Positions 1 through 37,358 of a DNA stretch of 37,358 nt are shown here, piece after piece. The notes below the pieces were generated by a model. The model worked only from the letters and a program-made list of their open reading frames with translations. It was not told the DNA's origin and searched no databases. The stretch comes from an uncultured Oscillibacter sp. (GTDB lineage Bacteria; Bacillota; Clostridia; Oscillospirales; Oscillospiraceae): NCBI RefSeq assembly GCF_947654275.1, contig NZ_CANTJS010000027.1, positions 1 through 37,358 of the forward strand. Direction: 5' to 3'. Each line of letters starts with the position of its first letter. Within the stretch, counting starts at the first letter, position 1. The translations under genes and the position numbers were made by a program.

Positions 1-74
1 GCGGCTGTCAATTCGACATAATTTTCTTGTGATACTTTACCGTACATGAGCATTTCTTGAGATTTGTGTTGTAA

Positions 75-107
75 GCTCTCCTTATCAACGATAAGGAGGG
101 CTTTTTT
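75..107 (+). promoter_or_regulatory. Hairpin with T-run that encloses the ribosome site of the ABC ATPase gene
   Basis: CTCCTTATC (78-86) pairs with GATAAGGAG (90-98), extended by GC/GC and one wobble pair to 75-101, and six T residues follow at 102-107. The start codon is the next base (108). The Shine-Dalgarno AAGGAGG (93-99) forms the 3' arm of the stem. The same structure could therefore act as an intrinsic terminator or hide the ribosome site. The structure is read directly; the regulatory role is inference. Confidence 0.6.
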
Positions 108-782
108 ATGAGAATTGAAGCCAAAGATTTGTCTAAAATTTACGGAAGCAGTGAAAACCAGATCATCGCTTTAGACAAGGTCAATCTGGGAATTGATGTG
201 AATGATTTTATTTCCATCATGGGGCCGTCGGGCAGCGGCAAAAGCACACTTCTCCATCTTTTGTCCGGGTTGGACAGGCCGACCTCCGGCACCCTGACCT
301 ATGACGGCAAAGACATATACAGCTTCAGCGATAAGGAACTGTCCAGCTTTCGCCGCCAGCGCATCGGTTTCATCTTCCAGCAATTTAATCTTTTGCCTGT
401 CTTGACGGCAAAAGAGAACATTATCATGCCCCTGCTTCTGGATAAGAAACAGCCGGATGAAGCGTATTTGGAGCAGCTTTCGCAGATGCTTGGCATCCAT
501 GACCGCCTGACCCACTTGCCCCACGAACTTTCCGGCGGACAGCAGCAGCGTGTGGCGATTGCCCGTGCGCTGATTGCTCGGCCTGACATTATCTTTGCGG
601 ATGAGCCGACCGGAAATCTGGACAGCAAAAGCGGCAGTGAGGTGATGGAGCTGCTGCAAAATATTTGGAAAAAGATGGGGACAAAGCTGGTTGTCATTAC
701 CCATGACAGCCGAGTGGCGCAGATGGCCGACCGCCAGTTTGTAATCGTGGATGGCGTTCTTTCGGAGGTGACAGCGAAATGA
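108..782 (+). CDS. ABC transporter ATP-binding protein, MacB/LolD type
   Basis: This 224-residue nucleotide-binding protein should power the FtsX-like permease encoded next to it. It shows Walker [10 protein letters not shown] (39-47), a Q-loop near residue 91, the signature LSGGQQQR (141-148), Walker B IIFADEP (161-167) followed by TGNLDS, and the switch histidine in VITHD. The length and the TGNLDSKSG sequence are typical of the MacB/LolD/BceA group, which exports or removes peptides and lipids at the membrane. Its last codon overlaps the permease start by four bases (ATGA), indicating translational coupling. Its ribosome site lies inside a hairpin. Base composition is lower in GC than the chromosomal genes, consistent with cargo of a mobile element. 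The substrate is unknown; antimicrobial-peptide resistance is a common role for such cargo but is not shown here. Confidence 0.93.
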
Positions 783-3271
783 AGTCCTATCGTGCATTGG
801 CACTCAAAGAAATCAAGGCGCAAAAGATGACCTTTACCCTGATTCTAATTGCCATTGTCCTTTCAACTATGATGACAGCGGTAATTGGACAATCTGCCGG
901 GGTACTGTCTGCCATGCGCCAGCAGCAGGCCATTACTTTGGGTGGCAATCGCTATGCAACATTTTTGCAGATGAATCAGGAACAGGTTGCGGCTTTACAA
1001 AATGACTCGCGGTTGTCTTTTGTCGGAGAATATGTCACTTTGGGAACAACGGAGCTTAATCCGTCCCTTTCCCTGGGGCTGAAGGAATATCAGGAAGATG
1101 TTGCCGCAATCTATCCTACAATCTCCCGACTAAAGGAAGGCCGGTTGCCGGAAGCACCTATGGAAATAGCGTTACCGGAAGATGTGCTGCAACACCTCGG
1201 TCTTGAAGGTAATTTGGGCGATCCGGTATCACTCTCACTATCAAAGGCCCTCCGTCACAATATTGAGATTTCCTCTTATGATTTTACTGCGGACTTTACA
1301 TTGGTAGGCATCTTGGAGAGCAATTATCTGAATTATACCTCTGGCGGCGTCACCGGCGTGGTGGGCAAGGGAACGGCAGCAACGCTGTTGCCGGAGAACT
1401 ATCTCTACTACAATGTGGATATTCGGACAACCGATAAAAATACGTTTCAAGAGACTGTGAATGACCTGATTTCTACACTGGGTGTCCATGAATTGGATAC
1501 TCTATATAATGTCCCCTATCTGGACGCTTTGGGTATCAGCTATGATGCTGGTGGGTCTGATACATCCAGCCAAGGATTCTCCCTTATGCTGGTAGCGGGA
1601 ATCATGGTCGGACTGTTGCTGCTGTTGGCGGCGGGATTGGTGATCTATAATATCTTGAAAATTGCAGTAGTACAGCGAATCAAGCAGTATGGAACTTTGC
1701 GAGCCATTGGTGGAGAGAAACGACAACTCTATTTCCTTGTGACGGGCCAAGTGCTTTTGCTCTGTGCGATTGGTATTCCGATTGGACTTCTGCTGGGAAC
1801 GCTGTCGGCAAAAGGAATCCTGACTGCCGCAACCAGTTTGGTTTCTCCAGAAATTTTTTTGGTGCAGAACAGAGATGAATTAAATCTTCTGATTGCAGAA
1901 AGCAACTCTGGCAAAGGTATTTTCCTGTTGGCAAGTGCGCTCATTACACTATTTTTTGCGTTTGTAGCAGCCATCCCGGCAGCTCAATATGCCGCAAAAG
2001 TATCTCCTACCGTGGCTATGGCGGGACGAAGTATCAAAATCAAACGGAGAAATCGGAAAACGAAGAAAATCCGTAATTTCGAGGCATTTTATGCCCGGCT
2101 TAATCTAAAGCGTAACCGTGGACGCACGGCAATTACGATTTTGTCCTTGGTTATGAGCATTACGGTCTTTATCGCATTACAAAGTTTCAGTTCTTTACTG
2201 GATGCTTCTTCCGCAATGCCAGATCATCTTGGTGATTACTCGGTTGTAAATGAATACGGCGGCATTTCTTCCAGTGAACTTGCCGCACTGGAGGCAAATG
2301 AAAATGTATCCGCTGTGGCAGCAGAGCAGTTTTCACTTTACCACTTGGATGAACAGTACCACCCCATTGGCATAGAAACCAGCATTACTTTAGGTGTTAG
2401 TGAATGCTTTCAAATCGTTGGCTTGAATGACCGCTGGATAGAGGATGAGTTCGCACAGCGTCTATCGCCGGAGCAGATGGAACAGTTAAAGGCCGGAGAA
2501 GGCTGTGTGATACGCAATCCAATTCCTATGCAGATTGGAGAAGAACATATTGGCACTACCCAAATCGAGGCAGGCACACACATTACTGTTGCGGGAAAAG
2601 AATTTCCGGTATTGTTATCGCTTGATGGGTATGACACCTATTTTAGCGTAGGCAACAACGGATTTACAAACGGTGTTCAAGTCCTGGTTAGTGATCGTCT
2701 ATACCCCCAACTTACCGGGATTGAGACTTACGCGGAACTGCGGCCAATCCTATCGGCAGATGCTGATCGGGGCGCATTTGACGAAGTGTTAGACCAGTTA
2801 TGCCAACGGATTCCAGGCAGTACGGTTATATCTTATGAGCAGACAGACCGCCAGCTTACAGAGAGTTTCGAGCAAATTCGATTGCTGGCCTGGGGACTGA
2901 TTTTATTTGTCGCTCTGATTGGTTTGCTGAACATCATCAATACTGTCTATACAAATATTCATACCCGTATTGCGGAAATTGGTATGCAGCGCGCCATTGG
3001 TATGAGTACAGGAAGTTTGTTCAAAGTGTTCTTATGGGAAGGAGCCTATTACGGCTTATTTGCGGCAGTGATCGGAAGTGTAGTCGGATATATTTGCACA
3101 ACTTTTGTAGAGGCCGCAGCAACAGATACTATTCAGTTGGTTGCTATTCCCATTATTCCAATCGCAGAGGCAACTGTTCTTGCGATTGGTGCCTGCTTGT
3201 TGGCAACGTGTATTCCATTGAGAAGAATTAGCAAAATGAGTATTGTGAATTCTATCGAAGCAGTTGAATAA
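779..3271 (+). CDS. ABC transporter permease with two FtsX domains
   Basis: This 830-residue membrane protein is the permease partner of the preceding ATPase; its ATG overlaps the ATPase stop. An N-terminal membrane segment (about residues 15-37) is followed by a large extracytoplasmic domain. A first FtsX core lies near 265-415 (GTLRAIG motif near 304-310), then a second N-terminal-type membrane segment near 450, a second extracellular domain, and a C-terminal FtsX core near 700-825 with GMQRAIGMS and a final [18 protein letters not shown] tail. The duplicated layout with two outer domains matches the long MacB/YknZ-like or Bce-like permeases of Firmicutes. No histidine kinase or response regulator gene is visible in the window, although such genes often lie upstream. 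The reading frame is intact. Confidence 0.9.
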
Positions 3272-3279
3272 AAAGAAAT

Positions 3280-3322
3280 GTCTGCCCAGCGGCAGAAAAG
3301 AAAAAACCGCTGCTGGGCAGAC
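3280..3322 (+). terminator. Inverted repeat after the ABC operon
   Basis: GTCTGCCCAGCGGC (3280-3293) pairs with GCTGCTGGGCAGAC (3309-3322) with one mismatch, separated by an A-rich loop. It starts nine bases after the permease stop. There is no clear T-run on the plus strand, so it may be a 3'-stabilising hairpin or a weak terminator. Confidence 0.5.
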
Positions 3323-3445
3323 CGATTTACCATGCCTATTTGTTCCATGCGGCGGTTTTAAGAGATTAAGCCGCCGTTCTTTTATCCCCCAAAAGAATGA
3401 CGCGGTAACGCTGGAAAGTACGGCGGCTGACAGGAGGCAGCCGCC

Positions 3446-3562
3446 ATGAAGTACATACCCGTTCGACACGATTTGACAGCATTTGAACCGTCAAAAAAAG
3501 CCCGTCCCCCGCCTGGGAGAACTGCGGCCACGAGGTTATACTATACAGTGCAGATAAGGTAA
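3446..3562 (+). CDS. Possible 38-residue peptide, unknown function
   Basis: An ORF of 38 codons begins at an ATG eight bases after AGGAGG (3432-3437) and ends at TAA 3560-3562. The predicted peptide starts MKYIPVRHDLTAFEP and is basic. I do not recognise it. The strong ribosome site is the main support. A hairpin with a short T-run follows 13 bases later and could terminate its transcript. It could instead be the leftover start of a longer gene lost during rearrangement of the element. The stretch 3323-3755 has no other credible gene. Confidence 0.35.
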   Translation: MKYIPVRHDLTAFEPSKKARPPPGRTAATRLYYTVQIR

Positions 3563-3574
3563 ATTATACTGTGC

Positions 3575-3613
3575 AACTCGCCCGGTGGGTCTACGACCTG
3601 CCGGGCGAGTTTT
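3575..3613 (+). terminator. Strong GC hairpin with short T-run
   Basis: AACTCGCCCGG (3575-3585) pairs perfectly with CCGGGCGAGTT (3601-3611), and GGTC/GACC extends the pairing within the loop. TTTT (3610-3613) overlaps the stem end. It separates the ABC block from the sigma-factor operon and is a plausible intrinsic terminator. Confidence 0.6.
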
Positions 3614-3755
3614 GTCGAATTTCGCCGCCGTCTAAAAATTTCCAAAAATTTTTTTCAAAAAGGGCCCATTTAGCGGGCAGCAAACGACAGCGGCGGTGTC
3701 TTGGTAGCGGAAAGGGAGAGGACCACCTTATCCCCCAACGAAAGGGGGTGAGAAA

Positions 3756-4187
3756 ATGGGATCGATCCCCCGCGACCATGACGAGCGGGTCCGCTTTGAC
3801 GCTTTCTGCAAGGCGGTCCTGCGAAACGAAGCCCGGAACCACATGCGGGACCTGCGCCGCCAGCGGAGGCATGAGACTTCGCTGGATGCTGTTCCGCAGG
3901 CGGAAATGGACAAGCTCTCCACGGCGGACCACTACCCCAGCGACAGCTTTGTGTTTTCCTCGCATGGGTATGACCTGCTGATCGACAACGAGCTTGTAGC
4001 CGACGCCTTCGCCGGTCTCCCTGCCACGGAGCAGAGCATTTTGATTCTGCGCTGTGTGCTGGACCTGACGGACGAGGAGATCGGCGGCCTCCTGGGAATG
4101 TCCAGAAGCGCCGTGCAGCGGCGCAGGACGAAAACCCTGGAAGGACTTCGGGCGAAATTGACGGCGTTGATGCCGAAGGGAGGTTGA
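3756..4187 (+). CDS. Short sigma-70-like factor of the mobile element
   Basis: The 143-residue protein has a C-terminal region resembling sigma region 4. Residues about 85-140 read LPATEQSILILRC, then DLTDEEIGGLLGMSRSAVQRRRTKTL, a typical helix-turn-helix for -35 recognition. The N-terminal part (residues 10-40) is basic and fits the short region-2-like segment of sigma-like proteins found in clostridial conjugative transposons. AAAGGGGGTGAG (3741-3752) precedes the ATG. It is followed after six bases by the HTH_16-type gene, so the two probably form one transcript. In such elements the protein is presumed to direct or modulate transcription of element genes; whether it works as a true sigma factor is not known from sequence. 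Confidence 0.8.
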   Translation: MGSIPRDHDERVRFDAFCKAVLRNEARNHMRDLRRQRRHETSLDAVPQAEMDKLSTADHYPSDSFVFSSHGYDLLIDNELVADAFAGLPATEQSILILRCVLDLTDEEIGGLLGMSRSAVQRRRTKTLEGLRAKLTALMPKGG

Positions 4188-4193
4188 AAGCAA

Positions 4194-4430
4194 ATGAAAC
4201 GGCCCCATCACAAGGGCAGAGAGCTGCTGCCCCTTTCGGTGATCCATGCGGCCCAGACCGGAGACGCCGAGGCCATGGAGCAGATTCTGCGGTACTACGG
4301 AGGCTACATAAACAAGCTCTGTACCCGGAAGCTCTATGACGAGGGCGGCTATCCCCATGAGTGCCTGGACGAGTACATGAAGCGCCGTCTGGAGATCAAG
4401 CTCATTCAGGCCATCGTCACCACGAGCTGA
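4194..4430 (+). CDS. Helix-turn-helix (HTH_16-type) element protein
   Basis: This 78-residue protein resembles the small helix-turn-helix proteins found next to the sigma-like gene in Tn1549-type and related elements. It shows LLPLSVIHAAQTGDAEAMEQIL followed by YYGGYINKLCTRKLYDEGG, then a short C-terminal helix ending in LIQAIVTTS. GGAGG (4179-4183) precedes the ATG. Its role in the family is poorly defined; regulation of excision or transfer is the usual suggestion. The frame ends where the structured non-coding stretch begins. Confidence 0.75.
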   Translation: MKRPHHKGRELLPLSVIHAAQTGDAEAMEQILRYYGGYINKLCTRKLYDEGGYPHECLDEYMKRRLEIKLIQAIVTTS

Positions 4431-4900
4431 CGAGGCGGGCCTGTCGGAACGGCTTACCCTTTCCCCGTTCTGACCGCCCGATCTGCTGAACCTTGACAAA
4501 GAAAGCCCGCAAGATAACGGCGGCGCAGCATAGGGCAACGGATACGATCTGTTCGCGCCGAGCCACACGGCGGACGCGCCATGACACTTTTCCCCTACGG
4601 GGAAAAGCCGAGCGACACCCGTCACGCCGGAAAGCAAGGGCGGCACCTTGCGGGCGACGACACGCGGACAGGACATTGAGACTCCCTTACAGCCACAGTC
4701 CGAGCGTTGAAAGCGTCGCAGGCAATGGGTAGGGCCGCGTGAGAACCACGCGGGGGTGAAAGGCCCGTGGAGCTGTGCCAACAGCCGTCCGATTCATGCC
4801 CATAAAAAGCCGCACGCAGTTGTGCGGTCATCCCTACTCACAAATAAATCCCACCGTGAGACGCAATTCCACGGGGAGCGGGGGACCCCGGAATAAATCC
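4431..4900 (+). ncRNA. Candidate structured RNA between the HTH_16-type and TnpW-like genes
   Basis: About 470 bases without a credible ORF contain many stems. GGCGG..GTC..GAACGG pairs with CCGTTC..GAC..CGCC (4434-4479). CTTTTCCCC pairs with GGGGAAAAG across TAC (4587-4607). GCAAGG pairs with CCTTGC (4634-4651). CCGCGTG pairs with CACGCGG (4735-4753), nested in GGGCC/GGCCC (4732-4766). GCTGT pairs with ACAGC around a four-base loop (4772-4785). CCGCAC pairs with GTGCGG (4810-4827). GTAGGG (4729-4734) can pair with CCCTAC (4832-4837) and close the last domain. The density of perfect stems suggests a large RNA or a long structured leader. I cannot assign it to a named family, and group II intron domain V is not evident. 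Confidence 0.5.
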
Positions 4901-4913
4901 CACGGTGAGACGC
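4843..4913 (+). repeat. 22-bp direct repeat upstream of the TnpW-like gene
   Basis: The 22 bases 4843-4864 (beginning AATAAATCCCAC) recur at 4892-4913 with one difference, a C/G change inside the CCACCGTGAG/CCACGGTGAG part. Between the copies lies GGGGACCCC (4882-4890 region). The repeats end just before the TnpW-like ribosome site and could be protein-binding sites or part of the RNA structure. Confidence 0.7.
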
Positions 4914-4937
4914 GAATCCAAAGAAAGGGTGTTCACA

Positions 4938-5096
4938 TTGGCTGATAAGAATTTGAGCAGACAGACCGATGCTGAAAAGATCAAAATTGGAACCACGACT
5001 TACATCGTGAATGGATATTTCGCCGCCAGCGGCGTCACTGTTTCTGAAAAAATCAAGCGTTTACTTGACAAGGAAACCAAGCGGAAAACCTGCTGA
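4938..5096 (+). CDS. tnpW: TnpW-like transposon-encoded protein
   Basis: From a TTG at 4938 the product is about 52 residues, with KIKIGTTTYIVNGYF followed by KIKRLLDKETKRKTC. This matches the small TnpW-type proteins found beside serine recombinases in clostridial transposons. An in-frame ATG at 4905 exists, but the purine-rich AAAGAAAGGGTG immediately upstream fits the TTG better, and the 4905 ATG lies inside a direct repeat. Family function is not established. It is followed by a strong promoter that serves the recombinase genes. Confidence 0.65.
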   Translation: MADKNLSRQTDAEKIKIGTTTYIVNGYFAASGVTVSEKIKRLLDKETKRKTC

Positions 5097-5109
5097 CTTC
5101 CTGCAAAAT

Positions 5110-5150
5110 TTGACGCTTTTCTTGACATTTGATATAATATAAGTGTCACA
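5110..5150 (+). promoter_or_regulatory. Sigma-A promoter with dyad over the -10, for the recombinase genes
   Basis: TTGACG (5110-5115), a 17-base spacer and a perfect TATAAT (5133-5138) form a strong promoter 49 bases ahead of the small resolvase-like start. The -10 sits in an imperfect dyad, TGACA (5123-5127) to TGTCA (5144-5148), with ATAT on both sides of the centre. This position suits a repressor site. The dyad is read directly; the regulator is unknown. Confidence 0.75.
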
Positions 5151-5186
5151 AGGCAAGAAACGGTGACTGCCGGATTGGAGGCTATG

Positions 5187-5594
5187 ATGAACAGGCAGTT
5201 CGAGCAAATCACAGCGATTTATACCCGCGTTGACAGCGGAAAATATGATATGGAAGCGGCGATTTCCCAGCAGAAGGCCACTCTGTCCAAGTACGCGCAG
5301 GAACACGGCTTGACAAACATCCGCATTTATTCCGACTGCGGATTCAGCGCCTTTGATGATACGCGCCCTGCTTTTGTGAAGCTGGAAACCGACATTCGGT
5401 CCGGCAAGGTAGCAGTCCTTATCCTTTTTGACCTGACGCGCCTTTCCAGGGACTACATCATTATCAGCGAATGGATTGAAAAGTTTCTGCCCCGGCATCA
5501 TGTCGGCCTGTACTCCATTAAGGAGCAGATCACGCCGGAACGTCCCATTTCTCTTGCGCTGCCCATTGCGGCGCTGTTTGGAGGTGGACAGTAA
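5187..5594 (+). CDS. Small resolvase-fold protein lacking the catalytic serine
   Basis: This protein of about 135 residues contains only a serine-recombinase N-terminal domain. Position 12-17 reads YTRVDS, where active recombinases, including the neighbour, have Y-x-R-L/V-S. Asp16 therefore takes the place of the nucleophile, with Ser17 one residue out of register. The later DLTRLSRDY segment (the DMSRFGRNY equivalent) is kept. There is no recombinase domain, zinc ribbon or coiled coil. The start is ATG 5187 (or 5184), served by GGAG at 5177-5180; the GTG at 5163 has no ribosome site. Its stop TAA overlaps the next ATG (TAATG), so the two proteins are made together. A regulatory or directionality role is inference. 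Confidence 0.8.
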   Translation: MNRQFEQITAIYTRVDSGKYDMEAAISQQKATLSKYAQEHGLTNIRIYSDCGFSAFDDTRPAFVKLETDIRSGKVAVLILFDLTRLSRDYIIISEWIEKFLPRHHVGLYSIKEQITPERPISLALPIAALFGGGQ

Positions 5595-7237
5595 TGGCGA
5601 TTCTGCAAACGCTGGTTGAGAAGTGGGTTGCCCTCTACGTCCGCCTCTCCCGTGATGACGAGAATGAGGGGGACAGCAACAGCATTGCCCACCAAATTGA
5701 AATCCTGACCAAGTACGCCAGGGACCACGGCATTACCAACTACAAGATTTACAAAGATGACGGGTACTCCGGCACCAGCTTCAAGCGGCCTGGGTTCCAG
5801 GAAATGCTGACGGATATTGAGGCCGGGCTTGTCAGCATGGTCGTGGTCAAGGATATGTCCCGGTTTGGCCGGAACTATCTGGAGGTAGGGCTTTATACGG
5901 AAATCCGGTTTCCCGAGATGGGCGTCCGCTTCATTGCCGTCAATGACGGCGTGGACAGCGAGGATCAAAGCTCTAATGACTTCACGCCTTTCCGCAATAT
6001 CATAAATGAATGGTACGCGAAGGACACAAGCAAAAAGATTCGGGCCGTATTCCGTAATAAGGGAATGTCCGGCCAACGGCTGTCAACTAATGCCCCCTAT
6101 GGCTACACCAGGGCCGAGGACGGCCACCTTCTGATTGACGAGGAAACCGCGCCGGTGGTGGAGCTGATTTTCCAGTTATGCGTAGAGGGCAACGGCCCCG
6201 GCAAGATTGCCCGGATGCTGAAAGAGCGGCAAATCCCCACGCCGGGGACCATTGAATTTCAGCGTACAGGCCGAACTCGGCGCTATCACCCGGATGACCC
6301 TTGCCGCTGGGGAGCTGATACCATAGCGGATATTTTGGAGCAGGATGCCTACCTGGGCCGCACGACCAATTTCAAAACCGCTAAACTCTCCTATAAGTCC
6401 AAGAAGAAAATCAACAATCCCCCGGAGAAATGGGTAATCTTTGAAAATACCCACAAGGCTATCATCGACACGGAAACATGGGAGATCGTGCAGAAGGCCA
6501 GGGAGCAGCGCCGCCGCCCCACAAAAATGGGGGAAATGGGAATGTTCTCCGGGCTGGTATATTGCGCCGACTGCGGCGCAAAGCTGTACCATTGCCGGAC
6601 CGCATCTTGGACACATGAACAGGAGTGCTACACCTGTGCCAACTACCGCAACAGGAAGCAATGCTCCGCTCACTATATCCGGGCCGTTATTCTGGAGCGG
6701 CTGGTCCTTCAAAACCTGCAAAGGGTAGTGGCCTATGCCCAGGAGGACGAGGACGAGTTTGTACGGCGCGTTATGGAGAACAAGACCGCCGTACAGCGGG
6801 CGGAGCAGGAGCAGGCCAAGCGAACCCTGGAAAAGCAGGAGCGGCGGATCAACGGATTGGACGCCATCATTCAGAGGCTCTACGAGGATCACGTTATGGG
6901 TAAGCTGAACGCAGAACGGTTTGCGAAGCTGTCCGAGGGCTACGAGAAGGAACAGGCGGACTTGAAACAGTCTGTTGAAAACCTCCGGGCTATCGTAAAT
7001 GCCGCCGAAACCCAGGCCGTCAATGTCCAGAGCTTTCTGAAAATCGTGAAAAAGTACACCGAGCCCACCGAGCTGACCCCGGCAATTTTACGGGAGTTTG
7101 TGGAGAAGGTGGTCGTTCATGCCCCGGACAAGTCCAGCGGGCACCGTGTCCAGCGAATCGACGTACATTACACTTTCATTGGGGAGATCGACTTGTCCCC
7201 GGAGTATAGCAAGTACGAGAAAGAGACAACCGCATGA
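5594..7237 (+). CDS. Large serine recombinase (integrase/transposase of the element)
   Basis: The 547-residue protein should excise and integrate the element by double-strand cleavage through a serine. The resolvase domain is at 11-155 with Ser19 in YVRLSRDD, DMSRFGRNYLE, and the E-helix region. A recombinase domain follows (about 165-300, with APYGYTR and ADTIADILEQDAYLGRT). A zinc ribbon lies near 322-356 (CADCG...C...CYTC...C), then a coiled coil near 385-470 and a C-terminal DUF4368-like region. GGAGGTGG (5580-5587) precedes the ATG, which overlaps the upstream stop. The length, Zn ribbon and coiled coil match TnpX/TndX-type transposon recombinases. The frame is intact, so the element may still be mobile. 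Confidence 0.95.
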   Translation: MAILQTLVEKWVALYVRLSRDDENEGDSNSIAHQIEILTKYARDHGITNYKIYKDDGYSGTSFKRPGFQEMLTDIEAGLVSMVVVKDMSRFGRNYLEVGLYTEIRFPEMGVRFIAVNDGVDSEDQSSNDFTPFRNIINEWYAKDTSKKIRAVFRNKGMSGQRLSTNAPYGYTRAEDGHLLIDEETAPVVELIFQLCVEGNGPGKIARMLKERQIPTPGTIEFQRTGRTRRYHPDDPCRWGADTIADILEQDAYLGRTTNFKTAKLSYKSKKKINNPPEKWVIFENTHKAIIDTETWEIVQKAREQRRRPTKMGEMGMFSGLVYCADCGAKLYHCRTASWTHEQECYTCANYRNRKQCSAHYIRAVILERLVLQNLQRVVAYAQEDEDEFVRRVMENKTAVQRAEQEQAKRTLEKQERRINGLDAIIQRLYEDHVMGKLNAERFAKLSEGYEKEQADLKQSVENLRAIVNAAETQAVNVQSFLKIVKKYTEPTELTPAILREFVEKVVVHAPDKSSGHRVQRIDVHYTFIGEIDLSPEYSKYEKETTA

Positions 7238-7261
7238 CGCTCTCGCATCATGCGGCTGTCT
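7224..7261 (+). terminator. Hairpin over the recombinase stop codon, near the element's right end
   Basis: AGACAACCGCATGA (7224-7237) pairs with TCATGCGGCTGTCT (7248-7261) in 13 of 14 positions. The recombinase TGA is the last codon of the 5' arm. There is no long T-run. It may terminate the transcript or mark the element boundary. Confidence 0.55.
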
Positions 7262-7349
7262 CCCGTCAGGAAAACTTCTTTATCAGGGTTCCCCTAAAGT
7301 CCTGTTCCTTTTTTGCCGTTCTACCCTTCCGAGGCGGTCCCCTCCGGGC

Positions 7350-8855
<1,506 letters not shown>

Positions 8856-8898
8856 CTAAAATCTCAAATAAAATCGTTTGCTTTTTTTCCAAATGCGT

Positions 8899-8945
8899 CA
8901 AATCCCCGGTTTTGTCCTCCAAAGGCAGGCAAAACCGGGGATTTG
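8899..8945. terminator. Perfect 16-bp hairpin between the hydrolase gene and gdhA
   Basis: CAAATCCCCGGTTTTG (8899-8914) pairs perfectly with CAAAACCGGGGATTTG (8930-8945). It lies 20 bases past the hydrolase stop. No T-run follows on either strand, so it may be a processing-type or T-less terminator. Confidence 0.55.
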
Positions 8946-8965
8946 CGTCCGTCAAAAATCAGGGG

Positions 8966-9769
8966 TCAGGAATAAAAGCGGTGGCAGCCGATGGTCAGCT
9001 CATAGGTGCGGCTGGCATTGATCCACGCCCCCTGAGACAGGGCCGGCGCGTAGAAATAGAGGGAGTTTCCCGCTGTGGTCTCCCCCGCCAGAACCCGGCG
9101 GGCGGCCTCCATAGCCTGGTCCGAGGGGGCTTGGTACACCATTCCGTTGGCCACAGGCTCAAACTGAACCACGTCCTCCCCCGCCCCCTCGAAGATGACG
9201 GCGGGGATGGAGTCGGGAAAGTCCCCGCTCTCCACCCGGTTCAGCACCACGCTGCCCACGGCCATCTGACCCTCCAGGGATTCCGCGCCGCTCTCGGCGT
9301 AGATGATGCGGGACAGCCAGTAGTAGTCCACGGCGTCGTGCTCCGCCCCGGCGGTGGTGACCGCCGCGCCCCCCATCCAGGGGTCCCAGGCGGCGCTGCC
9401 CCCCAGGGCCTCCGCCGTCAGGCGCAGGGGCACATAGGTCCGCCCCTCCAGCACCGTCACGGCGGCAGGGCGGGTCTCGCCGTTCAGCGTCAGCGTATCG
9501 CGGTCCGGGTCGGCCGTCAGGCGCAGCGTCCCGCACTGGGATTCCGCCACCGCCGTTCCGGTCCCGCCGTCCCAGCGGACGGTCCAGCCGCCCATTGCTT
9601 CCAGCAGGTCCCGCAGGGGCGCGTAGGTCACGCCGCCGTCCAGATAGGCCGCGCCCTCCAGGGCAGCGCCGTCCACCTGTACCGGAACGGTCCGGGCGGC
9701 GCCCTCCGCCGAGACGGGCAGGCACAGGGCCAGCACGGCCATAATCGCGCTGAAAATTAGCTTTTTCAA
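8966..9769 (-). CDS. Cell wall hydrolase, SleB-type, with copper-amine-oxidase-like N-terminal domain
   Basis: The exported protein of about 267 residues should cleave or remodel peptidoglycan. From the TTG at 9769 (AGGAAAGG just upstream) it begins with a clear signal peptide, KKLIFSAIMAVLALCLPVSA. Next comes a stalk resembling the copper-amine-oxidase N-terminal domain (about 27-135; VTYAPLRDLLEAMG and RTYVPLRLTAEALG repeats). The C-terminal Hydrolase_2/SleB domain (about 145-267) has LSRIIYAESGAES with the conserved Glu, VGSVVLNRV and CHRFYS at the end. Family members act in spore cortex lysis or in vegetative wall turnover, and sequence alone does not separate these roles. The longer frame to 9799 lacks a ribosome site. 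Confidence 0.88.
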   Translation of the reverse strand: MKKLIFSAIMAVLALCLPVSAEGAARTVPVQVDGAALEGAAYLDGGVTYAPLRDLLEAMGGWTVRWDGGTGTAVAESQCGTLRLTADPDRDTLTLNGETRPAAVTVLEGRTYVPLRLTAEALGGSAAWDPWMGGAAVTTAGAEHDAVDYYWLSRIIYAESGAESLEGQMAVGSVVLNRVESGDFPDSIPAVIFEGAGEDVVQFEPVANGMVYQAPSDQAMEAARRVLAGETTAGNSLYFYAPALSQGAWINASRTYELTIGCHRFYS

Positions 9770-9804
9770 ACAGTTCCATCCTTTCCTGTGGGATATCACT
9801 GTCT

Positions 9805-9833
9805 AGGATACCGAAAAAGCCTCTTTCTGACAA
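9805..9833 (-). promoter_or_regulatory. Promoter of the SleB-like gene
   Basis: Minus-strand TTGTCA (9828-9833), 17-base spacer, TATCCT (9805-9810), about 35 bases before the TTG start. Confidence 0.6.
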
Positions 9834-9896
9834 GGCTTAAATTCTGGAAGCACCGGCAAAATACGGAACATAAAGAGCGGAGACGCCTTCCGCAAA

Positions 9897-9935
9897 AGAC
9901 ATCTCCACTCTCAACTCTTAACTCTCCACTCTCTT
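9897..9935. repeat. CTCCACTCTCAACTCT-type repeat at the end of the GatD-like gene
   Basis: The pyrimidine-rich stretch reads CTCCACTCTCAACTCTTAACTCTCCACTCTC in two steps of about 14 bases and overlaps the last codons of the GatD-like gene (RVES end). The same repeat type occurs at 16345-16392 at the end of the phosphoesterase gene. Confidence 0.65.
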
Positions 9936-10649
9936 TTTCAGCTGCTCTTCCGTCACAGCATATCCCTTTTCCGCCCATTCGTCTCCGGGCCGCTCCAGGG
10001 GCAGGGCCTCGCCCCGGCGGGCGTAGATGGCGGCGGCCACGGTCTCCAGCAGCTTGGGGTTCTTCACCAGCAGGGGGCCGGTGAGCTCCGAGGCAAAGAC
10101 GTTTTTCCAGTGGAAGCCCTCCGGCCCTCTCTCCGCCTCATTGCCCCAGCCCATTTCCACCTTTGACAGCAGCGGCGTTTCGACGCCGGAAATCACGGCG
10201 CACTTGTTCATAAAGCCCACAACCGCCTCGGGATAGAGCTCCGTATGGCCGTAGACGTCCCCCGTCAGCCGTTTCTTTCCCTGAACCGTGGTAAAGGACG
10301 CCAGGCCGATTCCCTCGTAAACCTCGCCGCCGGCCATGGCGACGGTCTTCCCCAGCAGCTCCATGGCGGTTCCGGCGAAGAGCATCACGGCGTTGTCCCC
10401 GGCAGCCTCCTTCACCGCCGGGCCGAACCGGGCGAAGTCCTCCGCGGCGAACCGCGCCTGGCCCTCTGTCCCCGCGCCCATGTAAAGGAAATCCGCTTTA
10501 CTGATATCCCCGTCACCGCCGGGGGCCAGGGTCTCCACCGTCACGGCGCAGCCCAGGCCCTCCAGATACCGCCGCAGGACGGCGATGTTGGCATAGCTGC
10601 CGTAAAGGCTCATCAAATCCGGGTAAACATGAAGAATCCGCACCTCCAT
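9918..10649 (-). CDS. GatD-like amidotransferase subunit lacking the catalytic Cys and His
   Basis: The 243-residue protein matches GatD (CobB/CobQ-type class I amidotransferase) in length and layout: LMSLYGSYANIAVLRR, FLYMGAGTEGQ, EVYEGIGLASF, KRLTGDV and GPLLVKNP. GatD normally frees ammonia from glutamine for MurT. Here the nucleophile segment ICGGYQ-LLG reads LFAGTAMELLG (Ala92 or Gly93 at the Cys position), and the YLHGP histidine segment reads ELTGP (Thr190). Both glutaminase residues are therefore gone. The ATG lies three bases after the MurT-like stop, with its ribosome site inside the upstream gene, so the pair is co-translated. Either the complex uses another ammonia source or the protein has become a structural partner. 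The C-terminal VES comes from an invading CT-rich repeat. Confidence 0.85.
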   Translation of the reverse strand: MEVRILHVYPDLMSLYGSYANIAVLRRYLEGLGCAVTVETLAPGGDGDISKADFLYMGAGTEGQARFAAEDFARFGPAVKEAAGDNAVMLFAGTAMELLGKTVAMAGGEVYEGIGLASFTTVQGKKRLTGDVYGHTELYPEAVVGFMNKCAVISGVETPLLSKVEMGWGNEAERGPEGFHWKNVFASELTGPLLVKNPKLLETVAAAIYARRGEALPLERPGDEWAEKGYAVTEEQLKKRVES

Positions 10650-10652
10650 GAC

Positions 10653-11981
10653 TCACCCCTCCTTTTCCACGTGGGCCAGCAGCTTGTCCCGGTCGGAGAA
10701 GCAGGTAACCACGTACAGCTCTTCGTCTCCGGCGGCCTTCAGCTCCGCCGCCGCCGCGGAGATATCCGGCGTGACAAACCAGTTTGAAAGCTCCGTAAAG
10801 GAGAACCGTTGGGCCAGGTCGCTGCAATACCGGCCGGAGAGAACCACCTTTTTCACGTGGGGGACATTCAGCTGGCCGAAGTCGATGTCCCAAAGCCAGC
10901 TGGTCTCGCTGGTAAAATACTTCCGGCTCACTGCGTCCACAATCACCAGCACGGAGCAGTCCGTTTTCCGTCCGGCGATATAGCGGAGGTTGGTGTCGTA
11001 GGCGATGGAATTCTCATGCTTGCTGGTCAGCAGGGTGCCGTGGTGGCCCCCCAGGCGGAAGGTCTGCATCCGCCCGTTTTTCAGCAGGTAGCTGCCGAGA
11101 ACCCCGGCGGCGGTCTGCTCTCCGACGCCGCACTCCCGGCAGGCGGCATAGGCCGCCAGAATGTTGTAGACATTATAGATGCTGGGGAAGGCCAGAGATA
11201 TTTTTGTGCCGCCGTCCAGAACAAGCTCGCACCGGTCCAGGTCCACCGCCGTGACGGTGTAGTCCGTCCGGGGCTTCTGGTGGCCGCAGGCGGGATTCGT
11301 GCAGCGGAAGGCCCCGATGTGGTTGTAGTGGACGTAATCGTATTCCATGGAACTGCGGCAGACCGGGCAGCGGGCCCCGTCGTGATAGACCCCGGAGGGC
11401 CTCTCCAGGTCGATGGCGCAGCGGTCCAGGCCGAACCACTTCACCCCCTCCCGCCCCCGTCCGAAGCAGGAGGACAGCGGATCGTCGGCATTCAGAATCA
11501 GCTCCGTGTCCGGGTGCAGGGCCGGGAGAATGGAGTCGTAGACCCATTCCGGGTGGCCGTTCCGGGTGAGCTGGTCCCGGTAGAGGTTGGTGACCACGAA
11601 CTCCGTGGGATGGAAGAACCGGAAGGTGTGGGCGGCATAGCGCTCGTCGGACTCAATGAGCAGCACGTCGGCCTTCACTCTTCCCCTCAGGTCGGCGTGG
11701 GTCAGCACCAGCGTCGTCACGCCCTCGATCTGGTTGGAGCCCTCCTCGTTGTAGACCACGGTTTTGCCGTCCGCCCGGAGAATGGAGGCAATCATCTCCA
11801 CCGTAGACGTCTTGCCGTTGGACCCGGTGACGGCGATGATGTGCTTTGGCAGCTCCACCCGTCCCAGGATGTCCGGGCAGATTTTCAGAGCCAGCTTGCC
11901 CGGCAGGGAGCTCCCTTTCCCCACCAGCTTTCCCGCGGCCCGGCCCAGTTTACACAATATGACAGCCAGAATCTTTCTCAT
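10653..11981 (-). CDS. MurT-like Mur ligase with altered C-terminal catalytic motifs
   Basis: The 442-residue protein matches MurT: P-loop TGSNGKTS (52-59), NEEGSN (78-83), VTNLYRDQLTRNG, LILNADDP (161-168), a four-Cys zinc site (Cys205, 208, 227, 232), and YNVYNILAAYAA. MurT with GatD amidates the alpha-carboxyl of D-isoglutamate in lipid II at the cytoplasmic membrane. In the C-terminal domain (DUF1727) the usual KNPAG segment reads KHENS (321-325). The ADGRDxSW segment, which supplies an Asp to the GatD triad, reads KYFTSETSW (354-362). SWLWDIDF is kept. The ATP- and substrate-binding core looks intact. It is followed at once by the equally altered GatD-like gene, so the two appear to have changed together. 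Confidence 0.87.
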   Translation of the reverse strand: MRKILAVILCKLGRAAGKLVGKGSSLPGKLALKICPDILGRVELPKHIIAVTGSNGKTSTVEMIASILRADGKTVVYNEEGSNQIEGVTTLVLTHADLRGRVKADVLLIESDERYAAHTFRFFHPTEFVVTNLYRDQLTRNGHPEWVYDSILPALHPDTELILNADDPLSSCFGRGREGVKWFGLDRCAIDLERPSGVYHDGARCPVCRSSMEYDYVHYNHIGAFRCTNPACGHQKPRTDYTVTAVDLDRCELVLDGGTKISLAFPSIYNVYNILAAYAACRECGVGEQTAAGVLGSYLLKNGRMQTFRLGGHHGTLLTSKHENSIAYDTNLRYIAGRKTDCSVLVIVDAVSRKYFTSETSWLWDIDFGQLNVPHVKKVVLSGRYCSDLAQRFSFTELSNWFVTPDISAAAAELKAAGDEELYVVTCFSDRDKLLAHVEKEG

Positions 11982-12042
11982 AATGACCCCTCTTCAAAAC
12001 GTTTCTGCGTCAGCTCTGCATCAGCCGCCGGCGCTTCGCCCC

Positions 12043-12711
12043 TCACCGTTTTCTCCTGTCCTTCTCAAAGTTCTCCCGCAGCTCCGCAAAGGCCCGGACG
12101 GGGGACCCGTCGGCGTTCCGGAACTTCAGGGGAATGGCGAAGAACAAGAAGTTCTTCCGGTCCCGGACCTTTTTCAGGCACAGGTTTTCCAGGCTCAGCA
12201 CCCCGGCCTTCAGCAGGATGTTGTGGACGGGGAGCCCGCCGTCCATCCGGTCGATGCTGATGGCGTCGGTGCCCACGCCCTTGAGGCCGCAGGAAGTCAG
12301 GTACCGGGCCGCCGCCTCGTTGGGAACCGGGAAACGGTCCTCCAGGAATTCCGGCCCGCCCCAGCGGTCCTCCCAGCCGGTGTAGAAGAGCACGAAGTCC
12401 ATGCAGTAGATGTCGTCATGCCGCTCCCGCAGAAACTCCTCCGTAATCACGTTCCCGGCCCCCAGGCCGGACACGTCCAGCACCGTGGCCCGGCCGGAAA
12501 ACTGGGACATGGGCAGCTGGTCCAGGGTGGCCCCGTCCCGCAGCAGATGGGCGGGGGCGTCCATGTGTGTGCCCGTGTGGGAGGACATGGTCAGCATGGT
12601 TTCCCGGAACCCGTCCCCGGTGAGGGTGCAGGCCGGAGGAAGGGCGGGAACCGGCGTGCCGGGGTACACGGGAATCTCCGGTGTGATGGTGTGCGTCAGG
12701 TCGATCAGCAT
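12043..12711 (-). CDS. Cyclase-family metal-dependent hydrolase (kynurenine formamidase-like)
   Basis: The 222-residue protein starts MLIDLTHTITPEIPVYPG and carries the family metal motif HTGTHMDAPAH (45-55). This group includes bacterial kynurenine formamidase and related amidohydrolases that bind zinc or manganese. AAAGGAAG precedes the ATG. It lies 61 bases upstream of the MurT-like gene in the same direction. No kynurenine-pathway genes are nearby, so the substrate cannot be inferred. Confidence 0.88.
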   Translation of the reverse strand: MLIDLTHTITPEIPVYPGTPVPALPPACTLTGDGFRETMLTMSSHTGTHMDAPAHLLRDGATLDQLPMSQFSGRATVLDVSGLGAGNVITEEFLRERHDDIYCMDFVLFYTGWEDRWGGPEFLEDRFPVPNEAAARYLTSCGLKGVGTDAISIDRMDGGLPVHNILLKAGVLSLENLCLKKVRDRKNFLFFAIPLKFRNADGSPVRAFAELRENFEKDRRKR

Positions 12712-12769
12712 GAGAAGCGCTTCCTTTCTTGTGAGTGTAGACAGATTTGCTGTGGGTCAGACAGAGTTT

Positions 12770-13108
12770 TCAAAAGATGAATCCCAGGAACACCGTAATG
12801 AGCCGAATCACCAGCCACATTCCAATCAGCAGGCAGCCGGCGGCGATGTGGGGCAGGCAGAGGAGCGCCGCCAAACGGCAGGTCCATCCCCGCTCCTCCC
12901 GCTTCACGCCCCCCAGCGCCCACAGGCCCAGCAGGCCGGGAATGGTGTCCAGCGCCATCAGCCAGGGGGACGCCTGGCAGACCAGCCGGACCGCCTCCGG
13001 CGTCCGGTAAAACAGATGTCTGGGGGCCAGCATGGCCCACCAGAAGAAGGGCCAGACCGCCAGCAGCAGCGCCAGTTCCAGGACCAGCACGGCCCTCGCC
13101 CGCCTCAC
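12770..13108 (-). CDS. Small membrane protein of unknown function, coupled to mnmG
   Basis: This 112-residue protein has three hydrophobic segments (about 8-27, 45-66 and 78-110) and no motif that I recognise. Its GTG start overlaps the mnmG stop (GTGA, 13105-13108), implying translational coupling. The basic segment between segments two and three ([10 protein letters not shown]) predicts a cytoplasmic loop. The unusual GTG start is supported by the overlap rather than by a strong ribosome site. Confidence 0.65.
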
Positions 13109-15003
13109 GGCGCTTCTCCCCCGCCGGTTTTCGGGCGGTTCTCCAGATAAATCATCAGCGCGGCCACGTCCGCCGGGGACACGCCGGAGATGCGGGCCGC
13201 CTGTCCCAGGTCCCGGGGCTCCACCTCCGCCAGCTTCTCCCGGGCCTCCAGCCGCAGGCCCTGGATTCCGCTGTAGTCCAGACCGGCAGGCAGCCGGTGG
13301 CGCTCCATTTTCTTCAGCTCCTCCACCTGCTTCTCCTGCCGGCGGATGTAGCCCTCGTATTTCACGCTGATCTCCACCTGCTCCCGCACGTCCGGAGGGA
13401 GCTCCGGCCGGTCCGGGTCGAAGGGGGCCAGCTCGTCATAGTGCACCTGGGGCCGCCGCAGCAGCGCCGCCAGAGGCGCGCCGCCGGGGGCGTCCGCCGT
13501 CCCCCTCCCGGCGAGGAAGGCCGTCAGCGCCGGGGAGGGAGAGGCCCCGGTGTGGGTCAGGCGCTTGATCTCCCGGTCCACCGCGGCATATTTCTCTTCC
13601 ACCGCCTGGAGCCGCTCCCGGGAGACCAGGCCGATGTCGTGGCCCCGCTTCGTCAGCCGCAGGTCCGCGTTGTCCTGCCGGAGGAGCAGCCGGTATTCGC
13701 TCCGGGAGGTCATGATGCGGTAGGGCTCATCGGTGCCCTTGGTCACCAGGTCGTCGATGAGGGTGCCGATGTAGCTCTCCGACCGGGAGAGGATGAAGGG
13801 GTCCTGGCCACGGAGCTTCCGGACGGCGTTGACCCCGGCGCAGAAGCCCTGGACCGCCGCCTCTTCATAGCCGGAGGAGCCGTTGAACTGCCCGGCCCCG
13901 TAGAGTCCCGGGACGGCCTTCACCTCCAGGGTGGGGGCCAGGGCCAGAGGGTCGATGCAGTCGTACTCAATGGCGTAGGCGGGCCGGGTCATCACCGCCC
14001 GCCGCAGCCCCGGCACGCTGTGGAGCATGGCGATCTGCACGTCCTCCGGCATGGAGGAGGAAAAGCCCTGGATATACAGCTCTTCGGTGTTCAAGCCCAT
14101 GGGCTCTACAAACAGCTGATGCCGGAGCTTGTCGGGAAAGCGCACAATCTTGGTCTCAAAGGACGGGCAGTATCGGGGCCCCACGCCCTCAATCAGGCCG
14201 GAGTACATGGGGGCCCGGTCCAGGTTTTCCCGGACGATGCGTTTGGTTTCCTCGGTGGTCCAGGTGAGCCAGCAGACTGCCTGATTCTCCGGGGCCCGTT
14301 CCGTGCCGTAGGAGAAGGGCACCGGCAGCGCGTCCCCCGGCTGGAGCTCCATTTCCTCAAAGTCCACCGTCCGGGCGTTTACCCGGGGCGGCGTGCCAGT
14401 CTTGAACCGCCGCAGCGGCAAACCCAGACGCAAGAGGGAGTCCGTCAGCCGGTTTGCCGGGTGCATTCCGTCGGGGCCGGACGCCTCCACCCACTCCCCC
14501 ACGATGGTCCGCCCCGCCAGATAGGTCCCGGTGGCCAGAATCACGGCCCGGGCAGAAAAGACCGCCCCGGTGGCCAGCACCACGGCGGACACGGCGCCCC
14601 CCGGGCCGGTGCGGATCTCCGTCACCTCCCCCTGCCGGACGGTCAGGCGCTCCTGACGCTCCAGCACGGCCTTCATGTGCCCCTGGTATTTCCGTCGGTC
14701 CGCCTGGGCCCGGAGGGACCAGACGGCGGGGCCCTTACCCCTGTTCAGCAGACGGTACTGGATGCAGCAGGCGTCGGCGGCCCTGGCCATCTCGCCCCCC
14801 AGGGCGTCCAGCTCCCGGACCAGGTGCCCCTTTCCGGTGCCGCCGATGGCGGGGTTGCAGGGCATGTTCCCCACGGCGTCCAGGTTGATGGTGAACACGA
14901 TGGTCTCCATGCCCAGCCGGGCGGCGGCCAGGGCGGCCTCGATGCCGGCGTGGCCCGCGCCAATCACGGCAATGTCAAATTGTCCGGCCTGGAATTCTCT
15001 CAT
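13105..15003 (-). CDS. mnmG: tRNA uridine-5-carboxymethylaminomethyl(34) synthesis enzyme MnmG
   Basis: The 632-residue FAD protein works with MnmE to modify U34 in the wobble position of several tRNAs. It shows the FAD-binding [19 protein letters not shown] at the N-terminus, [19 protein letters not shown], the conserved FKTGTPPRV and [21 protein letters not shown], and the C-terminal helical GidA-associated domain ending near the stop. Length is typical. AGAAGGAGACAGTC precedes the ATG. The usual neighbour mnmE is not in the window. Confidence 0.97.
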
Positions 15004-15177
15004 GACTGTCTCCTTCTCGGGTCCGCCTCCCTGGTGCTCGTCCCGCCCCGCTCCGCATCCAAACGCTGATCACAGGGCGCGGGTCGCTGCCGTTCTCGGC
15101 GGGCCCTCGCTTATTGCCCCGCATCCTTTACCCGTTTGCTGCACGTCTCCGTGCAATTGGTAGGCAAAATTTTTTTT

Positions 15178-15340
15178 GGCCCCAAAATGGGGCCGCTTCC
15201 CAGCGGGGGGCGCTTCCCAGCGGGGGGCGCTGCCGCGGGGCCGCTGCCGCGGGGGCCCAAAGGGGCCAGCCCCTTTGGAATCCCCGTCAGGGGGGGACAC
15301 CCCCCTGAATCCCCCCGATGACGGGGGTTTTAAAATGGGG
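15178..15340. repeat. GC-rich hairpins and tandem direct repeats upstream of mnmG
   Basis: GGCCCC/GGGGCC form a hairpin (15178-15194). A 17-bp unit CTTCCCAGCGGGGGGCG is repeated exactly at 15196-15212 and 15213-15229, followed by two copies of CTGCCGCGGGG-type sequence. Further self-complementary C- and G-runs extend to about 15340 (GTCAGGGGGG/CCCCCCTGA-type). No gene is credible in 15004-15395; short ORFs here are by-products of the repeats. Confidence 0.7.
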
Positions 15341-15395
15341 GTACGGACTGCTCTCTCCACCCTCAAAATCCCCCGTCAGGAGGGAGTCGTCCCTC

Positions 15396-15614
15396 TCAGC
15401 TCTTATGGGCGTTCCGGTTCTCCGTCCGGCCCATCAGCCAGTCCACGGAAACGTCGTAATAGTCTGCAACACAGCGCAGCGTTTCATAGCGTGGCATTTT
15501 CCCCAGCTCTAAATCCTGATAGCCTCTCATGGAAAGTCCCATTTCTGACGCCACAGTCGTCTGGCTCAACCCCGTTTCTTTCCGGAGCATCCGAATTTTC
15601 TCTGAAAATTTCAT
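15396..15614 (-). CDS. Xre-type helix-turn-helix regulator, tandem copy 1
   Basis: The 72-residue protein is almost all one HTH_3 domain: MKFSEKIRMLRKETGLSQ, TTVASEMGLSMRGYQDLELGK, then YYDVSVDWLMGRTENRN. It is the last of three adjacent paralogs transcribed leftward and differs from the others at its C-terminus (NRNAHKS). GGAGGGG precedes its ATG. DNA-binding repressors of this size are common in prophage and toxin-antitoxin settings, but no partner gene of that kind is visible. Confidence 0.88.
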   Translation of the reverse strand: MKFSEKIRMLRKETGLSQTTVASEMGLSMRGYQDLELGKMPRYETLRCVADYYDVSVDWLMGRTENRNAHKS

Positions 15615-15627
15615 AATCCCCTCCGCA

Positions 15628-15843
15628 TCAGCGATTCACTTCCCGCTTTTCCGTCCGCCCCATCAGCCAGTCCACGGAGACGTCATAATAGTCGGCAATA
15701 CGCAGGAGATTTTCATATCTTGGCAGCGAACCTAATTCCATATCCTGATAACCCCGCATCGTAAGCCCAATTTTTTCCGCCAGCTGAGCTTGGGTCAAAT
15801 ACTCCGCTCTTCTCAGCCTCCGAATTCTCTCGGAAAATTCCAT
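15628..15843 (-). CDS. Xre-type helix-turn-helix regulator, tandem copy 2
   Basis: This 71-residue protein has the same layout (MEFSERIRRLRRAEYLTQ, QLAEKIGLTMRGYQDMELGS, GRTEKREVNR end). The 13-base gap to copy 1 repeats the gap to copy 3, including the ribosome site, showing duplication of a whole gene unit. The recognition helix (LTMRGYQD) differs slightly from copies 1 and 3 (LSMRGYQD), so operator preference may have diverged. Confidence 0.88.
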   Translation of the reverse strand: MEFSERIRRLRRAEYLTQAQLAEKIGLTMRGYQDMELGSLPRYENLLRIADYYDVSVDWLMGRTEKREVNR

Positions 15844-15856
15844 AATCCCCTCCGCA

Positions 15857-16072
15857 TCAGCGATTCACTTCCCGCTTTTCCGTCCGCCCCATCAGCCAGT
15901 CCACGGAAACATCGTAAAATTCCGCAATGCGAAACAATGTATCATATTTAGGCTTTGCCCCAAGCTCCAAATCCTGATATCCCCGCATGGATAAACCGAC
16001 TTCCGCACCCAGTGCAGTCTGGCTCATTTTCCTCTCTTTTCTAAGCATCCGTATTTTCTCTGAAAATTTCAT
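15857..16072 (-). CDS. Xre-type helix-turn-helix regulator, tandem copy 3 (promoter-proximal)
   Basis: This 71-residue protein (MKFSEKIRMLRKERKMSQ, GAEVGLSMRGYQDLELGA, GRTEKREVNR end) is the first of the three copies to be transcribed. The start is ATG 16072, preceded by AAGGGG; the longer frame to 16087 would run into the operator region. It faces the divergent 61-residue gene across a shared promoter and operator, so it probably represses both directions. Confidence 0.88.
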   Translation of the reverse strand: MKFSEKIRMLRKERKMSQTALGAEVGLSMRGYQDLELGAKPKYDTLFRIAEFYDVSVDWLMGRTEKREVNR

Positions 16073-16080
16073 AAAACCCC

Positions 16081-16133
16081 TTGACACGCAACTAGTTGCG
16101 TAGTATTATAAGAGTATACAGAATTTTACGCAA
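16081..16133. promoter_or_regulatory. Divergent overlapping promoters with a 16-bp palindromic operator
   Basis: Plus strand: TTGACA (16081-16086), 17-base spacer, TATTAT (16104-16109), driving the 61-residue gene. Minus strand: TTGCGT (16128-16133), 17-base spacer, TATAAT (16105-16110), driving the Xre copies. ACGCAACTAGTTGCGT (16086-16101) is a perfect palindrome inside the plus-strand spacer. The half-site ACGCAA recurs at 16128-16133 over the minus-strand -35. The two promoters share their -10 region, so one occupied operator could switch both. Confidence 0.85.
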
Positions 16134-16148
16134 TTGGGAGGTATCATT

Positions 16149-16334
16149 ATGACACACGACATCCCCGTAGTGGTTGAACTGCTCTATCACGCCTGGGTGG
16201 GAGGTCCGGACCCGGAGCGCTGGCCGGAATGGATGCGGGACAACCCCGTCCAGGGACAGGGGCTGTACTCCTTTTATCAGGGGCTGCGGCTGGGAATCCG
16301 GCTTTTGACCGCCCTCCAAATTCCTAATTCCTGA
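16149..16334 (+). CDS. 61-residue protein divergent from the Xre cluster
   Basis: The ATG at 16149 follows GGGAGG (16136-16141) by seven bases and is driven by a clear promoter. The product starts MTHDIPVVVELLYHAWVGG and contains WPEWMRDNP and a C-terminal hydrophobic-basic helix GLRLGIRLLTAL. I do not recognise a family. Its position opposite an Xre repressor is typical of a regulated effector. The last residues (QIPNS) come from repeat DNA, so its end may have been altered. It converges with the phosphoesterase gene 20 bases away. Confidence 0.7.
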   Translation: MTHDIPVVVELLYHAWVGGPDPERWPEWMRDNPVQGQGLYSFYQGLRLGIRLLTALQIPNS

Positions 16335-16392
16335 CTCCTCATAATCTCCACTCTCAACTCTCCGACTCTCCACTCTCTAACTCTCCACTCTT
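16319..16392. repeat. AATTCCTAATTCC and CTCCACTCTCAACTCT repeats between converging genes
   Basis: Short tandem units of the CTCCACTCTC/AACTCTCC type run from about 16345 to 16392, preceded by AATTCCTAATTCC. They encode the last residues of both converging genes. The same repeat type ends the GatD-like gene at 9897-9935. Confidence 0.7.
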
Positions 16393-17238
16393 CAAAGTGA
16401 CCACTGCCGCCTCCGGCCGGTTGAACAGACGGAACGTTCGCCCGGAATTGCCCAGGCCCCGGGTGACGAAGAGGACGGAGCCGTTTTTCTCATAGAGCCC
16501 GGCTGTGTAGGAGGGGAACAGGGTCCTCTCCGTGGAAACCAGCCCGTCGGTAAAGGGCAGCCGGACCAGGCCCCCGTGACCGTGGCCGGAGACCACCAGA
16601 TCCGCCCCCAGCAGGCTGTAGCGGTGGGGAAAGAGGTTGTTCCGGTGGGCCAGCAGAATCCAGAAGGGATCGCCGTATTGGGCGCAGACCTCCGCCGCCA
16701 CCGTCTCCGGGGGCTTCTGGTCAGCGTAGCCGTTGGGGTCGTCGATGCCCGCCAGGACAATGGCGTCCCCGTTCCGCTCCAGCGTTACAAACCGGTTGTC
16801 CAGCACCGTGACCCCCCGGGCCTCCAGGGTCTCCTTCAGCTCCGGAACGTCTCCGGCGGCCCACTCGTGATTCCCGGTGACATAATAGACGGGAGCGATG
16901 TCCGCAAGACCCGCCGCCGTGGTCTCCGCATAGCCCTCCGGCGCCTCCCGGAAGGCGTCCACCAGGTCCCCCACCAGAAAAATATAGTCCGGTTCCGCTT
17001 CCCGGACGGCGTCCGTCAGCCTCTCGTTCCCCCGGCCGAACCAGGCGCTGTGCAGGTCTCCCAGCACCACAATCCGGCACCCGTCGAAGCCCGCGGGCAG
17101 GCCGGAGAATACCGGCTCGAACCAGGCGGTCTGAATGGCAGTGTTGTCCCAATGGACAAAGAGCGCCGCCAGAAGGGCCGCCGCCAGCAGTCTGAGCGCC
17201 GTCCGCAGAGGACGGCGTTTTTTGGAATGCTTCGCCAT
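16354..17238 (-). CDS. Metallophosphoesterase, YkuE-like, membrane-anchored
   Basis: The 294-residue protein has one N-terminal membrane segment (about 13-30) and then a calcineurin-type phosphoesterase domain: GDLH (60-63), GDLVD (90-94), GNHEW (122-126), LLAHRN and GHGHGG. These are the five metal-binding motifs of the family, which uses two metal ions. Homologs such as YkuE act at the outer face of the membrane on phospholipid-like or UDP-sugar substrates; the substrate here is unknown. GGGGAGATGGAG precedes the ATG. The C-terminus SGELESGESES is encoded by the CT-rich repeat and is not part of the domain. Confidence 0.9.
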   Translation of the reverse strand: MAKHSKKRRPLRTALRLLAAALLAALFVHWDNTAIQTAWFEPVFSGLPAGFDGCRIVVLGDLHSAWFGRGNERLTDAVREAEPDYIFLVGDLVDAFREAPEGYAETTAAGLADIAPVYYVTGNHEWAAGDVPELKETLEARGVTVLDNRFVTLERNGDAIVLAGIDDPNGYADQKPPETVAAEVCAQYGDPFWILLAHRNNLFPHRYSLLGADLVVSGHGHGGLVRLPFTDGLVSTERTLFPSYTAGLYEKNGSVLFVTRGLGNSGRTFRLFNRPEAAVVTLKSGELESGESES

Positions 17239-17462
17239 GCGCGCTCCATCTCCCCGGCGTCGTCAGTTCCGCAAATGCGTTAAGCTGTATTATACCACAG
17301 AAGTCCCCCGCCTGGCGAGAGGAAAAACAAAAAAAGGTAATTTTCCGGCCTGTTTTTTCCCGGCGGACCGTGCCGTCTCCCGCCGCCGGGTCGAACTTTG
17401 GGGATTTAACGGAAAATTCCCGGGGCCCTCGTAAGAAATTTATGTAAAATGTCAATTTCCTC

Positions 17463-17491
17463 TTGCATTGCCAATCCGAATGTGGTATGAT
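17463..17491 (+). promoter_or_regulatory. Promoter of the 31-residue ORF
   Basis: TTGCAT (17463-17468), 17-base spacer, TATGAT (17486-17491). It lies 35 bases ahead of the ORF start. Confidence 0.75.
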
Positions 17492-17526
17492 AAGGTCCAC
17501 AATACCACAGTAAGGAGGTTATTCCT

Positions 17527-17622
17527 ATGATTCAGCATGTTTTTTCTGTTCCAAGCGCAGCCCCGGAGGATGTGGACGATCTGATTTTTCTGAATGAGCC
17601 CTGGACCCACAGTGATCGATGA
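17527..17622 (+). CDS. 31-residue peptide in its own transcription unit
   Basis: AAGGAGG (17512-17518) is eight bases before the ATG, and 31 codons end at TGA 17620-17622. The peptide begins MIQHVFSVPSAAPEDVDD and ends NEPWTHSDR; it is acidic and has no signal peptide or membrane segment. A good promoter lies upstream and an intrinsic terminator begins 18 bases downstream, so the transcript is about 165-170 bases. I do not recognise the peptide and no modifying enzyme or transporter is adjacent. It could be a functional small protein, a dual-function small RNA, or a leader whose downstream gene was lost. Confidence 0.6.
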   Translation: MIQHVFSVPSAAPEDVDDLIFLNEPWTHSDR

Positions 17623-17640
17623 CTCTGAAAAAGAAGGTAA

Positions 17641-17665
17641 CCACGCCGCCGGCGTGGGTTTTTTT
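17641..17665 (+). terminator. Intrinsic terminator of the 31-residue unit
   Basis: CCACGCC (17641-17647) pairs with GGCGTGG (17651-17657), followed by G and seven T residues. Confidence 0.88.
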
Positions 17666-18150
17666 CTGTCCTGCCGGCCGGGCCAATGCCCGTTGACGAT
17701 ATACGCCACACAGCTGAAGAGCGCCGGGCGGATTTCGCCCCACGGACCCGCGAAGCCATGGGGTCCGCCCTTCCGCCGCAGCGGAGCCTGCCGCCGGAAA
17801 GCTGCCGGAAAGCCGCCGAAAAACGGTTGAAAAGTGCTTCAGCGCCCTTTACACAGGCTGACAACGGCTCCATCCCCCGCATCCATTCCCAGCCGCCGGG
17901 TTTTCCCGGCGGCTTTTTCCGTCCGCCGCCTCCAGCCCTTAAAAGGGGGCCCGGCCCGCCCGTTTCCCCTGGCCGGAGCAGGCAGAGAGGCCCCCGGTCC
18001 GGCGTCCGTCGGGTTGCCAAAAAATCCCGCCTGAAATCCGTTATTTTTTTGGAAAATTTTCGTGGCAATCCGTCGAAAAATATGATAGGCTAGATTTGTA
18101 AGAACAAGGGCAAACTGCCCGGCGGACAAACCTGGGAAGGAGGGAATCGA
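17666..18150. other. Intergenic stretch without a supported gene
   Basis: No ORF here has a ribosome site and credible composition; the long frames cross a terminator. The stretch holds the terminator at 17891-17918 and, near its end, a weak promoter for the lipoprotein gene (TATGAT 18081-18086 with a poor -35). Confidence 0.5.
17891..17918 (+). terminator. Strong intrinsic terminator with no obvious upstream gene
   Basis: AGCCGCCGGG (17891-17900), TTTT loop, CCCGGCGGCT (17905-17914), then T-run. It would stop plus-strand transcripts beginning in 17666-17890, where no ORF is supported; a small RNA or read-through stop is possible. Confidence 0.8.
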
Positions 18151-18151
18151 G

Positions 18152-18796
18152 ATGCGGAAGAGATTGGCTGCGCTGCTGTTGGCGGCTTTGACGGCGTGGG
18201 TGCTGCTCCTGGCGCCGGGCTGTGCCGCTCCCGCCGGAGACGTCCCCGGGCGGACGGCGGTTCCCGGCCCCAGACCCCCGGAGGGCGGCGGCCTGCGGAG
18301 CTCCCGGGTGGAGTCCGAGGCCCGTCCCCTGTCCGACGAGGAAATTCTGGATGCCTACAGCCGGGCGGAAACTCTTTACGCCTGGTTCGACCTGGAGCCC
18401 CTCCCCGGCGCCGGCCCCGCCGTCGTCACGGACGGAGCCCTCTACCGCCAGGTGGACAGGGAGGGCATTCAGACCATGGAGGATCTGCGGACCTGCCTGC
18501 GGGCCGTGTTCTCCCAGGACCTGACGGAACGGCTGCTGGACACCGGCGGCGACATCCCCCTCTACCGGGACATCGAGGGCGTCCTCTGCGTCACCGGCAA
18601 TGGCCGGGACCGCCTCCCCGGCAAGGGCGGCGTTCAGTCCTGGGTGGAGCGCTCCGAAGAGGGGGACTACACCGTCAGCGTCACCGTGGACCTGCTGGAC
18701 GAGGACGGAGCCGTCACCGGTCTGGAATACTGGTCGTTCCCCTATGAGTTTGAAGAGGACCGCTGGGTCTTCACCGAGTTCCGCCTGGTCTACTGA
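18152..18796 (+). CDS. Lipoprotein, possibly of the IseA/YoeB type
   Basis: This 214-residue protein has a lipoprotein signal: MRKR, a hydrophobic stretch, then LAPGC with Cys24 as the likely lipid attachment site. A low-complexity linker follows to about residue 55. The C-terminal domain (about 60-214) has LYAWFDLEPLPG, YRQVDREGIQTMEDLRTCLRAVFS, VTGNGRD and EYWSFPYEFEEDRWVFTEFRL. This pattern resembles IseA-type inhibitors of D,L-endopeptidases, which restrain wall hydrolases outside the membrane; the assignment is from memory of the family and is moderate. AAGGAGGG precedes the ATG. It is a single-gene unit with its own terminator. Confidence 0.65.
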   Translation: MRKRLAALLLAALTAWVLLLAPGCAAPAGDVPGRTAVPGPRPPEGGGLRSSRVESEARPLSDEEILDAYSRAETLYAWFDLEPLPGAGPAVVTDGALYRQVDREGIQTMEDLRTCLRAVFSQDLTERLLDTGGDIPLYRDIEGVLCVTGNGRDRLPGKGGVQSWVERSEEGDYTVSVTVDLLDEDGAVTGLEYWSFPYEFEEDRWVFTEFRLVY

Positions 18797-18812
18797 GCCC
18801 CTTCCCCCCAGC

Positions 18813-18843
18813 CCCTGAGAGGACCGCCTCTCAGGGTTTTTTT
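18813..18843 (+). terminator. Terminator of the lipoprotein gene
   Basis: CCCTGAGAGG (18813-18822) pairs with CCTCTCAGGG (18827-18836), followed by seven T residues. Confidence 0.92.
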
Positions 18844-19197
18844 CGTTTTGCTTTTTCCTGCCGCCCTCTTTCGCAAACGATTACGTATTTGATTCCGTAG
18901 ACCGCCCATTATTTCCCAATTCGCTTGATTTTTCGGGCATTGCTCCGGCGCTCACAGGATGATTTCCCGAAACCGCCCAAATTTTCACACTTAATCCGGT
19001 CAATTTTACGAAAATTTTGCACGCAGAAAGAGCACTTTACCCAGAAGCGCCGCCTTAATTTTGTGTAATTGTAAGAAATACAACGTTTGCGAAAGAAAAT
19101 ATCCGTTTTACTATTGCAAAAATGTTTCATTATGCTAAAATAAGAGCATACAGGAGACCCGCAGCCCCCGATACTATACCAAGAAGGAGTGGATCGT
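18844..19197 (+). promoter_or_regulatory. AT-rich leader and promoter region of the pyrophosphatase gene
   Basis: This stretch of about 350 bases is much richer in A and T than the surrounding genes and holds no gene. TTGCAA (19114-19119), a 16-base spacer and TAAAAT (19136-19141) form a likely promoter. GAAGGAG (19183-19189) is the ribosome site. CGCAAACGATTACG (18872 region) and GTTTGCG (19084 region) are related oppositely oriented motifs of unknown meaning. Confidence 0.55.
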
Positions 19198-21318
<2,121 letters not shown>

Positions 21319-21352
21319 AAACCTCTCCCTTTCAAATCCGTCCCCTGCGGCG

Positions 21353-21384
21353 AAAGGGCCCCCGCTTACGCGGAGGGCCCTTTT
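21353..21384. terminator. Bidirectional terminator between hppA and the SSB-like gene
   Basis: AAAGGGCCCCCGC and GCGGAGGGCCCTTTT flank a TTAC loop, with A and T runs outside the stem suiting both strands. The minus-strand arm overlaps the last codons (KGPSA) of the SSB-like gene. Confidence 0.8.
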
Positions 21385-22010
21385 ACTGCGGCCGCCGTCT
21401 CGGTCTCCTCCAGCTCCGCCCCGTCCAGCAGGCGCATCACAGAGACCTCATATGCCACCCGTTCCTCCGTCTCGCCGGAGTCCAGATTCTTGTAATATGT
21501 ACGGCTCTGGACCCGGCCCTCCAGAGCAAGGGGGTCCCCCACCTGAAGGCGGCTGGCCTTGACCGCCAGCTGGCCCCAGGCGATGACGGGCAGATAGTCC
21601 GCCCGGCCATAGCGCCGGGGCACCGCCAGCATCAGGTCGCAGATGCTCCGGCCCAGAGGCGTCCGGCGGAACACCGGCGGCTTGCACAGGGCCCCCGCCA
21701 GTGTGATCTGGTTGCAGGCCTCGTCCAGCCCCGGCTGGAACTCCTGGGCATAGACCGTCAGCACCAGGCGGCTGCCCACGCCGCTACGGTTGTTAAAGGA
21801 ACGCAGCTGGCCCCGGACCCGAAGCAGCCGGCCCGGCGCTGTCTGCGCCGCCAGAGCTCCCGGCGCCAGCAGGGGCAGCACGTCCACCTGTCCGGACAGC
21901 CGGGGCACCTGTAGAGTCACGCGGTAAAACTGAGTCCCGTGGTTTTCATGGGACCATTCCGGCTCCGCCAGAACCAGGCCCTCCAGCAGCACCTCATTTT
22001 TCGTCGTCAT
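21366..22010 (-). CDS. Single-stranded-DNA-binding-like protein with two OB folds
   Basis: The protein of about 214 residues has two OB-fold-type halves. Residues about 1-100 read NEVLLEGLVLAEPEWSHENHG...FYRVTLQVPRLSG...LRVRGQLRSFNNR. Residues about 105-200 read NQITLAGALCKPPVFRRTPLGRSICDLMLAVPRRYGRADYLPVIAWGQLAVKAS...LALEGRVQSRTYY. The second half carries the typical SSB/PriB pattern. The C-terminus lacks the acidic DDDIPF-type tail of housekeeping SSB, so it is probably an accessory SSB-like protein. ATG 22010 is preceded by AGAGGTGG. It converges with hppA. Confidence 0.75.
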   Translation of the reverse strand: MTTKNEVLLEGLVLAEPEWSHENHGTQFYRVTLQVPRLSGQVDVLPLLAPGALAAQTAPGRLLRVRGQLRSFNNRSGVGSRLVLTVYAQEFQPGLDEACNQITLAGALCKPPVFRRTPLGRSICDLMLAVPRRYGRADYLPVIAWGQLAVKASRLQVGDPLALEGRVQSRTYYKNLDSGETEERVAYEVSVMRLLDGAELEETETAAAVKGPSA

Positions 22011-22061
22011 GTTGTCCACCTCTCGGTCGTGATGGTGTATCCTATGATGGGCGCGGGATGG

Positions 22062-22175
22062 TTAGAACCTGTATTCATCGCCGGGGATACTGAATGGGCC
22101 GGAATGTTTCCCGCCGGACAGGGGAGCGGTCCCGGCGGACGGGAGAAGCGGCATGACGGGAAAGGACCGCTTGTG
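22062..22175. repeat. Degenerate copy of a second dispersed repeat family
   Basis: AACCTGTATTCAT near 22070 and TGACGGGAAA(A)GACCGCT near 22156-22171 also occur in the same order at 26330-26462. The copy here looks shortened and diverged. It lies between the SSB-like gene start and the MITE. Confidence 0.6.
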
Positions 22176-22176
22176 C

Positions 22177-22341
22177 TAGGGGCTGTTCACATAAACCACA
22201 TGTGCGGATTTTCGAGCAAATTTTAGCCGGATGCGAGGCAAAAATTTGCAGGCGTACTGGCGTACGGCAAAAATTTTTAACGAAGCAGGCGGCAAAATTT
22301 GCCGAAAAGACGTGCGCGTGGGCTTATGTGATCAGGCCCTA
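22177..22341 (+). repeat. 165-bp MITE-like element, copy 1
   Basis: The ends form terminal inverted repeats of about 22 bp: TAGGGGCTGTTCACATAA at the left and TTATGTGATCAGGCCCTA at the right, agreeing at all but a few positions. A second copy in reverse orientation at 35929-36093 differs at about four positions. The inside holds short palindromes such as GGCAAAATTTGCC and a 37-codon ORF with no ribosome site. The flanking bases read C...G so that CTAG appears at both borders, compatible with a short target duplication. Confidence 0.88.
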
Positions 22342-22476
22342 GAATCCATTCAAAAGCTTTTGACAGCGCTGAAAGCGTGTTGGATTCTTATGAGACGTGT
22401 TTTGCGCCATTCTGGCGCAAAACGGAAACGCAGAATGCGGTTCTGTTTCAAATAAAACGAATCGTTTTATTTGAAA
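22341..22476. repeat. Three consecutive strong hairpins
   Basis: AGAATCCA (22341-22348) pairs with TGGATTCT (22381-22388) around the palindrome CAAAAGCTTTTG. GTTTTGCGCCA (22399-22409) pairs with TGGCGCAAAAC (22413-22423). TTTCAAATAAAACG (22446-22459) pairs with CGTTTTATTTGAAA (22463-22476). All stems are perfect. The stretch 22477-22577 then has CCTGGGAATTTCCTGGGAA-type short repeats and no gene. Confidence 0.75.
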
Positions 22477-22577
22477 TGAGTATTAGACGGCGCTCCGCGG
22501 ATGTGTGACAGGCTTTTCTGGAATTTTCCTGAAAATTTCCTGGGAATTTCCTGGGAACTCCGGAAGGGATGAATAGG

Positions 22578-23268
22578 AACCCCCCGGCAAAGCCGGGGGT
22601 TCTTCATAGACGGGCAAAGCCCTATGTTACCAGCGAGCGCGTCCCGTCGCGCAAGTACGGTCTGACAGCCGCGAGAGCTCTGCTACTTGCCGCCCGTAAA
22701 CGGGCTCAGAAATTTCCCATCGTCAGTTGTTCTCCTGCCTTGTCTTCATCCAACTGGTGCTGGATATACTCTGCAATCTTTTTTGCATTCTTTCCCGCTA
22801 TATCTACATAGTAACCTCTGCACCAGAATTCCCGGTTCCGATACTTATACCGCAGTTCCGGGAACTTCTCATAGATCATCAGGCTGCTCTTCCCCTTCAG
22901 ATATCCCATGAAGCTCGACACCGCCACTTTAGGCGGAATCTCTACCAACATGTGGATATGATCCGGACACGCTTCTGCCTCTATGATCTTTACCTTTTTC
23001 CACGCACACAGCGTTCGCAGAATTTCTCCTATCTCTCGCTTCTTTTCCCCATAGAACACCTTCCTGCGATATTTCGGCGCAAACACTATATGGTATTTGC
23101 AATTCCACTTCGTGTGTGATAAACTGCTTATGTCATTCACTCGGATGACCTCCCTTTGCTTACTTGATGCAGCTGCCAGACCGCATCTCTATTCTAGAGC
23201 AAAGGGAGTTTTCTTGTCTACATCATCGCCATTAGGCTTCTTTTGAACCACTCGCCTAGCGAGTGGTT
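22578..23268 (-). mobile_element. IS200-type insertion sequence with terminal hairpins
   Basis: A single Y1 transposase gene is flanked by two imperfect-palindrome hairpins, at 22578-22602 (AACCCCCCGGC/GCCGGGGGTT) and 23246-23268 (AACCACTCGC/GCGAGTGGTT). There are no long inverted repeats or target duplication, as expected for the IS200/IS605 group. The precise tips may extend a few bases beyond the hairpins. Confidence 0.82.
22706..23140 (-). CDS. tnpA: IS200/IS605-family Y1 transposase
   Basis: The 144-residue protein is full length for the family. It shows KYHIVFAPKYRRKVFYG, the HUH motif HIHMLVEIPP (61-70), FMGYLKGKSS and the catalytic tyrosine in AEYIQHQ (Tyr125). It cuts and joins single-stranded DNA at the hairpin ends. 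The start is a GTG at 23140 preceded by GGGAGG. The frame is intact, so the insertion may be active. It sits just downstream of the terminator of the DUF362 gene. Confidence 0.95.
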   Translation of the reverse strand: MNDISSLSHTKWNCKYHIVFAPKYRRKVFYGEKKREIGEILRTLCAWKKVKIIEAEACPDHIHMLVEIPPKVAVSSFMGYLKGKSSLMIYEKFPELRYKYRNREFWCRGYYVDIAGKNAKKIAEYIQHQLDEDKAGEQLTMGNF

Positions 23269-23279
23269 TTCTTTTATAC

Positions 23280-23309
23280 AAAAAGCCGCGGCCGGTTTAC
23301 GGCCGCGGC
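23280..23309 (-). terminator. Terminator of the DUF362 gene
   Basis: GCCGCGGCCG (23285-23294) pairs with CGGCCGCGGC (23300-23309). On the minus strand a run of T residues (complement of 23280-23284) follows the stem. Confidence 0.85.
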
Positions 23310-23404
23310 AAAAGTCGCAGGACCGGCTGATGGGCCTTTGAAACATGTTGTTCCCATCATACCTTATCGGTCTCTTCGATGCAAGGGGGAATGTGAAATT
23401 TTAG

Positions 23405-24526
23405 TCAAATTTTGACAAGCTCATACGCCCGGGTTCCCAGGCCCAGCTTCTCCGCGTGCTCCAGGCAGGACTGCCAGTGGGTGTCCGGATGGGCGGCCTT
23501 GAAGACGTCGCCGCAGGAACAGTCGACGCCCTCGTCAAACAGCATGGAACCCGGCAGGGGCGGCTGGGCCACCACCGCGTCGGCGCAGGCCTGGTCCAGC
23601 GCCACCGGGTCGAAGGAGGCGAACATGCCCACGTCGGCGGCAATGGGCGCGTCGTTCTCGGCGTGACAGTCGCAGTTGGGAGAGATATCCAGCACCAGGG
23701 ACACATGGAAGCAGGGCCGGCCCTCCACCACCGCCTTGGTGTACTCGGCAATCTTCCTGTTCAGAATCTCCGGGGCCTCGTCAAACATGCACTGAATGGC
23801 GTCCTTGGGGCAGACCGCCAGGCACCGGCCGCAGCCCACGCATTTGTCCGTGTCGATATGGGCCTTGCCGCCGGGGCCGAACTGAGGCGCGCCGTGGGCG
23901 CAGATTTTGGCGCAGGCTTTGCAGCCCACACAGGCCTTTTCCTTGACGAAGGGCTTTCCGGAGTTGTGCTGCTCCATCTTGCCTGCCCGGCTTCCGCAGC
24001 CCATGCCGATGTTTTTCAGCACGCCGCCCATGCCGGCCTGCTCGTGACCCTTGAAGTGGGTGAGGGAGACGAACACATCCGCGTCCATCACGGCCCGGCC
24101 GATTTTGGCCTCCTTGACGTACTCGCCGCCCTCCACGGGAACGCAGACCTCGTCGGTGCCCTTCAGCCCGTCGGCAATGATGATGTGGCAGCCGGTAGAG
24201 TAGGGGGTGAAGCCGTTGACATAGGCGGACTCAATGTGGTCCAGGGCGTTTTTCCGCCCGCCCACATACAGCGTGTTGGCGTCTGTCAGGAAGGGCCTGC
24301 CGCCCTGGGATTTCACCAGGTCCGCCACCGCCCTGGCCCAGTTGGGCCGGAGGTAGGCCAGGTTCCCCGGCTCACCGAAGTGCATTTTGATGGCGACGTA
24401 TTTGTCTTCCATGTCGATTTCACCGAAGCCTGCGGTCATCATCAGGCGGGCCAGCTTCTGGGGCAGGTTCTCCCGCCAGCTGGGACAGCGGAAGTCCGCA
24501 AAGTAAACCTTCGATTTTTCCGCCAT
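23405..24526 (-). CDS. DUF362 protein with two [4Fe-4S] ferredoxin motifs
   Basis: The 373-residue protein has a DUF362 domain (FLTDANTLYVGGRKNA, HFKGHEQAGMGGVLKNIGMGC) into which a bacterial-type ferredoxin module is set at about residues 195-255: CVGCKACAKIC and CVGCGRCLAVCPKDA. A late cysteine cluster (CDC and CSCGD) could bind a further centre. Such proteins are widespread in anaerobes and presumed to be redox enzymes, but no reaction is established. AAGGAG precedes the ATG by eight bases. The leader is about 180 bases and holds a tandem repeat behind a MerR-type promoter. Confidence 0.9.
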   Translation of the reverse strand: MAEKSKVYFADFRCPSWRENLPQKLARLMMTAGFGEIDMEDKYVAIKMHFGEPGNLAYLRPNWARAVADLVKSQGGRPFLTDANTLYVGGRKNALDHIESAYVNGFTPYSTGCHIIIADGLKGTDEVCVPVEGGEYVKEAKIGRAVMDADVFVSLTHFKGHEQAGMGGVLKNIGMGCGSRAGKMEQHNSGKPFVKEKACVGCKACAKICAHGAPQFGPGGKAHIDTDKCVGCGRCLAVCPKDAIQCMFDEAPEILNRKIAEYTKAVVEGRPCFHVSLVLDISPNCDCHAENDAPIAADVGMFASFDPVALDQACADAVVAQPPLPGSMLFDEGVDCSCGDVFKAAHPDTHWQSCLEHAEKLGLGTRAYELVKI

Positions 24527-24573
24527 AGGGCATTCTCCTTTTCCTCTTGTTTCCCCCGCGGTTTTTTTCGTGG

Positions 24574-24651
24574 ACCTTTTCGCGAACCTTTTCGCAAACC
24601 CTTTCGCGAACCTTTTCGCGAACCCTTTCGCGAACCCTTTCGCAATCCCTT
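24574..24651. repeat. 12-bp tandem repeat, six and a half copies, with TTCGCGAA palindromes
   Basis: Units of ACCTTTTCGCGA or ACCCTTTCGCGA (some ending CGCAA) run from 24574 to 24645 with a partial seventh. Four of the six full units contain the palindrome TTCGCGAA across the unit border. It lies in the predicted leader of the DUF362 gene. Confidence 0.88.
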
Positions 24652-24708
24652 CCGGGGGCTTTTAACGGTTCTTCAGATTCCGTGACTGAGCGCGTCTGTC
24701 TGCCCTCT

Positions 24709-24739
24709 ATCATATCATCTGGAGCTTACTCCATGTCAA
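24709..24739 (-). promoter_or_regulatory. MerR-type promoter (19-bp spacer with dyad) ahead of the DUF362 gene
   Basis: Minus-strand TTGACA (complement of 24734-24739) and TATGAT (complement of 24709-24714) are separated by 19 bases rather than 17. TGGAGCTTACTCCA (24720-24733) is a dyad filling the spacer next to the -35. A long spacer with a central dyad of this sequence is the hallmark of promoters activated by MerR-family proteins. No merR gene is visible in the window. Confidence 0.75.
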
Positions 24740-24961
24740 GAGGAATTTTTCCGCCGGGAACGTCCGTTCACACATTTTTTCAGAAATCAGAAGAAGGGGC
24801 GGGCTTTGTGCCTGACTCCTAGAGCGGCGCCTGTGGGGGCGGGCCTCTGTGCCCGCCCGCTCTCACAATGATACAGGGCTTTCCGGCAGATGGGCCACGC
24901 CTCTTTCCGCTTTTTGCCTTTCCGTTTTTTCCTCCGCTCCGCCTGTCCCCGCCGGACGGCG
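24740..24961. other. Intergenic stretch between DUF362 promoter and MFS gene
   Basis: No gene is supported. GGGCGGGC (24837-24844) and GCCCGCCC (24851-24858) form a hairpin that could end the MFS transcript, though no T-run follows it on the minus strand. Confidence 0.5.
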
Positions 24962-26215
24962 TCAGACCTCCGCCCCCGAGTCTGAGGCCAGCGCCCGGAA
25001 CACCTGCCGGGAATAGACCGCGGTCAGCGCCGCCGCCCCGGCAGCCCCCAGCAGCACCGCCCAGGCCGGGCAGCGCTCGAACAGGGCCCCGTACACCGCC
25101 TGACCCAAAGGGGCGGCGCAGCTGGACACCGCCATGATGAAGGACATCACCTTCCCCAGCAGCTCCGGAGGCGTCCGGCCCTGGACGGCGGCGCTGAGAA
25201 CCACTGTCAGCATGGTGGACAGAACCATCACGGCGAAGCTCATGGCTGTCACGCCCCACCAGCCCGGGAGGGCCGGGACCCCCGGCAGCAGCGCGGCTCC
25301 CATGCCCGCCGCCGTGGCGCTGGCGGCCAGCAGCACCGCCCCGCCCCGCCGGAGGGGCAGCCGTGCCCCCAGGCAGGCCGTCAGCAGGCCGCCGAAAAGG
25401 CCCCCCAGACCCATGGCCCCCTGGGTGAGGCCCAGGCGGCTGTCGCTCATGCCCAGCACCTGGACCACCGCCACGGGAATGCCCACCACCAGGGCGGCGG
25501 AGAGCACCAGATTGAACAGGGCCAGCACCAGCACCACGGAGAGAAACACCGGCCGCTCCCGGCGGATAAACCGCCAGCTCTCCCCCAGGTCCTGCCGGAC
25601 CGTGGCCAGGGCGCTGCCCGCCGCCGCCCGGGGCGTGTGGGGGATGCGGATGAAGAGCTCCATCACGGCGGAGAGGAAGAAGCAGAGACTGCCCACCCAC
25701 AGAATGGGCCGGATGCCGAAGGCCCCGAACAGCACGCCGCCAGTCACCGGCCCCAGCAGGGCCGACAGGGTCTGCACCATGTTGATGACGGCGTTGGCGC
25801 TGGTAAGCTGCTCCGCCCGGGCCAGAAGGGGGATGCTGGCCTGGACCGCCGGCTGATAGGCCCCGGCGATGCCGTAGAGCAGCATGAGGCACACCGCCAT
25901 CAGCGGCACAAGAGGGGCCCAGTCCAAAAGAAGGGCGAAGACCAGAATCAGCCCCGCCGTGGAGAAATCCAGAAGGACCATGATGTTCCGCTTGTTCACA
26001 CGGTCCGCCACCACGCCGCCGATGGGGGCGCACAGCACGGCGGGGATGAAGGCCGCCGCCCCCACCGCACCGAAGAGGGCCGGGGAGCCGGTCTGCCGCA
26101 GCAGGTACAGCGGCAGGGCAAAACGCAGAATGGCGCTGCCGAAGAGAGAGATGATCTGCCCGATGACCACCAGGGTGAAATCCCGGCGGAACAGGGTCCC
26201 TTGATTCGTGTTCAT
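24962..26215 (-). CDS. MFS exporter, MefA/EntS-like
   Basis: The 417-residue protein has about twelve membrane helices. Features include RRDFTLVVIGQIISLFGSAILRFALPLY in the first helix region, the motif-A-like GGVVADRVNKRNIM between helices 2 and 3, and a long central loop (about 195-215). This pattern is typical of 12-helix drug or siderophore exporters of the MefA/EntS type. AAAGGAAG precedes the ATG, and a TetR-type operator lies 29 bases upstream. The regulator gene is next upstream on the same strand, so expression is probably induced when the TetR protein binds a toxic compound. The substrate is unknown. Confidence 0.88.
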   Translation of the reverse strand: MNTNQGTLFRRDFTLVVIGQIISLFGSAILRFALPLYLLRQTGSPALFGAVGAAAFIPAVLCAPIGGVVADRVNKRNIMVLLDFSTAGLILVFALLLDWAPLVPLMAVCLMLLYGIAGAYQPAVQASIPLLARAEQLTSANAVINMVQTLSALLGPVTGGVLFGAFGIRPILWVGSLCFFLSAVMELFIRIPHTPRAAAGSALATVRQDLGESWRFIRRERPVFLSVVLVLALFNLVLSAALVVGIPVAVVQVLGMSDSRLGLTQGAMGLGGLFGGLLTACLGARLPLRRGGAVLLAASATAAGMGAALLPGVPALPGWWGVTAMSFAVMVLSTMLTVVLSAAVQGRTPPELLGKVMSFIMAVSSCAAPLGQAVYGALFERCPAWAVLLGAAGAAALTAVYSRQVFRALASDSGAEV

Positions 26216-26243
26216 GAAAAGCTTCCTTTCGTCTTGATTTCAG

Positions 26244-26260
26244 AAACCGACCGTCGGTTT
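26244..26260. promoter_or_regulatory. TetR-type operator of the MFS gene
   Basis: AAACCGACCGTCGGTTT is a perfect palindrome with a central base. It matches the site at 27149-27165 in 13-14 of 17 positions. Confidence 0.8.
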
Positions 26261-26329
26261 TTATATCTTCAAAAAAAACTGCCCGCCTGCGGCAGTTCTT
26301 TTTCAGGTTTGTTCCTCCGGAGACTGAAA

Positions 26330-26462
26330 ACCTGTATTCATAACCGGGGAATGTCGGTTGGGCGAGGATTTTCCCCGTCAAACAAGGAGATCTTTCGTGC
26401 CCGCAGCCATACTGACGTATGGCAAGGGAAAGCGACGCTGTATGACGGGAAAAAGACCGCTC
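26330..26462. repeat. Second dispersed repeat family, fuller copy
   Basis: The stretch begins AACCTGTATTCATAACCGGGG, includes CATACTGACGTATGG and ends TGACGGGAAAAAGACCGCT. Its ends match the degenerate copy at 22062-22175. It occupies the gap between the TetR gene and the MFS gene and touches the TetR stop codon. Confidence 0.65.
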
Positions 26463-27129
26463 AGACAGCGTTCAGCGGTTGTGAAGGGCGGGGCATGTCC
26501 GCGTATGCTTCCAGCGCGCAGACAACCTCCTCGTCGATGAGCTCCTCGATGCCGAAGCTGCGGAACAGCTGGTTATAGACGGCGCACCGGGCCCGGATTT
26601 CCTCCCGGGTGGCGGGCTGGACGATGGGGTTGATCCAGACGTCGGACAGGAGGACCATGGCCTCCGCCAGGGCCCGGGGATGGGCCGTGCGGATGGAACC
26701 GTCGGCAATGCCCTGCCGGACGATGGGCTCCATAAAAACCGGAACGACATCCTCGTAGATGCTGCACATTTCCATGGCCAGAAACTTGGCGTTATCCTTG
26801 AGATAGGGCATCATGTTGAAGGTTTTGGCCTGACGCTCCAGCTGTAGAGAGAGTCTGGAGATGGCCCGGAGCTTCTCCAGACCGGTCAGGGTGTCATCGT
26901 CCCGGAGGCGGGCCAGCGCCGCGCCGTTCCGCTTGCCGATGCGTTCACAGACGGAGTAGAAAATATCCTCCTTGGAGGCAAAATGATGGTAGATGGCCCC
27001 CTTGGACAGGCCCGTTTCATCAAGTATGTCCTGGAGAGAGGTCCGGTCGTAGCCCTTTTCAACGAACAGCCGTTCCGCCGTGTCCAGAATCCTCCGCACC
27101 GTCTCCTCCGGGTACTTGTTTCGCGACAT
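26461..27129 (-). CDS. TetR/AcrR-family repressor
   Basis: The 222-residue protein has a TetR DNA-binding domain at the N-terminus: ETVRRILDTAERLFVEKGYDRTSLQDILDETGLSKGAIYHHFASKEDIFYSVCERIG (about 7-63). The helical C-terminal part is for dimerisation and ligand binding. The start is ATG 27129 (MSRNKYPEE), preceded by GGGAGGTG; the frame extends to 27177 but that part covers the operator. The matching operators in front of this gene and the MFS gene indicate autoregulation and control of the exporter. Confidence 0.92.
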   Translation of the reverse strand: MSRNKYPEETVRRILDTAERLFVEKGYDRTSLQDILDETGLSKGAIYHHFASKEDIFYSVCERIGKRNGAALARLRDDDTLTGLEKLRAISRLSLQLERQAKTFNMMPYLKDNAKFLAMEMCSIYEDVVPVFMEPIVRQGIADGSIRTAHPRALAEAMVLLSDVWINPIVQPATREEIRARCAVYNQLFRSFGIEELIDEEVVCALEAYADMPRPSQPLNAV

Positions 27130-27148
27130 GGGGGCACCTCCCGCAAAC

Positions 27149-27197
27149 AAACCAACGGTCTGTTTGTATCCTAGCACGCCCTATGGCCCCTTGTCAA
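27149..27197 (-). promoter_or_regulatory. Promoter and operator of the TetR gene
   Basis: Minus-strand TTGACA (complement of 27192-27197), 18-base spacer and TAGGAT (complement of 27168-27173). The operator AAACCAACGGTCTGTTT (27149-27165) lies just past the -10, covering the start of transcription, as expected for simple repression. Confidence 0.8.
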
Positions 27198-27239
27198 GGA
27201 AAAATTTCCGAATACGGGCATCTGTTCGCGGTTTTTTTG

Positions 27240-27420
27240 CGAGGCGGCCACCGGGAGTTCCGGGGGCTTAGACCGGCGGCTTCGGGAATGGGGTGTGGGC
27301 CCCTGGGTCTTCGGAGGCGGGTGCGGCGGTTTTGGGGACGGGGCCCGGCGGCTTCGGGGGCAGGTGCGGGGTCCGGCGGTTTCGGGGGCGGGGTGCGAAG
27401 CCTGTCGGGTCCGGGGACCA
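27240..27420. repeat. Degenerate G-rich repeat array
   Basis: Units of about 25-30 bases, built on GGCGG(C/T)TTCGGGGGC and GGGGTGCGGG, recur about five times. The plus strand has many runs of four or more G. No ORF here has gene-like support; the ORFs are composition artefacts. Confidence 0.6.
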
Positions 27421-27434
27421 AAAAACCGGGGCCG

Positions 27435-27461
27435 AAAAAAAGACCGGGACAGAGCCCGGTC
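27435..27461 (-). terminator. Terminator of the 137-residue hypothetical gene
   Basis: GACCGGG (27442-27448) pairs with CCCGGTC (27455-27461). The minus-strand T-run is the complement of A residues at 27435-27441. Confidence 0.85.
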
Positions 27462-27533
27462 CTTCCGCGATTTCGTGATTTTATGCTTCCGTCGGGAACG
27501 AAGCCCTTCCCTCTCTTCCTCCGTTCCCGCGCC

Positions 27534-27947
27534 TCACCCGTCCAAATCCACAGAGATGTGGTCCGTTCCGTGCTCGTCGAATTCGTCCAGATAGGCGTCG
27601 ATGCGCTCCATCAGAGCCCCGTAGTTCTCCCGGGTCAGGGGCTCGCCGTCCATGTCCCGCAGGGCCAGCTCCTCCGCCAGAATCTCGTAGAAAACCACAT
27701 CCTCATAGCTCTCAATGGCCTCGTGGATGCCCCCGTCGGCAAAGGCCCGGGAGGGAATCAGGTCCCCCTCGTACAGCTCCACCAGCTTCCCCATTTTGTG
27801 CCGGATGCAGTGGGAGAAGACCAGGCTCTCCACCTGGTCGTATTCTTTGATGCGGTCGTCCTCCCGGGTGGAATTCAGCACCCAGTTCCCTATGTAGACC
27901 AGGTCCAGCAGATAGCGGTACTGCTGTTCCGTCAGCTCGATTTTCAT
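27534..27947 (-). CDS. Conserved-looking hypothetical protein, 137 residues
   Basis: The start is ATG 27947 (MKIELTEQQYRYLLDLVYIGNW), preceded by GGGAGGTG. The product is acidic and mostly helical, with RIKEYDQVESLVFSHC, DGGIHEAIESYEDVVFYEILAEELALRD and a DEFDEHG tail. I do not recognise a named family. It is a single-gene unit with its own terminator, facing away from murI. The frame extends to 28055 but that part lacks a ribosome site. Confidence 0.75.
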   Translation of the reverse strand: MKIELTEQQYRYLLDLVYIGNWVLNSTREDDRIKEYDQVESLVFSHCIRHKMGKLVELYEGDLIPSRAFADGGIHEAIESYEDVVFYEILAEELALRDMDGEPLTRENYGALMERIDAYLDEFDEHGTDHISVDLDG

Positions 27948-28086
27948 GGGCAGGCACCTCCCGGCGGCACGTCTCCCCGGCCAGATTGCTGAAACGCGGG
28001 GCGCGTGACTGTGTAATGCCATGATTATATCAGACCCCGCAGAAAAATTCCACATAAAAAAGAGGGCAAAAAGACTAAAATCTGTC

Positions 28087-28115
28087 TTGCGGCCTGGAGA
28101 CTCTCATAGTATAAT
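28087..28115 (+). promoter_or_regulatory. Promoter of murI
   Basis: TTGCGG (28087-28092), 17-base spacer, perfect TATAAT (28110-28115), about 50 bases before the murI start. Confidence 0.8.
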
Positions 28116-28165
28116 ACATAACTCAGAGTGATTCTCTCAGCATGGCGGAGAAAGGAGCGGACAGT

Positions 28166-28984
28166 ATGGCGGATACGCGGCCCATCGGCGTCTTTGACTC
28201 CGGACTGGGCGGACTGACGGCGGTACGGGTCCTGCGGCGCATTTTGCCCGAGGAGAACCTGGTATACTTTGGAGATACCGCCCGGGTGCCCTACGGGGGC
28301 CGGTCCCGGGAGACGCTTTTGAAATACGCCCGGCAGGACCTGCGGTTTCTCCGGTCCCGGGATCTGAAGGCCGTTCTGGTGGCCTGCGGCACGGTGTCCA
28401 CCACCTCCCTGGACACCCTCCAGGCGGAAAACGACCTGCCCATTGTGGGAGTGGTGGAGCCCACCTGCCGCCGGGCCCTGGCGGTGACAAAGCGCCGCCG
28501 GGTCGGCATGATCGCCACCCTGGCCTCCGTCCGCTCCGGAGCCTACGAGGCCGCCCTGCGGCGGCTGGACCCCCAGGTGGACGTGCTCTGCCGTCCCTGC
28601 CCCCTGTTTGTGCCCCTGGTGGAAAACGGGCGCTTTGAGCGGGGGGACGTTGTCATCGAGACGGTGGCCCGGGAATACCTGTCCCCCCTGCTGGAGTGGG
28701 GGGCGGACACCCTGATTCTGGGCTGCACCCACTATCCCCTGCTGGAGGACGTCCTGGCGGACATCTGCGGGCCCGGCGTGACCCTGGTCTCCGCCGGGGA
28801 GGAATCCGCCTTTGAGCTCAAGCGGCTTCTGACAGCCCGGGGTCTCCGCGCCCCGGATGGACGGCGGGGAGAAGCGGAATACTATGTAAGCGACCAGCCG
28901 GAGGACTTCGAGCGGATTGCCTCGGTGTTTCTCCAGGAGCCCGTTCATCACGCGGCACGGAGGATTGACATTGACAAATACTGA
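28166..28984 (+). CDS. murI: Glutamate racemase
   Basis: The 272-residue enzyme makes D-glutamate for peptidoglycan. It shows IGVFDSGLGGLTAVRVL (catalytic Asp region), YFGDTARVPYGGRS, the first catalytic Cys in LVACGTVSTTSL (the usual ACNTAS motif, with Gly in place of Asn), and the second in ILGCTHYPLLEDV. The start is ATG 28166, eight bases after AAAGGAG; the ATG at 28142 has no ribosome site. It leads an operon with the DUF1934 gene, whose start overlaps its end, and probably argS. Confidence 0.93.
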   Translation: MADTRPIGVFDSGLGGLTAVRVLRRILPEENLVYFGDTARVPYGGRSRETLLKYARQDLRFLRSRDLKAVLVACGTVSTTSLDTLQAENDLPIVGVVEPTCRRALAVTKRRRVGMIATLASVRSGAYEAALRRLDPQVDVLCRPCPLFVPLVENGRFERGDVVIETVAREYLSPLLEWGADTLILGCTHYPLLEDVLADICGPGVTLVSAGEESAFELKRLLTARGLRAPDGRRGEAEYYVSDQPEDFERIASVFLQEPVHHAARRIDIDKY

Positions 28985-29426
28985 CACACGGCGGCTGCCC
29001 ATACTGCTGACCATCCGGTCAGAGCAGCACTTTGAGGACACGGAGCCCGACAGCATGGAGCTGATCACCGACGGCACCATGGAGCTGACGGCGGAAGGCC
29101 TGTGCCTGTCCTATCAGGAAACGGAGCTGACGGGGCTGGAGGGCACCACCACCACCTTTGAAATCCGGGGGCCCCAGGTGATTCTCACCCGCTCCGGCAG
29201 CGTCAATTCCCAGATGGTGTTTGAGGAGGGGCGGCAGCACACCTCCCTCTACGAAACCCCCTTCGGGGAGCTCTCCATCGACATCCAGACCAGCCGCCTG
29301 CGGCACAACCTGACGGAGCAGGGGGGCATCATGGACCTGCGCTATTCCATTTCCGTGGAGCACGCCGCCGCCGGGCGGAACGCCTTTAAAATCCGGGTCC
29401 GCCGGCGGCACGAGGACCGCCTCTGA
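28971..29426 (+). CDS. DUF1934 (YwiB-like) beta-barrel protein
   Basis: From TTG 28971, seven bases after GGAGG (28959-28963), the product is 151 residues: MTNTDTRRLPILLTIRSEQ, then alternating strands (LCLSYQETELTGLEGTTTTFEIRG, VILTRSGSVNSQMVFEEGRQHTSLYETPFG) and a RYSISVEHA segment. This matches DUF1934, a calycin-like family often located next to argS in Firmicutes. Its function is unknown. Its start overlaps the murI stop by 14 bases, implying coupling. Frames further upstream lie inside murI. Confidence 0.88.
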   Translation: MTNTDTRRLPILLTIRSEQHFEDTEPDSMELITDGTMELTAEGLCLSYQETELTGLEGTTTTFEIRGPQVILTRSGSVNSQMVFEEGRQHTSLYETPFGELSIDIQTSRLRHNLTEQGGIMDLRYSISVEHAAAGRNAFKIRVRRRHEDRL

Positions 29427-29478
29427 CCGCCGGACCAGATCACATCAGAGAAATTACACCAGAAAAGAGGTTTTCAAT

Positions 29479-31224
29479 ATGAGGAACTTAATTCAGGACG
29501 CCAGAGACCAGGCCGCGGCCCTGGCCATGGCCGCCTACCGGGCCGCCGCCGCGGACGGCACCCTGCCCCAGGCGGACATTCACGCCGCCCCGGTGGAGAT
29601 TCCCCGGGACGCCTCCAACGGCGACTTCACCACCACCTTCGCCCTGGCGGCCGGAAAGGCCCTGCGCCAGCCCCCCCGGACCATCGCTCAGGCGCTGCTG
29701 GACCACATGGACCTCAGCGGGTCTTATTTCGCCTCCGCCGAAATCGCCGGTCCCGGCTTCCTGAACTTCCGGCTGAATCCCAGCTGGTACGGCGCCGTCT
29801 GCGCCGCCGTGGAGGCCGAGGGCGGGGACTACGGCACGTCGGAGGACCTGAAGGGCCAGAAAATCATGGTGGAGTTCGTCTCCGCCAACCCCACCGGCCC
29901 CATGCACATGGGCAACGCCCGGGGCGGCGTCCTGGGAGACACCCTGGCCGCCTGCCTGGCCGCCTGCGGGGCGGAGGTCAGCCGGGAGTTCTACGTCAAC
30001 GACGCGGGGCACCAGATCGACAAGTTCGCCCGCTCCATCTACGCCCGCTGCATGCAGGCGAAGCTGGGAGAGGACCGCTGTGCCTTCCCCGAGGACGGCT
30101 ATCAGGGGGACGACATCCGGGAGCTGGCCCAGGGCTTTTTAGCCAGGGATGAAAACGGAGCCTTTCCGGAGGGGAAGGACGAGGCCGCCTGGATGTCCGC
30201 CATGGCAGAATACGGCCTGTCGGTGAACCTGCCCAGGATGAAGGCGGACCTCCGGCGCTATAAAATTGACTACGACACCTGGTTCTACGAGTCCACCCTC
30301 CACGACAGCGGCGCGGTGGCGGAGACGGCAGAGCTGCTGACGGCCCGGGGCTGGACCTATGAGAAGGACGGGGCCCTGTGGCTGAAAACCGCCGATATCC
30401 TCCGGGAGAATCTCCGCAGGGCCGGGAAGAAGGAGAAGGACATCGAAAAGCTGGACCTGAAGGACGACGTGCTCCGCCGGGCCAACGGGTTCTACACCTA
30501 TTTCGCCGCGGACATCGCCTATCACCGCAACAAGTTTGAAACCCGGGGCTTCGACCGGGTCATCAACATCTGGGGCGCGGACCACCACGGCCACGTGGCC
30601 CGGCTGAAGGGGGCCCTGGACGCCCTGGGTCTGGACGGGTCCGGGAAGCTGGACATCGTGCTGATGCAGCTGGTGAAGCTGCTGCGGGACGGGGAGCTGG
30701 TGAAGATGAGCAAGCGCACCGGCAAGGCCATTTCCCTCAGCGACCTGCTGGACGAGGTGCCGGTGGACGCCGCCCGGTGGTTCTTCAACGCCAAGCCGGA
30801 CACCCAGATGGACTTCGACCTGGGCCTCGCCGTCCGGCAGGACAGCGAAAACCCCATCTATTATGTGGAGTACGCCCACGCCCGCATCTGCTCCCTCATT
30901 GAGAAGCTGGCCCAGGAGGGACAGGCCGTGCCCCCGGCGGCGGACATGGCCCTGCTGGACACGGAGGCGGAAAAGGCCCTCATCAAGCAGCTGGCCGCCT
31001 GGCCGGACACCGTGCGCTCCGCCGCCAGGGCTTATGACTCCTCCCATGTCAACCGCTATCTGATGGAGCTGGCGGGCTGCTTCCACCGCTTCTACACCGC
31101 CTGCCACATCCGCCAGGAGGCCCCGGAGCTGGCCGCCGCCCGGCTGAAGCTGGCGGACAGCGTCCGGTCCGTGCTGAAAACCGGTCTGAAGCTGATCGGC
31201 GTGGACGCGCCGGAGCATATGTAA
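29479..31224 (+). CDS. argS: Arginyl-tRNA synthetase
   Basis: The 581-residue class I synthetase charges tRNA-Arg. An N-terminal Add-1 domain (about 1-90) is followed by the catalytic core with NPTGPMHMGNARGG (HIGH-equivalent HMGN) and VKMSKRTGKAISLSDLLDEV (KMSKS-equivalent). The C-terminal anticodon-binding helices end in LKLIGVDAPEHM. Length fits the family. The Met-Gly-Asn in the HIGH motif is a known variant in this family. It follows DUF1934 in the murI operon and is closed by a terminator. Confidence 0.96.
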   Translation: MRNLIQDARDQAAALAMAAYRAAAADGTLPQADIHAAPVEIPRDASNGDFTTTFALAAGKALRQPPRTIAQALLDHMDLSGSYFASAEIAGPGFLNFRLNPSWYGAVCAAVEAEGGDYGTSEDLKGQKIMVEFVSANPTGPMHMGNARGGVLGDTLAACLAACGAEVSREFYVNDAGHQIDKFARSIYARCMQAKLGEDRCAFPEDGYQGDDIRELAQGFLARDENGAFPEGKDEAAWMSAMAEYGLSVNLPRMKADLRRYKIDYDTWFYESTLHDSGAVAETAELLTARGWTYEKDGALWLKTADILRENLRRAGKKEKDIEKLDLKDDVLRRANGFYTYFAADIAYHRNKFETRGFDRVINIWGADHHGHVARLKGALDALGLDGSGKLDIVLMQLVKLLRDGELVKMSKRTGKAISLSDLLDEVPVDAARWFFNAKPDTQMDFDLGLAVRQDSENPIYYVEYAHARICSLIEKLAQEGQAVPPAADMALLDTEAEKALIKQLAAWPDTVRSAARAYDSSHVNRYLMELAGCFHRFYTACHIRQEAPELAAARLKLADSVRSVLKTGLKLIGVDAPEHM

Positions 31225-31245
31225 GCGGCCGGAGAAGGAACCCTG

Positions 31246-31282
31246 AAGCGCCGTCTTGATCAAATTCAGGACGGCGCTTTTC
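31246..31282 (+). terminator. Terminator of argS
   Basis: AAGCGCCGTC (31246-31255) pairs with GACGGCGCTT (31270-31279), followed by TT. Confidence 0.75.
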
Positions 31283-31332
31283 AACTCATGCCCGGCAGAA
31301 CTCTATCAACCATGTGACAGGAGGCGTCGCCC

Positions 31333-32031
31333 ATGAAGGAGAAAACCGGCCGCCGGGGGGCGCTGCGGGCGGCCTTCCCGGCCACCGTCCCGGTGCTGAC
31401 GGGATACGGCTGTCTGGGGCTTGCCTACGGCCTGCTGATGGCCGCCGGGGGCTACGGGCCGCTGTGGTCCACGCTGATGAGCGCTGTGGGCTTCGGCGGC
31501 AGCATGCAGTACGCCGCCGCGCCCCTGCTGGCCTCCGGCAGCTTCGACCCCCTCCAGGTCTTTCTGCTGACGCTGATGGTCAACGCCCGGCATATTTTCT
31601 ACGGTCTGTCCATGCTGGAGCGCTATAAGGGTCTGGGCCGGGCCCGGCTCCTACTGGTGTACACCCTCAGCGACGAGACCTTTTCCCTGGTCTCCACCCT
31701 GGACCCGCCGGAGGGGGTGTCCCGCCGGGACTTTTTCCTCTGCATCTCGCTGCTGAACTACAGTTACTGGGTGGCGGCCACGGCCCTGGGCGGCGTCCTG
31801 GGGAACCTGCTGGCCTTCAACACCCGGGGGCTGGAATTCGCCCTGACGGCGCTGTTCGCGGTGCTGTTTCTGGAGCAGTGGAAGCACCGGGAAAACCGGC
31901 GTTCCGGAGGGCTGGGTCTGGCCTGCGCCGCCCTGAGCCTGGCGGTCTTCGGGCCGGAGCGTCTGGTGATTCCCGCCATGGTTCTGATTCTGGCGGCGCT
32001 GCTGGGAGGGAGGAAACTGACATGGCTCTGA
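31333..32031 (+). CDS. azlC: AzlC-family branched-chain amino acid exporter subunit
   Basis: The 232-residue membrane protein begins with LRAAFPATVPVLTGYGCLGLAYGLLM and contains GGSMQYAAAPLL and VNARHIFYGLSMLERYK, all typical of AzlC. With AzlD it exports branched-chain amino acids or related compounds. AGGAGG precedes the ATG by eight bases. The AzlD gene overlaps its end by ten bases. Confidence 0.92.
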   Translation: MKEKTGRRGALRAAFPATVPVLTGYGCLGLAYGLLMAAGGYGPLWSTLMSAVGFGGSMQYAAAPLLASGSFDPLQVFLLTLMVNARHIFYGLSMLERYKGLGRARLLLVYTLSDETFSLVSTLDPPEGVSRRDFFLCISLLNYSYWVAATALGGVLGNLLAFNTRGLEFALTALFAVLFLEQWKHRENRRSGGLGLACAALSLAVFGPERLVIPAMVLILAALLGGRKLTWL

Positions 32032-32357
32032 CGCCTTTACAAACCCTTCTCATGATTCTGGCCGTGGCCGCCGGGACACAGATCACCCGGTGGCTCCCCT
32101 TCTGGCTCTTCCCGGAAAACCGGCGGCCCCCTGCCTGGACCGCTTGGCTGAGCCGGGTCCTGCCGGCGGCCACCATGGGTCTGCTGGTGGTCTACTGCCT
32201 CAAGGACGTCTCGTGGACGGCGTCCCCCTACGGCGCGCCGGAGCTTTTGTCCGTGGCGGCTGTGGCGCTCCTCCACCGCTGGAGGGGCAATGTGCTCCTC
32301 TCCATCGCCGGGGGCACCGCCCTTTATATGGTGCTGGTTCAGGCGGTTTTTGTGTAA
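32022..32357 (+). CDS. azlD: AzlD-family exporter subunit
   Basis: This 111-residue protein has about four membrane helices (LLMILAVAAGTQITRWLPFWLFP, LSRVLPAATMGLLVVYCLKD, ELLSVAAVALLHRW, LLSIAGGTALYMVLVQAVFV), matching AzlD. The start is ATG 32022 inside the azlC end, preceded by GGGAGGGAGG. The longer frame from 31878 lies wholly inside azlC. Confidence 0.92.
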   Translation: MALTPLQTLLMILAVAAGTQITRWLPFWLFPENRRPPAWTAWLSRVLPAATMGLLVVYCLKDVSWTASPYGAPELLSVAAVALLHRWRGNVLLSIAGGTALYMVLVQAVFV

Positions 32358-32434
32358 GGGCAGGTATATTTTTCCTCTTCCCGGATAAACTTTAGAAAAA
32401 CTGCGGACTTGAAACGGGAGGCGGAGGAGCGGCG

Positions 32435-32971
32435 ATGAAACGGCGGCTGTTGATCTGGGAATTAGGGGGCTTTCTCTGGACGGGGGCGGCGGGAACCCTG
32501 CTGCACTTCCTCTACGGCTGGAGCGGCGGGAGCACCTGGGCGGCGGCCCTCTCCCCCGTCAGCGAATCGGTGTGGGAGCATATGAAGCTGCTGTTCGTGC
32601 CCCTGTTCCTGTTCACCATTGCGCAGCTCTGCCTGATGGGGCGGACGGAGTCCAACCTTCTGGCCGTCCGGGGCGTCAGCGCCCTGACGGGTCTGGTCCT
32701 GATCCCGGTTCTCTACTATACCTACACCGGCGCGCTGGGCCTGCATCTTCTGTGGGCGGATATCGCCATTTTCTTCCTGGCGGACCTGGTCCTCTTCTGG
32801 CTGGACTACCGTCTGCTGTCCCGGGGCCGCTGCTTCGCCGGCTGGCAGCAGCTGCTGGGGGCGGCAGCCCTCTGGGCTCTGGCCTTCTGCTTCGTCTGGT
32901 GCTCCTTCCGGCCCCCGGCCCTGCCCCTGTGGCAGGAGCCCGATAGGGCGGTGCAGGTCTCCGGGCGATAG
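32435..32971 (+). CDS. DUF6512-type membrane protein
   Basis: The 178-residue protein has about five membrane segments. It starts MKRRLLIWELGGFLWTGAAGTLLHFLYGW and has SPVSESVWEHMKLLFVPLFL, the most recognisable part of this family. GGGAGGCGGAGGAG precedes the ATG. The function of the family is not known. It follows azlCD by 77 bases and could share the transcript. Confidence 0.82.
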   Translation: MKRRLLIWELGGFLWTGAAGTLLHFLYGWSGGSTWAAALSPVSESVWEHMKLLFVPLFLFTIAQLCLMGRTESNLLAVRGVSALTGLVLIPVLYYTYTGALGLHLLWADIAIFFLADLVLFWLDYRLLSRGRCFAGWQQLLGAAALWALAFCFVWCSFRPPALPLWQEPDRAVQVSGR

Positions 32972-33046
32972 GCGGCGGATCTGCGCGTCCGCCTCTGTGC
33001 CGTATCCAGGGCAGGTCATCCGGACCCGCAAACAGGAAACAGCCCT

Positions 33047-33217
33047 GCCCAGGCTGTCGAAAAAGTGTTTTCGACAGCCTGGGCAAGTTTTCAGAACCCG
33101 TGGGAAGTTCTGAAAACTTATTGATTGCACATGAAAGACACCCCTGATGGGTTTACCCGTAAAGGGCACGCCGCATCCCTAAGCGGCAGAGCCGCCAAGG
33201 GCTGCGCTGTCTTTCAT
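33047..33217. repeat. Multi-hairpin intergenic element
   Basis: GCCCAGGCTGTCGAAAA (33047-33063) pairs with 33068-33084 (17 perfect pairs, AGTG loop). AAGTTTTCAGAAC (33085-33097) pairs with GTTCTGAAAACTT (33107-33119). ATGAAAGACA (33131-33140) pairs with TGTCTTTCAT (33208-33217) and encloses smaller stems (GGGTTTACCC; CCGC/GCGG; GGC/GCC). No gene is credible in 32972-33297. Confidence 0.8.
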
Positions 33218-33267
33218 ACTATCTTCCTTTCCGTTGTCCAAGTCTGTACTACTTTTTCGAAAAGCTG

Positions 33268-33298
33268 AGCCCTGCCTTCATCAGGCAGGGCTGTTTTT
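33268..33298 (+). terminator. Terminator at the convergence with the VanY-type gene
   Basis: AGCCCTGCCT (33268-33277) pairs with AGGCAGGGCT (33283-33292), followed by G and five T residues. It faces the stop codon of the minus-strand peptidase gene. Confidence 0.85.
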
Positions 33299-34338
33299 CA
33301 GCCAGCCGGGGCATCCGCCGCCGGGAGCGGGGCGGAGGCGTCCGCCGCCTGCCGGGCGGCGCGGCGCTCCAGATATTCCTCCAGACAGAGGCCGCTGTCC
33401 CGGATGTCCAGGGCCGTGGGCCGGCCTACATAGCGGTAATGCCAGGGCTCATAGCCGATGCCGGTTATCTCCCCCTTCTCCAGGGGGTAACGGAGAATAA
33501 AGCCGTATTCCCAGCAGTGCTCCATCAGCCACTTCTGTTCCGCCGTCTCCGCCTGGCCCTCGTCCAGGATCTGATAGGACGCCGCCACGATATCCACCGC
33601 CAGACCCGTCTGATGCTCGCTGGTGCCGGGGGCCGCCACCCAGCGGGCGGCTTCGGCGGCGGCCTCCTCCGCCGGGCATCCCGCCGCCAGCAGACGGAGA
33701 ATCTTGTTGTTGTAGAGCCGGGTCTGGGTGGCCTGGGTCCGGTAGGCGGAGCAGACCAGGGGCCGCAGGCCCGCCTTCCGGCAGTCCGCCAGCATCTCCA
33801 TCAGGTCCTCCCAGGCCCGCCGGTCCACCCGCAGTCCGTTGGGCAGGCTTTTCAGCGCCAGCGTCTCCCGGAAATCCTCCGGCAGCGGGTTCCAGGGATT
33901 CACCAGCAGCAGCTGCCAGTCCTCCGCCTCCGGGAATACCGGCTCCGCCGGTTTTTTTGCGCCTTCTTCCGGGGTTTTTCCGTCCTCTGACGGATTTTTT
34001 GCGCCTTCTTCCGGGGTTTTTCCGTCCTCTGACGGATTTTTTGCGCCTTCTTCCGGGGTTTTTCCGTCCTCTGACGGATTTTTTGCATTCTCTCCCGGGG
34101 TCTTTCCGTCCTGCGGCAGATTTTTTGCGTCTTCTTCCGGAGCCGCCCCGTCCCACGACGGGACGGCCCCCTCCGGGATGGGGACCGCCAGGGCCCCGGC
34201 GGTCTCCAGACCTGTCCAGGCGTCGGAGACAGGGGCCTCCGGCAGCTCCGCCGCCTGGACGGCGGCTGTCAGCAGCAGCGGGGCCAGCAGTGTCAGGCCC
34301 CATATCCGCGCTGTGTTCCAATTCTTCAGGCTGTTCAA
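33298..34338 (-). CDS. VanY-type D-alanyl-D-alanine carboxypeptidase (M15B) with repeat linker
   Basis: The 346-residue exported protein should trim the terminal D-Ala from peptidoglycan stems. A signal peptide (about 1-30) is followed by a low-complexity acidic linker with 14-residue repeats (about 72-130) and the M15B domain (about 140-325). Motifs are PLVCSAYRTQATQ (Arg200), SEHQTGLAVD (zinc His242 and Asp249) and GYEPWHYRYVG (Glu297, His300). The start is a TTG at 34338 preceded by AAAGGAAC. The linker would set the catalytic domain away from the membrane. Copy number of the linker repeat may vary between strains. Confidence 0.9.
   Translation of the reverse strand: MNSLKNWNTARIWGLTLLAPLLLTAAVQAAELPEAPVSDAWTGLETAGALAVPIPEGAVPSWDGAAPEEDAKNLPQDGKTPGENAKNPSEDGKTPEEGAKNPSEDGKTPEEGAKNPSEDGKTPEEGAKKPAEPVFPEAEDWQLLLVNPWNPLPEDFRETLALKSLPNGLRVDRRAWEDLMEMLADCRKAGLRPLVCSAYRTQATQTRLYNNKILRLLAAGCPAEEAAAEAARWVAAPGTSEHQTGLAVDIVAASYQILDEGQAETAEQKWLMEHCWEYGFILRYPLEKGEITGIGYEPWHYRYVGRPTALDIRDSGLCLEEYLERRAARQAADASAPLPAADAPAG
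33953..34136 (-). repeat. 42-bp in-frame tandem repeat in the VanY-type gene
   Basis: Three near-identical 42-base units encode NPSEDGKTPEEGAK, with degenerate units on the upstream side (NLPQDGKTPGENAK). The unit length is a multiple of three, so gain or loss keeps the frame. Confidence 0.92.
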
Positions 34339-34607
34339 CTTTCGTTCCTTTCCCGCCGCCGTGCCGTACCCGTTTTCACAGATCTGTCCGGCGGCTTTAC
34401 AGGTTCATCATATGCCTGTCCCGCCGCGAAAGCAAGGGCTTTTCTGTGAACGTTTCGGACAAGGGGAGGAAATTCCGGGCGTGCCCGTTTGAAAGACGGT
34501 CTGCAGGGGCCTGTCCCGGCCCGGCTCCGGGGGCCCGGCGGTTCCGGAAGACGGGCCCCCGGAAGCGTCCCGCCCGGAGATTGTATGTGTATGCGGGTGC
34601 CGGAGCC

Positions 34608-34636
34608 TTGCGGTCCGGTGCAGGCCGTGCTATGAT
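34608..34636 (+). promoter_or_regulatory. Promoter of the 88-residue gene
   Basis: TTGCGG (34608-34613), 17-base spacer, TATGAT (34631-34636), 33 bases before the start. Confidence 0.75.
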
Positions 34637-34669
34637 TGTGACGGCACCAGCCACGAAAGGAGACGCGCC

Positions 34670-34936
34670 ATGAACCCCACTCAGCGGAGATTTTTCCAGC
34701 AGCTGGCCCAGATTCAGGAGGCCTGCGTCCAGCGGGCCCTTGCCTGCCCCGGACGCGAGGAGGACAGACTGTATCAGGTCTCATACGAGATGACCGCCGG
34801 CATCCTGGAGCTGATCGACGGCTATTCCCCTTTCAGCTCCGACCGCTATGATCTGGTCAACACCGTCACCGGGGAGAGGCTGAAGGAACGGCCCTTCCTT
34901 GAGCTCCACGACCACCTGGAGGAATTTCTGCGCTGA
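34670..34936 (+). CDS. Hypothetical protein, 88 residues
   Basis: AAAGGAG precedes the ATG by seven bases. The product begins MNPTQRRFFQQLAQIQEACV and has EMTAGILELIDGYSPFSSDRYDLVN and LHDHLEEFLR, suggesting a small helical cytoplasmic protein. I do not recognise a named family. It has its own promoter. Confidence 0.75.
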   Translation: MNPTQRRFFQQLAQIQEACVQRALACPGREEDRLYQVSYEMTAGILELIDGYSPFSSDRYDLVNTVTGERLKERPFLELHDHLEEFLR

Positions 34937-34987
34937 GCCCTCCGCCTCAAATGCCCTCAACATCCTGCCAGAGAAGGCATTCCCACC

Positions 34988-35017
34988 TTGCCAAGCTCCC
35001 CTGCTTTATGGTATGAT
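34988..35017 (+). promoter_or_regulatory. Promoter of the GH19-like gene
   Basis: TTGCCA (34988-34993), 18-base spacer, TATGAT (35012-35017), 29 bases before the start. Confidence 0.65.
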
Positions 35018-35046
35018 GAGGAAAAAGCGGAGGGGGAGGTGCGTTT

Positions 35047-35931
35047 ATGCCGGAGCTGCTGGACAAGCTGGAGGAATCGGGTCTCTCCCCCCGGGCGGTT
35101 CTGGCGTCCCTGGCGGCGCTGCTGCTGGCGCTGATTTTAGTGATACTGGCCTTCCGCCATCTGAAGGGAGGGGCGGGGCCGGAGGAGGTCCCCGGCCAGG
35201 AGCCGGAGGCGGAGGCCCCGGTCCTTGTCACCCGGCAGCAGATCGACGCCCTGACCTATGACGACAGCACCCTGGGAACCGTCCGGTGGACCCTGTCCAG
35301 GGAGCAGCTGGAGGAGCTGAACCGGGTGCTGCACGAGTACGGCATCACCACGGCGGAGGACATCAGCCAGTTCCTGGCTCAGGCGGCTGTGGAGAGCCTG
35401 GGGGGCTCCGCCCTGACGGAGTGGGGGGACGAGGCCTATTTCCAGGACCGGGGCTACACCGCCGGCACCCGGGGCGCGGGCTATCTCCATCTCACCTTCG
35501 GATACGGCCAGATGGCCTTTTCCACCTGGCTGATGAAAAAATATATGCCGGAGCTGGCGGACATCACCTATGCCAACCCCGCCAACCACGGCCGGGAGGA
35601 CATCAGCGCCGCCTATTACGCCGCCCTCCAGACCGCCGCCAACATGGGTCTGGATGTCTCCCGCTACTCCCGGGTAGTCCATGACCGCCGGGACCCCGAA
35701 GAGACCGGCTACACCACCGGGGCGGACTACATCGCGGAGGCCTTTGCCTGGGAGAGCGCCGCCTACTTCTGGCACATCTCCGGCGTCAGCAAGGCCTTCC
35801 TCAACTTTCCCACGTCCCTGAATACCGACATCGCCTCGGACATCGTGGGCGGCAGCAACTGGCAGTCCCGGCGGGAGGCCTACACCGCCTATTATCCGGT
35901 CTTCGCTGCGGAGGAGAAAGCGGCGGCTTAG
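35047..35931 (+). CDS. Membrane-anchored GH19/lysozyme-like protein
   Basis: The 294-residue protein has one N-terminal membrane segment (about 17-37), a linker, and a lysozyme-like domain (about 60-285). ISQFLAQAAVESLGG has a Glu at the GH19 catalytic position, and RGAGYLHLTFGYGQMAFSTWL resembles the GRGxxQLTxxxNY segment of GH19 enzymes. Peptidoglycan is a likely substrate, by analogy with phage-type GH19 lysozymes. The GH19 label is moderate. GGGGGAGGTG precedes the ATG. The stop TAG (35929-35931) is formed by the first bases of the MITE, so the original C-terminus may have been different. Confidence 0.72.
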   Translation: MPELLDKLEESGLSPRAVLASLAALLLALILVILAFRHLKGGAGPEEVPGQEPEAEAPVLVTRQQIDALTYDDSTLGTVRWTLSREQLEELNRVLHEYGITTAEDISQFLAQAAVESLGGSALTEWGDEAYFQDRGYTAGTRGAGYLHLTFGYGQMAFSTWLMKKYMPELADITYANPANHGREDISAAYYAALQTAANMGLDVSRYSRVVHDRRDPEETGYTTGADYIAEAFAWESAAYFWHISGVSKAFLNFPTSLNTDIASDIVGGSNWQSRREAYTAYYPVFAAEEKAAA

Positions 35932-36093
35932 GGCCTGATCACATAAGCCCACGCGCACGTCTTTTCGGCAAATTTTGCCGCCTGCTTCGTTAAAAATTTT
36001 TGCCGTACGCCAGTACGCCTGCAAATTTTTGCCTCGCATTCGGCTAAAATTTGCTCAAAAATCCGCACATGTGGTTTATGTGAACAGGCCCCA
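35929..36093 (-). repeat. 165-bp MITE-like element, copy 2
   Basis: This is the reverse-orientation copy of 22177-22341, also 165 bases and about 97-98% identical, with the same terminal inverted repeats. It supplies the stop codon of the GH19-like gene at its left end and ends 16 bases before the next start codon. Confidence 0.9.
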
Positions 36094-36108
36094 GGGGGAA
36101 ACAGTCTG

Positions 36109-36423
36109 ATGAAGCATGTCATTTTGAGCTGCGGCAGCGGCGGCTTTCTGTATGCCGTGCCGGATGAGGCGGCGGAGCGTCTTTCCGAATACTGTATGGA
36201 GTTCTGCACGGATTGGCTTTGGAACAGCCCCCACGCGGAGCAATACCGGCGCACCCGGCGGAACCCCGACGGGACGGCCTTTGCCTATGTCAGCTACACA
36301 GAGGCGGATTTCATCGCCTGGCTGAACCGGTGGAAATTTCCGTCCCAGCCCTCTTACCTTGCAGGGCGCTTTGACGGCGATGCGCCGGAGCCGTACCGCG
36401 GTTGTCCCAGATTTGACTTTTAG
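36109..36423 (+). CDS. Hypothetical protein, 104 residues, downstream of the MITE
   Basis: AGGGGGAAA precedes the ATG. The product begins MKHVILSCGSGGFLYAVPDEAAERL and has YVSYTEADFIAWLNRWKFP and a C-terminal PYRGCPRFDF. I do not recognise a family. With the MITE ending 16 bases upstream, its own promoter may be lost or replaced, and read-through from the GH19-like gene is possible. Confidence 0.65.
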   Translation: MKHVILSCGSGGFLYAVPDEAAERLSEYCMEFCTDWLWNSPHAEQYRRTRRNPDGTAFAYVSYTEADFIAWLNRWKFPSQPSYLAGRFDGDAPEPYRGCPRFDF

Positions 36424-36450
36424 CCAGCCCCGCACCGTTCCATAACAAAG

Positions 36451-36485
36451 GAAGCGGCAGAGTCCCGAAAGGACTCTGCCGCTTC
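36451..36485 (-). terminator. Terminator of rsfS
   Basis: GAAGCGGCAGAGTCC (36451-36465) pairs perfectly with GGACTCTGCCGCTTC (36471-36485). On the minus strand CTTTGTT follows. Confidence 0.72.
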
Positions 36486-36491
36486 TGCCGT

Positions 36492-36860
36492 TCAGTCCGC
36501 CGTCAGCACGCCGCTGAGGTCCAGAGGCTTGCCGTCGGACCAGAGACGTTCCAGGGAATAGAACTCCCGGGCCTCCTGGGAGAAGACATGCACCGCCACG
36601 CAGCCATAGTCCAGCAACACCCAGGTGCCGTCCCGGTGGCCCTCCCGGTGGAGAGGCTTTTCGCCGGCCTGCTCCTCCATGGCCTTCTCCACCGCGCCGC
36701 ACAGGGCATTGATCTGGGTGTTGGATGTGCCGCTGGCAATGACGAAGTAATCCGCCAATGTGGTGAGGTCCGTAATCTCGATGGCGCTGATCTCCTTGCC
36801 CCGCTTCTCGTCCAGGGCTTTCGCCGCAATGAGGGCCATCTCTTTCGGTGCCAATGACAT
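36492..36860 (-). CDS. rsfS: Ribosomal silencing factor RsfS
   Basis: The 122-residue protein binds ribosomal protein L14 and blocks subunit joining in starved cells. It shows KALDEKRGKEISAIEITDLTTLADYFVIASGTSNTQINAL, HREGHRDGTWVLLDYGCVAVHVFSQEAREFYSLERLW, the complete family pattern. GGGAGG precedes the ATG by eight bases. It follows the partial gene upstream on the minus strand by 59 bases, in the usual LCP-protein/rsfS order of related Firmicutes. Confidence 0.95.
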   Translation of the reverse strand: MSLAPKEMALIAAKALDEKRGKEISAIEITDLTTLADYFVIASGTSNTQINALCGAVEKAMEEQAGEKPLHREGHRDGTWVLLDYGCVAVHVFSQEAREFYSLERLWSDGKPLDLSGVLTAD

Positions 36861-36919
36861 ATGTGTGCCTCCCTTTCTGAATATGATGATATGATGATGG
36901 TCTTTTTCTGATGGATGGT

Positions 36920-37358
36920 TTATTCCTCCGGAGGCGCCCCGATGATGGCAAAGCCGGGATCCTCTGCCGGGGTCTCCGGAACCGCCGGTATTTCCGGAAC
37001 CTCCGGAACCGCCGGGGGCTCCTGAACGGCGGGCGGCTCCGGGGCAGGCTCCGGCGTGCCGGAGTTTTCGGTCCCGGTTCCCGGGTCCGTCTCATTGGGG
37101 TCCCGCCAGGGGTCCGGGTCCACGGTTACGCCGGGGTCCGTCACAGGCGGGACAACCGTAATCCCGCCGCCGGTTCCGCCGCCGCTCCCGGTTCCGCCGG
37201 GCTCTCCGCCCTCGCCGGCGGCGGGGTCCGTGACGATGGGCTCGCCGGTCTCCGGGTCAATGGGCAGGCCTGTCTCTGGGTCGATGGGGTTGCCGTTCTC
37301 GTCTACGGCGGGCTCCTCTTCCTCCGGCTCCGGTTCGGGTTTGGGCGGCGGCAGAGCC
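36920..37358 (-). CDS. C-terminal tail of a gene running off the window, probably an LCP-family protein
   Basis: An open minus-strand frame extends from the stop at 36920 to the window edge with no stop (about 145 residues visible). It is acidic and proline/glycine-rich: PIDPETG repeated, GTGSGGGTGGG, EPAPEPPAVQEPPAVPEVPEIP, ending FAIIGAPPEE. Such tails are common on LytR-CpsA-Psr proteins, and an LCP gene often precedes rsfS in related genomes. The catalytic domain is not in the window, so the family call is inference. Confidence 0.5.
   Translation of the reverse strand, partial: ALPPPKPEPEPEEEEPAVDENGNPIDPETGLPIDPETGEPIVTDPAAGEGGEPGGTGSGGGTGGGITVVPPVTDPGVTVDPDPWRDPNETDPGTGTENSGTPEPAPEPPAVQEPPAVPEVPEIPAVPETPAEDPGFAIIGAPPEE

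Follow-up and report, generated by a model that had tools for sequence, protein, structure and literature searches.

How does a MurT/GatD-type pair work once its glutaminase residues are gone, and does such a loss mark decay or a distinct kind of enzyme? The locus that raises this question lies in a 37,358-nucleotide stretch of DNA from an uncultured Oscillibacter sp. (contig NZ_CANTJS010000027.1; the window, below), in which adjacent genes encode a MurT-like Mur ligase and a GatD-like protein. We refer to the kind of pair found in the window as V1 and to other glutaminase-less kinds as V2 to V5. The pair has the following features.

10653..11981, minus strand: MurT-like Mur ligase (V1 type), 442 aa; open reading frame with MurT_C and Mur_ligase_M over the Pfam cut-off, phmmer and Foldseek matches
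11805..11825, minus strand: P-loop GSNGKTS, MurT residues 53-59, kept (alignments)
11553..11579, minus strand: GatD-facing loop of MurT, RDQLTRNGH, residues 135-143 (canonical RDQLDRYGE), with switches D139T, Y141N and E143H
11286..11369, minus strand: MurT zinc-ribbon Cys 205, 208, 227 and 232, kept; invariant in 55 V1 rows
11007..11021, minus strand: KHENS, MurT residues 321-325, replacing K--NP; in 53/53 tree rows and 80/80 named loci (the best 80 of 278 relatives)
10905..10937, minus strand: MurT loop DAVSRKYFTSE, residues 349-359, replacing the canonical DNxxDGxD loop (alignments)
10692..10706, minus strand: TCFSD, MurT residues 426-430, a V1-specific C-terminal motif (alignments)
9918..10649, minus strand: GatD-like protein without the glutaminase residues, 243 aa; open reading frame with GATase_3 over cut-off, phmmer and Foldseek matches
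10359..10376, minus strand: former nucleophile elbow of GatD, AGTAME, residues 92-97, with Gly93 at the Cys position (alignments)
10269..10271, minus strand: GatD Arg127, equivalent of S. pneumoniae Arg142, kept (phmmer alignment)
10080..10082, minus strand: GatD Thr190, at the catalytic His position (phmmer alignment)

By its domains, adjacent genes, P-loop, zinc-binding cysteines and fold, the pair is a member of the MurT/GatD superfamily. All three Pfam domains score over cut-off (MurT_C 63.2, Mur_ligase_M 45.8 and GATase_3 48.0 bits), and the nearest solved proteins are S. aureus MurT (phmmer E 1e-53) and, for GatD, its streptococcal and staphylococcal namesakes (E 2e-26 to 5e-20). In Foldseek comparisons of the single-chain models (mean pLDDT 97.0 for GatD and 89.9 for MurT) with the PDB, the top 9 matches of GatD were all GatD chains and the top 13 of MurT all MurT chains. 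The pair shares with MurT-GatD of S. aureus, S. pneumoniae and S. pyogenes the adjacent genes, the fold, the P-loop, the zinc ribbon and the GatD-contact residues Asp136 and Arg140. It differs from the lipid II isoglutaminyl synthase in lacking the GatD Cys and His, in its KHENS and SRKY loops, and in scoring far below the NCBIfam equivalog cut-offs (for GatD, 102.5 bits against a cut-off of 400 and 84.6 against 450; for MurT, 195 and 176.7 bits against 800 each). The initial annotation described the two genes as overlapping, which is not the case: the MurT stop codon TGA is followed by GTC and then by the GatD ATG, leaving a 3-nt gap.

The published MurT-GatD enzymes, as described in PMC6113224, PMC6085368 and PMC3266927, are of the glutamine-using type. 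The S. aureus catalytic triad is given as C94, H189 and D349, and catalysis is reported to be abolished by D349N, C94S and C94G (PMC6113224), while S. pneumoniae GatD Arg142 is said to aid glutamine capture (PMC6085368). By phmmer alignment, Gly93 (preceded by Ala at 92) occupies the place of S. aureus C94 (S. pneumoniae C107), and Thr190 that of H189 (S. pneumoniae H206); in the GatD model, a strand (88-92) and a helix (93-99) surround the former elbow. S. aureus MurT D349 aligns with Glu359. Two of the three triad residues are thus gone in the window pair and the third is a Glu, so that the proposal of a triad lost from both partners is supported for GatD and, as worded, not for MurT, where the Glu may or may not do the work of the Asp. 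The same applies to the MurT segment, ADGRD, thought to be missing together with its triad residue: the surrounding canonical loop is indeed gone, whereas the acid itself is present. With neither the Cys nor the His in place, the pair is, as far as alignment can tell, outside the glutamine-hydrolysing synthase.

These changes are shared. Of 150 genomes of the family searched for GatD, 90 gave a match; 30 loci, with the window among them, were aligned and comprised 15 of the window kind, 14 canonical pairs and one (L016) in which the Cys is lost and the His and a canonical MurT are kept. Searches with a MurT profile took in partly overlapping samples from the order (295 genomes), the class (291) and the phylum (299); the top score outside the class, 328.5 bits, belonged to a canonical pair (G933). 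Among the 67 MurT-family places of at least 150 bits in the order sample, motifs assigned 31 to V1 (G292 partial), 4 to V2, 11 to V3, 3 to V4, 1 to V5 and 17 to the canonical kind. Glutaminase-less kinds therefore make up 50/67 places, a figure in which canonical pairs could be under-counted, since a V1 profile served as query and scoring was limited to five candidates per genome, and in which the kind was read from MurT alone in G179, G191, G292 and G351, where no GatD was recovered (three of the 50, one canonical). Named hosts among the best 80 of 278 relatives include Oscillibacter valericigenes, O. ruminantium, Flavonifractor, Pseudoflavonifractor, a Dysosmobacter MAG and Ruminococcus bromii. 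The close homologues do not carry the canonical residues. At the GatD Cys position, 52 of the 53 V1 tree rows have Gly and one has Ser, and 78/78 partners found for the named loci (from the best 80 of 278 relatives) have Gly; position 190 is T in 27, I in 22, S in 2, L in 1 and V in 1 of the tree rows, with no His in these 53 rows or the 78 named GatD. Arg127 is kept in 53/53 and 77/78, respectively. Opposite D349, MurT 359 is E in 46 rows and D in 7. KHENS, reported as a replacement of KNPAG, sits at K--NPAG with two extra residues in every V1 tree row and named MurT. The GatD of L117 (G509) keeps its Cys and has an Asp where the catalytic His would be.

To place the kinds, we built a tree from 132 joined rows with the diagnostic columns removed (quick IQ-TREE, LG+G4, SH-aLRT only, midpoint root; amino-acid make-up differs in many rows, for which LG+G4 does not allow). 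A branch with SH-aLRT 99 has on one side 75 glutaminase-less rows (53 V1, the two relatives G459 and G508, and 20 V2-V4) and on the other 55 rows with the Cys plus two without it, G073 (L285) and G964 (L284). The 53 V1 rows group together, also at SH-aLRT 99. In G073 and G964 the GatD Cys was lost separately and the His, KNP and DGxD are kept, making them natural counterparts of S. aureus C94G. Both V1 genes are under purifying selection: across nine pairs dN/dS ranged from 0.045 to 0.299 in MurT and from 0.093 to 0.393 in GatD, with dS above 1 in several cases and one genome contributing two of the pairs. Because the changes are conserved together, the rows group without the diagnostic columns and selection is purifying, we agree with the initial annotation that this is a distinct subfamily rather than decay; a second pair was sought in the window genome and not found (see below).

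The two subunits have not changed alike. Within V1, mean pairwise identity is lower in GatD (0.38) than in MurT (0.53), the reverse of the canonical kind (0.49 and 0.40). Between the 55 canonical and the 53 V1 rows, GatD has one fixed-switch column, C93G, whereas in MurT 15 columns are at least 90% fixed in each kind, but for another state; the control, two canonical subclades about as deep, gave 1 and 1. Constraint was lost at 10 GatD columns in V1, against 0 and 3 in controls. The lower identity and lost constraint of GatD, together with the fixed loop switches of MurT, show that GatD has loosened while MurT was rewritten at its gate. This one-sided pattern holds for V1 and not for the whole glutaminase-less group, since in V3 (13 rows) the switches from the canonical kind number 6 for MurT and 7 for GatD. 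A count of 24 newly conserved MurT columns was dropped as evidence, a canonical subclade giving 19 by the same count.

Ten of the 15 MurT switches fall within three loops (139-143, 322-325 and 349-357), where gaps make the alignment less certain than elsewhere; for 349-359, the single-chain model has a pLDDT of about 54. These loops are described as facing GatD, the ATP ribose and the triad (PMC6113224, PMC6085368). Among the new residues are Arg353 (53/53 V1 tree rows) and a Lys or Arg at 354 (48 K, 5 R); acceptor-half positions E80, S82, Q84, E86 and R114 have also changed in V1. Other parts of MurT have stayed as they were. The P-loop and zinc site are preserved, as initially annotated, with residues 53-58 and the four zinc Cys invariant in 55 V1 rows together with Glu110, Asn132, Asp136, Arg140, Asn273, Arg304 and Lys321; Asn270 is found in 36/53. 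The roles of conserved MurT residues and of the GatD-facing loop have been described for S. pneumoniae (PMC6085368), and because the residues just listed and the zinc Cys are invariant, ATP-driven carboxyl activation is likely to be kept.

Does the pair stand alone in its genome? A second, canonical murT-gatD pair was not found in the window genome, where MurT_C has one match and GATase_3 one strong match, the other reaching only 19.6 bits, below cut-off; as the assembly is 93% complete, absence is unproven. A single MurT_C place over cut-off was present in 51/51 genomes tested (49 V1 and 2 relatives), some of them incomplete; G191 has an extra 79-aa MurT_C piece below cut-off. Within genus g290, two species have canonical pairs, three V1 and two V3, with one pair per genome. 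The single place per genome and the three kinds within one genus suggest that canonical, V1 and V3 pairs share one target carboxyl. G081, G095, G101, G104 and G692 each hold two or three V3/V5 pairs or part-pairs (L274-L282, L270, L271), and G933 holds a canonical and a strongly degenerate pair (L272, L273); from such multi-pair genomes, other members of the group may do other work. MurE has DNPR in G000 and G022 and DNPA in G251 (L238, L239, L240). We take DNPR to mark a diaminopimelate-type stem and DNPA another, so V1 seems to occur beside both.

A glutamate dehydrogenase gene near the pair had been thought suggestive, and is rejected as a partner since it occurs in 0/20 related neighbourhoods. 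Across the same 20, the cyclase was found in 2, mnmG in 5, a metallophosphoesterase in 7 and a 660-aa protein cluster in 4, the cell-wall hydrolase gene and the 112-aa membrane protein in none, and no third gene was common to more than 7 by either of two counts, with flanks short at some contig ends and, in one count, an antisense ORF sometimes chosen over MurT. In the window, one neighbour of the pair is a putative cyclase (12043-12711; arylformamidase-like, below the NCBIfam cut-off); the other, at 8966-9799, is a cell-wall hydrolase that carries a domain of the copper amine oxidase N-terminal type. Two ORFs at 5163-7237 resemble serine recombinases in translation and adjoin a region (1-4000) with a GC of 0.48, against 0.6 or more further on, possibly marking an integrated element.

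We favour, tentatively, a glutamine-independent MurT-GatD in which MurT uses free ammonia and GatD serves as a scaffold, a reading we regard as plausible if short of probable. MurT would bind ATP and activate a carboxyl, most likely the alpha-carboxyl of D-Glu in a lipid-linked cell-wall precursor. GatD would no longer hydrolyze glutamine and would be kept for its structure, completing both the complex and the gate through which the nucleophile reaches MurT. The nitrogen nucleophile, most likely free ammonia, would be taken up directly, and the three gate loops of MurT would have been rebuilt for this purpose. It is the simplest reading because S. aureus MurT/GatD-C94G is reported to lose glutamine use and to use ammonia at pH 8.5, and because neither S. 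aureus subunit works alone (PMC3266927, Table 2). Free ammonia and a scaffold role, offered as alternatives at first, need not be so, as that mutant is reported to combine both in vitro at pH 8.5. The shared absence of Cys and His, the tree branch, purifying selection, the kept MurT residues, the loosened GatD and the hint of a common target all lend support, and the exchange of kinds within a genus together with the C94G precedent favors ammonia as the nucleophile.

Two known systems and one mutant help to frame this proposal. Like the window pair, the S. aureus C94G laboratory mutant has Gly at the nucleophile position; unlike it, the mutant keeps the His and a canonical MurT and is reported to use ammonia only at pH 8.5 (PMC3266927). 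Human CPS1 has lost its Cys, uses ammonia and retains the dead domain (PMC4655335). It thus resembles the window pair in keeping an inactive glutaminase-like part and in the use of free ammonia proposed here, and differs in being an unrelated synthase with a Cys-to-Ser change, as described in the same paper. The MurT-like proteins of archaea (PMC11915815) are also MurT relatives without an active GatD glutaminase, yet the archaeal species with only a MurT-like protein have, by that account, no GatD homologue, whereas 78/80 named loci of the window kind (the best 80 of 278 relatives) have a GatD-like gene beside MurT.

Several observations speak against the free-ammonia reading. The S. aureus mutant is reported not to use ammonia at pH 7.5 (PMC3266927). 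The canonical MurT motifs of G073 and G964 indicate that the Cys can be lost with MurT left unrewritten, and 15 fixed switches are more than simple loss would call for, although the losses in those two genomes may be recent. Arg353 and Lys354 would be odd beside an ammonium path, the changed acceptor-half positions leave room for a different acceptor, and two or three pairs occur together in some genomes of the other glutaminase-less kinds. Minor effects reported for alanine at S. pneumoniae D139 or E143 (PMC6085368) mean that the V1 switches at these positions may matter little.

The main rival, which we consider possible but on the doubtful side, is that MurT joins an amine or amino acid other than ammonia to the same alpha-carboxyl, with its loops binding the nucleophile and GatD as a gate or binding subunit. 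The concentration of switches in the three loops, the kept Arg127 of the GatD pocket, and Arg353 with Lys/Arg354, which could bind a carboxylate, would all fit. In hhalign comparisons of small profiles, the KHENS loop aligns without gaps to MurE DYAHSP, two residues longer than canonical MurT; the rewritten loops, this MurE-like length and the Arg353/Lys354 pair favor another amine. MurE and MurF resemble the window MurT in ATP-driven ligation and, for MurE, in the length of the C-terminal loop, and are less similar to it in structure and sequence than MurT is. Against this reading, hhalign did not place MurE DNPR on SRKY and did not align MurD or MurC likewise at KHENS. The MurT C-terminal domain contains no MurE-type amino-acid motif (DNPR or DDPx), with the SRKY loop there instead, and exchange of three kinds within one genus would be easier with the same product. 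The idea that KHENS and CFSD are copies of MurD was discarded, no such alignment being obtained. The broader form of the amine-ligase reading strikes us as somewhat unlikely: here the whole glutaminase-less group, the window pair included, would link amino acids or other amines to the D-Glu alpha-carboxyl of lipid-linked cell-wall precursors, GatD having changed from a glutaminase into a gate or binding subunit.

It is unlikely that the pair instead modifies another carboxyl or Mur-type molecule and not the D-Glu of lipid II. The changed acceptor-half columns mean that the acceptor may differ, and the multiple copies of other glutaminase-less kinds point the same way, as do the canonical and degenerate pairs of G933, but in the 51 genomes V1 was not found together with another MurT_C place over cut-off, and V1 alternates with canonical pairs within a genus as expected for one shared target. 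A hidden glutaminase, in which other residues replace the lost ones, is very improbable. Candidates are Cys150 (33/53 tree rows and 71/78 named GatD from the best 80 of 278 relatives), Cys92 (2/53 and 6/78) or any Cys within 86-100 (10/53 and 16/78), and Arg127 is kept; however, none of these is conserved across V1, the ground on which Cys150 was rejected as a new nucleophile, there is no conserved His at 190, and C94G is reported to abolish glutamine use in S. aureus (PMC3266927). The annotation had asked whether another Cys and His might occupy the active site, and neither the 53 rows nor the 78 named GatD contain a conserved replacement Cys, the models being of single chains. Finally, decay or an assembly error in the window genome is rejected as extremely improbable, given the same residues in 80/80 named MurT and 78/78 named GatD found (best 80 of 278 relatives), dN/dS well below 1 and two open frames.

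Returning to the glutamine-independent ligase that we prefer, the superfamily is known and the glutaminase-less pair is a new variant within it; we found no report of such MurT-GatD pairs in the open-licence literature. Annotation of the pair as a glutamine-using enzyme is probably wrong, and with 50/67 MurT-family places of at least 150 bits in the order sample glutaminase-less, automatic naming may be wrong more widely. As for the host peptidoglycan, nothing was found in the open-licence literature beyond empty table entries of PMC11382707, a gut peptidoglycan review whose table gives no type for Oscillibacter or Ruminococcus. On the same grounds as the naming, amidated D-Glu may be wrongly inferred in Oscillibacter, Flavonifractor, Pseudoflavonifractor and Ruminococcus bromii.

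Whatever the nucleophile, these pairs represent a natural experiment in which an amidotransferase has outlived its own glutaminase. To our knowledge, the enzymes that substitute the D-Glu alpha-carboxyl in some peptidoglycan types have not been assigned. If the amine-ligase reading were true, the pairs would be candidates for that role, and gut Clostridia would possess a peptidoglycan-modifying ligase of a new class.
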